DNA of 64,000 bases, from NCBI GenBank assembly GCA_902786515.1, contig CADADA010000004.1, positions 1 to 64,000 on the forward strand, written 5' to 3'. The position numbers were made by a program, and so were the translations under genes. The notes under the pieces are model-generated. The model was not told the origin of the DNA and did no database searches. It saw only the letters and a list, made by a program, of their open reading frames with translations. This document shows, one piece after another, positions 1 to 64,000 of the stretch (positions within the stretch are counted from its first letter, which is position 1; every line of letters starts with the position of its first letter). This DNA comes from an uncultured Lachnospiraceae bacterium. Lineage in GTDB: Bacteria > Bacillota > Clostridia > Lachnospirales > Lachnospiraceae.

Positions 1-97
1 GAAGAGGCCAACCAGAGAGAGACTTCAATGTGCATGCATTGCGTCTCGAGTCGGTTGGACTCTTCCTGTTTTTAGACTGTCTTAGTGCGACAGCCCC
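1..97. other. Two hairpins at the window edge, possible end of a mobile element
   Basis: Positions 1-13 pair with 53-65 (12 of 13 positions), and nested inside are a GAGAC/GTCTC stem and a CAATG/CATTG stem. A second hairpin, GACTGTC/GACAGCC with a 7-base loop, sits at 75-95. There is no open reading frame in 1-229, and 98-229 is plain AT-rich sequence where I see nothing else. A strong compound hairpin followed by a short terminal hairpin resembles the 3' edge of an insertion sequence whose body lies outside the window, but I cannot confirm a family. A structured RNA or terminator is the alternative. Confidence 0.35.
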
Positions 98-229
98 TTA
101 AACTAAATAATTATCTATTTTATCTTATCCACCAATATTACTATTGCTTTTTCAGCCTGCTTCACCAGTTAAATTTAGGTCAATATTTAAACTCCAGAAA
201 TATAGTAAACATGCAAAATAAACTTTTTC

Positions 230-640
230 TTACAAGGCATAATCTCTAACAGCCTGTACAACACTACTAGAATTCCAGCCAACCATAACATCTGCATTGT
301 TACTAACCTTACTTGGTATTCTTTCTTGACCTCTAGGCTTCACTCCAATAATTGGTTTTCCTAATTCTACTGCTGTATCAATCTCGTAATCTATCCATTC
401 ACTATATGAAACATACATACCTGAAAGAATAATTACACAACTACATAATGATATTCTGTTGCGAAGTTTTTCCTTCAATTCTTTTTTCCCATTAACATCC
501 AAAGGCTTTGTAAGTGGTACCGAATAATCTGTCCAATCAAAATTTTTAGCATCATTAAGCCAACCTTTAATTGTCTGATAATCAGAACTGTAATCCCATG
601 AATGACTAATTAAAATATGATAATCTCTTAAACTTGGCAT
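230..640 (-). CDS. TIR-like (Thoeris ThsB-type, DUF1863) signalling protein
   Basis: This 136-residue protein is a single TIR-like domain of the Thoeris ThsB/DUF1863 kind. It opens with the family signature ISHSWDY at residues 11-17, followed by DYSVP at 38-42. The segment W82-x3-E86 (WIDYE) is where TIR NADases carry their catalytic glutamate. By family knowledge such proteins turn NAD+ into a cyclic ADP-ribose-type signal after phage infection. The start at 640 is chosen because AGGAGG lies seven bases upstream; the alternative ATG at 646 sits directly against that site. It is the last gene of the operon and starts 11 bases past the caspase-like gene, the presumed receiver of the signal. 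Domain identity is strong; the product made and the trigger sensed are inferred. Confidence 0.85.
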   Translation of the reverse strand: MPSLRDYHILISHSWDYSSDYQTIKGWLNDAKNFDWTDYSVPLTKPLDVNGKKELKEKLRNRISLCSCVIILSGMYVSYSEWIDYEIDTAVELGKPIIGVKPRGQERIPSKVSNNADVMVGWNSSSVVQAVRDYAL

Positions 641-651
641 ATTCATTCCTC

Positions 652-1626
652 CTATATTCTTCCTTCTTTTACTAATCTCCAATATTGTTTTCCTACAGCC
701 GTTAATTCACATGCTTTAGAATTCATTGCCGCATAATACATATGTTCTTCTCCAACGGGAACCACTAAGCCAACCCCTTCCAACTTCTGTAAATCTGAAA
801 ATACAGCAGTATTCTCATCCTTTGCATATGGCTCAATGACATTATGAACAACTTCACTTCTATTGGTAGGTTCATATGACGGGTTTAGTTCATATTGATA
901 ATCTTCACTTTTAAAGTAATTCACGATTTTCCTTAATACCGTCATATCAACCTGTGGCTGTACTTCTCTCAATGATGTAAATCTTGTCACATTTGTCTTG
1001 AATACAGGTCTCTGCTCCCATGGACCTAAAGCCTTATCTATAAATGCATAAACTCCTGCAATAGAAATATGTCCTGTCACATCTGCTGCACCACCATTGA
1101 GTGCTTCTATCAACAACGAAGTAAATACACCATGTCCATTTACTTCCATAGAAGTTTGACTATTTCTACTTGCTGTCATAATAGTAACTCCTTCATTAAT
1201 GTTCGCTGTATTTTGTCCATCAGTATTTATACTACCCATAAATCCAGAATAGCAACTATCAAGTATAATTATTCTCTCTTTACATTTTGACTTATTTGCA
1301 ATCGTCAGAATTTCTTGTAATGATACCCCATAGTCATTTTCTGAAAAATCTGGTGTAACTAAATATCCTCCAACTGCATCAATATGTCCATGCCCAGAAT
1401 AATAGAATAGTGCTACATCTGCATCACCTTCAAAACATTTCTCTATTAAGCCTCTCAACTCACCTTTTGTTGCAACATTGTCCTTTTTCCAAACGGAAAA
1501 GTTTGGGTCACCATTTCCATGATTACTTAATAAATCTTTTATTGCCTCTGAATCGTTACAGCAACCTCTAAGCGGACAGGTCGGATAATCATTAATTCCT
1601 ACAACTAATGCTTTTCTTTCACCCAT
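652..1626 (-). CDS. Caspase-like (peptidase C14) protease, probable TIR-activated effector
   Basis: This 324-residue protein has an N-terminal caspase/metacaspase domain (about residues 1-215). The predicted catalytic His79 lies in YYSGHGH and the predicted catalytic Cys125 in LDSCYSGF. The remaining 110 or so residues form a separate C-terminal domain without a motif I recognise; it is the natural candidate for a ligand sensor. In type IV Thoeris a TIR protein makes N7-cADPR, which activates a caspase-like protease that degrades cellular proteins. Gene order and domain types here fit that plan. The start at 1626 follows AAAGGATG, 16 bases after the upstream gene ends. The gene ends in TAG, which overlaps the TIR gene's ribosome binding site and suggests coupled expression. 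Protease identity is strong; the activation mechanism is inferred from family and context. Confidence 0.85.
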   Translation of the reverse strand: MGERKALVVGINDYPTCPLRGCCNDSEAIKDLLSNHGNGDPNFSVWKKDNVATKGELRGLIEKCFEGDADVALFYYSGHGHIDAVGGYLVTPDFSENDYGVSLQEILTIANKSKCKERIIILDSCYSGFMGSINTDGQNTANINEGVTIMTASRNSQTSMEVNGHGVFTSLLIEALNGGAADVTGHISIAGVYAFIDKALGPWEQRPVFKTNVTRFTSLREVQPQVDMTVLRKIVNYFKSEDYQYELNPSYEPTNRSEVVHNVIEPYAKDENTAVFSDLQKLEGVGLVVPVGEEHMYYAAMNSKACELTAVGKQYWRLVKEGRI

Positions 1627-1642
1627 ATCATCATCCTTTCTA

Positions 1643-2107
1643 TTAATGAATACATATCTCATCTGATAAGACAGTATCAAAATTATGTCTTACATTAGCA
1701 GATTCCCAACTGATTCTATCTTCAATGTATGTAAGCAATTCCGTTCCATCCAAATATATATACATCCGTGGTGCAACAAATCCCGGAACATCACGCCTTA
1801 AGTCATCAAGCGAAATAGCTGTAGTATCCTGAAATTCATCAATCTCCATAGCATATCGATATGATTCTTGATATTTTTCAATGCGAGCAATAGCATCCTT
1901 ATCCTCCTTAAATTCTTCTTTCCAATCGGATAAAAGATGTCTCTTGCCTAAGTACACAATTCCTGTAATTGCCTTAACAGGTGCACTGACATACATATAA
2001 GCCATAATAGGCTCGTCCGGAAAGTTTCTTCTATGTTCAAATTTTTTCTTCCCGGATTTAATCTTCTCATACACTTCCGGCTTAAAGCTTAAAAGCATCT
2101 TTCTCAT
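1643..2107 (-). CDS. ASCH (PUA-like) domain protein
   Basis: This 154-residue protein begins LLSFKPEVYEKIKSGKKKFE, and its SGKKKFEHRR matches the GxKxxExR-type signature of ASCH domains. It then continues with the usual strand VSAPVKAITGIVYLG. ASCH proteins are small beta-barrel folds related to PUA. Some bind RNA or modified bases, and one group (YqfB) hydrolyses N4-acetylcytidine. It lies between the methyltransferase-endonuclease and the caspase-like gene with gaps of 13 and 16 bases, so it is almost certainly cotranscribed. The start at 2107 is preferred over 2098 because AAGGCGGTGG lies five bases before it. Whether it reads modified phage DNA, regulates the cassette or has an RNA role cannot be told from sequence. 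Confidence 0.65.
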   Translation of the reverse strand: MRKMLLSFKPEVYEKIKSGKKKFEHRRNFPDEPIMAYMYVSAPVKAITGIVYLGKRHLLSDWKEEFKEDKDAIARIEKYQESYRYAMEIDEFQDTTAISLDDLRRDVPGFVAPRMYIYLDGTELLTYIEDRISWESANVRHNFDTVLSDEICIH

Positions 2108-2120
2108 TAATGCCACCGCC

Positions 2121-4139
2121 TTAATTCCATTTACATTCGATGTTAAGAACTTCCATTGGCATACTGATAAACTGAACATCAAACTTAAGACTTGGCTCAA
2201 CCTTTGTACTTGCATTGTGAATTCTAAAACTAAGCTGCCATCCGTTATCAAGATACATTTCTACAGTATTATCACTATCTGGTTTGAATTCAAGAGCAAC
2301 AAGTCTCGTAGGTAACTTAACAATAGGTACTGTAATTGCTGATAACTTATTCTTTGCTGGCTTATTCAAAGTATCATGCATATTAAATGTATGAATCATC
2401 GTAAGTCTCTTACTATCCTTGCTCACAACTTTATAATAATCTTCAATACCAATCAGATATTCAATCATTTTTCTTGGCATCGTGTTATCTTTCTCATTTG
2501 CTCGATTTATTTCATCAATGAATGCCTGCAATAAAGGAATATACACTTTCTGACCCTTATCCTCTATTTCAGACCATTTTGTACCATTCTCTTTTTCCTG
2601 TTTCAATATATTAAAGATTGGTTCTACAGCATCCCAATACTCATCAGAACATGGCATTTCAAACCACTCATTTCCAAAATCCAACTTATGGCTTAATCTG
2701 CTGTGCTTTACAGCATCGTGGTTATGTTTAATACTCAAGCCAACCTCCCATTCGATATCCTTTCTCTTGATAACGATGTCTCTAACATCACCTTTTACCC
2801 CCTGACCATCTTTTTGAAACTCAAGGGTAAGTTCATCATCATCAATTTCAGACATTCTTGGTTCAAGTTCTAACACTGTATCAATGGCAGCACCTGCTGA
2901 TATCATAAATGTCTCCTGTATTTCTTCATCCATAAGAGACCATGCTTTTTCATTTGCCATCAAACTAGAATTCTCAACAATTCTTGTTTTTCTTAACTCT
3001 GCCAATGCTTTATATAAAGTTTGAATCCAAGCATACTCGTATGCTCTTCCCTGATCATTACTCTTTGTACTCACTTTCTTCTCATTGACCTCCTTAGCAT
3101 CAATAACCTCTCTGTCGATTTCAACAGAAGAGCCTTTTCCTTCAAGATACATCTTTATTGCTACAGCTACCTCATATGCCAAATTCACAGGGACTGCATT
3201 ACCAATCATCTTATATGCAGTATTTGTATCATTGTAAATGAATTTAAAATCATCCGGGAACCCCTGTACTCTAGCAACTTCACGAATAGTCATTCTTCTA
3301 TAAAGGTGTTCTTTTCCTTCTACAAATCTACAATCATTAGTTCCAACCTTTACCATCTTAGGTGCCTGTGGGTGTAACTGACATTGACGTCCAGATGCTT
3401 GAACTGTAAACGCCTGCTCATCCCATCCCTTTACACGATTACGGCTCATAAAAATAGGTGAATAAGCACCTGTGAAATATTCATTATTATTTATTGCATC
3501 CGGATTATGGCGATTCTTTTCTCCAGAAGGTACAGCAGTTTCTTGCAAATCCCAAATAACATCACGCAATGTAATCTTCTTTGAATCATCTTTAGTAGAA
3601 CCTTTAGGAAAACCAAAGTCTATCTTTAAATCTTTTCTAAATCCTATGTAAAATACTCTCTTTCGCTCTTCTGCAACACCATAATCCTTGGCATTAACCA
3701 ATGTGAACGAAACATCATATCCTGCCTCATCAAATAATTCTAAAATATTTTGAACGGCAATAGAATGTCTATCCGCAAGCATTCCACTAACATTTTCCGC
3801 TAAAAAGAACTTTGGTTGAAATTCCTTTAATATTCTGATATAGTCAAAAAACAACTGACCTCTCGCATCCTTAATACCCTTAAGGGAGCCAGCTTCTGAC
3901 CATGACTGACATGGCGGTCCGCCAATGATTCCATCTACTTCTCCATCTATGTATTGAGCAATATCATCTTTTGTGACTTGCCTAATATCACCTTCAATTA
4001 AATGTGTATTAGGATGGTTAACTTTAAAAGTTTCCCATATGGTTTTGTCAAATTCATTCGCCACAGGAATATTAAATCCTGCTCTTTCAAAGCCTAAATC
4101 AAGTCCTCCACATCCACTAAACAAGCTAATTACATTCAT
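2121..4139 (-). CDS. Fused HaeIII-type C5-cytosine methyltransferase and restriction endonuclease
   Basis: This 672-residue protein joins two enzymes. Residues 1-335 are a DNA cytosine-C5 methyltransferase with the SAM site ([11 protein letters not shown]), the catalytic PPCQS motif (Cys77), the ENV motif (115-117) and a target-recognition region ([17 protein letters not shown]) very like M.HaeIII. Residues from about 355 on resemble the HaeIII family endonuclease: a start near QGRAYEYA, then a candidate PD-(D/E)xK-like core with GDVRDIV and [19 protein letters not shown]. Both halves therefore predict GGCC as target. The start at 4139 has AAGGAG nine bases upstream and lies 14 bases inside the preceding gene. 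Methyltransferase and nuclease of this family are usually separate genes, so the fusion is unusual. Enzyme families are confident; specificity is inferred by similarity. Confidence 0.88.
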
Positions 4140-4311
4140 CGGCTTTCGCTCCTTCATTCTCATTCTTTTTGATTATTTTCGCCGCCTCTATAAGTGCTGT
4201 CCTACGTACAAATTCACTATAAGAAGCATATGCCTCTAATCTTGCAGCCTGCTTGAATTTATCTAATTCTTCTTCGCTAACACGTATGCTTATTGATATT
4301 GATTTTTTCAT
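4126..4311 (-). CDS. Small ribbon-helix-helix DNA-binding protein
   Basis: This 61-residue protein begins [20 protein letters not shown] and continues with [11 protein letters not shown], the strand-helix-helix pattern of ribbon-helix-helix (Arc/MetJ/CopG-like) proteins. Proteins of this kind act as small repressors, antitoxins or relaxosome accessory factors. It is the first gene of the defence operon and overlaps the next gene by 14 bases. Its promoter carries a doubled TTGACA box, so autoregulation of the operon, in the manner of restriction-modification control proteins, is a reasonable guess. The start at 4311 is chosen for GGGAGGTG eight bases upstream; a longer in-frame extension to 4350 has no such site. 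The lysine- and glutamate-rich tail after residue 45 has no recognised role. Confidence 0.7.
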
Positions 4312-4331
4312 TTTAGGGCACCTCCCACTAT

Positions 4332-4366
4332 CTAATATTCTACTCTGCAAGGTGTGTCAATGTCAA
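4332..4366 (-). promoter_or_regulatory. Promoter of the defence operon with a doubled -35 box
   Basis: On the minus strand two TTGACA hexamers stand head to tail (4361-4366 and 4355-4360). The first is 18 bases from TAGAAT (4337-4342), the second 17 bases from TATTAG (4332-4337). Both are good sigma-A-type promoters with a short leader before the start at 4311. The direct repeat could also be an operator for the ribbon-helix-helix protein encoded first in the operon. Confidence 0.7.
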
Positions 4367-4430
4367 TACTTTGTTGCACAAACAAATATTCTTTTTAATA
4401 AATTCAAGTCCTTAGCATACTAAATATTAT

Positions 4431-4454
4431 GTAAGCGTCAATTGAAACGCACCT
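4431..4454. repeat. IS66 left terminal inverted repeat
   Basis: The first 12 bases, GTAAGCGTCAAT, are identical to the first 12 at the other end read inward. The remaining positions match only partly. Confidence 0.8.
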
Positions 4455-4484
4455 ACAAAAAAACCAGACATAGGTTATAATAAC

Positions 4485-6047
4485 TTATGCCAGGATTTTT
4501 CTTTTCCTACATTTGTCTGGTATTTCTTCTGACCAGGGTACCAAAGTGCTCACATCCATGCCGGATATGATACTCTCGAATAAAAACTCTAGATATTTTT
4601 GTGGAATAAGTTCATTTGCTATCGCTGTTTGAATAATACTGTATATCAGTGTTGATGCATCAGCACCGTTAGGTGTATTTGAAAACAGCCAGTTAGATCT
4701 GCCGATAACAAATGATTTAATACTCTGCTCCGCAAGATTATTACTTAACTGTATTCTTCCGTCCAACAGAAAACTGCACAGATATTCTTTCTATTTCAAT
4801 GCATAGGCAATAGCCTTCCCCATCAAACTCTGGGGAAGGATTTCACTTTCTATATCTGATATCCAGTTGTAAAAACTATCTGTTACTGCTTTAGATTTTT
4901 CAGCCCGCAGCTCCAGCCTTTCTTCAAAAGAAAGCCCTTTTTTATCTGCTTCCTTTTCGATAGCAAACAGCTTTCTTATATATTCTTCCCACTGTCTGGC
5001 ATACTCGTTATCCCTGTTTGCCACATGAGCTTCATGGAATTTTCTCTTTGCATGGACAAGGCATCCGCATAAAGTAATTCCATCAAGTTTTTTATAACCC
5101 GCGTATCCATCACAATGAAGATATTTTCCCTGCCAGTTTTTCAGAAATGTCTGTGCATAAGCTCCATTTCTTCCGCTGGTATATTCATATACCATTACCG
5201 GATGCTTATTATATAATGATGTCCTGCATATCCAGACATATGATTTGGCGGTGGCAGGTCTTCCCGGTTCATTCAATACCTCAAGAACCGTCTCATCTGC
5301 ATGAAGCAATTCTTCCTTCATAAGATTTGATATCAGTTCATTGTACAGAGGTTTTAAAAGCTCTGCTCCTTTTATAATACAGTTGGAAAGGTTCTGTCTC
5401 GAAAGTTCTATTCCAAGTCTTTTAAATTCCTGTTCCTGCCTGTACAATGGCAGTGCAAGTGTATACTTCTGGTTCATTATATATGCCATAAGACTTGGTG
5501 ATACGAAACTTTTGGGTATTAAAGCTTTTGGATGTGGTGCTTTTTTGATATATCCCGCTTCTCCATTTTTGTCACAATTTCTACAGCTGTATAAATATGT
5601 GACATGTTCCACTACCTTTATTTCTGCCGGAATTACTACCAGTTCCTTTCGCACTTCTTTTTTCATGACGGTAAGTGTTTCACCACACACATCGCATATG
5701 AGTTCATCATCATCCAGTTTGTATTCCTTTACTTCAACAGGAAGGGATTCTAATTTTTTACCACGTTTTGATTTTTTTCTTTTATGCTCTGCAATTATTA
5801 TACTTTCATCAGGTTCTTTGGCAATCGGTTCTCTCAATGCTTCGGCTTCATTGAAAAGATCAAAAAGAGAAACCTGACCATCGCATGCTTTTTCAGATGA
5901 CCTGCCAAATTTCTCTTTTGCTCTCAACTTAAGCTGTTCCTCATACCAGCTGTTCAATTTCTGAAGAGACTGTATCGTCTCATTATTTTTCCTGATTACA
6001 GACTTTAAAGATTCAATCTCTGCCTTTAATTCCTCTACTGTATTCAC
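4485..6047 (-). pseudogene. tnpC: IS66 transposase tnpC, interrupted by an in-frame amber codon
   Basis: The first 418 codons hold an N-terminal coiled coil, a zinc-binding segment (CDVCG near 118-122, CRNC near 155-158) and two catalytic aspartates, Asp251 in LLHADETV and Asp313 in LHCDGYAGY. Codon 419 (4791-4793) is TAG, and the same frame then continues for about 100 codons to 4485. The downstream part contains SNNLAEQSIK, whose glutamate (codon 440) is the third acidic residue of the IS66 DDE triad. Truncation at the amber codon would therefore remove catalysis. The start is GTG with AAGGAGG nine bases upstream. TAG terminates ordinary genes nearby, so readthrough is unlikely to be the normal state. 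Confidence 0.88.
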
Positions 6048-6122
6048 CTTTAAAGTCCTCCTTCAATCACTGAATTTTTATGGTTCTATTATACCATAAA
6101 AACACTGTTAAATCCACAGTAT

Positions 6123-6473
6123 TTAATGTTTTTTCCATACTTCACTGCGTTTTATTTTCTGTGTTATACCAGGAGCCAGAAGTATATTTTTCAGCTCATC
6201 CATCGTAAGTTTCATTGTCTCATCAGTGGCATTGATTTCCGGCTAGATAACTCGCCCACGTTCAATTCTCTTGAAATGAATCCAGAATCCATTATCCTCC
6301 CACACCAGCCGTTTTATTCTGTCACGGCTTCTGTTACAGAATGCGAATATAATATTTTCACGCGGATCCAGTTTGAATTTTGAAGAAATAATTTCGGACA
6401 ATCCATTTATACTTTTTCTCATATCTGTGGCGCCACACGCAAGTATAATCCTATAATCCCTGTAATTAAACAT
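6123..6473 (-). pseudogene. tnpB: IS66 accessory protein tnpB, interrupted by an in-frame amber codon
   Basis: The reading frame encodes the IS66 Orf2 protein (start MFNYRDYRIILACGATDMRK), with the typical NRSRDRIKRLVWEDNGFW segment. At codon 77 a TAG (6243-6245) stands where homologues usually have tryptophan (RGRVxWPE). The frame then continues for 39 more codons to a TAA at 6123, giving the family's usual 116 or so residues. The start overlaps the end of tnpA by 8 bases, suggesting coupling. Its role in transposition is essential in related elements but biochemically undefined. Confidence 0.85.
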
Positions 6474-6789
6474 CCGTTGTTCTCACCGCCTTTAACACAT
6501 CCTTAAAAAAAGATATATCCGTAAGCTCTGTGATGGTGATTTTGAGCCCATCGTATTCAATCTGCACATTAGATTTACTGTTGATTTCATTTGTCATACC
6601 GCTAATTTCCATAAAGGAATAGTTTTCATTATTCGTTCTGCATTTTTTAGAATTGTGATGAAGCCAGTTATTCAGCGTCGAAGTAGGTATACCATGCTTC
6701 CGACACCAGCTATTCTTCGACATACCGCTTTCAACAAAATCAGCAACCAGATGTTCTTTTTCACTTTTTGTACGAAAAACTCTTTTCAA
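6466..6789 (-). CDS. tnpA: IS66 accessory protein tnpA
   Basis: This 107-residue protein has an N-terminal helix-turn-helix (about residues 10-45, with SGMSKNSWCRKHGIPTSTLN) like other IS66 Orf1 proteins that probably bind the element's ends. It is the only one of the three transposition genes that is intact. A TTG start at 6789 is preferred because AGGAGG lies eight bases upstream; the in-frame ATG at 6822 lies before that site and lacks one of its own. The gene lies just inside the right inverted repeat. Confidence 0.8.
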   Translation of the reverse strand: MKRVFRTKSEKEHLVADFVESGMSKNSWCRKHGIPTSTLNNWLHHNSKKCRTNNENYSFMEISGMTNEINSKSNVQIEYDGLKITITELTDISFFKDVLKAVRTTDV

Positions 6790-6841
6790 AAAATACACCT
6801 CCTTTTGAGATGCATTATACACGGTTTTATATCTGATTGTT

Positions 6842-6865
6842 AGGCGTACTTGGATTGACGCTTAC
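6842..6865. repeat. IS66 right terminal inverted repeat
   Basis: Read inward from 6865 on the minus strand it begins GTAAGCGTCAAT, matching the left end at 4431. The outside bases CGTCAATC mirror the GATTGACG just inside the end, so a short chance palindrome surrounds the boundary. Confidence 0.8.
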
Positions 6866-6955
6866 CGTCAATCGACGTAGCACCCGCTTGTCTTTGGCTA
6901 TATTCTTCCCACTACCAGAACAGATTGGAGACTTTCACCCATTAGAAACGTGCAC
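6866..6955 (-). ncRNA. Probable 5' remnant of a group II intron, cut by the IS66 element
   Basis: Read on the minus strand this stretch starts GTGCACG, similar to the GUGYG start of bacterial group II introns. It contains GGGTGAAAGTC, TAGTGGGAAGAAT and AGCCAAAGACAAG, which I recognise as domain I features of clostridial group II introns. It breaks off exactly at the IS66 end, and nothing similar continues on the other side of the element. It lies about 15 bases after the T-tract of the toxin-immunity terminator; group IIC introns are known to insert just downstream of terminators. Assignment is by pattern memory only. Confidence 0.4.
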
Positions 6956-6970
6956 CGTAAGACTCACTAT

Positions 6971-7002
6971 AAAAAAGCGTAGCAGCCAATAAACTACTAC
7001 GC
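6971..7002 (-). terminator. Intrinsic terminator after the Rhs toxin-immunity pair
   Basis: On the minus strand GCGTAGTAG pairs with CTGCTACGC across an 8-base loop and is followed by six T residues. It ends transcription of the immunity and Rhs genes. Confidence 0.8.
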
Positions 7003-7050
7003 ATAAAAGTTAAACTTTTTTTATACTGAACATCCATCGTTGAATCATTA

Positions 7051-7422
7051 TCAAATATCCCACAAATCAATTCTATTTGTTATAAAACTTATATGATCAC
7101 CATCATTTAAATCATGTGGTAACTTTGTTTCATCAATAGTAATTAAAAATCCATTCACTTTTATTAAGCCTTGGGTCTTTTTAATAATTTCACCAAATAT
7201 TAAATATTTAAAATTATCATCTAAGGCTTCTATTTTCTCTGTATTGTTATTATTTTTCTGAATATTTTCTTCACTTAATGAATTTAAACTATCACTTAAT
7301 TGATCATTATATTGATAATTACAACAATCACAAAATGCTCTAATGTCATTATTTCCATCAGAAACAATCACTATTGCTTCCTTTGACATCTCATCCATCC
7401 AAAAAATATTTTTAATATACAT
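7051..7422 (-). CDS. Probable immunity protein for the Rhs toxin
   Basis: I do not recognise the family of this 123-residue, acidic, cytoplasmic-looking protein, which has no signal peptide or membrane segment. It starts three bases after the stop of the giant Rhs gene and is the only gene between it and the terminator. That is the standard place for the immunity protein of a polymorphic toxin. Residues 30-65 are low-complexity (Asn-, Ser- and Glu-rich); the C-terminal part (about 70-123) looks compact and beta-rich. The ribosome binding site before 7422 is weak, so an internal ATG (MSKEAIVIV) is also possible. The role rests on position, not on homology. Confidence 0.6.
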   Translation of the reverse strand: MYIKNIFWMDEMSKEAIVIVSDGNNDIRAFCDCCNYQYNDQLSDSLNSLSEENIQKNNNNTEKIEALDDNFKYLIFGEIIKKTQGLIKVNGFLITIDETKLPHDLNDGDHISFITNRIDLWDI

Positions 7423-7425
7423 AAT

Positions 7426-10400
7426 TTATCTACCAAATCCTAAACTAGGAGCTTTTTTCATCAATTCACCAACACTTTTTATATGAAATGTGGTTATATC
7501 GCCTGTTTTCCTATCAAGACCGACAAAGCCAAAATTTTTTCCTTTAATAAATGAAACATATCCATTCAATTCAGGAACAAACGTGCCATTATTTATTATA
7601 TAATTTGCATCATCCAAATAATTAGCTTTACTATAATTATTTACTTCTAAATTTGCAATTATTTGATCTTTATGCTTGTCATAATGTTCATCAAATGCAT
7701 TCTCATCTTTAAAATTTTTACAATTATTATGCACAAGAACATTTCCTGCATAATACGTATGCAATCCATCTATCTCAAGGTTATATACTTCTATCCTCTC
7801 AGAAAGCTTTTCAACGATTACTTCTTCAACGAACAACTCTCTTTCATCAATCGAATGAAGTTTATCACCTTTTTCAAGATTTGATGCAGCTACCCATGCT
7901 TCGTCTTTGCCATTCTCAACAAAGAATGGATGATACATTGTAGTCTTAATCTCACTGCCATCAGAAAGTTTTACATGCACGAGTGTATCCGTTTTTGTAA
8001 CCGATACATCTTTTACCTTGCACGCTTCATTTTCACCAGTCTGAGTGTTGTAAGCGTATATTTCATCTCCGGCTTTAATGTCAGATATCTTTTTACTTCC
8101 ATCCGTTGTCTCTACCAATGTGTCTTTTGTAAAACACTGACAGCTAAATGTAAATATATCAACTGCAATTCTAAGTGTTGCAATTAAGATTTTTTCAGGA
8201 TCTTTGGCTTCTATTGCATCTACCAGTTCATCAACGTCGGATACAACTCCAAATATTTTTAGTAAATATGTTGCAGCTTCACCTACAATAGCTTTTGCAA
8301 AACAAGAAATCAATGCCTGGGTTACCATTCCCTTAGCTATAGCTAACGCTACATCCAATATACTTGCCTCGCCACATAGCACTGCTCTTATCTGAACACC
8401 TACATCATAAGCCGTTAATGCCATGTTAACCCATGACATTATTCTCTTAATATCAAGATAAGCTCTTGTCGCACTAAGTATATTATTAATTGACTGTGCA
8501 ACGCTACACTCTGCAAGCGAGAAATATCCCGATGGGTCAGTGTTCATTACAGGGTTTGCATTTGCATACAGGTATTTGTGTAAACTTACAGGATTATCAA
8601 GTGTTCCCGCATATGAATCCATAGAAATAAATGTTCCTGTCTGAGGATTCATATATCTTGCTCTCAGATAATAAAGTCCTGTGCTCTCGTTGTACTGTTC
8701 ACCTGTGTAAAGATAATCATTATCCGTATTTCCGGTCTTCTTAAGAAGATTACCGTAAGCATCATATGTGTATGTATCACATATTACTACACTGTTTTCA
8801 CTTGTATTTTGGACAAGTGCAGTTACAGAACCGTGAACATCCTGAATGTAGAGTTTCTTATTAACTGAAACTTCTCCGGCTTCATTTGTACCGACAATAT
8901 CAGTACTCAAAAGCTCTGTTCCACGTGTGTAATACTTACTTACATCCAGACACTCATCACCATCTGAATTATATACTTTTTTAAGTTCTAATGCAACCTG
9001 TGTCAGTTCATCGTATGTATCATTAAGATAATATACCTTTTCCTCTTCGCCTGTCTGCTTAGAAATTCTGTTTCCTTCATAGTCATATTCATAACTTTCT
9101 ATGGTTACATTGCTTCCTTCGCTTATTGTAGCTGTTAAAAGTTTGTTCTGTGAACTGTAAGTATAAGCTTTTGTTATACTTCCTGACTCTGAAATAAGGT
9201 TTCCGTTATCATCGTAAGAATACTCAACAGATTCGTCTTCTGCAGTTCTTGCTGATAATAACTGATTCAACTCATTATACGTGTATGATGTAGTTCCTTC
9301 TTTAATTTCATCTGCATAACCATCTACATCTCCGGCTATAACAGTATTCTTTGAAGTTCTGTTACTTACACTGTCATACTCATATTCATTTATTATACTT
9401 CCTGCAAATGCATTGAATTTTGATAAAACAACTTTACCATCTGCATCAGCTGTTATGACATCATCAAATGCAACATCTTCTTTTATACTGATTACTTCTT
9501 TTTCTAATCTTAGTAATTCATCGTACTTATACTGGTAACTGATAATTCTTGCATTAGCGTCATCTGCAGAATTTCTTACAACCTCTACAGTTTTTGTTCT
9601 TTCTCCTGCATCACCATATGAATAATCATAATACATAAGTACATTGCTGTCTTTATCTGTAACAGTCTGATTAATCACACGTGAGCATACATCATATCTG
9701 TATCTTACACTCAGACCGCCTTCGTGCTTAACTAATGTTCTGTTACCTATTGCATCATATTCGTAAAGAGTTGCAACACCATCATGAGCTACTACTCTTA
9801 CAACACGATCCATTAAGTCATAATCATAAGTTGTCCCAGCCACATCAACACCATTCACATTATGTGTTACGGATTTGATATCATCACTGCTTGTATAAGT
9901 ATATTTAGTTAATCCCAAATCATACGTTTTTTTAGATGACATTCTTCCAAAATCATCATATGTATATGCAATTTCACCGTGACTGTCATTTACTTTTGAT
10001 AATCTTCCAAAATCATCATATGTAAAATCTGTGTTACCATCGCTGCAACTGAATCTTGTAAGATATCCATTTTCATCATATACATAAGTATTCTGATTTC
10101 CTTTATAATCCTTGTATCCAACAACTTTACCATATGAATCATATGTATACTCAGCTGTTTTTCCTGCTGCATTAACTAATTTCGTTACTCTTCCGTCTGC
10201 ATCATATACATATTTTGTTTCATTACCTTTTGCATCAGTAACCTTAACAAGTTCATTTGTCTCATCGTATTCATACTTATAACTGTTACCGCATGCATCA
10301 ATTACCTCAGTAAGTAAATCGACACCATTATAGATATATGAAGTTTCATGGTTTTCCCTGTCAATCTTTTTAACTACCCTGTTTCTTGCATCATAAACCA

Positions 10401-13400
10401 GTTTCTCTTTGGTTCCGTCAGGATAGACAAGACCTGTCTGATTCCCATTTAAATCATATTCATACTCGAAAACATTGCCCAATGCATCTGTAAATTTAGT
10501 TAATAATGAACGTTCGTTATACTCAAATTTAGAGATATTTCCATATGCATCTTCTATCTTTGTGTTTCTATTCATACTGTCATATGAATACTTAATGACA
10601 CCGCCTTCAACATTTGTTACTGATATGATGTTTCCATTTGCATCGTATTTGTAATCTTCACTGCTTCCGTCAGCAAATGTTTTTTTGATAAGTCTGTTAA
10701 TCTTATCATATGTCATCGTAACTGTAACACCCATTCTGTCTCTGGCTGTTATATTGTTACCATTCTTATCGTATGTAAACTCTTCAAATGTTCCATCTGA
10801 ATATGTTATCTTTGTAAGATTTGACTGATTGTCATATTCATAATTTGTTCTGATTCCATCAGCCGTAATCTCTGCTGTTTTATTATTTCTGTAATCATAT
10901 TCATATGTTGTAACAACACCTGAATTGCTAATTTCGGAAATCACATTTCCGGCAACGTCATATACATATCTTGATGTATATTCTTCCTTATTTCCATTCT
11001 CATTTGTTCTTGCAACTGTAACTCCAACACATCTGCCGTTTTCATCATAATCATACTTAGTTGTGTTTCCGTTACCATCTTCCATAGAGGTAAGGTTTCC
11101 GTCTGCGTCATACTTAAGCTTATGTACAGTACCGATTTCATCTGCTACAGATGATAATTTACCATCCTTTTCATATGTAAAATCTGTTGAATTACCCAAT
11201 GAATCTTCTGCTTTAGTAAGATTTCCTTTACTGTCATAGTTCATTGAAGCCATATTCTTACCTGCAAATTTTATATCTGTTACAGTATTTAATTCATTAT
11301 AGGTTAACTCCTCTACCGTTCCGTCTGCTGTTGTAAGACTCTTAAGGTTATTATCAGAATCATATTTAAAATATGTTGTGTTACCATTTGCATCTGTTGA
11401 TGATAATTTATTATTATTTTTATCATATGTGTTTGTAGTAACATTTCCTAAAGCATCTACCGTCTTCAAAATATTTCCGTTATCATCATATGTATATACA
11501 GTAGGATTACCCATTCTGTCTCTGATAACTTCTGTCTTTGAATCAACATCATGCTCATATTCTGTTCTGTTTCCGTCTGCATCTATTGTTGCAACAAGTC
11601 TTCCTTCGTCATCATATTCATTTCTGGCTACAGCAATTCCGGAAGGATCAATAATATCAATGAGGTTGTGATTATTATCATACGTATATGTTACATTTCT
11701 TCCGGCCTTATCAATATTCATGATAAGATTATCATTTTCATCATATACATATGACATTGAATCTATCTCATTGCCATCTTTGTCTTTTTCAGTTGCTTTT
11801 GTAATTCTGCCATTCTTATCCCTTGTAAAATCTATACCCATTCCGTTAGAATGTTTAAATCCATTTTTAGAAACTGTAATGGTATTTCCATTAGTATCTA
11901 CTGCTTTTGTCAAACCATATTTCGGAGATATATATAGTTTTGTTCCATCTTCCTTTGTCAAAATATATGAATGATTTTCTGACATCTCAAGATTGTCAAA
12001 TAAAAGGAAGTTATTATATACCAATGCATAGTTTGAACCTTCGAGTTCCAGTTTTACCTTTTTGTTCGTTACACATACAAAATTTAGATTTACATCATAA
12101 ATTGGTACTAATGCTCTTCTTTGAGGAGAGAATGATACTTTAAATCTGTCACATGTACCATCACCATATGAAACCGTAATGTCATGGCTGTAGGTTTCAA
12201 CCATTTCATATTTTGTACTGAAGGCTATACCTGACTGAACCATTTCATATCCTGTAGCAATATCATGGCTCTCAGTAAGTTTCACACTGTTAAGTCCTAA
12301 TGTCCATCCTGTTCCAAAATCTTCTGATGCTTTATTTCTGCTATCATAATTTCTTGTTACAGAAAGTGGAATTCCCGCAACATTTGTATTTATGTCGGTA
12401 AATCCGATAGCCATGTTTCCGACCTTCCAATCACCGTTAACATTTACACATCTCTCTGTTCTAACAATATTACCACCATTATCAACAGCAGTTAAACGAA
12501 TAGAATAACTTCCGTTCATAAGCATTGTTTTATCTAATGTTGCAAGTGTAACATTTTCAATGTTATTATATCCTTTTGCAAGTTCAGTATAGTTTTCTGT
12601 TCCGTTTAACTTATATTCCAATACGTAATAAGCTAATCCTTCTTCATCTTTTACTGTTCCAACTATATCTGTCTTTATGCCTAAATCCGAATCCGGCTCA
12701 GGTGAAATAAGTTCGGCAACAGGTGCATTTTTATCACTCTTATCGTAATATCTTACACTCTTTTCTACCTTTTTGATTTCACCATCAATTTCTGCTGACA
12801 AAGTAACTGTCAAAAGTCCAGGCTCAGAATTATTAATATTAGCAATTCTTCCGTTTAGTGAAACCTCACCCTTATCACTTGTCACAGATACATTCTTAGC
12901 ATTTTTCGGAAATGTTATGTAACCATATACAACATTTCCGGCATCGGTTGCAGTAGTAGACAACGTGAGATTCAAGTCTCCATAATACTTATTATCTTCT
13001 TCAATATTACTGCCACCTCCACCATTGTTTTTCTTATCATCTATTGTTCCGTTTTTTGTAACAGTAACAATATAAGATGCTTTTGTCATATTGCCTGCTT
13101 CGTCTTCTGCCGTAACATATACAACATAATCTCCAGGCAATATTTCTCCGTAGGTATATGATGCAATATCAGAATCGATAATTGATGTATTACCTTTCTT
13201 AATTAAAACTTCATTTTCTACGACTCCATCATCATTTTTCTTACCGGTGATTACGTTATATTCTTTAAGATTATCGTCAGTAATCGAACCGCTAAGTGAA
13301 ATATGTAAACCTTTATCATCTGTAGACGCTTTAATGTTTCCTGCGATTACAGGAGGTGTAATGTCATCATTTCTTTTAACAACATTTTCTGAAGATCCTG

Positions 13401-16400
13401 CTTCATAAATAAATCCGCCTCTTGATATACATGAATTTTCTTCACTGTCCCAAGCGTAAAGTTCTAATATATACTCTCCGTCAGACAAATCAGAGGTACT
13501 TATACTTGCAATTTCTGAATGGTCAATTGCTTCTGTTCCGCTGACAAGCACAGTTTTTGAATCTTCATTATCTTTTCTGTACAGAGTAAGATTATATCCT
13601 TCTAATTTTTCATTATCACTGACAGAAGCCGTAATAACAACCTCATCATTTTCAGAATCTAAAGATATTGTCTCAATTGCACATTCCGGTGGTATCCTGT
13701 CTTTTACTTCTTTTCTGACAGTTATCACCATATAAACAGTTGATGAAAGACCAGCTTTATCTTTAGCTGTAATTGTGTATTTATAATATCCTTCTTCAAG
13801 CGAATCAACATTAATTGTATCAATTACATCTTCTATGACTTCTTCATTTGATGTCTTAACAACCTCAACATCTGATTCTTCGTTTGTTTCAACATTTAAC
13901 TTTGACTTTGTAATGGTATATGAATCCAAAGCTTTATTATCTTTGATAGTCCCAACTATATCCGTATCACCTGAAATAGAACCATCCTTAGGACTGTCTA
14001 TTATAATTTCAGGCGGAGTCTTGTCAGTATTATCAATAACTGTAACTTCTTCACTCTTACTTGATGCATTTCCTGAAAGGTCTGTAGCCGTTACTGTCAC
14101 ATTTAATTTACAAGCCTCATTTGCAGTTACAATAAATCTTCCATAATTGTTACTTACAACTTCATCGTTACATTTTATTACAAAATCACTTACTCCGTTA
14201 TCATCCTCAGCATATGCTTCTACTGAAAACTCTTCTCCAACTTCCAATAAAGTCTTACTTACAATAAGTGTTACCTCCGGAGCAGTATTATCTTCCGGCT
14301 TTACATATACCCTGGCATCGTTTGTATTAATTGTTCTCACACAAGGTCTTGAATATGCACCTTCTATATCCTTTGATACATATTTTACAATGTAGATTTT
14401 TCCCATTTCCACCTCTGACGGGAATCTTCCTTCTGTCCATCCGGTCTCGTTTAATTCTTTATAATAGAATTTTTCTTCTCTAATTCCTTTTTGAGAATCA
14501 GAAGGATGATCTGCATCACAAGAATCATATGCAACATTTACAATACATTTCTTTCCGTCTGTTGACTGCATAAGGTTAATACTCATATCTGCCACCGGTC
14601 TGTTGTGGGCAAGAATAAGTTTCTTATACTCGTCAGTATCGGCATACTTTATGTAATCCTTTAAATTCTCATTTCCATGTGTAGGGTCATCCGATACTAT
14701 ATGAGTTATCTTATATGCACCTGAATTCTCAAATAATGTTACAGGCTCATTAGTTACAAACTCATCACGGGTTCCGTTTCCTTCGTTAAATACTGATGAA
14801 TCATATTCATATTTCCACTCATCAGTTCCAACTTCATCATTCTCAGGATCCGAATATGTGTCAGAATATGAGACCGGCTCATCTGTTGTTATTGTATCAT
14901 ATATCTTGTAATCCTTTGAAAAAACATCATTTTTTATTCTTGATACAATCTGATTAACAGCTTTAACAACCGTTATATCATCCTCACCGTTTTCTTCATC
15001 TTCTGCTTTTTGTGTTAACTGAATATTTTCTCCAGATCCATCAATAACATTCAGAAGTCTGTTGTATGAATCAATTGACTTGTCATTACCTATACCAAAA
15101 AACATTACATCATTTGACATAAGTGCCGCCGCAACATCAGAAGTCTTTCCGTCCTCTGAAAGTTCCGGAATTACCTCACCACTTAAGTTAATCACATAAT
15201 GATTAGTACCCGGCAGCCATTCATGCTCATTAACAACATCACTAAGACTCTTTCCCGTTACAGTCTGCATTGTAATATTTTTAAAAGTAAAATACGACTG
15301 CTGACTACAACAATGACTTCCGTGACTGATAATCGGTCCGTATCCGTATGCATCTACTCCATCATCCGGAAGTACATACTCATTAACCAGCAATTCACCG
15401 TCATCATATACTGTTATAGTGTTTTTATCTACTATTATTCTAAAATGATGGTTTGCATAAAGATTCTTTATATTAAATGTCTTTAAACATTTACCGTATC
15501 TTTCAACATTACCGTATCTGGTTTCTCTGAAAACATCTAACTTAGTCCTGTTAATCTGAACAATCTTTAATCCCCTTTGAGTAACCAGCACGCAGTATCC
15601 CTGTAAATAGTTTTCTTCATCATTTACAACAGTATTAAAGAGGAATCCTCCACCTTCCATACTGTGCCAGTCGGTTTTATCTCTCTGAAGATCAAAATCA
15701 AATATTTTCTTATTCGCATTACTATCATCCACATAAAGAAAATCTTTCAGAGCATCATAGCTGTATCCAAGCATCTTTATGTCTTTTCCATCATAAATAA
15801 TATGCTTATCAATCGTCGGCAGATATACGTCCTTATAATTATAATGATCATACTCTTTCCATGCAAAAGTATCTGTTGCATTTAATGATGACGTCTCAAC
15901 AGTTGTAACTCTTGCATCAATTCCATTCTCTTTTAAAAATTCTTTAACCTTTGCACTTTCAGCAGCATAATCACTTAATTCATCACTTCCGGCGCTTCCT
16001 ATAGTGAATATTATATCCGCCATTTTGCTTTTCTCTATCTTCATTGCAGATGACGGTGCCTGATTTACTATTTCAAATTCTTTTTCTATCTGACCTTTTA
16101 AAAATACAGACTCATCTATCAATGATAAAATTGTATCATCAAATTTTTCCTGAATATCAAGTGTTATTTTATACTTACCAACATTTGATAATTCATACGT
16201 AAATGCCAGTTCATCAGAGATTTCATTTAATGCATCCAAATCGTAATCATGCGTATCAATGACTTCTGTTTCATCAAAGTTTCCATCATTATTTTCATCA
16301 TAATACAGTTTGTAATTCTTATATATTATATAATCTCCTAATTCTGATACAGAACCATCTGTAATCTTTATTTCAGCCTGTCCATCACTATTTCTTACAA

Positions 16401-17664
16401 ACTTATAATCATCTGCTGCTTCGCCTTCAACTGCAGTCATTTCAAATCCGGCAACAGGAGCCTCATCATCAACTATTGTAATAATTTCTTCTGCCGGAAA
16501 TTCATCATAACCATCAGTTACCATTGCATTTATTCTGTAGGTTCCGCTCTCTTTAAACAACAATTCTCTATGAGTATTGGTTGTCTTACTGTCATCAACC
16601 AGACACACCTCATCCATTGTTGCAATAACATTTCCGTCACTGTCTATCTTATTAATATCAAGAGTGGTTTCATCCATAAGCAGATACTCAGCCTCACCTT
16701 GTATATCAAGATCAATATCTATCTTACGATTTACCTTTTTGTTACCTGTAGCTATGACAGATACCGAATCAATCTGCGGAATATGTCTTCTTGGTACATA
16801 AGGACATACGTATCCCATATCATTCCAGCCTTTTACCTTTACACAGTTATTACCGGCTTTGTAATCACTGTACTTCATCATTACAGAATCGTTCCAGAGA
16901 TATTCATCATTACCTCTGAAAAATCTAAGTTCTGTAGCACCTTCATCTTCTTTTGTAACCACATATCTGAAAACTTGTGTTTCAGGCGAATCACTAAGTC
17001 TTATAGGCACTAATTTTTCTTTATCCGCTTCGCTGATTTTTATATCATTTCCATTGTTATCCTTTTTCGAATACTCTGTAAAATTAACATAAAAAACTGC
17101 ATTTCCTTTTTCCCAGTTAAATCCACCGTTTTCATCTGTAAATTCATAGAAATCGAGATAAACAACATCTCCTTCTTTGAAATAATCATACGTTACACTG
17201 GGTTTACCGTCCCAATAACCATGTTCAGGCACTGTCGCATGGTATGTGCTCTTCCATGTGGAATAATCGTTTCTGTTACTTCCTCTTCCACCTGCACTCC
17301 ACGAATTCCACTGTTTCTTTTTATCAGGGCTTAATCTGTTAAAAGTAAAATTATAAGCCTTTGCTCTGATTCTAAGACTCCATGTCCTTGAATCTTCCTT
17401 TTTCATAGTGTAATAATCATGTCCGTTAGTATTATCCACAGCCTGAATAACCGCATTATTATTACCAATCCATCCACTATCTGTATCATCTCTGAAATAG
17501 ATAGTTGTAAATGCATCCGGAACTTCTGACGCATATGCCGTCTCCTCCGGGAAACTAAAACTAATACTTGTAACAAACATTACAAATGCCAGGATAACAC
17601 TTATAGGTCTCCTGACTTTTTTTGACATAAAAAAAGAGAATACTTTCCCAATTCTTGTGTTCAT
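7426..17664 (-). CDS. Giant secreted Rhs/YD-repeat polymorphic toxin with HINT domain
   Basis: The 3412-residue protein begins with a long Sec signal (basic MSKKVRRP, a hydrophobic stretch, then a probable cut near AYASE). A CBM26-like starch-binding-type module follows (residues 50-150), then tandem Ig/cadherin-like modules to about 1750. Two of these have PPEIIIDSPKDG and PVAELISPEPDS motifs. Residues 1750-3010 are tens of YD repeats closing with the Rhs core (LYYLRARYMNPQTGTFISMD). Next come hydrophobic helices (3030-3170), a HINT domain (about 3177-3315, from CFTKDTLVE to VLVHNNC) and a 97-residue toxin tail. The YD shell normally encloses the toxin and the HINT domain is thought to release it. 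The start at 17664 has AAAGGAG eight bases upstream. This resembles WapA-type contact toxins of Gram-positive bacteria. Confidence 0.85.
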   Translation of the reverse strand: MNTRIGKVFSFFMSKKVRRPISVILAFVMFVTSISFSFPEETAYASEVPDAFTTIYFRDDTDSGWIGNNNAVIQAVDNTNGHDYYTMKKEDSRTWSLRIRAKAYNFTFNRLSPDKKKQWNSWSAGGRGSNRNDYSTWKSTYHATVPEHGYWDGKPSVTYDYFKEGDVVYLDFYEFTDENGGFNWEKGNAVFYVNFTEYSKKDNNGNDIKISEADKEKLVPIRLSDSPETQVFRYVVTKEDEGATELRFFRGNDEYLWNDSVMMKYSDYKAGNNCVKVKGWNDMGYVCPYVPRRHIPQIDSVSVIATGNKKVNRKIDIDLDIQGEAEYLLMDETTLDINKIDSDGNVIATMDEVCLVDDSKTTNTHRELLFKESGTYRINAMVTDGYDEFPAEEIITIVDDEAPVAGFEMTAVEGEAADDYKFVRNSDGQAEIKITDGSVSELGDYIIYKNYKLYYDENNDGNFDETEVIDTHDYDLDALNEISDELAFTYELSNVGKYKITLDIQEKFDDTILSLIDESVFLKGQIEKEFEIVNQAPSSAMKIEKSKMADIIFTIGSAGSDELSDYAAESAKVKEFLKENGIDARVTTVETSSLNATDTFAWKEYDHYNYKDVYLPTIDKHIIYDGKDIKMLGYSYDALKDFLYVDDSNANKKIFDFDLQRDKTDWHSMEGGGFLFNTVVNDEENYLQGYCVLVTQRGLKIVQINRTKLDVFRETRYGNVERYGKCLKTFNIKNLYANHHFRIIVDKNTITVYDDGELLVNEYVLPDDGVDAYGYGPIISHGSHCCSQQSYFTFKNITMQTVTGKSLSDVVNEHEWLPGTNHYVINLSGEVIPELSEDGKTSDVAAALMSNDVMFFGIGNDKSIDSYNRLLNVIDGSGENIQLTQKAEDEENGEDDITVVKAVNQIVSRIKNDVFSKDYKIYDTITTDEPVSYSDTYSDPENDEVGTDEWKYEYDSSVFNEGNGTRDEFVTNEPVTLFENSGAYKITHIVSDDPTHGNENLKDYIKYADTDEYKKLILAHNRPVADMSINLMQSTDGKKCIVNVAYDSCDADHPSDSQKGIREEKFYYKELNETGWTEGRFPSEVEMGKIYIVKYVSKDIEGAYSRPCVRTINTNDARVYVKPEDNTAPEVTLIVSKTLLEVGEEFSVEAYAEDDNGVSDFVIKCNDEVVSNNYGRFIVTANEACKLNVTVTATDLSGNASSKSEEVTVIDNTDKTPPEIIIDSPKDGSISGDTDIVGTIKDNKALDSYTITKSKLNVETNEESDVEVVKTSNEEVIEDVIDTINVDSLEEGYYKYTITAKDKAGLSSTVYMVITVRKEVKDRIPPECAIETISLDSENDEVVITASVSDNEKLEGYNLTLYRKDNEDSKTVLVSGTEAIDHSEIASISTSDLSDGEYILELYAWDSEENSCISRGGFIYEAGSSENVVKRNDDITPPVIAGNIKASTDDKGLHISLSGSITDDNLKEYNVITGKKNDDGVVENEVLIKKGNTSIIDSDIASYTYGEILPGDYVVYVTAEDEAGNMTKASYIVTVTKNGTIDDKKNNGGGGSNIEEDNKYYGDLNLTLSTTATDAGNVVYGYITFPKNAKNVSVTSDKGEVSLNGRIANINNSEPGLLTVTLSAEIDGEIKKVEKSVRYYDKSDKNAPVAELISPEPDSDLGIKTDIVGTVKDEEGLAYYVLEYKLNGTENYTELAKGYNNIENVTLATLDKTMLMNGSYSIRLTAVDNGGNIVRTERCVNVNGDWKVGNMAIGFTDINTNVAGIPLSVTRNYDSRNKASEDFGTGWTLGLNSVKLTESHDIATGYEMVQSGIAFSTKYEMVETYSHDITVSYGDGTCDRFKVSFSPQRRALVPIYDVNLNFVCVTNKKVKLELEGSNYALVYNNFLLFDNLEMSENHSYILTKEDGTKLYISPKYGLTKAVDTNGNTITVSKNGFKHSNGMGIDFTRDKNGRITKATEKDKDGNEIDSMSYVYDENDNLIMNIDKAGRNVTYTYDNNHNLIDIIDPSGIAVARNEYDDEGRLVATIDADGNRTEYEHDVDSKTEVIRDRMGNPTVYTYDDNGNILKTVDALGNVTTNTYDKNNNKLSSTDANGNTTYFKYDSDNNLKSLTTADGTVEELTYNELNTVTDIKFAGKNMASMNYDSKGNLTKAEDSLGNSTDFTYEKDGKLSSVADEIGTVHKLKYDADGNLTSMEDGNGNTTKYDYDENGRCVGVTVARTNENGNKEEYTSRYVYDVAGNVISEISNSGVVTTYEYDYRNNKTAEITADGIRTNYEYDNQSNLTKITYSDGTFEEFTYDKNGNNITARDRMGVTVTMTYDKINRLIKKTFADGSSEDYKYDANGNIISVTNVEGGVIKYSYDSMNRNTKIEDAYGNISKFEYNERSLLTKFTDALGNVFEYEYDLNGNQTGLVYPDGTKEKLVYDARNRVVKKIDRENHETSYIYNGVDLLTEVIDACGNSYKYEYDETNELVKVTDAKGNETKYVYDADGRVTKLVNAAGKTAEYTYDSYGKVVGYKDYKGNQNTYVYDENGYLTRFSCSDGNTDFTYDDFGRLSKVNDSHGEIAYTYDDFGRMSSKKTYDLGLTKYTYTSSDDIKSVTHNVNGVDVAGTTYDYDLMDRVVRVVAHDGVATLYEYDAIGNRTLVKHEGGLSVRYRYDVCSRVINQTVTDKDSNVLMYYDYSYGDAGERTKTVEVVRNSADDANARIISYQYKYDELLRLEKEVISIKEDVAFDDVITADADGKVVLSKFNAFAGSIINEYEYDSVSNRTSKNTVIAGDVDGYADEIKEGTTSYTYNELNQLLSARTAEDESVEYSYDDNGNLISESGSITKAYTYSSQNKLLTATISEGSNVTIESYEYDYEGNRISKQTGEEEKVYYLNDTYDELTQVALELKKVYNSDGDECLDVSKYYTRGTELLSTDIVGTNEAGEVSVNKKLYIQDVHGSVTALVQNTSENSVVICDTYTYDAYGNLLKKTGNTDNDYLYTGEQYNESTGLYYLRARYMNPQTGTFISMDSYAGTLDNPVSLHKYLYANANPVMNTDPSGYFSLAECSVAQSINNILSATRAYLDIKRIMSWVNMALTAYDVGVQIRAVLCGEASILDVALAIAKGMVTQALISCFAKAIVGEAATYLLKIFGVVSDVDELVDAIEAKDPEKILIATLRIAVDIFTFSCQCFTKDTLVETTDGSKKISDIKAGDEIYAYNTQTGENEACKVKDVSVTKTDTLVHVKLSDGSEIKTTMYHPFFVENGKDEAWVAASNLEKGDKLHSIDERELFVEEVIVEKLSERIEVYNLEIDGLHTYYAGNVLVHNNCKNFKDENAFDEHYDKHKDQIIANLEVNNYSKANYLDDANYIINNGTFVPELNGYVSFIKGKNFGFVGLDRKTGDITTFHIKSVGELMKKAPSLGFGR

Positions 17665-17852
17665 TTTTCTTTCTCCTTTAAAAATATTCTTCAGGGACAA
17701 ATCACAAGACTTACTTCTAAGTACACTCTATAATAAACTTTTTAATTGTCACATAAAAATTATATCTTAATAAATAATTATACGGCTCAATATAATACTA
17801 TTAAAATAACCTTTATATCCAATATGATAATGTCAAATCAGAGGATATACCT

Positions 17853-17926
17853 CATATGAAGTTAGTCTTTCCATGATGCAGTATTCCATATGAAGTTGGT
17901 CTATCCATGATGTAGCATTTCATATT
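17853..17926. repeat. Tandem 34-base direct repeat, two copies plus a 6-base start of a third
   Basis: The units at 17853-17886 and 17887-17920 differ at five of 34 positions. Both begin CATATGAAGTT and contain TCCATGATG, and CATATT at 17921 begins a partial third copy. They lie between divergent genes, about 190 bases before the Rhs start, so a regulatory protein-binding array is possible. Confidence 0.7.
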
Positions 17927-18022
17927 AAACACAAAAATCATATTTATCATTTACCGCCTGAGCAGAATACATATTATCAAAATTATAACTATTTGTCAAC
18001 ATTGTATTATTTTTCAAACATA

Positions 18023-18051
18023 TTGACTAACCCCCATAAATCCTATACCAT
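18023..18051 (+). promoter_or_regulatory. Probable promoter of the amylase-like lipoprotein gene
   Basis: TTGACT (18023-18028) and TACCAT (18046-18051) are separated by 17 bases, and the start codon lies about 35 bases beyond the expected start of transcription. The -10 box matches consensus at four of six positions. Confidence 0.5.
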
Positions 18052-18090
18052 ATATTAGTAAGATATTAATTTAACAGAAAGAGGTTTTAT

Positions 18091-19515
18091 ATGAAAAAAA
18101 TTTTTAAATCATTAACCGCATGCACTCTGGCAATTTCCATGTGTTTTTCCATGACTGCATGCCAGTCGTCTTCAACCTCAAAGAAGGTTGATACTTTTAA
18201 AGAAGATGAAGTTGTTTCAGGCGACAGATTGCAGGCTGACTGGGCTGACACGGCAATTATTTACGAAGTAAATGTAAGGCAATATACCCCTGAAGGTACT
18301 TTCAACGCTTTTAGTGAACATTTAGAAAGATTGAAAGATATGGGAGTAAATACCTTATGGTTCATGCCAATCTATTCTATTTCACAGGTTAATAAAAAAG
18401 GAACTCTTGGCTCCTACTACTCTATCAGTGATTATAAAAATGTTAATTCTGAATTTGGTACTATGGAAGATTTCAAATCACTTGTGGACAAGGCTCATGA
18501 GATGGGATTTCATGTGATACTCGACTGGGTTGGAAACCATACCGGCTGGGATCATGTCTGGATTAATGAGCATCCTGAATATTATCTTAAAGATGAAACC
18601 GGTGAAATCACTTCACCTCTGGGAACAGACTGGGTTGATGTCGCACAGCTTGATTATACTAACGACGACTTAAGAAAAGCTATGATTGATGCAATGAGTT
18701 TCTGGATAAAGGATATTGATGTAGATGGTTTCAGATGCGATTATGCACAGGGAGTTGCCATTGATTTCTGGGAGGATGCCAGAAAAGAACTCGACAACAT
18801 CAAACCAATCTATATGGTAGCTGAAGATGGAACTAATAGTCTTTCACTTATGAACAGTGCTTTTGACAGTGATTATAATTTTGAATTATATGATGCTATA
18901 AAATTTACTGCTAAAATGCCAAATTCAGCTGATGACATGAAACAATTTATGAACCCTGAACTTCCATATGGTGCTTATAAAATGAATTTCCTCGATAATC
19001 ATGACAAAAACACCTACAACGGGACTATAGGTGACCGTTTTACGCCAGAAGCACTGGGTGCATTATTTACAGTTGTTTTCACGTCAGAGGGAATACCTCT
19101 TATCTACTCCGGAAATGAAGAGGATGACAATATAACGCTTGAATTTTTTGAAAAAGATGATATTGAATTTGGAGATTATAAGTACGAAGAGCTTCTTACA
19201 AAGCTTTGCAATATTAAAACTTCCAACGAACCACTTTATAACGGTGTTGCAGGTGGAAAAATACGTTTTATTGATACAGATAATGAGAACATCCTGTGTT
19301 TTGAACGTGTAAAGAATGGCAAAAAGATAACAACTATCATCAACTGCAGCAAAGAGGAACAGACTATAAAGTATGACCGTACAGTTGATGCAGGAAACAT
19401 TTTACTTCATGGAGATTCAACAGGAATAAAAGAATCTGATAATGAAAAACTTAATCCTGATGACTTAAATAAAATGCAGCCTTGGGAATACTACATTGTC
19501 TTATCCAAAAAATAG
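18091..19515 (+). CDS. Secreted GH13-family alpha-amylase-like lipoprotein
   Basis: A lipoprotein signal with lipobox MTAC (Cys24) is followed by a GH13 alpha-amylase barrel. The catalytic set is visible: nucleophile Asp217 in DGFRCDYA, acid/base Glu245 in MVAEDG and the third aspartate Asp305 in FLDNHDKN. At 474 residues it has the catalytic barrel and a short C-terminal beta domain but no carbohydrate-binding module. It should act at the outer face of the membrane on alpha-1,4-glucans such as starch or maltodextrins. The window also holds a GH31 glucosidase and a maltodextrin-type importer, so a shared alpha-glucan pathway is likely, though the genes are not adjacent. The start follows GAAAGAGG. 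The gene has its own promoter and terminator, so it appears monocistronic. Confidence 0.88.
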   Translation: MKKIFKSLTACTLAISMCFSMTACQSSSTSKKVDTFKEDEVVSGDRLQADWADTAIIYEVNVRQYTPEGTFNAFSEHLERLKDMGVNTLWFMPIYSISQVNKKGTLGSYYSISDYKNVNSEFGTMEDFKSLVDKAHEMGFHVILDWVGNHTGWDHVWINEHPEYYLKDETGEITSPLGTDWVDVAQLDYTNDDLRKAMIDAMSFWIKDIDVDGFRCDYAQGVAIDFWEDARKELDNIKPIYMVAEDGTNSLSLMNSAFDSDYNFELYDAIKFTAKMPNSADDMKQFMNPELPYGAYKMNFLDNHDKNTYNGTIGDRFTPEALGALFTVVFTSEGIPLIYSGNEEDDNITLEFFEKDDIEFGDYKYEELLTKLCNIKTSNEPLYNGVAGGKIRFIDTDNENILCFERVKNGKKITTIINCSKEEQTIKYDRTVDAGNILLHGDSTGIKESDNEKLNPDDLNKMQPWEYYIVLSKK

Positions 19516-19556
19516 ATTAACGAAATAATATAAGGTGGTATTTAAAATCATACAAC

Positions 19557-19586
19557 AAAAAAGAGTTCGCTTGCGAACTCTTTTTT
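19557..19586. terminator. Bidirectional intrinsic terminator
   Basis: A perfect hairpin (AAGAGTTCG, loop CTTG, CGAACTCTT) is flanked by A-tracts and T-tracts on the two sides. It therefore works for both the rightward amylase-like gene and the leftward HD-GYP gene, whose stop codon overlaps its edge. Confidence 0.88.
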
Positions 19587-20781
19587 AGTCTTTTATTCCA
19601 TATACTTCTTTTATCTCAGGATAACACTTGATAAACAGTCTTACTGCCTCAGGGGCAAACTGCTTACCACTCTGACTTACAATCTCTTCATACACCTTCT
19701 CCGGAGACCAGCCCTCTTTATAAGAACGTGGAGAAATCAGAGCATCAAATACATCCAATACCGCAATATATCTTGAATAATACTCAATATCTTCGCCTTT
19801 TATATTATGGTATCCTTTTCCGTCCCATCTCTCATGGTGATAATACGCTATATTTCTTGCCATCTCCATGATTCTTCCAGGTGCATTCTGTAAAAGCTTT
19901 CTTCCTTCATCAGTATGTCGTTTGACAATCTCATATTCTTCGTCCGTAAGTCTGGTCTGCTTCTCTATAAGTTCATTTGGAATCATCAGTTTTCCAACAT
20001 CATGCAGCATGGAAGCAATACTTAAGTACTCGATTTCATTCTCATCCTTACAAATGTATTTACCAAATATTTTTGCACATTTTGCAACACGCCTGATGTG
20101 TGCACCGGTCTGTTGAGAACTCGACTCTGAAATATCAGCAATTGCATAGACAAGCTCTTCCTGTGTTCTTCTCATCTCATTATGACTTGCCTCAATATTT
20201 ATAGCATTATAATAAAGCTGATTCAACTGTGCATTTGCCCTCTTTATTGACATATATTCAACTATAACTATAACCGTAAAAATCAGGCACATAGGCAATG
20301 CACTGCCATATAACATTTCAGGTATATTCTGTGATGCTATAGCCTCATCTGCACACACAATCGCATTTGCAATACTTCCGGCAACTATTCCTATATACGT
20401 GATAATTGCGGCAAATATATATAATGCAATATCCGCATAAAATGATGCAATCATTATAGGCAAAACAAACGTAATGGCAACATGATAAGAAAAAAATGAA
20501 TACAATGCTATTACCGCCAGTGTAATGCAAATTGTGATACCATAACGCAAAGTAGTCTGCTTATTCTTTAATTTCATAACAAGGACACATGGTATACACA
20601 AAAATATCATCGTCGTAAATGTGCCCAGAAACGTAAAATACTTGTCCAGCTTAAATACCAGTCCAAGAGAATTCATCAGACACACTGCCAGAATTATAGC
20701 TGCTGAAATCTCAGCTGCCTTTGCTATAGTCTCATCAGCCTCTACATCATTTATTTTTTCGTACTCTTTCCAATTTAACAA
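19585..20781 (-). CDS. Membrane HD-GYP domain protein (cyclic-di-GMP phosphodiesterase type)
   Basis: This 398-residue protein has five or six membrane helices in residues 25-180, a short helical linker and a C-terminal HD-GYP domain. The metal-binding His260-Asp261 pair lies in MLHDVGK, and the signature HHERWDGKGYH follows near 318-328. The last position of the signature is histidine instead of the usual proline, a conservative variant of unknown effect. HD-GYP enzymes hydrolyse cyclic di-GMP or related dinucleotides. The gene lies 21 bases after a degenerate GGDEF gene and was probably transcribed with it, so the two may form one signalling unit. No sensor domain beyond the membrane region is recognisable. 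Confidence 0.85.
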   Translation of the reverse strand: MLNWKEYEKINDVEADETIAKAAEISAAIILAVCLMNSLGLVFKLDKYFTFLGTFTTMIFLCIPCVLVMKLKNKQTTLRYGITICITLAVIALYSFFSYHVAITFVLPIMIASFYADIALYIFAAIITYIGIVAGSIANAIVCADEAIASQNIPEMLYGSALPMCLIFTVIVIVEYMSIKRANAQLNQLYYNAINIEASHNEMRRTQEELVYAIADISESSSQQTGAHIRRVAKCAKIFGKYICKDENEIEYLSIASMLHDVGKLMIPNELIEKQTRLTDEEYEIVKRHTDEGRKLLQNAPGRIMEMARNIAYYHHERWDGKGYHNIKGEDIEYYSRYIAVLDVFDALISPRSYKEGWSPEKVYEEIVSQSGKQFAPEAVRLFIKCYPEIKEVYGIKD

Positions 20782-20802
20782 TAACCAATTCCTCCAACAT
20801 CA

Positions 20803-22077
20803 CTATGAGTAGATAATATCTTCCTCATTTGCTGACGCTTCTTCTAACGCATTTTCACACTTCTCATAAATAGTCTCAACATTGCATACCCTGTCTACAA
20901 ATGTTGCCCCTATTGTACAATGTATCTTTCTTGCTATCTGTTTCTCAATATAGTCAAAATTCGTAATCTTTATAACTTTATCTACAACTTCAGCCAGCTC
21001 GCCTCTATCTGTTCGGTCTGCAAGAAATAGTACAAAACTATCTTCCACATACCTTCCAAATACATCTTTCGGTTCAATAACAGACAATACATTCTCAACA
21101 ACTTTTGTCAGAACAAAATCACCTGTCAGTCTTCCGTATGTATCATTGATTCCCCTTAAATCATCTACATCAATAATCATCATAAGACTTGTTCCCGGTT
21201 TTCTGATTCTCGCAACATATCTCTCAATAAGCTGACGGCTGTAATGCTTATTCCAGATTAATGTAAGACTATCAGTACGTGTAAGCATCTTATTGGCAGA
21301 AATTCTTAAGTCATTGTCAACTTCCTTAAAGAGCATATACATTTCTTTAACATTAGAATTACTGTCGTTTGGAATAATCAGTACATTCATCTTAATCCAT
21401 TTGTACTTGCCATCCGGTTTTCTGATTCTGAAATCAGATTCAAACATATATTGCTTATTTTTAATTCTCTTCAATATATCCTGATCCCTGAATATATCCA
21501 TACATCCCGTATCATCCGGATGAACAGATTCTCCAACAAAGCTCCAGAACCACTGATCAATCGTTATATAATACTTGTCCATTCCAAAAAACTTACGATA
21601 TTCTTCGTGGTCATATCTGAAAGTGTTGTTAAGACAGCTATACTCAAGTACAACATCAAATATCCCATGCATAACCTGACTGTACTTATCATCCTTATGC
21701 TGATTTTCGCCAATAAAGGCATTAAGGTTTGAATTTTCTTCGTGCTCAGCAGGCGTCATGTGAAGATAGAAAAATCGTACTTCTCCCATCTTGTCAATAC
21801 AGTGAACAGAGCAGTCGACTATCATCTCTTTTTCCTCGTCCGGCTTTTTAAGTGCAAGTCTTGCGACTATAATACAGCTGCCGGCATCAATCTCAACCAC
21901 ATCGTAATGCTCGCCTTCCAGCACATACGTGCCATTCCAATTAGGATTGGTTACCCCAATCATATACACCTGTTTATTTTCACATGAATTCAACATAAAA
22001 TCAATCTGCTTGTCAATCCAATACAAGTGTAATGCCTCGGTAACCTTATTGATAGATTTCTCATAAAACTCTTTCAT
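20803..22077 (-). CDS. PAS-like and degenerate GGDEF domain signalling protein
   Basis: This soluble 424-residue protein has a central PAS-like segment (FRIRKPDGKYKWIKMNV, about residues 215-235) and a C-terminal diguanylate cyclase-like domain (about 260-420). The region has the usual DVDDLRGINDTYG motif, but the active-site GGDEF is replaced by VEDSF at 344-348. It is therefore probably inactive as a cyclase and may bind nucleotide or regulate its partner. The N-terminal 200 residues show no family I know. The start at 22077 follows AAAGGAG by nine bases. It is followed at 21 bases by the HD-GYP gene. Confidence 0.8.
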   Translation of the reverse strand: MKEFYEKSINKVTEALHLYWIDKQIDFMLNSCENKQVYMIGVTNPNWNGTYVLEGEHYDVVEIDAGSCIIVARLALKKPDEEKEMIVDCSVHCIDKMGEVRFFYLHMTPAEHEENSNLNAFIGENQHKDDKYSQVMHGIFDVVLEYSCLNNTFRYDHEEYRKFFGMDKYYITIDQWFWSFVGESVHPDDTGCMDIFRDQDILKRIKNKQYMFESDFRIRKPDGKYKWIKMNVLIIPNDSNSNVKEMYMLFKEVDNDLRISANKMLTRTDSLTLIWNKHYSRQLIERYVARIRKPGTSLMMIIDVDDLRGINDTYGRLTGDFVLTKVVENVLSVIEPKDVFGRYVEDSFVLFLADRTDRGELAEVVDKVIKITNFDYIEKQIARKIHCTIGATFVDRVCNVETIYEKCENALEEASANEEDIIYS

Positions 22078-22109
22078 ACAGTCTCACTCCTTTCCTGCAT
22101 GGCTTTATG

Positions 22110-23321
22110 CTACAGGTTCGGTCGGGTAACTTTAGGTTTATAACCTTTCTTCTCCAAAGCATTGACAATCTGTGCTTTATGTTCATTGCCAAATGCTTCT
22201 ATTGTGATTCTAAGTTCCACTGCCGCATTTCTATTTATGCTGACAAACTGGTTATGCTCTAATTTTACCACATTTCCCTGTTCTTGTGCTATAACATTTG
22301 AAACTTTTCCTAATTCGCCAGGTTTATCCGGTAATAATACCGAAACCGTAAAGATTCTTCCCCTTTCTATAAGACCATGCTGAAGCGTTGACGACATGGT
22401 AATTATATCCATATTTCCACCACTTAAAATAGATACAACTTTTTTCCCCTCACATGTCAGATGTTTAACTGCTGCTACAGTAAGCAATCCTGAATTTTCC
22501 ACAACCATTTTATGATTTTCAACCATATCAAGAAATGCAACTATCAGTTCTTCATCCTTTATTGTTATTATATCATCAATATTCTTCTGAATATAGGGGA
22601 AAATGTTAATTCCCGGAGTTTTTACTGCGGTACCGTCTGCAATCGTAGATACCGCTGGCAGAGTGACCACTTCACCCTTCCTTAAAGACTCCTGCATACA
22701 ATTAGCTCCTGCTGGTTCAACTCCAATGACTTTTATATTCGGGTTTAAGAGTTTTGCAAGTGTGCTGACTCCCGTAGCAAGTCCACCTCCTCCAATAGGA
22801 ACAAGTATATAATCAACCGTAGGAAGCTCTTTGATAATCTCCATTGCAATCGTTCCCTGTCCTGTAGCAACTGCCGGGTCATCAAACGGATGAATAAATG
22901 TATATCCATGTTTCTCAGCAAGTTTATACGCATATTCACATGCTTCATCGTAAACATCACCATGAAGTATCACTTCTGCCCCATAGCTTTTTGTTCTGTT
23001 GACTTTCATAAGTGGAGTTGTTGTTGGCATGACAATCGTAGCTTTTGCCCCATACAGCTTTGCTGCATAAGCAACACCCTGTGCATGATTGCCCGCTGAT
23101 GCCGTAATCAGTCCTTTTTCCCTTTCTTCGTCTGTCAAAGTGCTTATCTTATAATAAGCGCCTCGAACCTTATAAGCTCCTGTGAACTGCATATTCTCCG
23201 GCTTTAAATAAACTTTATTGCCGGTCTGCTCTGATAAATAATCACTGTAAACGAGCTTTGTCTTCAATATTACTTTTTTTACAACTTCAGTTGCTTCTTC
23301 AAATTTTTCTAATGTTAACAT
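22110..23321 (-). CDS. ilvA: Threonine ammonia-lyase (threonine dehydratase) with ACT domain
   Basis: This pyridoxal-phosphate enzyme converts threonine to 2-oxobutyrate and ammonia, feeding isoleucine synthesis or threonine fermentation. Its 403 residues include the PLP lysine Lys51 in FTGAYKVRGAY, the phosphate-binding SAGNHAQGVA loop and the glycine-rich GGGGLATG segment. A C-terminal ACT domain follows (about 325-400, with VLLPDKPGELGKVSNVIA). The single ACT domain and the length are typical of the shorter catabolic/Firmicutes form. The start at 23321 has AAAGGA nine bases upstream; a longer frame to 23411 would overlap ftsY. It lies four bases after ftsY and could be transcribed with it. 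The name tdcB would be equally defensible. Confidence 0.9.
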   Translation of the reverse strand: MLTLEKFEEATEVVKKVILKTKLVYSDYLSEQTGNKVYLKPENMQFTGAYKVRGAYYKISTLTDEEREKGLITASAGNHAQGVAYAAKLYGAKATIVMPTTTPLMKVNRTKSYGAEVILHGDVYDEACEYAYKLAEKHGYTFIHPFDDPAVATGQGTIAMEIIKELPTVDYILVPIGGGGLATGVSTLAKLLNPNIKVIGVEPAGANCMQESLRKGEVVTLPAVSTIADGTAVKTPGINIFPYIQKNIDDIITIKDEELIVAFLDMVENHKMVVENSGLLTVAAVKHLTCEGKKVVSILSGGNMDIITMSSTLQHGLIERGRIFTVSVLLPDKPGELGKVSNVIAQEQGNVVKLEHNQFVSINRNAAVELRITIEAFGNEHKAQIVNALEKKGYKPKVTRPNL

Positions 23322-23325
23322 GACA

Positions 23326-24261
23326 TTAATTCCTTTCCACTCCAAATAATGCATCCACGAATTCATCTGCATCAAATTTCTGCAAATCATCAATCTGCTC
23401 ACCGATTCCAATATATTTTACCGGTATACCAAGTTCTGCCTGAATTGCTATTGCAATACCTCCCTTTGCTGTTCCATCAAGTTTGGTAAGTATAATTCCC
23501 GTCACATTTGTACACTCCATAAATTGTTTTGCCTGCGATAATGCATTCTGACCCGTTGTACCATCAAGTACAATAAAGTTCTCCCTGTAAGCATCACTAT
23601 ATTCTTTTTCGATAATTCTATCTATCTTTTTTAATTCTTCCATCAGATTTTTTTTGTTGTGAAGTCTTCCGGCTGTATCACACAAAAGCACATCTGCATT
23701 TCTTGATTTTGAAGCGGCAATTGCATCGAATATGACAGCAGCCGGATCAGACCCCTCCTGCTGTGCAATAATGTCTACTCCTGCACGGTTTGACCATTCT
23801 GTAAGCTGTTCAATAGCAGCTGCACGAAATGTATCTGCTGCGGCCATAATTACTTTTTTCCCTTTTTGTTTCAACTGACTTGCAAGTTTGCCTACAGATG
23901 TGGTTTTCCCAACACCATTTACGCCTATCAGGAGAACAATTGATTTTCGGTTTTCAAATTCATATGCATTATCCTCCAGTTTCATCTGGTCTTTAATACT
24001 ATTTATCAACAATTCTCTTACAGCTTCAGGATCTTTAATTTTATTTTCCTTAACCTTAGCTTTTAAATCTTCAATGATTTTTTCAGTAGTGTAAACACCA
24101 ATGTCACCCATAATCAATGTCTCTTCTATCTCTTCATAGAAATCATCATCTATGCTGGAAAAACCTGAAAAAATATTGTCCATTCCCGATTTTATATTAT
24201 CCCTTGTTTTCGTCAATCCGGAAACTAATTTTTTAAAAAAGCCTTTTTTTTCTTCTGCCAT
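23326..24261 (-). CDS. ftsY: Signal recognition particle receptor FtsY
   Basis: FtsY is the GTPase at the membrane that receives ribosome-SRP complexes carrying nascent membrane or secreted proteins. The 311-residue protein has the N domain (about 25-95) and the G domain with GVNGVGKTT (113-121), DTFRAAA, DTAGRLHNKK and TKLDGTAKGG. The acidic A domain found in enterobacterial FtsY is absent, as is usual in Firmicutes. It follows smc by 15 bases, the standard rnc-smc-ftsY order, and is probably cotranscribed with it. Confidence 0.96.
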   Translation of the reverse strand: MAEEKKGFFKKLVSGLTKTRDNIKSGMDNIFSGFSSIDDDFYEEIEETLIMGDIGVYTTEKIIEDLKAKVKENKIKDPEAVRELLINSIKDQMKLEDNAYEFENRKSIVLLIGVNGVGKTTSVGKLASQLKQKGKKVIMAAADTFRAAAIEQLTEWSNRAGVDIIAQQEGSDPAAVIFDAIAASKSRNADVLLCDTAGRLHNKKNLMEELKKIDRIIEKEYSDAYRENFIVLDGTTGQNALSQAKQFMECTNVTGIILTKLDGTAKGGIAIAIQAELGIPVKYIGIGEQIDDLQKFDADEFVDALFGVERN

Positions 24262-24276
24262 ATCCTATTTACCTTT

Positions 24277-27200
24277 CTAATTTGTTAATTCATTTTCTAA
24301 TAAGTTCACGGAAACAAGTGTAGAAACACCTTTTTCCTGCATTGTAATACCATATAACCTGTCCGCTGATTCCATCGTACCTTTTCTATGCGTAATTACA
24401 ATAAATTGTGTATGTTCTGTCAGTTTATGAAGATAACTTGCGTATCTCCATACATTCGAATCATCAAGCGCAGCTTCTATCTCATCCAGAAGACAGAATG
24501 GTGACGGTTTTAAATTCTGTATTGCAAATAACAATGCGATAGCCGTCAATGCCTTCTCTCCACCTGATAACTGCATCATATTCTGCAATTTTTTTCCCGG
24601 AGGCTGTGAAATAATACTGATTCCCGCTTCAAGGACATCTTCATCCTCATTAAGTCTGATTGTTCCCTTGCCTCCTCCAAAAAGCTCCTTAAACACTCTG
24701 TCAAATTCAGCCGTTATCTCTGCAAATTTCTCGGTAAATTGTTTTCTCATACCCTCTTCTAACTCTTCAATAATATTTACGAGCGACTGTTCTGCCAGAA
24801 TCAGATCATCATGCTGTCCTTTTAAAAACAGATATCTTTCCGAAACATTTTTATAATCTTCTATCGCATTTACATTTACGTCACCAAGGTTTCTGATTGA
24901 ACTTTTAAGTGAAGAAATATGTTTCTTCATTTCAGGTACATTGGTTAATGTATCATCCTTCATATCCATTGCTTTTGTCACTGTAAGCTCATACTCATTC
25001 CACATATAATTAATCTGTGATTCATTTGCTTCTTCCAGTTTCTCCTTCTGTGAATTCAATCTGAACACTTCTTTGTCTATTGCGGATATCTTATCGTTTA
25101 ATTCTTCACGTTTTGTAAAGAATTCCTTATGATTTTTCGTATGTTCCTCTTTTTCTGTAATAACATCCTGTATTTCCTTTTCAATTTTTTCAGACATACT
25201 TAAAGATTCTGTAACTGCATCCCTTATTTTCTGAATCTGAGTCTCTTTTTCCTCTACTAAATCTGTTGAATGATCTGCATCATCCTTTAATTGCAGCAAT
25301 TCATCATTCAACTTTTTCATTTCAGATTCAACTCTTGACAGATTTGACTCAAGAAAAGAATTTTTCTGTTTCATGCTCACGCATGTTAAATGAAACTCTT
25401 CAACCTTTTTATTCTGGAGTTCTTCTTCTGTTCTCATCTTATCTATCTCAGTATTCAATTCGGCAATTCTTTCTTCCAGTGATTTATTTAAATCTTCATA
25501 CGTCCTTAGCTCTGAATTAAGCTCACTGTGATTTTCCTTAATATCACTTATCTGAGAAACGATTTCCCTGTTTTCTCTCTCAAAGCTTTCAAACATCCCA
25601 AGAATTTCCTTCTTCTTAGCATCTGCCTGATTCAAATTCATCTTAACAGTATTTTGTAAAATATACTGCTCCTGAAGCACCTTCTTGATTGCTTCTGATT
25701 CACTGGCAAGTTTTATCTTATCATCTTTCCATTTTTCAGCTTTCTTAGCATTGCTTTTAATGGTGTCCGATATTTCACCTATATTTTTTTCCAGTTCTTC
25801 AATCTCTCTTCTTCGTCCCAAAAGATTGCTTTGATTTCTAAACGCACCACCGGTCATAGAACCACCCGGATTAACCAGTTCACCTTCCAGCGTGACAATT
25901 CTTAATGTCCTGTTATTCTTTCTCGACAAACTAAGTGCATTATCAATGTTGTCCGTAACGATGATTCGTCCGAGAAGAAATTTTGCAATAGCCTCATACT
26001 CCGGTTTAATTTTAACCAAATCACTTGCAAGACCAATTACGCCTTTTTCATTAAGTGCCCTCTCATTATTAAATCCGGTTCTGTTGACTATATTGCTTAA
26101 CGGCAAAAATGTTGCTCTACCGAACTGATTTTTTTTGAGATATTCTATTAATCCTTTTGCAGTGTTTTCATTGTCTGTAACAATATTTTGAATATTTCCA
26201 CCCAATGCCGTTTCTACGGCTATCTCATATTTTTTTTCCGTCTGTATAATATCTGCAACAACACCAATTATTCCCTTATTGTTCTTTTTTACTTCCATTA
26301 CTTTTCTGATGCTGTTTCCATATCCTTCATATCTTTCAGTTATATTTTTCAAAGACTCAAGTTTAGATGTATACATATGATACTGTCTCTGATTTTTTTC
26401 CTGCTCTCCCTGAAGTTTATTCTCTTCAGACACTATCTGTTTTATCTGTGCATTAATATCTTCCGTCTTTTCGTTTAATGATATGATTTCATCATTTATT
26501 TTCTTTAATTCACCTTCAAATTCTTTTATATTCTCCTCCTGCAAGGCTTTATCACTAGATGACTTTATCAGTTTCTGGCTTATCTCCGCCTTACGAATAT
26601 TAATCTGCTCCATCATGGTGTCGTATCTTTGCATCTTTGCCTGAATCTCGGACTTCTGATTTAAAAGCTCAATAATCTCCGTCTTCGCATCTTCCACCTG
26701 CTCTGTAAGTGTCTGGATTTTTGAACTGATTGCCTGTAATGAACTGTTTTCCTTTGAATGAACACCATCAGCATCATTTAATATTTTCATATTCTCTGAA
26801 AGTTCATTTTCATATTCTGTTTTTTCCTTCAGATAATCATTCAAAGAACTTTCAATTGATTCCATTCTATGTTCAAAATGCTCACGGTTCTGCTTTGAAG
26901 AATTAATCTGTTCTTCTAATAACTTTATCTCACTTTCCTGCTTTTCCTTAAAAATGATAAACTGATTAAGCTTAGTTTTCTTCGATTCAAGTTCATTTGT
27001 CAAATCATCTATCTTTTTCTCGACTTCTTCATAATCTGACTTTGTCTGTTCATAAAGCTCTTTTGTATCTTCCATTTCATCTTCAGCAATAAGTATCTTG
27101 TCCTCCAGCTCTTTGAGCTTATTCTCTATAGATATCACTTCATTTAAAAATAAATTGATATCATATTTTTTTAGCTCTTCTTTCAGTTGTAAATACTGCT

Positions 27201-27837
27201 TTGCAGTTTCCGACTGTTTCTCTAATGGCTTTACCTGCTTTTCCAATTCGCTTAGGATATCATTAATTCTTACAAGATTGTTTCTCTCATCTTCCAGTTT
27301 CTTTTCCGTTACAATCTTTCGTCTTTTATATTTTACAATACCTGCCGCCTCATCAAATAATTCGCGTCGTTCCTCAGGCTTTCCTGACAGTATCTTATCA
27401 ATCTGACCCTGTCCGATAATCGAATATCCCTCTTTACCGATACCGGTATCATAAAACATTTCGTTGATATCTTTTAATCTGCATATATTCCCATTAATCC
27501 TGTACTCACTTTCTCCTGAGCGGAAAAGTCTTCGTGAAACAGTCACTTCTTCATATTCAATCGGTAATACATGATCCGAATTATCAAGTGTTATTGCAAC
27601 CATTGCAGAGCCAAGTGGTTTTCTGTTTTCTGTACCGGCAAAAATAACGTCCTCCATTTTTGCACCACGCAGCTGTTTGATTCTCTGTTCACCAAGAACC
27701 CATCTTACCGCATCGGCAACATTACTTTTACCACTTCCATTTGGACCTACAATACCTGTAATACCATTATGAAATTCAAAATGAATCCTATTGGCAAATG
27801 ACTTAAAGCCATGTACCTCTATTGATTTTAAATACAT
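24277..27837 (-). CDS. smc: Chromosome partition protein SMC
   Basis: SMC forms the ATP-driven dimer that organises chromosomes with ScpA and ScpB, both encoded at the right end of this window. The 1186-residue protein has the N-terminal Walker A GPNGSGKS (31-38), long coiled coils (about 170-500 and 680-1020) around a globular hinge near 515-640, the C-terminal signature LSGGEKALTA and the Walker B CLLDEIEAALDD. Length and layout are normal. It starts five bases after rnc ends, in the conserved rnc-smc-ftsY cluster. Confidence 0.97.
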   Translation of the reverse strand: MYLKSIEVHGFKSFANRIHFEFHNGITGIVGPNGSGKSNVADAVRWVLGEQRIKQLRGAKMEDVIFAGTENRKPLGSAMVAITLDNSDHVLPIEYEEVTVSRRLFRSGESEYRINGNICRLKDINEMFYDTGIGKEGYSIIGQGQIDKILSGKPEERRELFDEAAGIVKYKRRKIVTEKKLEDERNNLVRINDILSELEKQVKPLEKQSETAKQYLQLKEELKKYDINLFLNEVISIENKLKELEDKILIAEDEMEDTKELYEQTKSDYEEVEKKIDDLTNELESKKTKLNQFIIFKEKQESEIKLLEEQINSSKQNREHFEHRMESIESSLNDYLKEKTEYENELSENMKILNDADGVHSKENSSLQAISSKIQTLTEQVEDAKTEIIELLNQKSEIQAKMQRYDTMMEQINIRKAEISQKLIKSSSDKALQEENIKEFEGELKKINDEIISLNEKTEDINAQIKQIVSEENKLQGEQEKNQRQYHMYTSKLESLKNITERYEGYGNSIRKVMEVKKNNKGIIGVVADIIQTEKKYEIAVETALGGNIQNIVTDNENTAKGLIEYLKKNQFGRATFLPLSNIVNRTGFNNERALNEKGVIGLASDLVKIKPEYEAIAKFLLGRIIVTDNIDNALSLSRKNNRTLRIVTLEGELVNPGGSMTGGAFRNQSNLLGRRREIEELEKNIGEISDTIKSNAKKAEKWKDDKIKLASESEAIKKVLQEQYILQNTVKMNLNQADAKKKEILGMFESFERENREIVSQISDIKENHSELNSELRTYEDLNKSLEERIAELNTEIDKMRTEEELQNKKVEEFHLTCVSMKQKNSFLESNLSRVESEMKKLNDELLQLKDDADHSTDLVEEKETQIQKIRDAVTESLSMSEKIEKEIQDVITEKEEHTKNHKEFFTKREELNDKISAIDKEVFRLNSQKEKLEEANESQINYMWNEYELTVTKAMDMKDDTLTNVPEMKKHISSLKSSIRNLGDVNVNAIEDYKNVSERYLFLKGQHDDLILAEQSLVNIIEELEEGMRKQFTEKFAEITAEFDRVFKELFGGGKGTIRLNEDEDVLEAGISIISQPPGKKLQNMMQLSGGEKALTAIALLFAIQNLKPSPFCLLDEIEAALDDSNVWRYASYLHKLTEHTQFIVITHRKGTMESADRLYGITMQEKGVSTLVSVNLLENELTN

Positions 27838-27842
27838 TCGGT

Positions 27843-28562
27843 TTACCTTCCTGTTTTCTTATTTAGTAGTTTTATTGCATTATATGCAGCCTCCTGTTGA
27901 GCCGCCTTTTTTGTTCTTCCTTCCCCATATCCGATTACTTTATCATCTATAACAGCATTTACTCCATAGCATTTATCATGATCAGGCCCCTCTTCTTTTA
28001 TAATATCATATTTTAAATTTCCTTTATGATATTTTTGTATCAACTCCTGCAAAACTGTTTTACTATCATAAAATAACTGCTTATTTTCAATGTCGTTTAA
28101 TATAAAGCTTAGAACAAATTTTTTTGCAGGCTCCATTCCTCCATCAAGATATATGGCTCCCAGCAGTGCCTCTACAGCATCGGATGTCACGGAATCCCTT
28201 GTTCTTCCCCCTGTTCTTTCTTCTCCATGTCCTAGAAAAAGATATTTACCAAGACCAATCTGTTCCGCCACTGCCGCTAAAGGCTTCTCTGATACAAGAC
28301 CTGCTCTTAATTTTGTCAGCTCCCCCTCTGCTTTTTCAGGATAATTGAGATACAGATATTCACTTGATATCATCTCTAATATGGCATCTCCAAGAAATTC
28401 TAATCTCTCATTACACTTAGACTTTGCCATCTTTCTGTCATTGGTATACGAGCTGTGCGTCAATGCATGTATCAGCATTTCCTGATGCTGAAATGTATAA
28501 CCGATTTCTTTTTCTAATTGACTTAAATCTTTAAGAATAGTATCCGCCTTCCTTCTGTTCAT
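27843..28562 (-). CDS. rnc: Ribonuclease III
   Basis: This double-strand-specific endoribonuclease processes rRNA precursors and structured mRNAs. Its 239 residues contain the RNase III signature ERLEFLGDAILE (52-63), the second acidic motif near SDAVEALLGAIYLDGG and a C-terminal double-stranded RNA-binding domain (about 160-235, ending with KKAAQQEAAYNAIKLL). It is followed closely by smc and preceded by acpP, the usual Firmicutes order. The 73 bases upstream contain a strong hairpin that could be a target for the enzyme's own regulation, although nothing shows this directly. Confidence 0.95.
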   Translation of the reverse strand: MNRRKADTILKDLSQLEKEIGYTFQHQEMLIHALTHSSYTNDRKMAKSKCNERLEFLGDAILEMISSEYLYLNYPEKAEGELTKLRAGLVSEKPLAAVAEQIGLGKYLFLGHGEERTGGRTRDSVTSDAVEALLGAIYLDGGMEPAKKFVLSFILNDIENKQLFYDSKTVLQELIQKYHKGNLKYDIIKEEGPDHDKCYGVNAVIDDKVIGYGEGRTKKAAQQEAAYNAIKLLNKKTGR

Positions 28563-28592
28563 AATTAATCATTTCATATGTTACAACGCAAA

Positions 28593-28613
28593 GTCGCGGC
28601 AAAATGCCGCGAC
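28593..28613 (-). other. GC-rich hairpin between acpP and rnc
   Basis: GTCGCGGC and GCCGCGAC form a perfect 8-bp stem around a 5-base loop in an otherwise AT-rich gap. Only TTTGCG follows on the minus strand, so it is at best a weak terminator. It may instead act as an attenuator or processing site separating acpP from rnc-smc-ftsY. Confidence 0.6.
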
Positions 28614-28635
28614 AACTCATCTAATAACTTACTTA

Positions 28636-28872
28636 TCAATTATCGTTTGTAGCATTCCTAATCTGTTCCACTGCATCGTTTACCGAAACTATTTTTTCTG
28701 CCTCTTCGCTAGGAATCTCAATATTAAATTCCTCTTCAATTCCCATGATAATCTGAAATACATCAAGTGAATCAGCACCAAGGTCATCAATAAATGTCGT
28801 GTCCATCGTGATTTCACTTTCATTTACATTTAACACTTCTGCAATGATTGCCCGAATCTTCTCAAATTCCAT
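28636..28872 (-). CDS. acpP: Acyl carrier protein
   Basis: This 78-residue acidic protein carries growing fatty acyl chains on a phosphopantetheine arm attached to Ser35 in LGADSLD. The four-helix pattern and the length are standard. The start at 28872 (MEFEKIRAI) is preferred over the ATG nine bases upstream because GGAAGG lies nine bases before it. It follows plsX by 14 bases, consistent with supply of acyl-ACP to the PlsX enzyme. Confidence 0.95.
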
Positions 28873-28886
28873 AAAAACCATCCTTC

Positions 28887-29900
28887 CTAATCATCTTTCA
28901 TAATTAATTTTTCCTGAATTATTTCATTAATTCTTTCTTTTTTAAATGATTCACATTGGAATATTGCATTTTTCACTTCAACAGCTTTTGAATTTCCGTG
29001 GATTTTAACAACTAATCCATTCAGTCCCAATAGCGGTGCCCCTCCATATTTATCAACACTAAATGTCTTAAGTGTACCTTTTAATGCCGGTTTTATGAGT
29101 AATGCGCCAATCTTACTTCTTAAAGTACTCATCATTCCCGCCTTTATCTTAGACAAAAGCGTTGTCGCTAAACCTTCGTACAATTTCAGGATAACATTAC
29201 CAACAAACGCTTCACAGACAATTACATCTGCTGCTCCGAACGGAATGTCCCTTGCCTCTACACTTCCAATAAAATTAATATCAGTACAGTTCTTCAGCAT
29301 AGGGAATGTTTCTTTCACCAATGCATTGCCTTTTTCTTCCTCCGTACCAATATTAACAATAGCTACTCTCGGATTCTTTATCCCGACAATTTTTTCCATG
29401 TATATAGAGCCCATTCTTGCGAACTGAACCAGATGCGACGAGCGGGCATCGACATTTGCTCCCGCATCGATAAGAAGAGCTACCCCGTCACTTGTCGGAA
29501 TGACCGGAGCCAATGGTGGTCTCTCTATGCCTTTAATCCTACCGACAATCACCTGCCCGCCTACCAATATCGCACCGGAGCTTCCTGCTGATATAAAAGC
29601 ATCACATTCCCTACTCTTAACCATATTCATCGCAACAACCATTGATGAATCTTTTTTCTTTCGTATAGCATTTACCGGAGGTTCATCCATCAGAATAGTC
29701 TCTGAAGAGTTCACTACCGTTATTCTTTTCTCATCATACTTATATCTGCCAAGTTCTTCTTTAATCTTATCTTCAAATCCGACCAGAACTATCTCAACTT
29801 TTTCATTCTCACATATAGCCTCAACGGCACCTTTTACTATCTCACCCGGAGCATTGTCACCACCCATAGCATCAATTGCTATCTTCGTAATTTCCGACAT
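28887..29900 (-). CDS. plsX: Phosphate acyltransferase PlsX
   Basis: PlsX makes acyl-phosphate from acyl-ACP and phosphate, the first step of phospholipid synthesis in most bacteria. The 337-residue protein starts with the family signature [19 protein letters not shown] and contains [14 protein letters not shown] and [12 protein letters not shown]. Its length is normal. It has its own promoter (29948-29976) and lies between rpmF and acpP, as in other Firmicutes. An AGGAGG site precedes the start. Confidence 0.96.
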
Positions 29901-29947
29901 ATCAATCCTCCTTTTTCTGTATTTTTATACAATAAACACTTACGTTA

Positions 29948-29976
29948 ATTTTACTAGCATGCACCCTAAAAATCAA
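29948..29976 (-). promoter_or_regulatory. plsX: Probable plsX promoter
   Basis: On the minus strand TTGATT (29971-29976) and TAAAAT (29948-29953) are 17 bases apart, about 48 bases before the plsX start. It lies after the rpmF terminator, so plsX-acpP begin a separate transcript. Confidence 0.6.
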
Positions 29977-30022
29977 TACTTTTTTACGAAATATGGTATT
30001 ATCATATCATTTTGTGTTTACG

Positions 30023-30050
30023 AAAAAAAGACACTCTGACGAGTGTCTTT
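30023..30050 (-). terminator. Intrinsic terminator after rpmF
   Basis: On the minus strand AAGACACTC pairs with GAGTGTCTT around a 4-base loop and runs into seven T residues, 13 bases after the rpmF stop. Confidence 0.88.
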
Positions 30051-30062
30051 CAAAAGTCGATA

Positions 30063-30242
30063 TTAATCAACCTCAATGATTTCTTTCTTGTTATATGAAC
30101 CACAAGCCTTGCACACTCTGTGTGGCATCATCAATGCTCCACATTTGCTGCATTTTACTAAGTTTGTAGCACTCATCTTCCAATTTGCTCTACGTTTATC
30201 TCTTCTTGCACGAGAAGTTTTATTCTTTGGACAAATAGACAT
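30063..30242 (-). CDS. rpmF: Ribosomal protein bL32
   Basis: This 59-residue basic protein of the large ribosomal subunit begins SICPKNKTSRARRDKRRANW. It keeps the zinc-binding set Cys31, Cys34, Cys44 and Cys47, so it is the zinc-containing form. The start at 30242 has AGGAGG nine bases upstream. It follows the yceD gene by four bases, as in most bacteria. Confidence 0.97.
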   Translation of the reverse strand: MSICPKNKTSRARRDKRRANWKMSATNLVKCSKCGALMMPHRVCKACGSYNKKEIIEVD

Positions 30243-30246
30243 GACC

Positions 30247-30771
30247 TTACACCTCCTTAAACTTGTTAAAAACATCAAGTATTTTTGACATTCTAGGGTC
30301 TAACTCAGTCCTATCACAGTCACAAGGCTGCGTATTGAGATTTGCCCCACATCTATTACAAATTCCTTTACAGTCATCACTGCAAAGAATCTTCATAGGC
30401 ATATTTACCAAAATCTCATTATATACGAACCGTTCCACATCAAATGAATTCTCTACTATAAACGAATACTCATCAGCATCTTCATACTCATCTGACGGTC
30501 TGCTCATATCAATCTCTTTAGCTACTGAAATGTCAAATCTTTGATTCACATTTTCTAAACACCTATCACACGGAATATCGAGTGAACAATGCACTTGTGC
30601 CTTCACTGCCAACTTACGCTTACCAACATTCTGTATACATATAGTTACGTCTTCCTTATCTACGAACGGATAACTTGCATTATTTATAACAAATTCATCC
30701 ATCTCAATTTTTGTCGTATACTCTGCCTTTTTATGTTCAGTTGACAACAGCTCCGATAAATCAATCAGCAT
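30247..30771 (-). CDS. YceD/DUF177 family protein
   Basis: This 174-residue protein belongs to the YceD (DUF177) family, which is nearly always encoded just before rpmF and has been linked to 23S rRNA accumulation. It carries CDRCLENV (about 85-92) and a cysteine cluster CSDDCKGICNRCGANL (about 127-142) that probably binds a metal. The start at 30771 has GAAGGAGG just upstream; a frame extension to 30795 lies before that site. The gene has a consensus promoter at 30829-30857. Confidence 0.88.
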   Translation of the reverse strand: MLIDLSELLSTEHKKAEYTTKIEMDEFVINNASYPFVDKEDVTICIQNVGKRKLAVKAQVHCSLDIPCDRCLENVNQRFDISVAKEIDMSRPSDEYEDADEYSFIVENSFDVERFVYNEILVNMPMKILCSDDCKGICNRCGANLNTQPCDCDRTELDPRMSKILDVFNKFKEV

Positions 30772-30828
30772 ATTAAAACCTCCTTCTTTAAGCACGTTTT
30801 AACAGCATGTCTCAAATCGCACTAGTAC

Positions 30829-30857
30829 ATTATACAAATTTAATAAAGATTTGTCAA
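30829..30857 (-). promoter_or_regulatory. Consensus promoter of yceD-rpmF
   Basis: TTGACA (30852-30857) and TATAAT (30829-30834), both perfect consensus, are separated by 17 bases on the minus strand, about 58 bases before the yceD start. This predicts strong housekeeping expression, as expected for a ribosomal protein. Confidence 0.88.
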
Positions 30858-30885
30858 TATTTTTTTTACTTTTTCACTGCACCTA

Positions 30886-31812
30886 TTATTCAAACAGCGG
30901 TGTTGAAAAATATCTCTCAGCAGTATCAGGTAAAATTGTTACTACTGTCTTTCCTTCTCCGAGTTCTTCTGCCAGTTTAAGTGCTGCTGCCACATTTGTA
31001 CCACTTGATATTCCACACATTAAACCCTCAATTCTTGCCAGATCTTTTGCACATTTTAAAGCCTCTTCATCTGAAACAATATAGATATACTCGTAAATGC
31101 TCTGGTTTAATACATCCGGAACTACTCCATCACCGATTCCCATCTGAATATGTGTCCCTACAGTTCCACCTGCTAAAATCGCAGCATTTTCCGGTTCCAC
31201 AGCCCATATTTTTATATCAGGATTTAATGCTTTTAGTGTTTCACCAATACCTGTAATGGTTCCGCCGGTTCCTATTCCTGAGCAAAATCCATCAATAGGA
31301 CCGGCTACCTGCTCAAGAATTTCTACACCCGTATGGTAACGGTGTACCAAAGGGTTAGCAATATTCTTAAACTGCTGCGGAACAAATACCCTTTCATCCT
31401 TCCCGGCCATATCGTTTGCTAACTCAACACACTTTTCTATACACTCGCCAATATTCCCCGCATCATGCACCAGAATAACTTTTGCTCCATAATGTTCTAC
31501 AAGCAGTTTTCGTTCTTTACTTACAGAATCAGGCATTATTATTACTGTTTCATATCCTTTCACCGCTCCGACTAACGCCAGACCTATCCCCTGATTACCG
31601 CTTGTCGGTTCCACAATAATGGAATCCTTTGTCAATATTCCATCTTTTTCCGCTTGTAAAATCATGCTGTACGCAGTTCTTGTCTTAACAGAACCTCCAA
31701 CATTCAGGCCCTCAAATTTCACTAACACCCTTGCCATCCCGGGTTTAGTCATTCTGTTCAACTGTATAACAGGTGTTTCTCCCATTGCCTCTAAAACATT
31801 ATTATAAACCAT
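30886..31812 (-). CDS. cysK: Cysteine synthase (O-acetylserine sulfhydrylase)
   Basis: This PLP enzyme makes cysteine from O-acetylserine and sulfide. The 308-residue protein has the PLP lysine Lys43 in GGSVKTRTA, the SGNQGIGLA loop, and GIGTGGTITG for phosphate binding. Its length is standard. It lies alone between the yceD promoter and a membrane-protein gene, all on the minus strand. Lack of a CBS domain or other fusion separates it from cystathionine beta-synthase. No T-box or riboswitch is visible upstream. Confidence 0.93.
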   Translation of the reverse strand: MVYNNVLEAMGETPVIQLNRMTKPGMARVLVKFEGLNVGGSVKTRTAYSMILQAEKDGILTKDSIIVEPTSGNQGIGLALVGAVKGYETVIIMPDSVSKERKLLVEHYGAKVILVHDAGNIGECIEKCVELANDMAGKDERVFVPQQFKNIANPLVHRYHTGVEILEQVAGPIDGFCSGIGTGGTITGIGETLKALNPDIKIWAVEPENAAILAGGTVGTHIQMGIGDGVVPDVLNQSIYEYIYIVSDEEALKCAKDLARIEGLMCGISSGTNVAAALKLAEELGEGKTVVTILPDTAERYFSTPLFE

Positions 31813-31871
31813 TTCTATTTATTCCTTCCTGCCATCTATTTATATGATATGCGTATAACTATGAGGTTTCA

Positions 31872-32468
31872 TTACCATTTAATATATTCTCTTTTGGTTT
31901 TCTCTATCATAAAAAAATCCTTGTAAACTAAAAGATTAACTTTACTATTAATTCCATATGGATGTGTAGTATTTTTTAATTGATACATAATAAACCTATA
32001 TCCATCCGGTGTACTTACAAGCAGTTTAACAACCTGTCCCGGTACACCATTATACCTGACATGATCATCAACATATCCATATACGGTTGCGGTTATTTGT
32101 TTTCCCCTTAGTTTCAAAATAACATATCCCAAAATATTTTTTATTATTACAACAGAAAATCCTACTGCAACCATTGCAAAAGGAATCACAAAAGCTACAA
32201 TTCCTAACGAAAACTCTTCTTTATTGTCTATAGTTGCAGCTATTGGCATTAAAACACCAACAGAACCAAAACTCAGCACGAATATCAAAGGAAATATAAT
32301 TGTCCAAAAATTCAGATTAGCTTCTTTGCAATCAATAACCGGATATTCAGTATTTGCATATTCGGTATCAAGACCTGTATATTGTCCACAAAACGGGCAG
32401 ATTTCTGTTGTTACCGGCGCCCCACAGTTTTTACACTTGAGTCCTACACTTTGATTATTTTTTTTCAT
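31872..32468 (-). CDS. Membrane protein with N-terminal zinc ribbon
   Basis: I do not recognise a specific family. The 198-residue protein begins with a zinc ribbon (Cys12, Cys15, Cys24, Cys27). Two strong membrane segments follow (about 54-76 and 88-113), then a basic linker and a C-terminal domain of about 80 residues predicted to be beta-rich. It starts 12 bases after the end of the secreted protease gene and is probably cotranscribed with it, but no joint function can be stated. Confidence 0.6.
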   Translation of the reverse strand: MKKNNQSVGLKCKNCGAPVTTEICPFCGQYTGLDTEYANTEYPVIDCKEANLNFWTIIFPLIFVLSFGSVGVLMPIAATIDNKEEFSLGIVAFVIPFAMVAVGFSVVIIKNILGYVILKLRGKQITATVYGYVDDHVRYNGVPGQVVKLLVSTPDGYRFIMYQLKNTTHPYGINSKVNLLVYKDFFMIEKTKREYIKW

Positions 32469-32480
32469 GGCTTTTCCTCT

Positions 32481-34061
32481 CTATTTAATTAATACATCAC
32501 AGACATACTTCTTGTTTTTACTTCCGCATATCATTTCCGCAATCACCCTCGTCTTACCTGCCCTTTTTCCCTTCACTTTTCCATTTGCAGATACAGTTGC
32601 AATCTTTTTATCAGCCACACTCCATTTTACTATTCTCTTTGCAGCCTTTGACGGCGCTATCACAGCCAATTTTTTTGTTTTTCCTACTTTTAGTTTTAAA
32701 CTCTTTTTACTAATTTTGTACTTATTTGTAAAATCCAGATTATCAGTATAAGCTTTTATCCGGAAATTTCCGCTATCTCCATAGTCCTTCCATGCACCAT
32801 CTGATTTCTTAATAAAGCTCTGACCTTTTGCTGAAACAGAGTTAAATATAATCCAGCCGGCATCATAATAGACATCCTTTCCTATGTACACCTTTGAATC
32901 ACCGGATAACGTAATGACTATCGAATACTTTTCGCCAGGATTTAATAATATATATTTTTTTAATTCTATTGTCTGATAGCCTGCCGTCTTAAGAACTCCT
33001 GTCTGTTCAGTTCCAAAAACTTTTCTTCCGCTTTCCGGATTGTTCCCATCAGACAATCCCACATAAACCTGAATTGAATATTTTACATTTTCAGATTGAG
33101 TATTTATACTGATTGCTTTCAATGCCTCACATTTTCCATTGACAGCGACTGACTTAAAAATATTAGAAATCTTTGATCCATTTTTTATAAGCTTTTTATC
33201 CGGACATGCGGTTCCATCATATTGATAAATATTATCATACATCTTATCCTTTGACCTCATTTGAAACGCACATACATCCGATATGCTCTTATCTTCGTAA
33301 GAAATATAGAAATATCCGGAATCTGCATAATTTTCTCCCCTGCTTTCTTTCGCAATCCACGCTCCGTCCGTTTCAGGTCTTAAGTTTTCATGAAAATTCT
33401 CCCTGCTATATCCGTCATTCCATCCTACGAGTGTCACCGAATGATTTGCAGACGTACAATCTGTGTAATATCCGCCATTTTCACTGAGGCAGCTTTCATC
33501 CATATACATCGCCACTGCTGCCGCACCGTGTTCCCTAATACAATTCTTTATATTCTCCTGAGTACAATCATAAAAAAATACATTTTCAACCTGATAAATG
33601 CTGTTATAACACTGCTCCGGTGAAGGCGTGATTCCATATGGAATATCCTGTTCTGATGCCACACCTGCCCCTGTCATCATATGAACAGATGCAAGCTTAA
33701 TATTTCCACCTGAGCTAAGCACGTCCCCATCTGTCAAAACATTTCTGTCTCCATTAGTCAGATTCAACAGATCATTCTGTCTGTTATAAAAAAACCAGAC
33801 AAGCTGTTCTTCAGACAAATCTACAGTATTATCCTCGAATCCCTGCCTGATAAGATTATTTTCAATAGCTGCAATAATCGCGAAGGCATAACATGTATTA
33901 TCCTCTCCGCGATTTTTAACAGACGTCACCATGCCGCTTTCTCTCAAATCATATACCGGCATTTCTGCATAAGAATCCACACACATTATGCAGCCGAAAC
34001 AAACGGTAAATAACATGGCATATATTATTTTCAGGAAATAATTTCTGTTAATTGCAGCCAT
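32481..34061 (-). CDS. Secreted papain-like (C1) peptidase with Ig-like (Big2) domain
   Basis: The 526-residue protein has a signal peptide (about 1-32) and then a C1-type protease domain with Cys57 in EDNTCYAFA and His207 in NHSVTLVGW. A lectin-like region follows, and a C-terminal Big2 Ig-like domain (about 447-526, KYKISKKSLKLKVGKTKKL). In the usual WxxKNSWG motif the catalytic-site asparagine appears as glutamate (WIAKESRG), so activity may be altered. Big2 modules are common in surface proteins of gut Firmicutes and often mediate attachment. The protein should act outside the cell. It lies between acetate kinase and the zinc-ribbon membrane protein. Confidence 0.78.
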   Translation of the reverse strand: MAAINRNYFLKIIYAMLFTVCFGCIMCVDSYAEMPVYDLRESGMVTSVKNRGEDNTCYAFAIIAAIENNLIRQGFEDNTVDLSEEQLVWFFYNRQNDLLNLTNGDRNVLTDGDVLSSGGNIKLASVHMMTGAGVASEQDIPYGITPSPEQCYNSIYQVENVFFYDCTQENIKNCIREHGAAAVAMYMDESCLSENGGYYTDCTSANHSVTLVGWNDGYSRENFHENLRPETDGAWIAKESRGENYADSGYFYISYEDKSISDVCAFQMRSKDKMYDNIYQYDGTACPDKKLIKNGSKISNIFKSVAVNGKCEALKAISINTQSENVKYSIQVYVGLSDGNNPESGRKVFGTEQTGVLKTAGYQTIELKKYILLNPGEKYSIVITLSGDSKVYIGKDVYYDAGWIIFNSVSAKGQSFIKKSDGAWKDYGDSGNFRIKAYTDNLDFTNKYKISKKSLKLKVGKTKKLAVIAPSKAAKRIVKWSVADKKIATVSANGKVKGKRAGKTRVIAEMICGSKNKKYVCDVLIK

Positions 34062-34076
34062 ACAACCTCTTCTATC

Positions 34077-35270
34077 TTACTTCACTAATGCTAAAGTTTC
34101 CCTTGCTATTTTAAGTTCCTCATTAGTAGCAACAACTAAAACTTTCACCTTAGAATCGTCTTTAGAGATAATCATCTCATCTTCACGTTTCTCATTCTGG
34201 TCTTTATCAATAGAAACTCCAAGATATGTAAGCGATTCACATACTTTCTCTCTTACATAAGCGTTGTTTTCGCCTATTCCTGCAGTAAATACAATGTTAT
34301 CAACACCGTTCATTGCCGCAGCATATGCACCTACGTATTTTATAATTCTATAAATGAAAACGTGCAAAGCAAGTTCTGCTCTCTTATCACCTTTCTCCTT
34401 TGCTTCCATTAAATCTCTAAAATCGCTTGTAGTTCCTGAGATTCCGTATACACCTGATTTTTTGTTGAGAACATTCATAACTTCTGCTACGGACATATTC
34501 TCCTTATTTGCAATAAATTCCATAATTGCAGGATCAATATCTCCTGAACGTGTTCCCATTATTAATCCTTCAAGCGGAGTAAGTCCCATACTTGTATCTA
34601 CAGACTTTCCTCCATTTACAGCACATATGCTGGCTCCATTACCGATATGACACACGATAGTCTTCTGAGACTCGTATGGCTGATTCAATATTTCAGCTAC
34701 TCTCTTTGAAACATAACTGTGAGATGTTCCGTGGAAACCATATCTTCTGACTTTATACTTCTCATAATATTCATATGGAAGTCCGTAAATATATGCTTCT
34801 TCAGGCATCGTCTGATGAAAAGCAGTATCAAACACCCCAACCATAGGTGTATTCGGCATATGTTCTTTACATGCCTCTATACCAATTAGATTTGCAGGAT
34901 TATGTAACGGTGCTAAATCATTACACTCTTCAATTGCTTTTATAACTTCATCCGTAATCACTGTAGATGATGCAAATTTCTCTCCTCCATGCACGATTCT
35001 GTGACCTACGGCACCTACCTCATCAAGGCTTCCTATAACACCTGTCTTCTCGTTAATTAATGCATCCAATACCATACCAACTGCCTTTGAATGAGTAGGC
35101 ATCGGTTCCTCAGTAATCTCTTTTTCGCCGCCCTCAGGCTGATATACGAGTCTGCTTCCTTCAATACCGATTCTCTCACATAAGCCCTTTGCAAGAACTT
35201 CTTCTGCAACAGAATCAATCAATTGGAATTTAAGTGAAGAACTTCCACAGTTAATAACTAAAATATTCAT
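34077..35270 (-). CDS. ackA: Acetate kinase
   Basis: AckA makes ATP and acetate from acetyl phosphate, the key energy step of acetate-forming fermentation. The 397-residue protein starts [18 protein letters not shown] and has the conserved phosphate-binding segments [17 protein letters not shown] and GNGAS. The start at 35270 follows AAAAGGAG by seven bases. The partner gene pta, often adjacent, is not in this window. The gene follows GH31 by 47 bases on the same strand. Confidence 0.96.
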
Positions 35271-35317
35271 TTTCAATCTCCTTTTCAATATATTCTTATT
35301 CTATCATATAATAACTA

Positions 35318-37585
35318 TTATAATGTTTTTACAACTCCTGTACAAGTATTTTTGATTATACAATCTTTATAATCTCTTTCGAATCCTTTATGTATATACT
35401 CCTTTACTGCATTTTCTCCATCATAAGAAATTCTGTAGCAATTGTACTTTCCTTCCAGATAATCAAATGATTCCCCATCATCAAGATAATGAATGTACTC
35501 AGCCTTTTCACCCGGATAATAATCTAATTCCAGTGTGTCGATTACCTTCTCTCCAATATACTGCATTACAGGATATTTAGGTATCAATGAACCTGCCTTA
35601 ACAAATATTGGGCATGTGTCTAAAGGACTGTCTTTTATAATATATTGTCCGCCTTCGTATAATTCCTTTGTAAAATAATCGTACCATTTTCCTTCAGGCA
35701 GATAAACGAGTTTCTTAGTCTGTCCCTGATTAACTACCGGAGAAACCAAAATGTTTTCTCCTACCATAAACTCATCATTCATATTTACAACTTCTTTATC
35801 GTTACTGTAATGTAATATTAATGGTCTCAGCACAGGTATACCTGTTTTTTCACATTCATGGAACAAATCATAAAAATACGGTATTAATGTATATCGAAGT
35901 TCAACATATTTTCTGTATATATCAAGTACTTCTTTTCCAAATCTCCATGGCTCCTGATATTTTGTTCCCATTGCGCTGTGATTTCTAAATAGTGGCGAAA
36001 AACATCCTACCTGTATCCATCTCGCCATCAATTCCGCTGTAGCATCCGAACCAAATCCTCCAATATCTGTTCCTACAAAAGCCATTCCGCTCATTGACAA
36101 ATTAAGTAATTGAGGTATTGCCATCTGTAAATGCACCCACAAACTGTGATTATCTCCGGTCCATGCTGTAGTATATTTCTGGCTTCCCGCAAAACATGCC
36201 CTTGTAATGACAAACGGACGTCTTTTGTCATACTTTTTCATTCCTTCATAGGTCGCCTTCGCCATGTAATGTCCATACAAATTATGCATTTCTTTGTGAC
36301 TGGTTTTCCTGTCACCATTTCTAAATACGATATTATCCGGTAACGGTCCTTTGAAGCTCGCAGGTTCATTCATATCGTTCCAGATTCCTCTTACACCCTT
36401 ATTTACCAATTTCTCATGAAGTCCTCCCCACCATTTCCTGACATCTTCATTACCAAAATCAGGAAATACGCTTTCTCCTGGCCACACCTCATTTTCATAT
36501 ACTGTTCCATCCGGATTTTTCACGAAATAACCGTTTTTTATTCCTTCTTCATATACATAATATCCTTCTTCTTTTTTTACTCCGGGGTCAATAATCGTTA
36601 CAACTTTAAAACCGTCTTTTGCAAGGTCTCTTATAAATTCATCTGCATTTTCAAATCTTTTATCATCAAATGTAAACACCTTATAATTTTCCATATAATC
36701 AATATCAAAATGAATGACATCGCACGGTATCCTGTTTTTTCTCATATTATCCGCTATTTCCCTGACTTCATTTTTAGAAGCATAACTCCACCTTGACTGA
36801 TGGTATCCAAGCGCAAATAACTGTGGCAAAGTCATTCTTCCGGTGAGGTATGTATATCCGGTGATAACATCACTAATGTTTTCTCCTGCTATGTAGTAAT
36901 AATCTATATTGCCCGCCTCCGCAGCAATATAATAATACTCATCACTCTCACTTCCCATATCAAAGTAAGAATGATAACTTGTATCAAAATACAATCCATA
37001 GCATGAAGTATCTGTAAGTGCTATGAGAAATGGAATAGATTTATACAGCGCCTTGAAATTTTCGAGTTGCGGATCCGGATTATCTGTATTCCACATTTCA
37101 TACATATAACCTTTTTTATTCAGGTAGCCTGTCTTATCTCCCAGTCCATAAAATGCTTTTATATTTTGCAAGTCTTTAATTACTGTGTAATGGTATTCCT
37201 CTTCTTCTGAAGCTGAATGGCCTTCCTGCTCTAAAAGTGCTTTATCCAGCTCTGACAGTCTGTTTTTCTGTGTTCTTTTTCCATCAAAGTCCTTACATAC
37301 AATATTTCCATCTGTGTCGTAAAAATCTATTTTTAATTCATCGCGTACCTTGATTATCATCTTAGGTGTACTTATACAAATCACACCATCCTGCTCTTTT
37401 ACCTCAAAACTCCCTGACGGAAAAACATCATCACATAAAGCACCTGTTTGTATTATCTCAGAACCCGTCTCAATATACACTCTTGCTATTTCATCTGTAA
37501 TGATTTCCAAATATCCTTTGACATTCCCGTATTCCAATAATACTTTTTGTTCCTGAATCATATATTTTAATAAGTTTTTTTCCAT
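35318..37585 (-). CDS. GH31 family alpha-glucosidase
   Basis: This 755-residue enzyme has the GH31 barrel with nucleophile Asp404 in IWNDMNEPASF, acid/base Asp478 in WTGDNHS, and the VGTDIGGF segment. It also has the usual N-terminal beta domain and a C-terminal beta-sandwich. It should release glucose from the ends of alpha-glucosides. No signal peptide is visible, so it acts in the cytoplasm on imported maltodextrins or similar sugars. GGAGG precedes the start at 37585. Its sugar specificity (maltose, isomaltose or xylosides) cannot be fixed by sequence here. It is divergent from tmcAL. Confidence 0.9.
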   Translation of the reverse strand: MEKNLLKYMIQEQKVLLEYGNVKGYLEIITDEIARVYIETGSEIIQTGALCDDVFPSGSFEVKEQDGVICISTPKMIIKVRDELKIDFYDTDGNIVCKDFDGKRTQKNRLSELDKALLEQEGHSASEEEEYHYTVIKDLQNIKAFYGLGDKTGYLNKKGYMYEMWNTDNPDPQLENFKALYKSIPFLIALTDTSCYGLYFDTSYHSYFDMGSESDEYYYIAAEAGNIDYYYIAGENISDVITGYTYLTGRMTLPQLFALGYHQSRWSYASKNEVREIADNMRKNRIPCDVIHFDIDYMENYKVFTFDDKRFENADEFIRDLAKDGFKVVTIIDPGVKKEEGYYVYEEGIKNGYFVKNPDGTVYENEVWPGESVFPDFGNEDVRKWWGGLHEKLVNKGVRGIWNDMNEPASFKGPLPDNIVFRNGDRKTSHKEMHNLYGHYMAKATYEGMKKYDKRRPFVITRACFAGSQKYTTAWTGDNHSLWVHLQMAIPQLLNLSMSGMAFVGTDIGGFGSDATAELMARWIQVGCFSPLFRNHSAMGTKYQEPWRFGKEVLDIYRKYVELRYTLIPYFYDLFHECEKTGIPVLRPLILHYSNDKEVVNMNDEFMVGENILVSPVVNQGQTKKLVYLPEGKWYDYFTKELYEGGQYIIKDSPLDTCPIFVKAGSLIPKYPVMQYIGEKVIDTLELDYYPGEKAEYIHYLDDGESFDYLEGKYNCYRISYDGENAVKEYIHKGFERDYKDCIIKNTCTGVVKTL

Positions 37586-37655
37586 GAAATACCTCCAACT
37601 ATTTATAAATACATATGTCTCAATTATATATCTTTTTCTATTTCAAATAAAGTGT

Positions 37656-37684
37656 TTTACTTGTAAATAATAATATATTATGAT
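37656..37684 (+). promoter_or_regulatory. Possible tmcAL promoter
   Basis: TTTACT (37656-37661) and TATGAT (37679-37684) are 17 bases apart, 35 bases before the tmcAL start. The region is very AT-rich, so chance matches are possible. Confidence 0.42.
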
Positions 37685-37718
37685 ATTTATATATTAAAAC
37701 TCATAAGGAAGTGATTGA

Positions 37719-38936
37719 ATGTCAACTGCTGCCATAATTGCAGAATACAACCCTTTTCATACTGGACATATGTTTCAAATACAAAAATTAAAAGAGCTTA
37801 CCGGATGCGATAGTATTATTATCATTATGAGCGGTAATTATGTACAGCGAGGAACTCCGGCCATTTTTGACAAATACACACGTACTAAGATGGCACTGAA
37901 CTGCGGGGCAGATGTAGTAATCGAGCTCCCGGTTTTTTATTCTAATGCAAGCTCTGAGTATTTCGGTTATGGAGCTGTTGATTTAATTCAGCATCTGGGA
38001 TGTGTCGATTATCTTTGTTTTGGATGTGAAACAGATAATGCCCCTCTTTTAAATGAAATATCACGTATATTGGCTGAAGAACCGGAAGACTTTCAAAAAT
38101 GTTTTAAAGAGGCCGTTTCAGATGGTCTGCCATATGCTAAGTGCAAAGAAAAAGCTATACTTTCATGTATTGACGATAGATTCAAAGAAGAAGCTTCAGG
38201 TGTTTTATCAAAACCAAACTGTATTCTTGGAATTGAGTATTTAAAAGCATTAAAAATGTTACATTCATCTATACAGCCGGTTATTATTAAACGAAACTCA
38301 GACTATCATTCCAATGAACTTGGCAATGTTTTTGCATCTTCCTCAGCTATAAGAAATAACATTATAAATGATTTTTCGAAGGCAGAAAACTACATTCCAT
38401 CTCAGATAATTCCTTTATACGGTGGGAGTTATCCTTTGACAGAAGATGATTTTTCAGACTATTTACTTCATAATCTTATTTTTAAAGATTCTTTGGATAG
38501 CTATATGGGAATATCTGCATTTTTAGGAAACAGAATATCAAATTTGACATCATCCTTTACTAATTTCACGGATTTTGCTGACCTGCTATCCGGAAAACAC
38601 ATTACAACCTCCGGTGTAAGACGTGGTTTAATGCATATTATATTGGATATAAAAAAAGAGGATATCATAAATTTTTCCGATTGTGGCACAAACCTCTATA
38701 TAAGGCTGTTAGGTTTTAACAAAGAAAAGGCTCATGTCTTAAAAGAGATAAATGTAAATTCTTCAATTCCGTTTATAAGCAAAATGGCAGACAGCAGGAA
38801 ATTACTTAGCGACAATGCTTATAAAATGTTAATGCACAACGTAAAATGCGATGACCTCTACCGCCTTACGCTGTGCAAAAAATATAATTTAAAAAATGTT
38901 AAAACCGAATTTAATTATGGAATAATTACCGTATAA
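37719..38936 (+). CDS. tmcAL: tRNA(Met) cytidine acetate ligase TmcAL
   Basis: TmcAL (formerly YlbM, DUF795) uses ATP and acetate to form N4-acetylcytidine at the wobble base of elongator tRNA-Met. The 405-residue protein begins with the nucleotidyltransferase segment IIAEYNPFHTGH (with the HxGH motif at 14-17) and MSGNYVQRGTPAIFDK, both diagnostic. The length is normal. GGAAGTG precedes the ATG at 37719. It is convergent with UPF0210 (9 bases between stops) and divergent from GH31. Confidence 0.93.
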   Translation: MSTAAIIAEYNPFHTGHMFQIQKLKELTGCDSIIIIMSGNYVQRGTPAIFDKYTRTKMALNCGADVVIELPVFYSNASSEYFGYGAVDLIQHLGCVDYLCFGCETDNAPLLNEISRILAEEPEDFQKCFKEAVSDGLPYAKCKEKAILSCIDDRFKEEASGVLSKPNCILGIEYLKALKMLHSSIQPVIIKRNSDYHSNELGNVFASSSAIRNNIINDFSKAENYIPSQIIPLYGGSYPLTEDDFSDYLLHNLIFKDSLDSYMGISAFLGNRISNLTSSFTNFTDFADLLSGKHITTSGVRRGLMHIILDIKKEDIINFSDCGTNLYIRLLGFNKEKAHVLKEINVNSSIPFISKMADSRKLLSDNAYKMLMHNVKCDDLYRLTLCKKYNLKNVKTEFNYGIITV

Positions 38937-38944
38937 GAAAACCA

Positions 38945-40309
38945 TTAGTTTTTAAAACTATGTATAGGTGCAGGGATTCTTCCACCTCTGTTCACAAATT
39001 CAGAACATGAGAATGTATTTACAGGCATTATCGGTGCGTATCCTAATAAACCTCCGAATTCTACCACTTCACCTACTCCTTTTCCAATTACCGGTATAAC
39101 TCTTACAGCCGTTGTCTTCTGGTTAATCATACCAATAGCAGCTTCATCTGCTATGATACCGGATATCGTATCTGCTGATGTGTCTCCCGGAATAGCAATC
39201 ATATCAAGTCCTACGGAACAAACACAGGTCATTGCTTCTAGTTTTTCAATAGTAAGTGCTCCTGCATTTACAGCATCTATCATTCCCTGATCTTCGCTGA
39301 CAGGTATGAATGCACCACTTAATCCGCCTACATATGATGAAGCCATTACTCCACCCTTCTTAACCTGATCGTTTAATAACGCCAAAGCCGCCGTAGTACC
39401 CGGAGCACCCGGATGTTCAAGTCCGATAGCTTTTAAGATATCAGCCACACTGTCACCTATTGCCGGTGTAGGAGCAAGTGACAAATCGATTATTCCAAAT
39501 GGTATTCCAAGCCTCTTTGATGCTTCCTGAGCTACAAGTTGTCCAACTCTTGTAATCTTAAATGCTGTCTTTTTGATAGTCTCACACAGAACTTCAAAAT
39601 TTTCTCCTTTTGTCTTTTCAAGAGCTGTCTTTACAACCCCCGGACCGCTGACTCCTACGTTTATAATCGCATCCGCTTCTGTAACGCCATGAAACGCTCC
39701 AGCCATAAACGGATTATCATCAGGTGCATTGCAAAATACAACAAGTTTTGCACATCCAAGACAATCATTTTCTTCTGTGAATTCTGCTGTTTTCTTAACA
39801 ATCTCACCCATTAATTTAACAGCATCCATATTTAATCCCGTCTTTGTAGAACCAACATTAATTGAGCTGCAAACACATTCTGTCACATATAATGCTTCCG
39901 GTATGGAACGAATCAGCAATTCATCCGCCTTTGTCATGCCTTTGCTTACGAGAGCTGAATATCCTCCAAGGAAGTTCACTCCCACTTCTTTTGCTGCCTT
40001 ATCGAGTGTAATTGCGAGTTTAACAAAATCTCCTTCATTCTTGCAGGCAGAGCCGCCGACTATTGCAGCCGGTGTTATAGAAATTCTCTTGTTTACGATT
40101 GGGATACCATACTCTTTCTCGATTTCCTTACCTGTTGCAACTAAATCTTTTGCCTGTGTCGTGATTTTTTTGTATACCTTATCACATACTACATCAATAT
40201 CACTGTCAATACAGTCTAAAAGGCTTATACCAAGTGTTATTGTTCTGACATCAAGATTTTCCTGCTCAATCATTTTATTTGTTTCATTGACTTCAAATAT
40301 ATTTATCAT
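38945..40309 (-). CDS. UPF0210/DUF711 family protein (PFL-like fold)
   Basis: This 454-residue cytoplasmic protein matches the UPF0210 family across its length ([39 protein letters not shown]). A structural relation to the pyruvate formate-lyase fold has been noted, but no reaction is established; the glycine-radical motif is not seen. It follows an ACT-domain gene by 17 bases. This pair is conserved across Firmicutes, suggesting a ligand-controlled enzyme, but its substrate is unknown. Confidence 0.85.
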
Positions 40310-40326
40310 GCTTTTACTCCATTCTA

Positions 40327-40599
40327 CTATATACGATGCATACTGTTAAATATTTCTTCCTGCTGTACTTTAATCTGTACGCCAATCTCATCTCCGAGTG
40401 CTGTCATCTCATCTGAAATCTCTCCAAATTTCTTACTTGCATGATTCGCGTCAACTACCATCATCATGTTAAAATAGTCCTGAACAATAGTCTGTGAAAT
40501 ATCTAAAATATTGACATTATTATCCGCAAGATAAGTACATACCTTAGCAATTATTCCAACTGTGTCTTTTCCTACTACTGTTATAATTGTTTTTTTCAT
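40327..40599 (-). CDS. ACT domain protein (UPF0237)
   Basis: This 90-residue protein is one ACT domain ([20 protein letters not shown] at residues 8-27), the fold that binds small ligands, usually amino acids. It resembles GcvR-like regulators but carries a single domain and no DNA-binding part. It lies 17 bases before UPF0210 and after walJ in a likely four-gene operon, so it probably senses a metabolite for its neighbour. Confidence 0.88.
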
Positions 40600-40628
40600 T
40601 TTATTTCAACCTTTCTAACTCATGTGTA

Positions 40629-41426
40629 TTATAGTTCTACTATATCAGACGGTGTGTCCCGTCTTGCTACCTGTATTTTAAAATCATCTGCCTGATACGG
40701 GTTATCTGCTGTATTTATCTCAAGTCTTACCGTCTCATAAGCTAACATATCATAATTGTTTTCTTTGCTGAGATGCCCCAAAAATACATGATTTAAATTG
40801 TTATGTAATATTCTGCTTAAAAGTCTTCCTGAGTTTTCATTTGATAAATGTCCTTTTTCTCCAAGAATACGTCTTTTCAGAACATAAGGATAGCTGCCTG
40901 CCTCTAACATTCTCACATCATGGTTAGCTTCAAGCAAAAGTCCATTCACACCTTCAAGGTGTGCAATAATATAATCATCATAAATTCCCATATCTGTTGC
41001 TACTGCAACGCTTTTATCCTGATTTCTCACTCTGTAAGCTACAGGATTAGCCGCATCGTGAGAAACCGAGAATGGATTAATCTCTAAATCTTTTATATTA
41101 AATGAAGCATCAGGCAAAATGTCATAATATAATCCTTCTTCAATTTTTCCAAGATGAGGATTATTTTTAACACATTCTATGGTTTCTTTTGTGCTGTATA
41201 TCGGAATGTGATAAGCTCTCGACACAACACCAAGACCGCTTATATGGTCGCTATGTTCATGTGTCACCAATATCGCATCAATATCTTTTAATGACAAATC
41301 CATTCCGTTTAGTCCTGCTTCAATACTTTTTTTGCTAATTCCGGCATCAATAAGGATATGTGTATTCTCCGTACCTACATAAATACAATTTCCACTACTG
41401 CCGCTTGCTATACTTGCAAATCTCAT
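40629..41426 (-). CDS. Metallo-beta-lactamase fold hydrolase, WalJ/YycJ type
   Basis: This 265-residue protein has the metal-binding THEHSDH motif (55-61), the second-site histidine in SVSHDAANP and an aspartate in VATDMGIY, and ends with the GHLSKENN loop. That layout matches YycJ/WalJ, a metallo-beta-lactamase fold 5'-to-3' exonuclease-like protein linked to DNA repair and the Wal system in bacilli. No walK-walR genes are nearby. It is 24 bases downstream of asnB, probably in the same transcript. Confidence 0.85.
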   Translation of the reverse strand: MRFASIASGSSGNCIYVGTENTHILIDAGISKKSIEAGLNGMDLSLKDIDAILVTHEHSDHISGLGVVSRAYHIPIYSTKETIECVKNNPHLGKIEEGLYYDILPDASFNIKDLEINPFSVSHDAANPVAYRVRNQDKSVAVATDMGIYDDYIIAHLEGVNGLLLEANHDVRMLEAGSYPYVLKRRILGEKGHLSNENSGRLLSRILHNNLNHVFLGHLSKENNYDMLAYETVRLEINTADNPYQADDFKIQVARRDTPSDIVEL

Positions 41427-41450
41427 ATAACTCTCCCGGTTTTATCTGAT

Positions 41451-43283
41451 TTAAACAAAATGTTTACGGTACCATAATAAGAACGCATATACCGTCCATA
41501 CTTTTCTTGAGTTATCACGTTTTCCATTATAATGGTCATCCAAAAGTTTTTCCAATTCACCCGTATGGAAGAATTTTTCTGCCTCTTTTGATGTAAGCAT
41601 GTCTTTTACCATATGGTAATATTTGTCTTCCCGTAACCAGTTTCGCACAGGTATAGGAAATCCCAGTTTCTTTCTTTCTGCTGTAATATCCGGCATAAAT
41701 TCATTGGCTGCTTTTCTAAAATACCTTTTAGTCTCATGCTTGTCAACACGATGCTTAACAGGAACCGAAAATGCTACTTTGGCAACTTCCCTGTCAAGGA
41801 ATGGAACCCTTACTTCCAAAGAATGTGCCATGCTCATGGTATCTGCCTTATTCAGGATATCACCCCATAACCATGTATTAATATCTATATATTGCATTTT
41901 TGTAATATCATCTTTATCTCGTACTTTGTCGTACAACGGTTTTGTAATACTTTCAGGAGTATGTTTCTTCTTAGGATTTTTTAGTATTTTGTATACTTCC
42001 TTTGTTCTGAAAATATATGCATTGCCAATATATCTTTCTTCCAAATCCTGTCCGGCTCTTATAATATAATTTTTACCTTTAAATGACATCGGAAGCTTAC
42101 TAAAAGCCTTAGAAAGTCCCCGTCTTACCGGTTTTGGAATCTTGTACATAGGTGCAAGCGCATATGGCGATTTATAAATATTATATCCGCCAAACAGCTC
42201 ATCGGAACCTTCTCCGGACAATACAACTTTAACCTGTTCACTTGCCAATTTACACAGGAAATACAACGCAATGCAGGATGGATCCGAAAGCGGCTCATCA
42301 ACATGGTTCAGAATTACCGGAAGCTCATCAAAAAATTCTTTTGTAGATATAAGCTTACTCTTATTCTTCACTCCCACGTAATCAGATAATGTCTTTGCCA
42401 ATGGTATCTCATTACATCTCGGATAATCAAATCCAACACTGAATGTCTTATCAAGATTACTTCTTGCAACAATATAACTTGAATCAACACCGCCTGACAG
42501 AAAGCCTCCTACTTCTGTATCACTGATTTTGTGTGCTTCAATGGAGTTCTTCATAACATCATTCACCATCTTGACTGCCTCGTCAAATGAAATCGTCTCA
42601 TCCGTATTAAATACAGGCTCCCAATATCTTTCTATTTCAAATTTGCCATCCTTCCACAAAAGGCAATGTGCCGGTGGTAATCTGAATATTCCTTTATAAA
42701 ATGTCTCTTCAAGTATAGAATACTGAAATGACAAATAGCTTTCTAAAGCTTCCTCATTAAGTTCCTTCTTAACTGTCGGGAACTTAAGTATTGATTTTAT
42801 TTCAGAACCAAAGACAAAATCCTTTCCGGTATTAGTATAATATAACGGCTTAATTCCGAATATATCTCTTGCTATAAGCATTTCCTTTTTATTAATATCC
42901 CAGATTGCAAATGCGTACATGCCCCTTAACATCTTAAGAAGTTTTTTTCCGTATTCTTCGTATCCATGCACTAAAACCTCTGTATCCGCATCTGTCTTAA
43001 AGACATGTCCTTTGGTGATTAAATCTTCTTTTATCGTCTGATAATTATATATCTCACCATTAAATGTAACAACAATAGACCCGTCTTCGTTGTACATAGG
43101 CTGTTTTCCATTATTAATTCCAATAATACTCAATCTTCTGAAACCGAGCCCCGCCATATCATCAATATGAGTTCCTGCGTCATCCGGACCCCTGTGTATA
43201 ATAGAATTCATCATTTCGAGCAAATTTTTGCTATATTCCTGTGCTTTTCCTTCTTCAGTAATATATCCCGCAAATCCACACAT
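41451..43283 (-). CDS. asnB: Asparagine synthase (glutamine-hydrolysing)
   Basis: This 610-residue enzyme makes asparagine from aspartate, glutamine and ATP. Cys2 (start MCGFAGYI) is the glutaminase nucleophile, and the N-terminal domain covers about 1-200. The synthetase domain begins with the ATP-binding SGGVDSSYIVARS near 265 and includes LSGEGSDELFGGY. The size fits AsnB. It is the first gene of the asnB-walJ-ACT-UPF0210 group and is divergent from ylbJ. A paralogous role in modifying cell envelope material cannot be excluded. Confidence 0.93.
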   Translation of the reverse strand: MCGFAGYITEEGKAQEYSKNLLEMMNSIIHRGPDDAGTHIDDMAGLGFRRLSIIGINNGKQPMYNEDGSIVVTFNGEIYNYQTIKEDLITKGHVFKTDADTEVLVHGYEEYGKKLLKMLRGMYAFAIWDINKKEMLIARDIFGIKPLYYTNTGKDFVFGSEIKSILKFPTVKKELNEEALESYLSFQYSILEETFYKGIFRLPPAHCLLWKDGKFEIERYWEPVFNTDETISFDEAVKMVNDVMKNSIEAHKISDTEVGGFLSGGVDSSYIVARSNLDKTFSVGFDYPRCNEIPLAKTLSDYVGVKNKSKLISTKEFFDELPVILNHVDEPLSDPSCIALYFLCKLASEQVKVVLSGEGSDELFGGYNIYKSPYALAPMYKIPKPVRRGLSKAFSKLPMSFKGKNYIIRAGQDLEERYIGNAYIFRTKEVYKILKNPKKKHTPESITKPLYDKVRDKDDITKMQYIDINTWLWGDILNKADTMSMAHSLEVRVPFLDREVAKVAFSVPVKHRVDKHETKRYFRKAANEFMPDITAERKKLGFPIPVRNWLREDKYYHMVKDMLTSKEAEKFFHTGELEKLLDDHYNGKRDNSRKVWTVYAFLLWYRKHFV

Positions 43284-43340
43284 TCTTCATCATTCCTTTC
43301 CACGCAATCATATCACAAATATGTATTATGTTGCAATAAT

Positions 43341-43370
43341 TTGTTTTCATATATTAGTTATTTCTATAAT
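43341..43370 (+). promoter_or_regulatory. Promoter just before ylbJ, possibly giving a leaderless mRNA
   Basis: TTGTTT (43341-43346) and TATAAT (43365-43370) are 18 bases apart. The ATG at 43381 lies only ten bases beyond the -10 box, and no ribosome binding site is visible between them. Confidence 0.5.
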
Positions 43371-43380
43371 ATAATATTTT

Positions 43381-44295
43381 ATGATTAAAAAAATTTTATA
43401 TTTAAATGTAATAATATTATTTATACTTGCAATTTTTAATAATAAAATTATATTTACCGGAGCAACTACAGGCATTCATCTCATATTATTCACTATTTTG
43501 CCCTCTATTTTCCCGTTCCTGCTCATTACCGGCATGCTTTCTGCCACAAACGTGATGAAATACACGGGAAGTTTACTGTATCCGGTATTACATAAAGTTC
43601 TCGGTCTGTCCCATGCCGCAGGATATGTCATTGTAATAGGTTTCTTTTGCGGATATCCCGTTGCATCAAAGGTATGCTCAGATCTGGTTCAATCCGGTGA
43701 ACTTACGGTAAATGAAGGAAATTATCTTCTTACATTTATAAACAATCCAAGTCCTTCATTTATTTTCTCATACCTTGCCGGCAGCATTCTGCACAATAGT
43801 TTTAGCAGTTTTAAATTGGCAGTTTCACTGTACATACCGGTAATCCTTACCGCTTTAATCATCAACCCTTTTGTAAGGAGACGTTTTAAATATACCGGAC
43901 AGCATTCAGATAAACACAAGTCAGACAATTGCCTGAATTTTGAGAAAATCATGGATTCATCACTTATTACAATGATTCATATATCAGAATATGTACTGGT
44001 TTTTTCCATCCTGTGTGAATTCACAAAATTAATCCCCTGCAGAATCATTTCTATTATCCTTTCAGGATTATTAGAAATCACTAATGGAACACATGCCGCA
44101 GGTATAAGCACAATGCCATATATCACAAGAAATTATGCCGTTATCTTATTTACATCACTTGGAGGGTTATCCGCATTGTTGCAGGTAAAAAGTGTTATTA
44201 AAAACAGCTCTCTAAGCATTAAATGGTATATTATCGGCAAGCTGTTATCATCATTCATTACACTAATATGTCTCCAAATAGTATTCAACGAATAA
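43381..44295 (+). CDS. YlbJ-like membrane protein (nucleoside recognition/Gate domain)
   Basis: This 304-residue membrane protein has about eight hydrophobic helices and matches YlbJ (LPSIFPFLLITGML, GFFCGYPVASKVCSDL, NNPSPSFIFSYLAG). In spore formers YlbJ is a sporulation protein made in the mother cell; its function as a transporter or gate is not settled. It sits in the ylb neighbourhood near rsmD as in other Firmicutes. No Shine-Dalgarno site is seen; the upstream -10 box is very close. Presence of the gene alone does not prove sporulation. Confidence 0.85.
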   Translation: MIKKILYLNVIILFILAIFNNKIIFTGATTGIHLILFTILPSIFPFLLITGMLSATNVMKYTGSLLYPVLHKVLGLSHAAGYVIVIGFFCGYPVASKVCSDLVQSGELTVNEGNYLLTFINNPSPSFIFSYLAGSILHNSFSSFKLAVSLYIPVILTALIINPFVRRRFKYTGQHSDKHKSDNCLNFEKIMDSSLITMIHISEYVLVFSILCEFTKLIPCRIISIILSGLLEITNGTHAAGISTMPYITRNYAVILFTSLGGLSALLQVKSVIKNSSLSIKWYIIGKLLSSFITLICLQIVFNE

Positions 44296-44325
44296 TAAAC
44301 GTCAGGACAAATGCCTGACGTTTAT
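44295..44325. terminator. Terminator-like hairpin between convergent genes
   Basis: A perfect 12-bp stem (ATAAACGTCAGG and its complement) with a 7-base loop lies between the stops of ylbJ and the coiled-coil gene. It is followed by only short T-runs on either side, so it may work as a bidirectional, weak terminator. Confidence 0.75.
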
Positions 44326-44327
44326 CA

Positions 44328-44978
44328 TCACTCCGTATCCATATTCTCTTCCAGATCCTCTTCATCAAATCCTATTTCCAGATTCTCTGCAAAGTCGTCA
44401 TCTATTCCATTCTGTTCATTTTCTGATTCATTCTCATCCTGAGAAGGATATAATTCGTTCCTATTAGCTACAACAACATCCAGACTCTGATTCAATGACT
44501 TCATGAAATTATCATACTTTATAGTAACATTTTCCATTGTATGAGTGATAATATTCTGAAGGTTGACTAACACATCATCCGTGTACTGCATTGCTCCACT
44601 ACGTATTGTATTTGCATCCTGATTGGCGCTGTCCAATATTTCCTGTGCCTGCGCCTGGGCCTGGGCAACTATGCTGTCTGCTTCCTCATATGCACGAGTC
44701 ATAATCTCATGCTGGCTGATTAACTCTTCTTTTTGTTCATTTGCCTTTTGTAATAATGCATCAGCTTTAGCCTTTGCATCTTTTAATATCGCATCTTTAT
44801 TTGCAATAATTCTTTTATATTTCTTAATCTCATCAGGAGTCTTGAGTCTTAATTCCGATATCAGCTCATCAATCTCCTCTTTATTAACTATAATCTTTGT
44901 ACCATTAGATAACGGCTGAAACTTGCAATTATCTAAATAATCTTCTATCTCTATAATCGTCTGTTCAATCTTACTCAT
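44328..44978 (-). CDS. Coiled-coil protein of the ylb cluster
   Basis: This 216-residue soluble protein is mostly coiled coil (residues 45-150, rich in Ala, Glu, Gln and Lys, with VAQAQAQAQEILDSA) and ends with an acidic tail (about 180-216). It resembles DivIVA or ATP-synthase b-like helical proteins commonly encoded near rsmD and ylbJ in Lachnospiraceae, but no function is known to me. The start at 44978 (MSKIEQTIIE) follows AAAGGA by 11 bases; upstream ATGs have no site. It is 71 bases after rsmD. Confidence 0.7.
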   Translation of the reverse strand: MSKIEQTIIEIEDYLDNCKFQPLSNGTKIIVNKEEIDELISELRLKTPDEIKKYKRIIANKDAILKDAKAKADALLQKANEQKEELISQHEIMTRAYEEADSIVAQAQAQAQEILDSANQDANTIRSGAMQYTDDVLVNLQNIITHTMENVTIKYDNFMKSLNQSLDVVVANRNELYPSQDENESENEQNGIDDDFAENLEIGFDEEDLEENMDTE

Positions 44979-45049
44979 ACTAAGCAACATCCTTTCATGT
45001 ATAATTCCAACCCATATAATATTATCACGTATTTTAAAATAAAACAATC

Positions 45050-45610
45050 CTACATTTTCTCTTTTTGCAGGAAAACATGTTTATTTGTTTTATAAATTTT
45101 CTCTTTTATCATCGTAAACCCAATTTCTTCCAGATAAGACATATCTGTTTGTTTTGAACATTCCGCAATCACGACGGTTTTATTGTCCAAAATATTGCTT
45201 TTCGACAGTAATTTTAAAATATTTTTTTCATGTTCACAATTATATGGAGGATCCATAAAAATATAATCGAAATATTCATTTTTTGAATCAAGTATATTTA
45301 TCGCAGACTCAACTTTCATATTCATTACTTCAGCATTATCCTTTAATTTTGTAAATTCAAGATTATCATTAATACACTTAACCGCCTTTGGATTCATCTC
45401 AACAAAAACGGACTTTCGGGCTCCTCTGCTCAGCGCTTCAATTCCAATCCCGCCACTTCCGCTAAACAAATCTAAAAACCTGCAGCCATACATATCATCG
45501 TGTATCATGTTAAATAAAGTCTCTTTAATACGGTCTGTTGTCGGTCTGGTATCATTACCTTCAATCGTCTTTAATCTCAAACTCTTCGCACTTCCTGCTA
45601 TCACTCGCAT
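45050..45610 (-). CDS. rsmD: 16S rRNA guanine-966 N2-methyltransferase RsmD
   Basis: This SAM-dependent enzyme methylates G966 of 16S rRNA. The 186-residue protein begins MRVIAGSAKS and has the SAM loop DLFSGSGGIGIEALSRGA (46-63) and the catalytic MDPPYN motif near 120. Its length is normal. In most Firmicutes coaD follows rsmD, but here a coiled-coil gene does. Confidence 0.95.
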   Translation of the reverse strand: MRVIAGSAKSLRLKTIEGNDTRPTTDRIKETLFNMIHDDMYGCRFLDLFSGSGGIGIEALSRGARKSVFVEMNPKAVKCINDNLEFTKLKDNAEVMNMKVESAINILDSKNEYFDYIFMDPPYNCEHEKNILKLLSKSNILDNKTVVIAECSKQTDMSYLEEIGFTMIKEKIYKTNKHVFLQKEKM

Positions 45611-45641
45611 ATTGAATCTCCCTGATATAATGTTTTAATAG

Positions 45642-45673
45642 AAAAGCAAGTCTAAAAGAAAAGACTTGCTTTT
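45642..45673 (-). terminator. Intrinsic terminator after cheR
   Basis: On the minus strand AAAAGCAAGTCT pairs with AGACTTGCTTTT (12 bp) around an 8-base loop. The T-rich 3' arm runs on into TATTAAAAC. Confidence 0.72.
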
Positions 45674-45679
45674 ACATCA

Positions 45680-46453
45680 TTATAGTTTCTTGTAGAAAAA
45701 TGATTTTATCGAATCATAATTTAAGTCTCTGTAATTGATTATCTGTTCTGTACTGCCAACAAACAATATTCCACCTTTTTTCAATGAATTATTAAACTTA
45801 CGATATATCTCATTCTTCGCATCATCAGTAAAATAAATCACAACATTTCTACAAACAATCATATCACATCCGGTAGGATAACTGTCCTTTAACAGATTAT
45901 GCTGTTTGAACTCAACTCTGGCCTTCACTTCGTCATTAACCTGATAATTATTGGCTCCAATCTTAGTCATATATTTGTCAACATATTTCTTTGGCAGTCC
46001 TGAAACACTCTTCTGGTTATAAAGACCTGCTCTCGCCTTCTCAAGAACCTGCTTATCAATATCCGTTGCAATAATCTTAATCTGATTCAATGGTAAAAAA
46101 TCAGCTAACGTCATTACCAGCGAATATGGTTCATCCCCGGTTGAACATGCAGCGCTCCATATCTTAAGACTTTTTCCAAACTGGCTTATAAGATATGGAT
46201 ATACTTCTTTTTCAAGATTTCTCCACTGGTCAGGATTTCTGTAAAACTCCGACACGTTAATCGTCAGATAATTTACAAATTCCTCAAATAACTTTGTATC
46301 ACTCTTTAAAGCTGATACATAAGCATCATATCCGGTAAACTTATTCTTTGATATAAGTGCATCAATTCTACGCTTCATCTGGCGCTCCTTGTATGCATTC
46401 AAATCAATACGTGTTAGATCAAATACTTGTTTTTTAAATCCTGTATAATCCAA
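45680..46453 (-). CDS. cheR: Chemotaxis receptor methyltransferase CheR
   Basis: CheR methylates glutamates on chemotaxis receptors using SAM to reset the sensory state. The 257-residue protein has the N-terminal CheR helix bundle and the SAM domain with IWSAACSTGDEPYSLVMTL (about 98-116) and CRNVVIYF near 200. No receptors or other chemotaxis genes are nearby and the gene has its own terminator, so it is monocistronic. It suggests the host is motile, as several Lachnospiraceae are. Confidence 0.92.
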   Translation of the reverse strand: MDYTGFKKQVFDLTRIDLNAYKERQMKRRIDALISKNKFTGYDAYVSALKSDTKLFEEFVNYLTINVSEFYRNPDQWRNLEKEVYPYLISQFGKSLKIWSAACSTGDEPYSLVMTLADFLPLNQIKIIATDIDKQVLEKARAGLYNQKSVSGLPKKYVDKYMTKIGANNYQVNDEVKARVEFKQHNLLKDSYPTGCDMIVCRNVVIYFTDDAKNEIYRKFNNSLKKGGILFVGSTEQIINYRDLNYDSIKSFFYKKL

Positions 46454-46476
46454 AGGTCCTCCTCCTTTAAATTAAC

Positions 46477-46567
46477 GGACTCCCGGAATTCTGATACAAA
46501 AAGATTCCGAGAGTCCATGCTTTATTATGTACTCTCGGAATCCGATACATAAAGATTTAGAGAGTAC
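46477..46567. repeat. Two tandem related hairpins, 52-base period
   Basis: Hairpin one (46477-46516) and hairpin two (46529-46567) share the same design: ACTC-C/T-CGGAAT stems that close around a GATACAxAAAGATT loop. They begin exactly 52 bases apart. They sit between the S1 gene end (46589) and the cheR start. Read on the minus strand they follow the cmk-ispH-S1 operon, so they may serve as tandem terminators or mRNA stabilisers, but no long T-tract is present. Confidence 0.7.
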
Positions 46568-46588
46568 ATTATTATTTCATATCAACAG

Positions 46589-47674
46589 TTACTCTTCTTC
46601 TTTTGTCTCTGCTGCTTCATTATCCCTCTCAAGTGCCTTGATACTCAAGCTGATTTTCTTCTCATCTGCATTGAAATCAACAACCTTAGCTTCGATTTCC
46701 TGACCAACTTTCAATACATCAGCCGGCTTATCAACATGTTCTTTTGCAATCTGTGATACATGTAAAAGAGCATCAACACCTGTCTCTAACTCAACAAATG
46801 CACCAAAATCTGTCATTCTTGCTACTTTACCCTTTACTACTTTGCCAACAGCATAATTAACAGATGCTTTTAACCAAGGGTTTGTATCATCAAACTTAAG
46901 GCTCAATGCAATCTTTTCTCCATTGATATCTTTAACTAAAACCTTAAGCTCTGTTCCAACTTTGAAATTCTTCTTAGGATTCTCTACTCTTCCCCATGAC
47001 ATTTCTGAAATGTGAAGTAATCCGTCAATTCCGCCTAAATCAATGAAAGCACCGAAATCAGTAACATTCTTAACAACACCTGTTACAGTCTCTCCTACTT
47101 TTATGCTCTCAAGTAATTCTTTTCTCTTCTCGGCTTTTTCAGCAACCAATAACTGCTTACGGTCACCGATAATTCTTCTCTTTCTAGGATTGAATTCTGT
47201 AATAACAAATTCAATCTCCTGTCCCATGTACTTGTTCAAATCTTTCTCAAAAGTATCTGACACAAGGCTGGCAGGAATGAATACTCTTGACTCTTCAACA
47301 GATACACTTAATCCACCCGGATTAACCTGTACAACTTTTGCCTTGAGCACTTCTTTTGCTTCAAAAGCTTCCTCAAGTCTCTTATTTCCTTTTTCTGCTG
47401 CAAGCTTCTTGTAAGATAACATAACCTGACCTTCACCATCATTTACCTTTACAACTTTTGCTTCCATCTTGTCTCCGACTGATACGCATGTAGTGAGATC
47501 TACATTCGGTGTATTGGTATATTCATTTCTTGAAATAATACCATCTGACTTGTAACCTATATTCAAGACGATTTCATCTTCTTTTACGCTGATTACTGTG
47601 CCTTCAACAATCTCTCCTGTACGTATTTGTTTCATTTCTGTTTCTTCAAACATCTGTTCAAAACTTTCTGACAT
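46589..47674 (-). CDS. rpsA: S1 RNA-binding domain protein (ribosomal protein S1 homologue)
   Basis: This 361-residue protein has four S1 domains (roughly 15-85, 103-165, 185-255 and 272-342). The third and fourth carry the clearest GxVKxVTDFGAFIDLGG and GKVARMTDFGAFVEL motifs. It is the shorter Firmicutes form of S1, which helps mRNA binding to ribosomes. The gene overlaps ispH by 17 bases, and in many clostridia the two are fused. GAGGAGG inside ispH precedes the start. Confidence 0.88.
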   Translation of the reverse strand: MSESFEQMFEETEMKQIRTGEIVEGTVISVKEDEIVLNIGYKSDGIISRNEYTNTPNVDLTTCVSVGDKMEAKVVKVNDGEGQVMLSYKKLAAEKGNKRLEEAFEAKEVLKAKVVQVNPGGLSVSVEESRVFIPASLVSDTFEKDLNKYMGQEIEFVITEFNPRKRRIIGDRKQLLVAEKAEKRKELLESIKVGETVTGVVKNVTDFGAFIDLGGIDGLLHISEMSWGRVENPKKNFKVGTELKVLVKDINGEKIALSLKFDDTNPWLKASVNYAVGKVVKGKVARMTDFGAFVELETGVDALLHVSQIAKEHVDKPADVLKVGQEIEAKVVDFNADEKKISLSIKALERDNEAAETKEEE

Positions 47675-48509
47675 TAGTATGAACCTCCTCGATAATATTA
47701 TTTGGGGTTGATGCCCCAGCTGTAATACCTACGCAACTACTAGATTGAAGTTCGCACAAATCTATATCTTCTACTGTTTGTATATAATATGTTTTTTCAC
47801 ATTCTTTACGGCATATTTCATATAATTTCTGCGTATTAGAACTGTTTTTTCCACCTATTACAATCATAGAATCAACATTTGCTGCTATTTTCTTTGCTTC
47901 CGCCTGTCGTTCGTGTGTCGCGTTACATATAGTATCTAAAACATTTATATCATAACTCTTTTTTGAGATAATTTCAACAAGATATTTAAATTTATTGTAA
48001 TTAAATGTCGTTTGAGATACGATACATATTTTTTCACCAGGGTCTACACTTAATTTATCGGCTTCTTCCTCATTTCCGATAATAGTAGTATTTTCTCCTG
48101 ACCAGCCTCTTATTCCCTGTACTTCAGGATGATCTTTATTCCCTATAATAATGATATGACTACCATTATTCTTTTCTTTTTCCACGATTTTATGTATTTT
48201 TAATACAAAAGGACATGTAGCATCCACAATTTGTAAATTATTTTCCTTTGCTATATCATATACTTCTTTGTCAACACCATGTGAACGTATAATCACAATG
48301 CCCTCCTTAACACCTCTCAATTCGTCTTTTGATTCTATAATTGAAACCCCTTTATCTGCCAGATCGTTCACAACCTCTTCATTATGTATTATCGGTCCGT
48401 AAGTATAAATCTTTTTTACTTCTGCACATTCTATCTGCTCATACACTTTATCAACTGCCCTTTTTACTCCAAAGCAAAATCCGGCTGTTTCTGCAACAAC
48501 TACTTTCAC
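47658..48509 (-). CDS. ispH: 4-hydroxy-3-methylbut-2-enyl diphosphate reductase IspH
   Basis: IspH is the last enzyme of the non-mevalonate isoprenoid pathway, an iron-sulfur protein forming IPP and DMAPP. The 283-residue protein has the three cluster cysteines: Cys12 in AGFCFGVKRA, one near 97 in DATCPFV and one near 194 in DTICNATHER. It starts with GTG, whose G is the last base of the TAG stop of cmk, so translation is coupled. Confidence 0.95.
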   Translation of the reverse strand: MKVVVAETAGFCFGVKRAVDKVYEQIECAEVKKIYTYGPIIHNEEVVNDLADKGVSIIESKDELRGVKEGIVIIRSHGVDKEVYDIAKENNLQIVDATCPFVLKIHKIVEKEKNNGSHIIIIGNKDHPEVQGIRGWSGENTTIIGNEEEADKLSVDPGEKICIVSQTTFNYNKFKYLVEIISKKSYDINVLDTICNATHERQAEAKKIAANVDSMIVIGGKNSSNTQKLYEICRKECEKTYYIQTVEDIDLCELQSSSCVGITAGASTPNNIIEEVHTNVRKF

Positions 48510-49177
48510 TAAATTTCTTTCTCCTTTATTATCTTCTCTATTGTCTCTACCACCTGCTCTATCGTCATGTCAGAACTGTCAACTCTTATGGAATCTTCTG
48601 TTTCTGTCAGAGGTGCAATATCACGATTCATATCTCTGAAATCTCTTTCTTCTATATCTTTTTCAATTTCTTCGAGCGTGCACTCTATACCTTTTTCAGT
48701 CTGCTCAAGATATCTCCTTTTAGCTCTGGTTTTTACACTTGCCGTAAGATATATCTTAACCTGTGCATCAGGTAACACAAAACTTCCAATGTCTCTGCCA
48801 TCCATTATAACATTTTCTTTTTTTGCTATTTCCCTTTGCAAATCAAGCAGTTCATCTCTTACTCCTTTGTATACGGAAATGGATGAAGTCATGCGGCTGA
48901 CTTCCTCTGTCCTTATAAGGTGATTCACTTCTTCTCCGTTTAGAAACATTTTTTGCTCGCCGTCTTCATATTTTATTTCAACATTAGTTTTTCTGCAGAT
49001 TTCATTAATCTTTTCCTCTTCAGACGAATTTATTCCTTCTTTAATACATGCCAATGCAAGAGTTCTGTATATAGCTCCGGTATCTACATACACGAAGCCA
49101 ATATCTGCCGCTATTTTTTTTGCTATCGTACTTTTTCCTGCTCCTGCCGGTCCGTCAATTGCTACATTCATTTTCAT
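48509..49177 (-). CDS. cmk: Cytidylate kinase
   Basis: This 222-residue kinase phosphorylates CMP and dCMP with ATP. It carries the P-loop GPAGAGKS (9-16), the CMP-binding DTGAIYR near 31-37, and IMDGRDIGSFVLP. The size is typical. It heads the cmk-ispH-S1 operon, an order conserved in clostridia, and ends in TAG overlapping the GTG start of ispH. Confidence 0.95.
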   Translation of the reverse strand: MKMNVAIDGPAGAGKSTIAKKIAADIGFVYVDTGAIYRTLALACIKEGINSSEEEKINEICRKTNVEIKYEDGEQKMFLNGEEVNHLIRTEEVSRMTSSISVYKGVRDELLDLQREIAKKENVIMDGRDIGSFVLPDAQVKIYLTASVKTRAKRRYLEQTEKGIECTLEEIEKDIEERDFRDMNRDIAPLTETEDSIRVDSSDMTIEQVVETIEKIIKEKEI

Positions 49178-49193
49178 AATATTTTACTTCCTT

Positions 49194-50420
49194 TCACTCT
49201 ATACTGTTTCCTGCTAAATATCCCGTTGACCATGCAATCTGAAGATTGTAACCGCCCGTAAACGCATCAACGTCTATCATCTCACCCGCGAAATATAATC
49301 CTTTTACCTTCTTTGATTCCATTGTTGCTGGGTTTATTTCTTTAACATTAATTCCGCCATGTGTAATTATAGCCTCGTCAAAACCTCTTGTTCCCGTAAT
49401 TGTCAATGTAAATTCTTTCATGCTTTTAACAAGTCTTCTTCTTTCTTCTTTTGTTATCTCATGAATTTTCTTTGTTTCAGGAATTTCAGAGTAACGAATT
49501 ATACATGGTATCATTTTCTTTGGCAATAGCCTGTCTAATGAATTTTTTAAGTCCCTGTTTATGTTTAATTCAAAATCCCTTATTATCCTTGCATCAAGTT
49601 GTTCATCAGATAACGCAGGTTTTAAATCAATAACAAGCTTTAATTGATTATTCTCAATATGTTTTACAATTTTACTGCTTGCACTTAGTACAATAGGTCC
49701 GCTGACTCCAAAATGTGTAAACAGCATTTCACCAAATGCATTGTATAAACATTTCTTACCATTCAAAACCTTTATCTCAACGTTCTTAAGCGAAACTCCT
49801 TGCATTTCTTTAGGATAATCTTCTTTTATTAAAAGTGGTACAAGTGCAGGTAAAAACTTTGTTGTAGTATGCCCGGTTGAACCGATTATATCAAATCCAC
49901 TCCCATCAGAACCTGTAGATGCATATGATAATCCACCTGTCGCCATAATAACTGCATCTGCATTTACCCTTTTCCCGTTTATAACAGCCCCTTCGACTCT
50001 TTCATCCTCAACAATAAGTCTGTCCATATTATGTTTTAATTTTATTTTTACTCCCATTTCTTTTAATTTTTTTTCCAGAACTTTTATTACATCAGATGAT
50101 TTATCAGAAGAAGGAAAGACTCTGTTTCCACGTTCTATCTTAGTCGACAACCCAATATCTTCAAAAAAGTCAATCACAGCCTGATTTGTAAATGTATACA
50201 ATGCACTATACATAAACTTAGGATTTGTTACAATATTTTCAAATACTTCTTCTATATCTGAAGCGTTTGTAATATTACATCTGCCTTTTCCTGTGATAAA
50301 CAGTTTTTTTCCCAGTTTTTCATTATGATCGATTAAAGTAACTTCATGCCCTGCACCTGCTGACTGTATCGCTGCCATCATTCCTGCCGGCCCCGCACCT
50401 GCTACTATTACTTTACTCAT
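49194..50420 (-). CDS. BaiN/HI0933-family FAD-dependent oxidoreductase
   Basis: This 408-residue flavoprotein has the N-terminal FAD motif GAGPAGMMAA (7-16), the family signature KLFITGKGRCNITNA (about 39-53), and the C-terminal GEMIDVDAFTGGYNLQIAWS. Members of the HI0933 family include BaiN, which reduces bile-acid intermediates, but most have unknown substrates. The gene is 16 bases upstream of cmk and may share its transcript. Confidence 0.88.
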   Translation of the reverse strand: MSKVIVAGAGPAGMMAAIQSAGAGHEVTLIDHNEKLGKKLFITGKGRCNITNASDIEEVFENIVTNPKFMYSALYTFTNQAVIDFFEDIGLSTKIERGNRVFPSSDKSSDVIKVLEKKLKEMGVKIKLKHNMDRLIVEDERVEGAVINGKRVNADAVIMATGGLSYASTGSDGSGFDIIGSTGHTTTKFLPALVPLLIKEDYPKEMQGVSLKNVEIKVLNGKKCLYNAFGEMLFTHFGVSGPIVLSASSKIVKHIENNQLKLVIDLKPALSDEQLDARIIRDFELNINRDLKNSLDRLLPKKMIPCIIRYSEIPETKKIHEITKEERRRLVKSMKEFTLTITGTRGFDEAIITHGGINVKEINPATMESKKVKGLYFAGEMIDVDAFTGGYNLQIAWSTGYLAGNSIE

Positions 50421-50438
50421 GTAATTTTACTCCTTCCT

Positions 50439-51344
50439 TTATTTCGTGTGTATATCAATCGTATCATCAAAAATATCCATTTCATCTCCTTCATATGACT
50501 GATAATCTTCCCTTATTTTTTTTAACATTTCCATATTTTCCTTAACTTTATCCTGTTTTTTTATACTCAAAGCCACTACTATGGCATTAATAAGACTTAC
50601 AGGTGCTGTAATTGAATCCATCATGGACGTTAATTCACTTTTAGCAAAAAGATTACACGAACTGTAAAGATTCATTGGTGAATTAACATTGTCAGTTATA
50701 GCTATTACTTTTGCACTCCTGTCATTTGCAAATTCCATAGCTTTTAATGTCGTTTTTGAATATCTTGGAAAACTGATTCCAAGCATTACATCGTTCTTAT
50801 TTATTCTCATAATCTGTTCATAGATTTCAGTTGAATTACTTGTGCTTATAATTCTGACATTATCAAACATAAGGTTAAAATAAAATCCCATAAGTTCTGC
50901 AAGTGGAAGACAGTTTCTTATTCCGACAATATATATACATTCAGCCGAAAGGATACTTTCTATAGCTTCATCAAATATATTTGTATCCAGCATTTCCAAT
51001 GTCATTTTTAATTTATTTATATCCGAACACATAACACTGTTTATAACGTCTGCGCCCGGCATGTTTTCATTATCTATGTCTATCCGGTCTATTCGGTCAA
51101 GTTTTTTTCTGACCATACCGCTTAATTCTTTTTGAAACTCAGGATATCCGCTATATCCTATAAATGATGCGAATCTCACAACTGTAGATTCGCTTACTCC
51201 CACTGTTTTTCCTAACTCTGCCGCTGTCATGAAAGCTGCTTTATCATAATTTTGTGTAACATAAACAGATATTTTTTTCTGTCCCTTGCTCATTTTTTTG
51301 AGTTTATTCCTAATTCTTTCTTCCACAATTATCTCTCCATACAT
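50439..51344 (-). CDS. RpiR-family transcriptional regulator (HTH plus SIS domain)
   Basis: This 301-residue regulator has an N-terminal helix-turn-helix (about 20-75, TAAELGKTVGVSESTVVRFA) and a C-terminal SIS sugar-phosphate-binding domain (about 115-255). RpiR/MurR proteins control sugar, amino sugar or sialic acid genes in response to phosphorylated sugars. No sugar catabolic operon is immediately adjacent, so its target is unclear; the gene is followed by the flavoprotein gene. Confidence 0.9.
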   Translation of the reverse strand: MYGEIIVEERIRNKLKKMSKGQKKISVYVTQNYDKAAFMTAAELGKTVGVSESTVVRFASFIGYSGYPEFQKELSGMVRKKLDRIDRIDIDNENMPGADVINSVMCSDINKLKMTLEMLDTNIFDEAIESILSAECIYIVGIRNCLPLAELMGFYFNLMFDNVRIISTSNSTEIYEQIMRINKNDVMLGISFPRYSKTTLKAMEFANDRSAKVIAITDNVNSPMNLYSSCNLFAKSELTSMMDSITAPVSLINAIVVALSIKKQDKVKENMEMLKKIREDYQSYEGDEMDIFDDTIDIHTK

Positions 51345-51369
51345 TAGTATAGCTTCTTTTCGTTATGCT

Positions 51370-51405
51370 ATAAACCGGAAGAAATAACTATTTCTCCCGG
51401 TTTAT
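51370..51405 (-). terminator. Strong hairpin after pycB-like gene
   Basis: On the minus strand a 17-bp stem (ATAAACCGGGAG and so on, one G-T pair) folds around a minimal loop, 12 bases after the carboxyltransferase gene stop. It lacks a following T-tract, so it is a candidate terminator or RNA-stabilising end of the Na+ pump operon. Confidence 0.65.
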
Positions 51406-51416
51406 CTATTATAACT

Positions 51417-52829
51417 TTATACAGGATATGCTCCACTTTTCGAATCTGCCTGTGACGGATCAATCTTTGTCTGCTGTGCTTCCCTGTATTTGAAAAACTC
51501 TGTTGCAACCTGTGGGAACAATGCATATGACAATACATCCTCGTCCTGCTGAATATATGCAGCAGCTTCTTCTCTATATTTCTCAAGCTGAGGCTTAATC
51601 TTATCAGCCGGTCTGCATGTAATCGGCTTCTTATCTCCAATTGCCTTTTTCTGTACTTCTTTGTTAAACGGCTTAACTGTCTTACCAAATTCACCACTCA
51701 ATATCTTCTTAGACTCTTTTGTAATCATCTTATATCTTTCGCCCTGAAGAACATTTAATACAGCCTGTGTACCAACTATCTGTGATGAAGGCGTAACAAG
51801 AGGAGGCTCACCAAAATCTTTACGTACTCTTGGAATTTCCTCAAGAACTTCCTGATATTTATCCTCTGCATGTGCCTCACTTAACTGTGAAACAAGGTTT
51901 GATAACATTCCACCCGGAACCTGATATAATAATGTCTTGATATTAACGCCAAGAACCTTTGTATTCATAAGACCTGATTCTAATGCTTCTTCTCTCATAG
52001 GTCTGAAATAATCTGCAATCTCTGCTAAAAGTGTCTGGTCAAGGCCTGTATCATACTCAGTTCCTTTAAATGTCTCTACCATAACTTCTGTTGCCGGCTG
52101 GCTTGTTCCCATTGAAAAAGGAGATATAGCCGTGTCAATCACATCTGCTCCAGCTTCAACGGCCTTTAAGTATGTCATAGATGCAACACCTGAAGTATAA
52201 TGAGTATGCATCTGTATAGGAAGCGATGTACCTTCCTTTAACGCCTGAACTAACTCTGTAGCCTTATATGGAAGTAATAATCCTGCCATATCCTTTATAC
52301 ACAATGAATCTGCACCCATATCCTCAATTTTTTTTGCTGTCTCTTTCCAATAATCAAGTGTGTATGCATCTCCTAATGTGTAAGAAAGTGCTATCTGAGC
52401 ATGTCCTTTTTCTTTTTTTGCAGCATTTACGGCTGTTTTCAGGTTATCTAAATCATTAAAACAATCAAATATTCTGATAATATCAATACCATTTGCAATA
52501 GACTTCTGTACAAAATATTCAACTACGTCATCTGCATAATGATTATATCCTAAAATATTCTGTCCTCTGAATAACATCTGCAACTTTGTATTCTTAAATC
52601 CGTCTCTTAACTTTCTAAGTCTTTCCCACGGATCCTCTTTTAAAAATCTGAGAGATGCATCAAATGTTGCTCCACCCCAGCATTCTACTGAATGGTATCC
52701 AACTTTATCCATCTTATCAATAATAGGAAGCATCTGCTCTGTAGACATTCTTGTTGCTATTAATGACTGATGGGCATCACGCAAAACTGTTTCTGTAATT
52801 TCAATCGGTTTTTTAACCTTCTCTGCCAT
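51417..52829 (-). CDS. Pyruvate/oxaloacetate carboxyltransferase (OadA/PycB-type, no biotin domain)
   Basis: This 470-residue protein is the carboxyltransferase part of oxaloacetate decarboxylase alpha or pyruvate carboxylase subunit B. It has VLRDAHQS with the metal-binding Asp17, the lysine-bearing SLCIKDMAG and the metal-binding MHTHYTSG motif. The biotin domain often found at its C-terminus is missing and is replaced by a separate biotin carrier three genes upstream. It should move a carboxyl group between biotin and pyruvate/oxaloacetate. It is the last gene of the operon, separated from oadB by two hairpins. Confidence 0.9.
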   Translation of the reverse strand: MAEKVKKPIEITETVLRDAHQSLIATRMSTEQMLPIIDKMDKVGYHSVECWGGATFDASLRFLKEDPWERLRKLRDGFKNTKLQMLFRGQNILGYNHYADDVVEYFVQKSIANGIDIIRIFDCFNDLDNLKTAVNAAKKEKGHAQIALSYTLGDAYTLDYWKETAKKIEDMGADSLCIKDMAGLLLPYKATELVQALKEGTSLPIQMHTHYTSGVASMTYLKAVEAGADVIDTAISPFSMGTSQPATEVMVETFKGTEYDTGLDQTLLAEIADYFRPMREEALESGLMNTKVLGVNIKTLLYQVPGGMLSNLVSQLSEAHAEDKYQEVLEEIPRVRKDFGEPPLVTPSSQIVGTQAVLNVLQGERYKMITKESKKILSGEFGKTVKPFNKEVQKKAIGDKKPITCRPADKIKPQLEKYREEAAAYIQQDEDVLSYALFPQVATEFFKYREAQQTKIDPSQADSKSGAYPV

Positions 52830-52877
52830 TTTATCACTCCATTCTGTCGTATAAACGACTTAATTCATATTTACTGC

Positions 52878-52940
52878 AAATTGTGGCGGCTGCGACACAA
52901 TTTGACGTATGTAAATTTGCCTGCAGGCAAATTTACATAC
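52878..52940 (-). other. Two hairpins between oadB and the carboxyltransferase gene
   Basis: 52907-52940 is a perfect 34-base palindrome (15-bp stem, TGCA centre) that begins at the oadB stop codon. 52878-52903 forms an 8-bp stem (AAATTGTG). Neither has a T-tract, so transcription probably continues, and they may set the ratio of upstream to downstream message. Confidence 0.7.
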
Positions 52941-54094
52941 TATGCTCCGATTCCAAATATAGCCATAAATGTTCCGGCTGCTACTGCTGTACCGATAACA
53001 CCGGCAACATTCGGTCCCATGGCATGCATAAGCAGGAAGTTTGAAGGATCTTCTTCAGCTCCAACCTTCTGTGATACTCTTGCTGCCATAGGAACAGCTG
53101 AAACACCTGCTGAACCAATTAAAGGATTTATCTTTCCATGAGATAAGAAGCACATAAGTTTTCCAATCAATACACCTGCAGCAGTACCGAACGCAAATGC
53201 AATTAATCCCAGGGCTACAATCTTAATAGTATCAAGGTTCAAAAATGCTTCTGCACTTGTAGTTGCACCTACACTTGTACCTAAAAGGATAACTACTATA
53301 TACATAAGTGCATTTGATGCAGTATCTGTAAGCTGCTTAACAACACCACATTCTCTGAAAAGATTTCCAAGCATCAACATACCTACAAGAGGTGCTGTAG
53401 TAGGCAATATCAATACTACAACTATAGTGATAACAATAGGGAATAAAATCTTCTCAAGCTTTGAAACAGGTCTTAACTGTTCCATCTTTATCTTTCTTTC
53501 CTTTTCTGTCGTAAGCAGTCTCATAATCGGTGGCTGTATAATCGGCACAAGTGACATATACGAATAGGCTGCAACCGCAATTGGTCCGAGTAATGAAGTC
53601 TGACCAAGCTTTCCTGCAAGGAAAATGGATGTAGGACCATCAGCTCCACCTATGATTGAAATAGCGGCAGCTGCCTTATCATTGAAGCCCATAAAAATCG
53701 CCATAAAATATGCGATATAAATACCAAACTGTGCAGCAGCACCCATAATAAAGCACTTTGGATTCGCAATCAACGGTCCAAAATCTGTCATTGCTCCAAC
53801 TCCCAAGAATATCAGAGATGGCAGAATACTCCACTCATCTAATTTATAAAAATAATGTAATAATCCACCTACACCGTTAGATGACTCCTCGATTTTAAGC
53901 ATTATATCCGGGTACATGTTTACCAATAACATACCAAATGCAATAGGAACAAGCAATAATGGCTCATATTCTTTTGCAATCGCCAGATATAAAAACACTA
54001 AAGCAACAAGAATCATAATATAATTTCCAACCGTAAGATTAAAAAACGCAGTCTGGTGAACTAAATTATCCAATGTATTAACAATGTAATCCAT
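52940..54094 (-). CDS. Na+-translocating decarboxylase beta subunit (OadB/GcdB/MmdB type)
   Basis: This 384-residue membrane protein with nine or more helices is the sodium channel of biotin-dependent decarboxylases, which use decarboxylation of a carboxybiotin to pump Na+ outward. It has the conserved GGADGPTSIF (about 150-159, with the key aspartate) and the GSAGVSAVPMAARVSQ segment near the end. Which acid is decarboxylated depends on its partners; the beta subunit does not tell. It ends in TAG. Confidence 0.93.
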   Translation of the reverse strand: MDYIVNTLDNLVHQTAFFNLTVGNYIMILVALVFLYLAIAKEYEPLLLVPIAFGMLLVNMYPDIMLKIEESSNGVGGLLHYFYKLDEWSILPSLIFLGVGAMTDFGPLIANPKCFIMGAAAQFGIYIAYFMAIFMGFNDKAAAAISIIGGADGPTSIFLAGKLGQTSLLGPIAVAAYSYMSLVPIIQPPIMRLLTTEKERKIKMEQLRPVSKLEKILFPIVITIVVVLILPTTAPLVGMLMLGNLFRECGVVKQLTDTASNALMYIVVILLGTSVGATTSAEAFLNLDTIKIVALGLIAFAFGTAAGVLIGKLMCFLSHGKINPLIGSAGVSAVPMAARVSQKVGAEEDPSNFLLMHAMGPNVAGVIGTAVAAGTFMAIFGIGA

Positions 54095-54120
54095 TTTATT
54101 TCCTCCTGTATCTATGGAAA

Positions 54121-54483
54121 TTAATTCATAGTTGCCAAAACATTTCCAGATTCAACACTTGCACCTTCACTTACATCGATACTTGCAATTGTTCCATCTT
54201 CAGGCGCAACAATCTCATTTTCCATCTTCATCGCTTCAAGAATCATGATTACATCGCCCTTCTTTACAGCCTGACCTGCACTTACCTTTACCGATAAAAT
54301 CTTACCAGGCATAGGAGCTGTCACACTCTTACTTCCTTTTGTACCTGATGCAGCCTTTTTAGCAGGTGCTTTCTTGGCAGGTGCTGCACTTGCTGTATTA
54401 ACAGGAGCTGCTCCTGTACCTGAAGTCTCCTCAACCACTACATCATACTCTGTTCCGTTTACTGTAATTTTATATGTCTTCAT
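54121..54483 (-). CDS. Biotin carboxyl carrier protein
   Basis: This 120-residue protein has a short N-terminal domain, an Ala/Pro/Lys hinge (about 25-50) and a biotinyl domain with Lys86 in EAMKMEN as the biotin attachment site. It carries the carboxyl group between the carboxyltransferases and the membrane beta subunit. It is the only carrier gene in the operon, so both carboxyltransferases probably share it. Confidence 0.94.
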   Translation of the reverse strand: MKTYKITVNGTEYDVVVEETSGTGAAPVNTASAAPAKKAPAKKAASGTKGSKSVTAPMPGKILSVKVSAGQAVKKGDVIMILEAMKMENEIVAPEDGTIASIDVSEGASVESGNVLATMN

Positions 54484-54504
54484 TTTTAAATTCCTCCTTA
54501 AATG

Positions 54505-55275
54505 CTATGCACTTTTCCACTTATTTTGTGTTCTTCTTCTAATAGAACGTACTACAAATCCATCTGAGCTGCCGCCCTGTGATGCAGCAATTGCAGCTGT
54601 TATGACAGCGACAAGTTCCAAATCATCTACAAGTTCTTCCTCTGCCTCATCTTCTTCTGTTGTCTTTACATCATTTTTAACAACATCTGATTTCTTTTTC
54701 TGAGCAGAATTTATTATTCCAAATAAACTGATTACGAAAGAAAGGAAGATTAATACTATAAATACAGTTCCCATACCCATCAGGGTATTCATTCCTGCTT
54801 TTCCCATCTTTGCGCCCATTCCTGATGACTTTTCATCCTGTATCAATGTAAACGATATATCAACCGGAATGACATCATCATTAATTGGCTGGAATTTTGC
54901 TACCAGCTTTACATCTGATTTTTTGAAATGTACAACTGACTGTGCAACTATACAATCGTCATATTCTTCAATATCACATCTCTCTACCGAAACAAAATCG
55001 CCAATACCTGTATCCTTTACAGCCTTATAAGACTCAAATGCAGCTCTGCTCATACCAACGTTATTATCAATAAAGTACTCTATCTCTGCATCTGACTTGC
55101 TACCAAAATACTGTGCCGTAGATTCCATGCCGGAATTAATATCTTCATACTGATATTCGAACGGAGCACTTCCGGCAGCATAAACAAAACTGTTTGTCTT
55201 AGAAAATACTAGCACTAATACTACAACCGATACCAATAGAATAGCCGACATAAGAGAATTAGAAATTTTTTTCAT
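54505..55275 (-). CDS. Na+ pump decarboxylase gamma subunit with extracytoplasmic domain
   Basis: This 256-residue protein has a signal-like first helix (about 9-29), an extracytoplasmic region of about 130 residues, and then an OadG-like membrane helix (about 166-190) followed by a charged cytoplasmic tail. In OadG the helix and the tail anchor the complex. The extracytoplasmic domain is an addition common in Firmicutes with no known role. The gene starts 14 bases after the acyl-CoA carboxyltransferase gene. Confidence 0.75.
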   Translation of the reverse strand: MKKISNSLMSAILLVSVVVLVLVFSKTNSFVYAAGSAPFEYQYEDINSGMESTAQYFGSKSDAEIEYFIDNNVGMSRAAFESYKAVKDTGIGDFVSVERCDIEEYDDCIVAQSVVHFKKSDVKLVAKFQPINDDVIPVDISFTLIQDEKSSGMGAKMGKAGMNTLMGMGTVFIVLIFLSFVISLFGIINSAQKKKSDVVKNDVKTTEEDEAEEELVDDLELVAVITAAIAASQGGSSDGFVVRSIRRRTQNKWKSA

Positions 55276-55289
55276 GTCTGCACCTCACC

Positions 55290-56717
55290 TTACACTGTTC
55301 CATGTTTTTTTAACGGCAATTCTTCTCTCTTTGTATACAACATCTCGAATGCACCAATTACATATTTTCTCGTGTCAGCCGGTGCAATTATGTTATCTAC
55401 ATATCCTCTTCTTGCTGCTGATAAGCTGTCTAACTGTAATGCTCTGTATTCCTCAGCTGCTTTAGAAATATCTGATGAGTCGCCATACATAACCTTTGCG
55501 GCAAGCGTCGCATCCATCATTCCAATCTCAGCGCCTTCCCATGCATATACAAAATCGCAGCCTGTTCCTTTACTGTTCATCGCATTATAAGCTGTTCCAT
55601 AAGCTTTTCCAATAACTACATTAACCTTAGGCACTGTAGATGATGCGAATGCATATGTCAGACTGGCAACAGCCTTTGCAAGTCTTTTTTCATCACTCAT
55701 AGATGTTCCAAATCCTGTAACATTCGTAAGTGTCAATACCGGTATTGAAAACGCATCACAGAATTTCACAAATCCGGCAGCCTTTTCGCAACCTTCAGCT
55801 GTAAGTACTGTATCAAATGTCTCAGATACCTTCATATCTTCATCAAATAATTCTGTTCTGTTAGCAACAGCTCCAACTGTCAAACCATTTAATTTTATAA
55901 ACCCTGTAACCACTTCTTTTGCATATGCAGCCTTTGTCTCAAAGAAGTATCCTGAATCTGATATTTCTCTTAATGCATAAGCCGTGTCTCCTGAGCAGTC
56001 TTTAATTGTATCACATATTCTGTTTAAATCATCTGAACATTCATCATATAATGCTGTATCTTCGTTATTTAACGGTAATGTATTTACCAAATCTCTTATC
56101 TTCTCAAATAACGTATCTTCATCAGCTACAACATCTGCATTTCCAGTCTCTTCACTCTGGAATTTTGCTGAAGCTGTATCACATTTTTCCGTATAATTTC
56201 CTGCAATTACATTTGGAGAATTCACAAATAACTTTCCATCAACATCCATAAATGTAAAGTCCGCAAGCTCTGTGAGAACTGCCAAACCACCGCCACATTT
56301 ACCAAAAACGGCACAAATCTGTGGAATAACACCTGATGCTTTTGACTGTATTGTATAAATCTCGCCAAATGCATTTAACGCGTCTGTAGCTTCCTCAAGT
56401 CTGAATCCTGCACTGTCTATAATTCCGATAACAGGTGCTCCCATTTTCATTGCCATATTATAAAGATTTACAATTTTCTTTGAATGCATCTCTCCAATAG
56501 AACCATTCAACACCGAAGCATCCTGACTGTATACGTACACCAGATTTCCACCGATTACACCATATCCGGTTATGACTCCATCTGCCGGTGTATCTTTAGA
56601 TGATAAATTGAAATCAGTATTTCTTGATGTTATAAGATTACCAATTTCAACAAAACTGTTATCATCAAGTAAAGATTCAACTCTTTGCCTTGCTGACTCA
56701 TTTGTCGTAGTACTCAT
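55290..56717 (-). CDS. Acyl-CoA carboxyltransferase subunit (MmdA/PccB-like)
   Basis: This 475-residue protein is a carboxyltransferase of the crotonase-like type found in methylmalonyl-CoA decarboxylase alpha and propionyl-CoA carboxylase beta. It has two homologous halves (about 1-215 and 250-470), with SQDASVLNGSIG, the acyl-CoA pocket segment IIDSAGFRLEEATDA and the second-half FGTSMSDEKRLAKAVA. It is somewhat shorter than the usual 510 residues. It starts the five-gene Na+ pump operon. Whether the substrate is methylmalonyl-, malonyl- or another acyl-CoA is not settled. Confidence 0.85.
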   Translation of the reverse strand: MSTTTNESARQRVESLLDDNSFVEIGNLITSRNTDFNLSSKDTPADGVITGYGVIGGNLVYVYSQDASVLNGSIGEMHSKKIVNLYNMAMKMGAPVIGIIDSAGFRLEEATDALNAFGEIYTIQSKASGVIPQICAVFGKCGGGLAVLTELADFTFMDVDGKLFVNSPNVIAGNYTEKCDTASAKFQSEETGNADVVADEDTLFEKIRDLVNTLPLNNEDTALYDECSDDLNRICDTIKDCSGDTAYALREISDSGYFFETKAAYAKEVVTGFIKLNGLTVGAVANRTELFDEDMKVSETFDTVLTAEGCEKAAGFVKFCDAFSIPVLTLTNVTGFGTSMSDEKRLAKAVASLTYAFASSTVPKVNVVIGKAYGTAYNAMNSKGTGCDFVYAWEGAEIGMMDATLAAKVMYGDSSDISKAAEEYRALQLDSLSAARRGYVDNIIAPADTRKYVIGAFEMLYTKREELPLKKHGTV

Positions 56718-56778
56718 TTTTTAACCTCCATTTAATATATTAAATTTATCAAAATCTCTGCCGATTGTAATTGTATAA

Positions 56779-57921
56779 TTATTCCTGTAAAAAATCAAGT
56801 AAAAAAGTTCTAAAAACAGTAATAAATTCCCATTTGAAATTTCTTTTTTCAATTTCGGATCTGGATTTAATATAATAACTCTTATATATCTCGCCATCTA
56901 TGTATATTTCTATGTTTCCAAGTGTCTGATTCTTATGTATTGGAGCTTCTGTTTCTTTGGGATAATTATATAGTATTTTCGTTTTTTCATTCCCACGCAT
57001 CAAAATATTTTCCACTCCCTCAGCATATAACTCTGCCTGATTTCTGACACCATTTTTCACTTCAATATATTCTTTAAAATCACTTCCCCTATATATCATC
57101 CTATATTCATAGTTTTCCATTCCATAATTCATAAGTTTTTTTGTATCAGCCCATTTATATTCTTTGTGCGGTGGCCATCCCGATGCCAAAACAACAGAAA
57201 TAAATTTCTTGTTTTTTTCATGCACAGCACCAGCAAAACAATATCCTGCATTTCCCGTGAATCCGGTTTTAATTCCCACAGCACCACTCATCTGATATAA
57301 AAAAGCATTTTTATTGTTCACACTAAAGTTCTTACCCGTATTAATCTCGGAAAATGAATATTCAGGTGTATTTATAATCTCAACAAATTTTTTATTTTTC
57401 ATTGCATATCTTGAAATCAATGCCAAATCATAGGCTGTGGTAAAGTGATTCTCATTATCAAGACCGTTTGGCGTGACAAAATTTGTGTCATTCGCTCCAA
57501 TTGATTTTGCTTTTTCATTCATCAATTTCGCAAACCCCTCTACATCTCCCCCAACAGCTTCTGCTATAGCCACCGCGCTATCATTATGTGACTGAAGCAT
57601 TAGTGAATACAGCAGATCTTTTATGTAATACTTTTCTCCCTGCCTCATTCCTAATTGAACATCCGGCATTGATGCAGCATAACCGGAAACCTCTGCTACC
57701 GACTCAATATCCCCATATTCTAATGCGACTATACATGTCATTATCTTTGTGGTGCTTGCATTTGCCATTTTTTCTCTGCTGTTTTTTTCATACAAAACCC
57801 TGCCGGTCAGTTCATCAATTAGTATCGCTGACTTTGCATTTAACTGTAATTGTTCTTCTCCATATACGCTTTCTACCGACAATACAATTATTATCAATAA
57901 AAGAATTATTTTTTTAAACAC
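56779..57921 (-). CDS. D-alanyl-D-alanine carboxypeptidase (DacF/PBP5 type)
   Basis: This 380-residue protein has a signal peptide (about 1-21) and a penicillin-binding transpeptidase-like domain. It carries the SxxK motif STTK (56-59), SHN (111-113) and KTG in GIKTGFTG, followed by a C-terminal PBP5-like beta domain and an amphipathic tail that probably holds it at the membrane. It removes the terminal D-Ala from peptidoglycan stem peptides. The start is GTG after GAGGG. It lies 61 bases past the start of the Na+ pump operon and is transcribed in the same direction; a second member of the family is encoded at the right edge. Confidence 0.9.
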   Translation of the reverse strand: MFKKIILLLIIIVLSVESVYGEEQLQLNAKSAILIDELTGRVLYEKNSREKMANASTTKIMTCIVALEYGDIESVAEVSGYAASMPDVQLGMRQGEKYYIKDLLYSLMLQSHNDSAVAIAEAVGGDVEGFAKLMNEKAKSIGANDTNFVTPNGLDNENHFTTAYDLALISRYAMKNKKFVEIINTPEYSFSEINTGKNFSVNNKNAFLYQMSGAVGIKTGFTGNAGYCFAGAVHEKNKKFISVVLASGWPPHKEYKWADTKKLMNYGMENYEYRMIYRGSDFKEYIEVKNGVRNQAELYAEGVENILMRGNEKTKILYNYPKETEAPIHKNQTLGNIEIYIDGEIYKSYYIKSRSEIEKRNFKWEFITVFRTFLLDFLQE

Positions 57922-57960
57922 TTCTGCCCTCGTAGCTTTTTTTATATTTTATGCTGTTAT

Positions 57961-58003
57961 AAATAAAAATAAGTACTACAACATAATGTCATAGTACTTA
58001 TTT
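57961..58003 (-). terminator. Intrinsic terminator after malG
   Basis: On the minus strand a 12-bp stem (AAATAAGTACTA and its complement) with a 13-base loop is followed by TTTATTTATA, ending the maltodextrin transporter operon. Confidence 0.8.
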
Positions 58004-58035
58004 CTTTTATGTTTTATTCGATTTGAATATTCAAA

Positions 58036-58884
58036 TTATTCCTTAACAGCAGCTGCACCAAGACCTTCTGTCTGAGCCTTCTGTGTAACTACGAAGAAGA
58101 ATACAAACGGTATAGCTACAAGTAAAGCACCTGCGGCAAATGTTGTAAATCTGTTTCTCTTATTATCTGAAATAAATGTAAACAGACCCATAGCCAAAGT
58201 ATACTTCTCATTATCACCTAATACAAGTTTCGGGAAAATCCAGTCCATCCATGGTCCCGTAAACGTTGTAATACTAAGGAATATAATAATAGGTCTTGCA
58301 ATCGGCATAACTACTTTTGCAAAAATAGTAAAGTGGTTAGCACCGTCAATTCTTGCAGCCTCATCCAAACTCTTAGGAATAGTATCAAGGTAACTCTTAA
58401 CCAGCCAAGTGTTATAAGGAACGTTACCTGCTACATACACTAATACCAGTCCCCAAAGTTCATTGTAAGCTCCCATTCTGTTGATGATAACGTAAATAGC
58501 TATCATACCAACGAATGATGGGAAAATCTGTAATATCAATAATGCCATCAACATCGATTTCTTAAATGCAAATCTGAATCTCGAAAATACATATGCTGAC
58601 AATGAACAAACAATTACTGAGATAATACATGTTGCAATAGCAAGTATCAATGTATTCTGGAACCATAATACAAAATCTGTCTCATTAAACAGATATGCAA
58701 AATGTTCAAACGTGATACCATCAGCAAAAGGAATAATTGAAAGACCTGCCGATGTGTCACCCGGAGCAAACGCCGCACTTATAACGAACACGATTGGATA
58801 CAATACAAAAATCGTAACAAGAATTAAAAATATTATAACTACTGTTAACAAAGCATAATTTGTTTTTCCTACTTTTTTCTGCAT
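58036..58884 (-). CDS. malG: Maltodextrin-type ABC transporter permease MalG
   Basis: This 282-residue permease has six membrane helices and the ABC-interacting loop with the EAA motif (LDEAARIDGANHFTIF, near 175-190). It resembles MalG of sugar importers of the CUT1 family. It shares one base with the end of malF. The ATPase gene is absent from the window, as is common where a shared MsmK-like ATPase serves several importers. Confidence 0.9.
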   Translation of the reverse strand: MQKKVGKTNYALLTVVIIFLILVTIFVLYPIVFVISAAFAPGDTSAGLSIIPFADGITFEHFAYLFNETDFVLWFQNTLILAIATCIISVIVCSLSAYVFSRFRFAFKKSMLMALLILQIFPSFVGMIAIYVIINRMGAYNELWGLVLVYVAGNVPYNTWLVKSYLDTIPKSLDEAARIDGANHFTIFAKVVMPIARPIIIFLSITTFTGPWMDWIFPKLVLGDNEKYTLAMGLFTFISDNKRNRFTTFAAGALLVAIPFVFFFVVTQKAQTEGLGAAAVKE

Positions 58885-60185
58885 TATAATTCTCCCTCCT
58901 TGAATGATTTTGTATTCATAAAGTTAAATATCGCAAACGGTGCCAATACAATAAACACGAACATAGCAAGAACTGAAGCATTCTTGTAATTCATATCATC
59001 CATAGTCAGCTTGTAAATCCATGTAACTACGATATCAGTAGCACCCGCTTTTGTTGTAGTTGATGATTCAACATTTGGTGCACCACCTGTAAGGAAGTAG
59101 ATAACACCAAAGTTATTTACATTATGAGTAAATGACATAATGATAAGTGGTACCGTCTGGTATAATACCATTGGTAATGTAATATTCGTAAATATCTGTG
59201 TTCTGTTTGCACCATCGATAGATGCAGCCTCGAAAATATCTGTTGAGATAGCTGTCATCTGTCCTGCAATCAACATCATAAAGTATGGGAAACCTGCCCA
59301 CAGATTTATAAATATACAAGTAAATCTGGCAAGGTTCTTATCTGAAAGCCATGGTATCGAATCGTTAATGATGTGCATAGCCTTCAACGTCTTATTAATA
59401 GTTCCGTTAGAACCATTCAAAAGATTTGTCCAAACTAACATCGTAAGGATATTAGGAACGGCGTATGGCAAAATAAATATTGCTCTGAATACAGGAGCTA
59501 CCTTTAAATCTAACTCATTAAAGATAACAGCCATTACAAGTCCGCCAAAGTAACATGTAAGCGTTGCAAGGAATCCCCAGATAAGAGTCCAGCCTGCAAC
59601 TCTTGCAAATGCTGATGCCCAATCAGCTTCTCCACCAAACATGTTGATGTAGTTCTCTAATCCAACCCAGTTTACTGATCCTCCAGGTGGAATATGATCC
59701 GGATTAGACCAGTTTGTAAATCCTGCTGAAATAGAGAAAATCAAAGGTACAATAACGAAGAATACAATCAATATAAACGCCGGTGCCAATCCGATAATTG
59801 GGAATGTCTTACCAAGCAAATCCTTCGTAGCGTCTCTGTTATCAGGCATCTTACCTGAAATACAGTACTCTCTGTAAGAAGATAAAGTACCCTTTACAGA
59901 CAGGTAATAAATAAATGCAAATATAATTACAATCGCTAAGACAATAAATCCATCAATCATAACGAATGTTGACATTTCGCCCGGTGTTTTACCGATGTTA
60001 ATCAAGCCACCGATTGCTTTTAATGTCTTAGGTAAAAAACAAATAAATATGACTTCGATAATTGCGAAGAAAATACCCTTAACCCACTCTTTCATGTGAA
60101 GGATATAACCCAATCCCATGAAAGCAAGTGATGTGCGGAGGATTTTCTGTCTGTCAGAACCATCTGTCGCAAGAGATGTTCCCAT
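58884..60185 (-). CDS. malF: Maltodextrin-type ABC transporter permease MalF
   Basis: This 433-residue membrane protein has an N-terminal region with two or three extra helices (about 15-115) before the conserved MalF core (about 130-425). The core carries the EAA loop FEAASIDGANRTQIF and a conserved NVNNFGVIYFLTGG segment. Together with MalG it forms the membrane channel. It follows malE by 42 bases. Confidence 0.9.
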   Translation of the reverse strand: MGTSLATDGSDRQKILRTSLAFMGLGYILHMKEWVKGIFFAIIEVIFICFLPKTLKAIGGLINIGKTPGEMSTFVMIDGFIVLAIVIIFAFIYYLSVKGTLSSYREYCISGKMPDNRDATKDLLGKTFPIIGLAPAFILIVFFVIVPLIFSISAGFTNWSNPDHIPPGGSVNWVGLENYINMFGGEADWASAFARVAGWTLIWGFLATLTCYFGGLVMAVIFNELDLKVAPVFRAIFILPYAVPNILTMLVWTNLLNGSNGTINKTLKAMHIINDSIPWLSDKNLARFTCIFINLWAGFPYFMMLIAGQMTAISTDIFEAASIDGANRTQIFTNITLPMVLYQTVPLIIMSFTHNVNNFGVIYFLTGGAPNVESSTTTKAGATDIVVTWIYKLTMDDMNYKNASVLAMFVFIVLAPFAIFNFMNTKSFKEGEL

Positions 60186-60227
60186 AAACTCACCTAACTT
60201 TCTAATACTACGTTTAACAGTTTCTTA

Positions 60228-61520
60228 TTATTTCTTCTTTGTAGCTGTCTGGTTAGCAGCATCAAGCTCAGCTAAAATAGATGCATCATCTGAATCTACA
60301 ACACCATTCCAGATGTTAGAATATGCAGAAGCAAATGCACTCCAGAACAAACTAGCCTGGGACATGTTAGGCATCGGATATGAATAATCTAACTGTTTCT
60401 GCATAGAAGAAACGTATCCATTCTCATCATTAATCTCTATATCTGCTGACGGTACAGTCTCTGTACATTCAAAACGAAGTTTCTGCATCTCAGGTGTACA
60501 TAAGAATTCACCAAATGCTGCTGCTTCGTTCTTATGGTTAGAGAATGCTGAAACATACATACATCTAACACCTTCAAAAGAAATAGCCGGATGATCAACT
60601 CCAGGGAAGCTTGGAAGCGGAGCGATAGCAAAGTTAATACCTGCATCCTCAAATGTCTTAATATTCCATGCACCTGTGATAGTCATAGCTGCATCACCTT
60701 CAATAAACATAGAATCACAATACTTTGTAGCGATATCCTCTGTAGGCATGTTTACTGCTTTTGATAATTTTACAAATGTCTGAAGCTGTTTAACAGCATC
60801 GTTTGTATTCATATATGTATTTGTAATATCACTTCCGTCCGGTCCATACAAATGATTCTCATCTGTATTTGTAAACATTACACTGTAGTAAGCATTTCCT
60901 GCATCAAATACGAAAGGATGTCCTGACTTATCATAGCTGTCAATATAACTAAGTAAATCATCAAATGTTGTAGGAACTTCCTCTTCTGAAATCAAATCTT
61001 TGTTGTAGAATAATGCATATGTCTCAACTGAAACAGGGTATCCGTATAATCCGCCTTCTCCCTGCTTAGGGTTAACAAGTGTTGCACCTTTTGCAGCATT
61101 ATCAACAACATATCCTTTAACCTTCTCTGCTACTCCATCAGGTACTTTTTCAATATATGCACCTGCTTCAAGAGCACCCATAACGTTATGTGCTGCTGCA
61201 AATAAGTCAGGTCCGTTTCCACCAGGTCCGTCCAACGCAATCTTTGTCTGAGAGTCAGCTGATTCTACGTTTACATACTTAATCGTAATGTTTGGATAAA
61301 GTTTTGTAAATGAAGCTCCTGCCTTCTTGATAAACTCATCAGGTCCTTCTGTTGATTCCCAAACTGTAAGCTCGATATTGGAACTTGTGTCAATTTCAAT
61401 TCCAGGATCAAAGTTTGAAACTTCCACACCTTCAATTTTTTCCTGCTTCTTGCCACAGCCAGAGAACATTGATGCTGCCATGGTTACAACCAAAGCAACT
61501 GCCATAATTCTTTTTTTCAT
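60228..61520 (-). CDS. malE: Maltose/maltodextrin-type solute-binding lipoprotein MalE
   Basis: This 430-residue protein has a lipoprotein signal with lipobox MFSGC (Cys22) and the fold-1/fold-2 pattern of CUT1 sugar-binding proteins (LTVWESTEGPDEFIKKAG, GLYGYPVSVETYALFYNKDL, AAMTITGAWNIKTFEDAGI). It captures sugar outside the cell for MalFG. Sequence alone does not exclude other oligosaccharides. It is the first gene of the operon and follows a 195-base leader. Confidence 0.9.
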   Translation of the reverse strand: MKKRIMAVALVVTMAASMFSGCGKKQEKIEGVEVSNFDPGIEIDTSSNIELTVWESTEGPDEFIKKAGASFTKLYPNITIKYVNVESADSQTKIALDGPGGNGPDLFAAAHNVMGALEAGAYIEKVPDGVAEKVKGYVVDNAAKGATLVNPKQGEGGLYGYPVSVETYALFYNKDLISEEEVPTTFDDLLSYIDSYDKSGHPFVFDAGNAYYSVMFTNTDENHLYGPDGSDITNTYMNTNDAVKQLQTFVKLSKAVNMPTEDIATKYCDSMFIEGDAAMTITGAWNIKTFEDAGINFAIAPLPSFPGVDHPAISFEGVRCMYVSAFSNHKNEAAAFGEFLCTPEMQKLRFECTETVPSADIEINDENGYVSSMQKQLDYSYPMPNMSQASLFWSAFASAYSNIWNGVVDSDDASILAELDAANQTATKKK

Positions 61521-61599
61521 AATCCTTCTTACCTTTCCGAGCTACTTTAATATAAAGCTCTTACTTTTTACATTATTTGCAACAAAAGCCCGTTCGCCA

Positions 61600-61686
61600 A
61601 ATAGGAATAGCACTCGATGACTTTACAGTAAATATGTACAAATCAGCACGATAGATATGTAGCCTCACTTGGTAATTATTCCTATT
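61600..61686 (-). ncRNA. Structured leader element of malE, uncharacterised
   Basis: On the minus strand AATAGGAATA (61677-61686) pairs perfectly with TATTCCTATT (61600-61609), enclosing about 67 bases that contain CAAGTGAGGCTAC. A small hairpin (GCGAAC/GTTGC around a T-rich loop) follows on the 3' side. The leader lies between the promoter and malE with no reading frame. The motif recalls, but does not match, the start of the M-box riboswitch, and I cannot assign a class. Positions 61521-61599 and 61751-61888 show nothing else but AT-rich sequence. Confidence 0.45.
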
Positions 61687-61710
61687 AAAAGCACAATAAT
61701 ATAGCTTTTA
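61686..61710. promoter_or_regulatory. Inverted repeat just downstream of the malE promoter, possible operator
   Basis: TAAAAGC and GCTTTTA, 11 bases apart, cover about +5 to +29 from the predicted start of transcription. The position suits a repressor site, but the regulator is unknown. Confidence 0.45.
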
Positions 61711-61721
61711 TTTCAAAAAAT

Positions 61722-61750
61722 AGTATAGCATCAAAAAAAACTATTGTCAA
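61722..61750 (-). promoter_or_regulatory. malE: Promoter of the malEFG operon
   Basis: TTGACA (61745-61750) and TATACT (61722-61727) are 17 bases apart on the minus strand. Transcription is predicted to start near 61715, which gives malE a leader of about 195 bases. Confidence 0.8.
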
Positions 61751-61888
61751 TATTTTTAGCAAGTTTTTTGTACTGTTTTTTGTGCATTTTGCATAATTCA
61801 CATTTTGAATTGAATAAATAATAATTTTTAAGAAAACAAATTATATAATTTTTCACCAAAGTATTACTATTATATTTGTTAAAAATTG

Positions 61889-62470
61889 TTACGTATCCAA
61901 TTTCATTTTAACTTCTTCTTCCGCTTCTAATTTGAACTCTTCCTCTTTATCTTTACGAATCATAGGCAAATCTTCCAAAGAGCTTATCCCAAACTGTCTT
62001 AAAAATTCCTCAGAAGTACCAAACATTATCGGTCTTCCGGGTGCATCAAGCCTTCCCAGTTCCATTACTAAATCATACTCTACCAGTTTATTTACTGCAT
62101 GGTCACACTTTACCCCCCTGATTTTTTCGATTTCCGTCTTGGTAATAGGCTGTTTATAAGCAATAATCGATAATGTTTCTAACAAAACATCAGTCAGCAC
62201 ATGCTTTTTGGGTTCTGATGCTATCTTTATCAGTTCCTCATAATACTCCGGACTGCTGCACATCTGAAATGAATTTTCCAGTTCCACAATCTTGATTCCC
62301 CTATGTTTTGAAGAATACCTGTCCATAAGATTGTGTATGATTTTTCTTGTTGTTTCTTCATCATGTTCAATTACCCTTGCTATCTCACTTAACTCCACAG
62401 AATTACCCATTGTAAAAAGAATAGCTTCAATAACAGATTCAATCCTGTCTATTTCCTTAGAATTTTCCAA
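61889..62470 (-). CDS. scpB: Segregation and condensation protein ScpB
   Basis: ScpB is the second regulator of the SMC complex. The 193-residue protein has two winged-helix domains (about 5-90 and 95-170), with the family segments TDVLLETLSIIAYKQPITK and VKCDHAVNKLVEYDLV. Its C-terminus is acidic. It follows scpA by 34 bases, the standard order. Confidence 0.95.
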   Translation of the reverse strand: MENSKEIDRIESVIEAILFTMGNSVELSEIARVIEHDEETTRKIIHNLMDRYSSKHRGIKIVELENSFQMCSSPEYYEELIKIASEPKKHVLTDVLLETLSIIAYKQPITKTEIEKIRGVKCDHAVNKLVEYDLVMELGRLDAPGRPIMFGTSEEFLRQFGISSLEDLPMIRKDKEEEFKLEAEEEVKMKLDT

Positions 62471-62504
62471 AATGTTCCTCCATTCCGAGCACTAAAATCA
62501 TCTC

Positions 62505-63245
62505 TTATGCTGCCTCAATGACTATATCATCAAAAATATTCTCCTGTACTATCACGATTTTGCCTTCCTTCATTAATTCCAGAACAGCCAGAAAGCTCAT
62601 AATCGTGTGCATTTTTGACTGCTCTGAATCAAGAAGTGAAAAAAATCTGACGGTATGTGTACTTTTTAATCTTGCTATTATAAAATCCATTTTTTCAGTA
62701 AGACTGACTTCTTCACGCTCAATCTGTCCGAATTTACTCCTTATCGGATCGATTTTATCCTCTTTTCTCTTCATAACATCTTTAAATACATCATTTAATT
62801 TTCTTAATGTTACTCCATCAAGCAGTGCTTCCAAATCCACCGGCGCCTCATACTTTTTAACTTCTTCCGGAAGCTCCTGTTTTCTGAAAAAGGCTGTTTC
62901 CGCATACGAATATCTGTCTCTGAGTTCATAGGATGCATATTTGTACATTTTATATTCAAGAAGCTGCTCCACAAGTTCCTGCCTTGGATCAATCTCCTCG
63001 CCTTCCTCGTTAACCTCTTTAGGCAGAAGCATCTTAGCCTTAATATCAAGTAATGTTGCAGCCATTACCATAAATTCACTTACAACCTCCAGATCATGCT
63101 GTCTCATCAGACTGACATACTCCAGATATTGCGAAGTAATCTCAACAATATTAATATCATATATATTTATTTTATTCTTATCTATCAGGTGTAATAGTAA
63201 ATCCAAAGGACCTTCGTATACCTGAAGTCTGACTTCAAGTTCCAT
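62505..63245 (-). CDS. scpA: Segregation and condensation protein ScpA
   Basis: ScpA is the kleisin that bridges the SMC heads with ScpB. The 246-residue protein starts MELEVRLQVYEGPLDLLLHL, the classical kleisin N-terminus, and ends with a winged helix (about 170-246). The start at 63245 is chosen for GGAGG 11 bases upstream; in-frame upstream codons have no site. Confidence 0.94.
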   Translation of the reverse strand: MELEVRLQVYEGPLDLLLHLIDKNKINIYDINIVEITSQYLEYVSLMRQHDLEVVSEFMVMAATLLDIKAKMLLPKEVNEEGEEIDPRQELVEQLLEYKMYKYASYELRDRYSYAETAFFRKQELPEEVKKYEAPVDLEALLDGVTLRKLNDVFKDVMKRKEDKIDPIRSKFGQIEREEVSLTEKMDFIIARLKSTHTVRFFSLLDSEQSKMHTIMSFLAVLELMKEGKIVIVQENIFDDIVIEAA

Positions 63246-63313
63246 ACCGGTACTTACCTCCACATCTATTTCTTGGTAAAATTGACACAAATATTATTGT
63301 AACTAATTTACAG

Positions 63314-64000
63314 CTAAATTTCAATATTTTTTATTAGTCTGACAAAGATATCAATATACCCCATCTTTTGGACCTCACCGGATGTAATTATATTTACTTT
63401 TCCTATAACTGTATCACCTGCTGTATAGATTTTCTCTCCTACTATGCTGCCTTTTTTTAATGGTGCTGTTATATTTTTTTTCATTTTTACAGTACCGTTA
63501 ATCGTGTTCATATCATTTTTATCCGTCAAAAGATAATTAAAATCTGATTCATATTCGCATTTTATTTTCTTCTTTTTACAGTTTTTGATTTTTACGTATT
63601 CATGTTTTCCCTCTAATTTATCCGAAAACAAAGCACACTTTGAAAAGCCGTATTCTAAAAGGCTCTCTGCCTCATTAAATCTGGTTTTATAATCGGGTGC
63701 ACACATAACTACAGCAATAAGATCTATATCATTTTTCTTTGCTGTTGCACTGACACAGTATTTTGCCTTTGATGTACTTCCTGTCTTTAGCCCCGTAGTC
63801 CATTCGTACTGTTTGAGAAGTTTATTCGTATTAGTCAGAGTGAATTCTTTACTTCCCTTATCAGTATTGTGAACTATGTTCTCCATCCAAACCGTAGAAT
63901 AGTTATGTATCTCAGGATAATCTGATATAAGCTGTCTTGACATTATTGCAACATCCTTTGCTGTAGTATAGTGATTATCAGATTCTGTAAGTCCGCAGCA
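63314..64000 (-). CDS. D-alanyl-D-alanine carboxypeptidase, truncated by the window edge
   Basis: The C-terminal 228 residues of a PBP5/DacF-like carboxypeptidase are present. The reading frame is open to base 64000 and begins CCGLTESDNHYTTAKDVAIM, so the true start lies outside. The KTG box is visible in GLKTGST, but the SxxK and SxN motifs would be beyond the edge. A C-terminal beta domain (about residues 120-228) with a long lysine-rich loop follows. It lies next to scpA-scpB, a frequent neighbour set in Lachnospiraceae. Confidence 0.85.
   Translation of the reverse strand, partial: CCGLTESDNHYTTAKDVAIMSRQLISDYPEIHNYSTVWMENIVHNTDKGSKEFTLTNTNKLLKQYEWTTGLKTGSTSKAKYCVSATAKKNDIDLIAVVMCAPDYKTRFNEAESLLEYGFSKCALFSDKLEGKHEYVKIKNCKKKKIKCEYESDFNYLLTDKNDMNTINGTVKMKKNITAPLKKGSIVGEKIYTAGDTVIGKVNIITSGEVQKMGYIDIFVRLIKNIEI

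Follow-up and report, generated by a model that had tools for sequence, protein, structure and literature searches.

In the genome of an uncultured Lachnospiraceae bacterium, a gene encoding a TIR-domain protein directly follows a gene encoding a caspase-like protease, which raises the questions of whether the two constitute an anti-phage system of the type IV Thoeris kind and by which signal one protein would act on the other. The window considered here is the whole stretch of 64,000 nucleotides that was analysed, taken from the start of its contig, and the initial annotation had placed the pair at 230-1626.

The locus and its neighbourhood

This placement was borne out: both genes are intact and lie on the minus strand, with the TIR gene downstream of the caspase gene and an 11 nt spacer between them. 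By eye, a ribosome-binding-like AGGAGG precedes the ATG of the TIR gene, and plausible ribosome-binding sites were recognized for both genes of the pair. The features of the locus are as follows.

1..97, strand not assigned: end of a repeated, probably mobile, element; the contig starts here
230..640, minus strand: TIR-domain protein of the ThsB type, 136 aa, ATG start, catalytic Glu86 (PF08937, PADLOC ThsB)
652..1626, minus strand: caspase-like protease, 324 aa, ATG start, stop at 652-654, His79/Cys125 (PF00656)
655..981, minus strand: residues 216-324 of the caspase, forming its C-terminal domain, a putative signal sensor with weak winged-helix likeness
1643..2107 (approximate, start chosen by us), minus strand: ASCH-like protein (PADLOC PDC-M11B, 4e-12; Pfam ASCH below cut-off)
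2121..4163, minus strand: 680-aa fusion of a HaeIII-type methyltransferase with a HaeIII-type endonuclease, preceding the pair in the apparent operon
4126..4350, minus strand: small ribbon-helix-helix-like (RHH) protein, head of the apparent operon
4337..4366, minus strand: promoter-like site TTGACA-18-TAGAAT at the operon head, a consensus match only
4431..6865, strand not assigned: insertion element upstream of the operon, with inverted ends at 4431-4455 and 6841-6865, which we take by eye to be IS66-like

The genes for the RHH protein, the HaeIII fusion, the ASCH-like protein, the caspase and the TIR protein form a five-gene run on the minus strand with one promoter-like site in front, such sites being found 23 times in the region against 19.7 expected in shuffles. 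The end of the repeated element lies ~130 bases past the TIR stop, and its sequence recurs where three further contigs in this genome end. No second TIR gene was found beside it within 3.5 kb on contigs C78 and C6 and within 3 kb on C81 (reading frames judged by eye). A search of the genome for other TIRs, with PF08937 and one TIR of class C (see below) as queries, found two on contig C58 and one, 14.6 kb into the contig, on C6, and none of them stands beside the element. The two on C58 form part of a separate type I Thoeris-like locus (L138 235-2766) with a SIR2-SLOG ThsA of 478 aa and two ThsB TIRs, which adjoins AAA ATPase and RloB-like genes (named by eye). Elsewhere in the window, positions 7051-17700 encode an RHS-repeat protein of 3424 aa that carries a pretoxin HINT domain close to the C-terminal end; the small gene after it has no Pfam match and could encode an immunity protein.

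An RHH gene, a methyltransferase–endonuclease fusion (86% identical) and an ASCH gene also occur on contig C52 of this genome, with no caspase or TIR gene in the 8.5 kb read there. The restriction module is therefore separable from the pair, and the proposal that the pair needs the module was rejected, as the C52 paralogue stands without it. The ASCH-like protein is judged, in view of this paralogue, to belong probably to the restriction module and not to the TIR–caspase pair. The 680-aa fusion itself is present twice in this genome (in the window and at G000:C52:15017-17047, L127) and once in genome G199 (83%). Elsewhere among the matching genomes listed, the methyltransferase typically stops matching at about residue 340, in a frame of ~330-400 aa, and any matched endonuclease is separate.

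The caspase-like protease and its C-terminal domain

The window caspase matches PF00656 (E 8e-20) in a Pfam profile search and the 'caspase' model of PADLOC (2e-17). The sole addition from NCBIfam is NF047832, which likens the protein to the EACC1-associated caspases, but at 95.6 bits against a cut-off of 140. An AlphaFold2 model built on an alignment of 60 relatives reached a pLDDT of 93.5 and a pTM of 0.87. Residues 1-222 of this model take the caspase fold, with MALT1 and animal caspases ranking first in structure comparison (MALT1: Z 23.4, rmsd 3.0, 200 residues aligned, 18% identity). The sequence relatives of solved structure are metacaspases and MALT1, which cover the protease part only; beyond that part, the sequence search returned no solved relative apart from a marginal match to a WD-40 protein. 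As modelled, the protein is thus predicted to have the caspase/paracaspase fold with a His/Cys dyad, and the residues proposed in the initial annotation are in place, His79 within SGHGH and Cys125 within DSCYSG.

Conservation was assessed in 92 caspase loci, comprising the window, L003-L005, seven plasmid loci that we chose out of 40 (L006-L012), the 80 best of at least 460 relatives from the genome_contigs collection, and L094; L093, with no caspase frame over the threshold, was left out. Of the 80 genome_contigs loci, A2 takes 60 and A3 58, by our choice. Both His79 and Cys125 are kept in 92/92 aligned caspases (the window and one duplicate counted, and the set consisting mostly of the best 80 of at least 460 relatives), so that a loss of the pair in close homologues, which would have spoken against the assignment, was not seen. 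The conservation of His79 is partly by construction, because the GHG motif was in the scan pattern, whereas Cys125 was not. A second, distant caspase-family gene of the same genome (G000:C75:4120-4824) has neither the C-terminal domain nor a TIR gene in its flanks.

The C-terminal domain of ~110 residues that had been noticed in the protease is real. Modelled alone it reached a pLDDT of 92.3, it is of high confidence also within the whole caspase, and it is present in 91/92 aligned caspases, the exception being a broken gene. The mean frequency of the top residue in the 92-row alignment is 0.59 over residues 206-324 and 0.62 over residues 1-205, and Arg220, Phe238, Leu247, Glu252, Leu279, Ala299, Leu308, Gly312 and Tyr315 are near-invariant in the domain. 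Structure prediction and Foldseek, proposed as checks of both proteins, made the caspase fold clear and left the domain with a best Z of 6.3 and, when its model was searched alone, no Foldseek match at E <= 0.001. The weak structural matches are mostly winged-helix regulators, and the winged-helix (MarR/PadR-like) likeness of the modelled domain, which points to no ligand, is suggestive at best. Sequence comparison with PDB chains gave nothing like the domain (best E 0.25, an unrelated chain) and no Pfam family matches the window's copy; among 59 copies of the domain, nine Pfam families match one or two members each at E 0.01-0.1.

Scanned for on its own, the domain was found in 8/398 genomes of the phylum, that of the window included, and in 14 of 17 pattern matches on viral contigs. 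All 22 of these loci (8 genomes and 14 viral, window included) carry a caspase and a neighbouring TIR, although one caspase is cut by a contig end and some of the viral loci are near-copies of one another. As a control, PF00656 caspases were collected from 117 genomes of the phylum, giving 16 loci, 3 with the C-terminal domain and 13 without; a neighbouring TIR was seen beside 3/3 domain-bearing and 0/13 domain-less caspases, in a view of ~1.5 kb per side at most and with five of the 13 negatives too distant for a phmmer match to the window caspase. By our arithmetic, the chance of such a split at random is 1 in 560. The control adds negatives and not positives, because its three positives (window, G502 and G507) are already among the 22. 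The domain tracks with the TIR and therefore behaves as expected of a receptor for the TIR product.

Judged from these sequences, the domain is the constant part of this caspase family across bacteria and archaea. Although it had initially been described as an unrecognised sensor domain, it is the standard domain of the family and not a special one. Two further candidates were rejected: that only this locus has the domain (it is family-wide in the relatives) and that other effectors also make use of it (every one of the 22 matches in genomes and viral contigs is a caspase, with phyla other than that of the window sampled unevenly). Among 44 plasmid records with the domain, H85 and H86 deviate, apparently as broken copies. 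The statement that such systems are little sampled in gut Firmicutes does not agree with ~13 of the 80 best relatives belonging, by their titles, to gut-type Clostridia, nor with the presence of the caspase or its C-terminal domain in 4/392 genomes of the order and 8/398 of the phylum (own genome included).

TIR partners and their exchange

The TIR protein of the window matches PF08937 ThsB_TIR (E 6e-18, 65.5 bits against a cut-off of 21.2) and the ThsB model of PADLOC (3e-16). Its motifs are as first described, ISHSWDY forming residues 11-17 and Glu86 lying within WIDYE, and the position of Glu86 is occupied by E in 103/103 aligned TIR-like proteins, the window's included. The TIR partners of the caspases fall into three sequence classes: A, B (ThsB-type, to which that of the window belongs) and C (usually a second TIR; L085, whose TIR matches at 2e-11 and is joined to Sel1 repeats, is counted here). 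The sequence around the caspase holds a TIR of one of these classes at 84/92 loci, window included, that of L049 only on the opposite strand, and a same-strand TIR lies within 1.3 kb at 82/92. The caspase and TIR genes are adjacent in most loci, with overlaps of a few bases in many. The order caspase then TIR, as in the window, is seen in 21/72 scored loci and the reverse in 51/72, a duplicate and a broken locus being excluded.

Six Chitinophagales loci (L042, L043, L045, L047, L052 and L058) instead have a ~360-aa protein downstream of the caspase. Three of these proteins were tested with profiles: that of L042 has clear TIR_2 and FGE-sulfatase matches (Pfam), that of L058 an FGE-sulfatase match and a TIR_2 match just below the cut-off (E 7e-6), and that of L052 a weak TIR_2 match below the cut-off (E 2e-4) and no FGE match. 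The proteins of L042 and L058 begin with a TIR-like part and end with an FGE-sulfatase-like domain, and by eye they probably also have a membrane stretch; L043 was grouped with them by eye, and L045 and L047 by size and position. The L054 locus is cut by the end of its contig, and L034 has a caspase with no detectable TIR in its flanks. Taken across these genomes, the evidence supports a TIR–caspase pairing that is real, conserved and specific.

The trees of the two proteins are in conflict. The closest TIRs found to that of the window are those of L041 (79% identical) and L039 (75%), whereas the caspases of these loci share only 49% and 51% identity with that of the window; the caspases of L013 and L014 are 69% and 70% identical. 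The window caspase falls into a clade of four with L003, L013 and L014 (support 100/99), in which the TIRs are of class B in L003, of classes A and C in L013 and of class C in L014, where a class B TIR sits further off, behind an apparent transposase. Forcing the caspases of the window, L039 and L041 together was rejected (p-AU 6e-55), as was forcing together the TIRs of the window, L003 and L014 (p-AU 1e-33), or the window TIR with L014 alone (p-AU 2e-4) or with L003 alone (p-AU 6e-11); these values are not strict, because the groups were named after the trees had been seen, but the conflict is nonetheless large. On the 90-row caspase tree, a quick tree with SH-aLRT support only from which L036 (a repeat of L004) and L094 (broken) were excluded, the A/B partner label needs at least 15 changes, and the starred branches force at least 10 for label A against the rest. 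The labels refer to the same-strand, 1.3-kb neighbourhood, so that L014 is labelled C despite its class B TIR. Given this conflict, exchange between lineages is the likeliest reading: the TIR and the caspase of the window were probably exchanged, with the signal maker swapped in, and TIR partners have been exchanged over a constant caspase.

The TIR subfamily of the window also serves other effectors. An order-wide TIR search gave matches in 5/392 genomes, with the partners being a caspase (the window's own genome and G160), ThsA (G125), SLATT/DUF4231 (G248) and 8xMP (G266). The TIR of G125, from the same order, is 51% identical to the window's and lies 19 nt behind a SIR2-SLOG ThsA. On ten viral contigs, the TIR partners were three SLATT, two 8xMP, one TPR-S and one caspase, with two TIRs lacking a clear partner and one match partial, and a search of the phylum with the TIR alignment gave 8/398 genomes, the loci of which include caspase-linked, ThsA-linked and unassigned TIRs. 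The TIR tree was drawn from a chosen set of 53 rows with one very long row (L164). The 11-row set around the window TIR (97/91) contains four SLATT-linked, three caspase-linked and one ThsA-linked TIR, one TPR-S-linked TIR on a long, unsure branch and two with no assigned partner; a single clade of all caspase-linked TIRs in the subfamily is rejected (p-AU 1e-5, for groups named after the trees were seen). The 8xMP gene (octameric membrane protein, PF24838) lies directly beside ThsB-type TIRs at L161 4408-4929, L165 3561-4007 and L144 1017-1475, which may represent a further TIR effector pairing, and a gene for a TPR-S sensor protein lies directly upstream of a ThsB-type TIR on a viral contig (L164 2707-4411).

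Since the subfamily stands beside ThsA, SLATT, 8xMP and TPR-S as well, the TIR alone does not fix the signal. According to published work, the SIR2-SLOG ThsA is activated by 2' and 3'cADPR (PMC11204291), and the type IV Thoeris caspase answers N7-cADPR (PMC12847820). N7-cADPR is a plausible signal of the window pair and, being what TIR–caspase systems are reported to use, comes first among the known candidates; another cADPR isomer is possible. Either the product specificity of the TIRs shifts readily, or the pool shares more of its signal than has been assumed.

Likely mode of action and its alternatives

The founding type IV Thoeris TIR–caspase pair reportedly comes from Pseudomonas (Rousset and colleagues, Science, 2025), and a 2026 paper reportedly deals with a phage sponge that counters TIR–caspase signalling. 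The plan of type IV Thoeris was recognized from the first in the window, and the part of it that concerns the pairing stands: the TIR gene adjoins the caspase-like protease gene, both with intact catalytic residues, and the pairing is conserved. The resemblance is to the published descriptions; the pair is known here from its genes, and it is likened to the founding system by description, not by sequence. With type I Thoeris the window shares the ThsB-type TIR (PF08937 above cut-off) but not the SIR2-SLOG ThsA, in place of which the readable side holds the caspase, the ASCH-like protein, the HaeIII fusion and the RHH protein. TIR–SLATT pairs are reported in firmicute phages (PMC9503650). In the loci found here, TIRs that belong to the same subfamily as that of the window, with 52-58% identity to it, adjoin DUF4231/SLATT genes, and the effector there is a two-transmembrane protein and not a protease. 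Twelve type IV Thoeris operons are counted downstream of capK/capS in one paper. A search of open-licence papers found no description of the sensor-domain fold or of TIR re-pairing, and either may well be in print. The window pair is intact and best read as a fairly typical new member of a defence class that was described only recently.

With a probability of roughly 0.85, the pair would be a two-protein abortive-infection (anti-phage) system of the TIR–caspase kind, similar to type IV Thoeris. We infer the following course for its biochemistry. The TIR protein would sense a phage component or state, and its Glu86 active site would turn NAD+ into a cyclic ADP-ribose-type signal. This signal would bind residues 216-324 of the caspase, its constant C-terminal domain, and switch on the His79/Cys125 protease, which would degrade cell proteins and stop phage growth. 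The genes and their active-site residues are intact, and the C-terminal domain is closely coupled to caspase and TIR, with exceptions such as L034.

The same architecture may work with another signal, the TIR making 2'cADPR, 3'cADPR or another ADP-ribose derivative to which the caspase C-terminal domain is tuned. Such an arrangement, which we consider rather unlikely, is favoured by the mostly non-caspase effectors that neighbour the 11-row set of the window TIR, by the scattering of caspase-linked TIRs over more than one clade and by the activation of SIR2-SLOG ThsA by 2' and 3'cADPR noted above. However, a few residues can change the product specificity of TIRs, and the conservation of the sensor domain across a set mixing all TIR classes fits one common signal. 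A bolder version is doubtful: TIRs from one pool may be freely re-plugged among caspase, SIR2-SLOG, SLATT and 8xMP effectors and, if their product is conserved, the C-terminal domain may have a sensor fold not described before and serve a signal different from N7-cADPR (2'/3'cADPR or a new ADP-ribose derivative), which would make the Thoeris types interchangeable outputs of one alarm. That the TIR instead contacts the caspase directly, as a scaffold or allosteric partner and with no diffusible molecule, would suit the adjacent and often overlapping genes. It is nevertheless very unlikely in view of the catalytic Glu kept in all 103 aligned TIR-like proteins and of the three TIR classes and TIR fusions that serve one caspase family with discordant trees, which would make a co-evolving interface hard and a shared small molecule easy.

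Two further readings assign the pair a different role. As a working part of a HaeIII-type restriction operon, for instance as a fail-safe when restriction fails, it would explain why the five genes share a strand and one promoter-like site and are closely spaced or overlap, but the 86% identical module of the same genome does without the pair. The other caspase loci searched hold no ASCH relative, one marginal HaeIII endonuclease match (E 4e-4) and a cytosine methylase relative at three loci (L024, L028 and L092), which leaves this role highly improbable. Equally little is to be expected of the reverse direction, in which the C-terminal domain lets the caspase sense infection, whereupon the protease cleaves or releases the TIR to kill by draining NAD+: a constant C-terminal domain and a TIR that varies in class and number fit the TIR as infection sensor and the caspase as common effector, even though NAD+-depleting effectors exist among bacterial TIRs (PMC12847820).

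Under the favoured reading of the pair as a TIR–caspase abortive-infection system, its significance lies in comparison. Bacterial signalling from TIR proteins to caspases parallels the innate immunity of animals and plants, and the comparison of these loci makes it testable whether one shared signal permits the partners to be swapped or whether specificity changes at each swap. The proteins for such a test are named by the conflict between the trees, namely the pairs of the window, L039 and L041, the TIR–ThsA pair of L142 and the TIR–SLATT pairs of L141 and L158.

What the first reader, a model, noticed from the sequence alone, without database searches (positions are those of the whole stretch)
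7051..8136. Rhs HINT domain with an unassigned 97-residue toxin and a new-looking immunity protein
The tail after VLVHNNC (FDEHYDKHKDQI, LDDANYIIN, FGFVGLDRKTGDITTFHI) has the His/Lys and Thr-Phe pattern of BECR-fold RNases (Barnase-EndoU-ColicinE5/D-RelE). The adjacent 123-residue gene matches no immunity family I know.
Basis: partly seen in the sequence, partly recalled or inferred. Interest (0 to 1): 0.6.

Follow-up and report, generated by a model that had tools for sequence, protein, structure and literature searches.

The report
BECR RNase toxin with new immunity
The tail of a giant secreted Rhs protein is very probably an RNA-cutting weapon against rival bacteria, and the small gene right behind it very probably makes the antidote; the same pair turns up behind many different delivery proteins, but neither half is in the protein-family libraries searched, so this is a new family of a well-known kind of weapon.

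Summary
The 3,424-aa Rhs/HINT protein (7426-17700, -) ends in a 97-aa tail (7429-7719), and a 123-aa ORF (7051-7422) starts 3 bp after its stop. Neither has a significant match in Pfam, NCBIfam or PADLOC.

The pair is a genuine polymorphic toxin-immunity module. Homologous tails occur in Bacillota, Bacteroidota, Deinococcota, Spirochaetota and Pseudomonadota behind different carriers (Rhs+HINT, Rhs without HINT, LXG, WXG100, PT-TG). In 11 of 12 intact cases the gene directly downstream is a homologue of the 123-aa protein.

AlphaFold2 (pLDDT 88.8, pTM 0.79) gives two helices plus a four-stranded meander. The best solved-structure matches are BECR-fold CDI toxins (8ey4 Z 7.2, 7m5f Z 5.8, 5i4q Z 5.2), then RelE/HigB/BrnT toxins. 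An intermediate domain links the family to 8ey4 by sequence (hhalign 97%, then phmmer E 4.5e-7). H12, H16, Y34, Y54, T77 and H79 are invariant in 12 sequences.

Catalysis, substrate (tRNA most likely), toxicity and rescue are inferred, not shown. New member of a known kind, of moderate interest.

The parts
7429..7719 (-). 97-aa C-terminal toxin domain, predicted BECR-fold endoribonuclease
   Evidence: ORF; relatives; fold; structural matches; invariant residues
7051..7422 (-). 123-aa immunity protein gene, ATG 3 bp after the toxin stop codon
   Evidence: ORF; homologue directly downstream of the toxin in 11 of 12 intact loci; alignment
7726..8118 (-). PT-HINT pretoxin autoprocessing domain ending in VHN-NC
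   Evidence: PF07591
7426..17700 (-). 3,424-aa Rhs carrier protein with signal-like N terminus, RHS repeats, HINT and toxin tail
   Evidence: RHS_repeat E 6e-98

Best explanation
The 97-aa tail is the toxin domain of a secreted Rhs polymorphic toxin. [quoted passage not shown] Likely active site: H12 and H16 one helical turn apart on the first helix, T77 and H79 on the fourth strand, with Y34, Y54 and E50 nearby, giving transesterification to a 2',3'-cyclic phosphate, probably without metal. The 123-aa protein encoded 3 bp downstream is the cognate immunity protein, which protects the producer by binding the toxin. Shown: the module, its co-inheritance and its conserved residues. Predicted: the fold. 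Inferred: RNase activity, tRNA as substrate, HINT release, binding mode.
For: The same tail sits behind unrelated carriers in five phyla. In 11 of 12 intact loci a homologue of the 123-aa gene lies directly downstream. AlphaFold2 gives helix-helix plus four-stranded meander at pLDDT 88.8, the published definition of the BECR fold (PMC3482391). Best structural matches are BECR CDI toxins. Sequence bridge: family profile to a domain in genome G060 (E 4.6e-5; hhalign 97.2%), that domain to 8ey4 (E 4.5e-7). Invariant H12, H16, Y34, Y54, T77, H79. Characterised BECR CdiA-CT toxins are tRNases except one rRNase (PMC9086364).
Against: Foldseek alone gives no significant match, and a VIA-align Z of 7.2 lies in the range common for unrelated matches. 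No direct sequence match of the window tail itself to any solved structure. Aquimarina lacks the immunity homologue. The fused model does not fix the relative placement of toxin and immunity protein (pTM 0.59). No biochemical data.
Confidence: 0.83

Rival explanations
1. The toxin has the BECR fold but does not cleave tRNA: it cuts rRNA or mRNA, or, like ParE, acts on another target.
For: BECR toxins include an rRNase CdiA-CT, ribosome-dependent mRNA endonucleases (RelE) and gyrase inhibitors (ParE) (PMC9086364); RelE, HigB and ParE toxins are among the structural matches.
Against: The top matches and the only sequence bridge are CDI toxins, whose characterised BECR members are nearly all tRNases. 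Invariant histidines fit an RNase better than a ParE-like non-nuclease.
Confidence: 0.25
2. The 123-aa downstream gene is not the immunity protein but an accessory protein such as a chaperone or export partner.
For: No binding or rescue data exist, and the fused model shows no confident interface.
Against: It is the one constant downstream neighbour across carriers and phyla, it diverges faster than the toxin (14-38% against 31-68% identity to the window protein), and it persists as an orphan in an Rhs locus. All three are usual signs of an immunity gene.
Confidence: 0.07
3. The tail is a degenerate, non-functional remnant of a toxin cassette.
For: Two relatives are visibly broken (L010, L011), and an IS66 element lies close downstream of the immunity gene.
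Against: The window copy is a full-length open frame with every invariant residue present, and its immunity gene is intact.
Confidence: 0.05

Closest known systems
CDI toxin of E. coli O32:H37 (PDB 8ey4) with its immunity protein
   Same: Top structural match (Z 7.2, rmsd 3.1 A, 78 aligned of 88); reached by sequence through an intermediate domain; shares the helix-1 histidines, the helix-2 tyrosine and the strand-4 threonine by alignment
   Different: 17% identity; carrier is a PT-VENN CdiA-type protein, not Rhs/HINT; H79 is not shared; relation of the immunity proteins not tested
CdiA-CT of Serratia marcescens BWH57 (PDB 7m5f) and of E. coli NC101 (PDB 5i4q)
   Same: BECR fold; second and third structural matches (Z 5.8 and 5.2)
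   Different: No sequence match found; BWH57 active-site candidates H47, E51, H52, R89 (PMC8616854) are a different set
YxiD-YxxD of Bacillus subtilis (Ntox50, BECR tRNase)
   Same: Gram-positive polymorphic BECR toxin with an adjacent small immunity protein (PMC12700104)
   Different: No Ntox50 match for our tail; the immunity profile finds no solved relative; YxiD is reported metal-dependent
Colicin D
   Same: Same general BECR layout by published description: His/Lys in the helical part, S/T in strand 4 (PMC3482391)
   Different: No Pfam match for the tail; profile comparison with a colicin D-like domain gives probability 0.1%

Membership tests
Polymorphic toxin system (Rhs/HINT type) | Variable C-terminal toxin after a conserved carrier and a pretoxin processing domain | tested here: met
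   RHS repeats and PT-HINT before the tail; the same tail behind other carriers
Polymorphic toxin system (Rhs/HINT type) | Cognate immunity gene directly downstream | tested here: met
   Homologous gene directly downstream in 11 of 12 intact loci
Polymorphic toxin system (Rhs/HINT type) | Toxicity of the tail and rescue by the immunity protein | not testable with these tools
   Needs expression experiments
BECR-fold RNases | N-terminal helical segment followed by a four-stranded meander | tested here: met
   Predicted structure, pLDDT 88.8: H6-24, H31-44, E46-48, E53-59, E62-68, E75-82; a prediction, not a solved structure
BECR-fold RNases | Conserved S/T in the fourth strand | tested here: met
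   T77 invariant in 12 sequences, in strand 75-82
BECR-fold RNases | RNase activity | not testable with these tools
   Needs purified protein
Pfam Ntox and Colicin_D families | Match to the family's profile above its cut-off | tested here: not met
   hmmscan of the tail and seven relatives against all Pfam: none above cut-off; colicin D also by hhalign, 0.1%. Ntox35 by profile-profile could not be tested
8ey4-type CDI toxins | Sequence homology to 8ey4 | tested here: inconclusive
   Only through an intermediate plus structure; direct phmmer of the window tail does not list it, and relatives reach only E 0.07
Known immunity protein families | Match to a Pfam, NCBIfam or PADLOC model | tested here: not met
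   Window protein: no significant match; four divergent family members: no Pfam match above cut-off
OB/TOBE (MOP)-like fold for the immunity protein | Structural match to OB/MOP domains | tested here: inconclusive
   ModG Z 6.3, rmsd 4.8 A over 110 residues, on the fused model

The most novel reading that the evidence does not exclude
The pair founds an undescribed, widely transferred toxin-immunity family: a BECR RNase subclade that uses H12/H16 on helix 1 together with T77 and an added H79 on strand 4, neutralised by a new all-beta immunity family with an OB/TOBE (molybdate-binding MOP)-like fold.
Probability: 0.45. Interest if true: 0.45.

Novelty: new member of a known kind. Interest (0 to 1): 0.36.

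Why it matters
It turns an unannotated Rhs tail into a testable RNase toxin with named candidate catalytic residues, and gives profiles for a toxin and an immunity family seen in five phyla and behind LXG, WXG100, PT-TG and Rhs carriers. These would help annotate tails and downstream 'hypothetical proteins' of LXG and Rhs operons, including Listeria, Bacillus and Proteus loci. It also joins Gram-positive LXG and Rhs toxins to a solved CDI toxin by sequence, not by fold alone.

Tried and rejected
Three weak same-family genome hits (L002-L004) are chance matches in unrelated genes. Foldseek gave no significant match for the fused or the single model, so the fold claim rests on the predicted layout, VIA-align and the sequence bridge. 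Colicin D was tested by profile comparison and rejected. Ntox35 members could not be fetched for a profile-profile test. The fused chain (toxin, stop codon read as Gly, Ile, immunity protein) was folded to look for a complex: both halves are confident, but pTM is 0.59 and no coordinates are available, so no interface claim is made. Relation of the immunity protein to YxxD was considered, but the immunity profile finds no solved relative. PHROGs gave only weak unnamed matches (best E 0.003).

Full report
WHAT IS THERE. On the minus strand, ORF 7426-17700 encodes a 3,424-aa protein with an N-terminal hydrophobic, signal-like stretch, RHS repeats (E 6e-98) and a PT-HINT domain at 7726-8118. After the HINT terminal motif VLVHN-NC come exactly 97 residues and a stop codon. 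Three bases later the ATG of a 123-aa ORF begins (7422 down to 7051).

NO LIBRARY KNOWS EITHER PART. The tail and the 123-aa protein have no significant match in Pfam, NCBIfam or PADLOC, nor do relatives of the tail above any cut-off. PHROGs gave only weak unnamed matches. Neither finds a significant solved structure by sequence.

RELATIVES. A scan of one genome per species found full-length tails at 51-68% identity in Velocimicrobium, another Lachnospiraceae bacterium, a Syntrophomonadaceae MAG, an Oscillospiraceae MAG and Aquimarina (Bacteroidota), and partial ones in a Roseburia MAG and a Treponemataceae MAG. A Deinococcus plasmid, a genome of the same phylum (E 5e-19; L014) and an unverified 'Listeria phage' contig (alone E 0.5, but E 8e-31 to L014) extend it. 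By way of L014 come a Bacillus paramobilis plasmid, Listeria monocytogenes, L. innocua and Proteus mirabilis. Within 397 genomes of the window's own family only the window's genome has it (three weak hits there were chance). Such a patchy spread across phyla fits horizontal transfer of a cassette.

DIFFERENT CARRIERS, SAME PAIR. The tail sits behind Rhs+HINT (window), PT-HINT (Velocimicrobium), Rhs with DUF6531 and no HINT, Rhs with FG-GAP (Aquimarina), a carrier with a weak phage-hub match, LXG (Listeria contig) and PT-TG (L014/L015) (all), WXG100 (Bacillus plasmid), an annotated LXG protein (L. monocytogenes) and an Rhs core (Proteus). In 11 of 12 intact loci the gene directly downstream belongs to one family with the 123-aa protein. 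With a profile built only from six close relatives, the distant ones are still found at E 1.1e-9 (Deinococcus), 5.8e-5 (Listeria contig) and 1.2e-3 (L015) among 872 translated segments, and at 3.6e-7 (L. monocytogenes), 3.1e-5 (Bacillus plasmid) and 2.8e-3 (Proteus) among 152, each time right behind the toxin. Only Aquimarina lacks it; a lipoprotein-like ORF follows there. Two loci keep an immunity gene next to a broken tail: L010, where the immunity gene itself is shortened, and L011. One genome of the same family has the immunity gene as an orphan near Rhs repeats. The immunity family diverges faster than the toxin.

FOLD OF THE TOXIN. AlphaFold2 on seven unaltered sequences gives pLDDT 88.8, pTM 0.79: helix 6-24, helix 31-44, strands 46-48, 53-59, 62-68, 75-82, helix 83-89. 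The BECR fold is defined as an N-terminal helical segment followed by a four-stranded meander, in many members with a conserved S/T in the fourth strand (PMC3482391). VIA-align puts CDI toxins on top: 8ey4 (E. coli O32:H37) Z 7.2, rmsd 3.1 A over 78 residues; 7m5f (Serratia BWH57) 5.8; 5i4q (E. coli NC101) 5.2; then mostly HigB, BrnT, ParE, RelE, YafQ and YoeB. These Z values alone could be background, and Foldseek alone finds nothing significant, so I looked for an independent link. The family profile finds a domain in another genome of the same family (G060) at E 4.6e-5; hhalign of the profile with that domain gives 97.2%, E 3.8e-11, against 0.1% for a colicin D-like sequence compared with an earlier nine-sequence profile. 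That domain matches 8ey4 at E 4.5e-7 over nearly its whole length. Sequence and structure thus point to the same solved toxin.

ACTIVE SITE (INFERRED). Twelve diverse sequences share H12, H16, Y34, I42, G45, Y54, V66, G67, I75, T77 and H79; E50 and T76 are nearly invariant. H12 and H16 are one turn apart on helix 1; T77 and H79 should lie on one face of strand 4. The helix histidines, the helix-2 tyrosine and the strand-4 threonine are shared with the bridging domain and, by alignment, with 8ey4, but H79 is not. This suggests a His-dependent RNase, probably metal-independent. I place the target as tRNA because all characterised BECR CdiA-CT proteins but one are tRNases (PMC9086364), and a Gram-positive BECR toxin, YxiD, is a tRNase (PMC12700104). 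YxiD was reported metal-dependent, so metal independence here is unproven.

IMMUNITY PROTEIN. In the fused model (mean pLDDT 85.7) the 123-aa half is nearly all beta. Its best structural matches are molybdate-binding MOP/OB domains (ModG Z 6.3, rmsd 4.8 A over 110 residues), which is weak. Relative placement of the two halves is uncertain (pTM 0.59), so no interface is claimed.

VERDICT. It is a new family inside a large known class, not a new kind of system. Not shown: toxicity, RNase activity, substrate, rescue, HINT cleavage.

Noticed in passing
window 230-1680 (-): A ThsB-like TIR protein (PF08937, E 8e-18) overlaps a caspase-like peptidase gene (PF00656, E 1e-19): a TIR plus caspase pair resembling what I recall as type IV Thoeris, a lead from memory only.
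   Followed up: partly
window 2121-4163 (-): One 680-aa ORF fuses a C5-cytosine methylase (PF00145, E 4e-100) with a HaeIII-type restriction endonuclease (PF09556, E 9e-139).
   Followed up: partly
window 1643-2251 (-): A 202-aa protein overlapping both neighbours, between the restriction-modification and caspase genes, has no Pfam match but matches PADLOC candidate PDC-M11B (E 5e-12).
   Followed up: no
window 4485-6822 (-): An IS66-type element lies between the defence genes and the immunity gene; its transposase frame is split into two ORFs (4791-6047 and 4485-4766).
   Followed up: no
L021 1-3342 (own genome contig C100): Two further Rhs/HINT ends with different tails and small downstream genes lie in tandem, probably displaced toxin cassettes of the same kind of Rhs carrier.
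   Followed up: partly
L005 4431-6877: In Velocimicrobium a second, nearly identical HINT start follows the toxin-immunity pair about 2 kb on, an array of displaced cassettes.
   Followed up: no
L032 1505-2296: In G060 the bridging 'HFEKHG' BECR-like domain follows a zinc-ribbon-like domain (zf_Tbcl, E 2e-10) and a hydrophobic segment, between genes that look like ABC transporter parts; not an obvious polymorphic toxin.
   Followed up: no
L013 / OR846728.1: The record named 'Listeria phage LM 4-11-1' carries an LXG toxin with this tail, like the LXG gene of a L. monocytogenes record; the contig may be bacterial DNA mislabelled as phage.
   Followed up: partly
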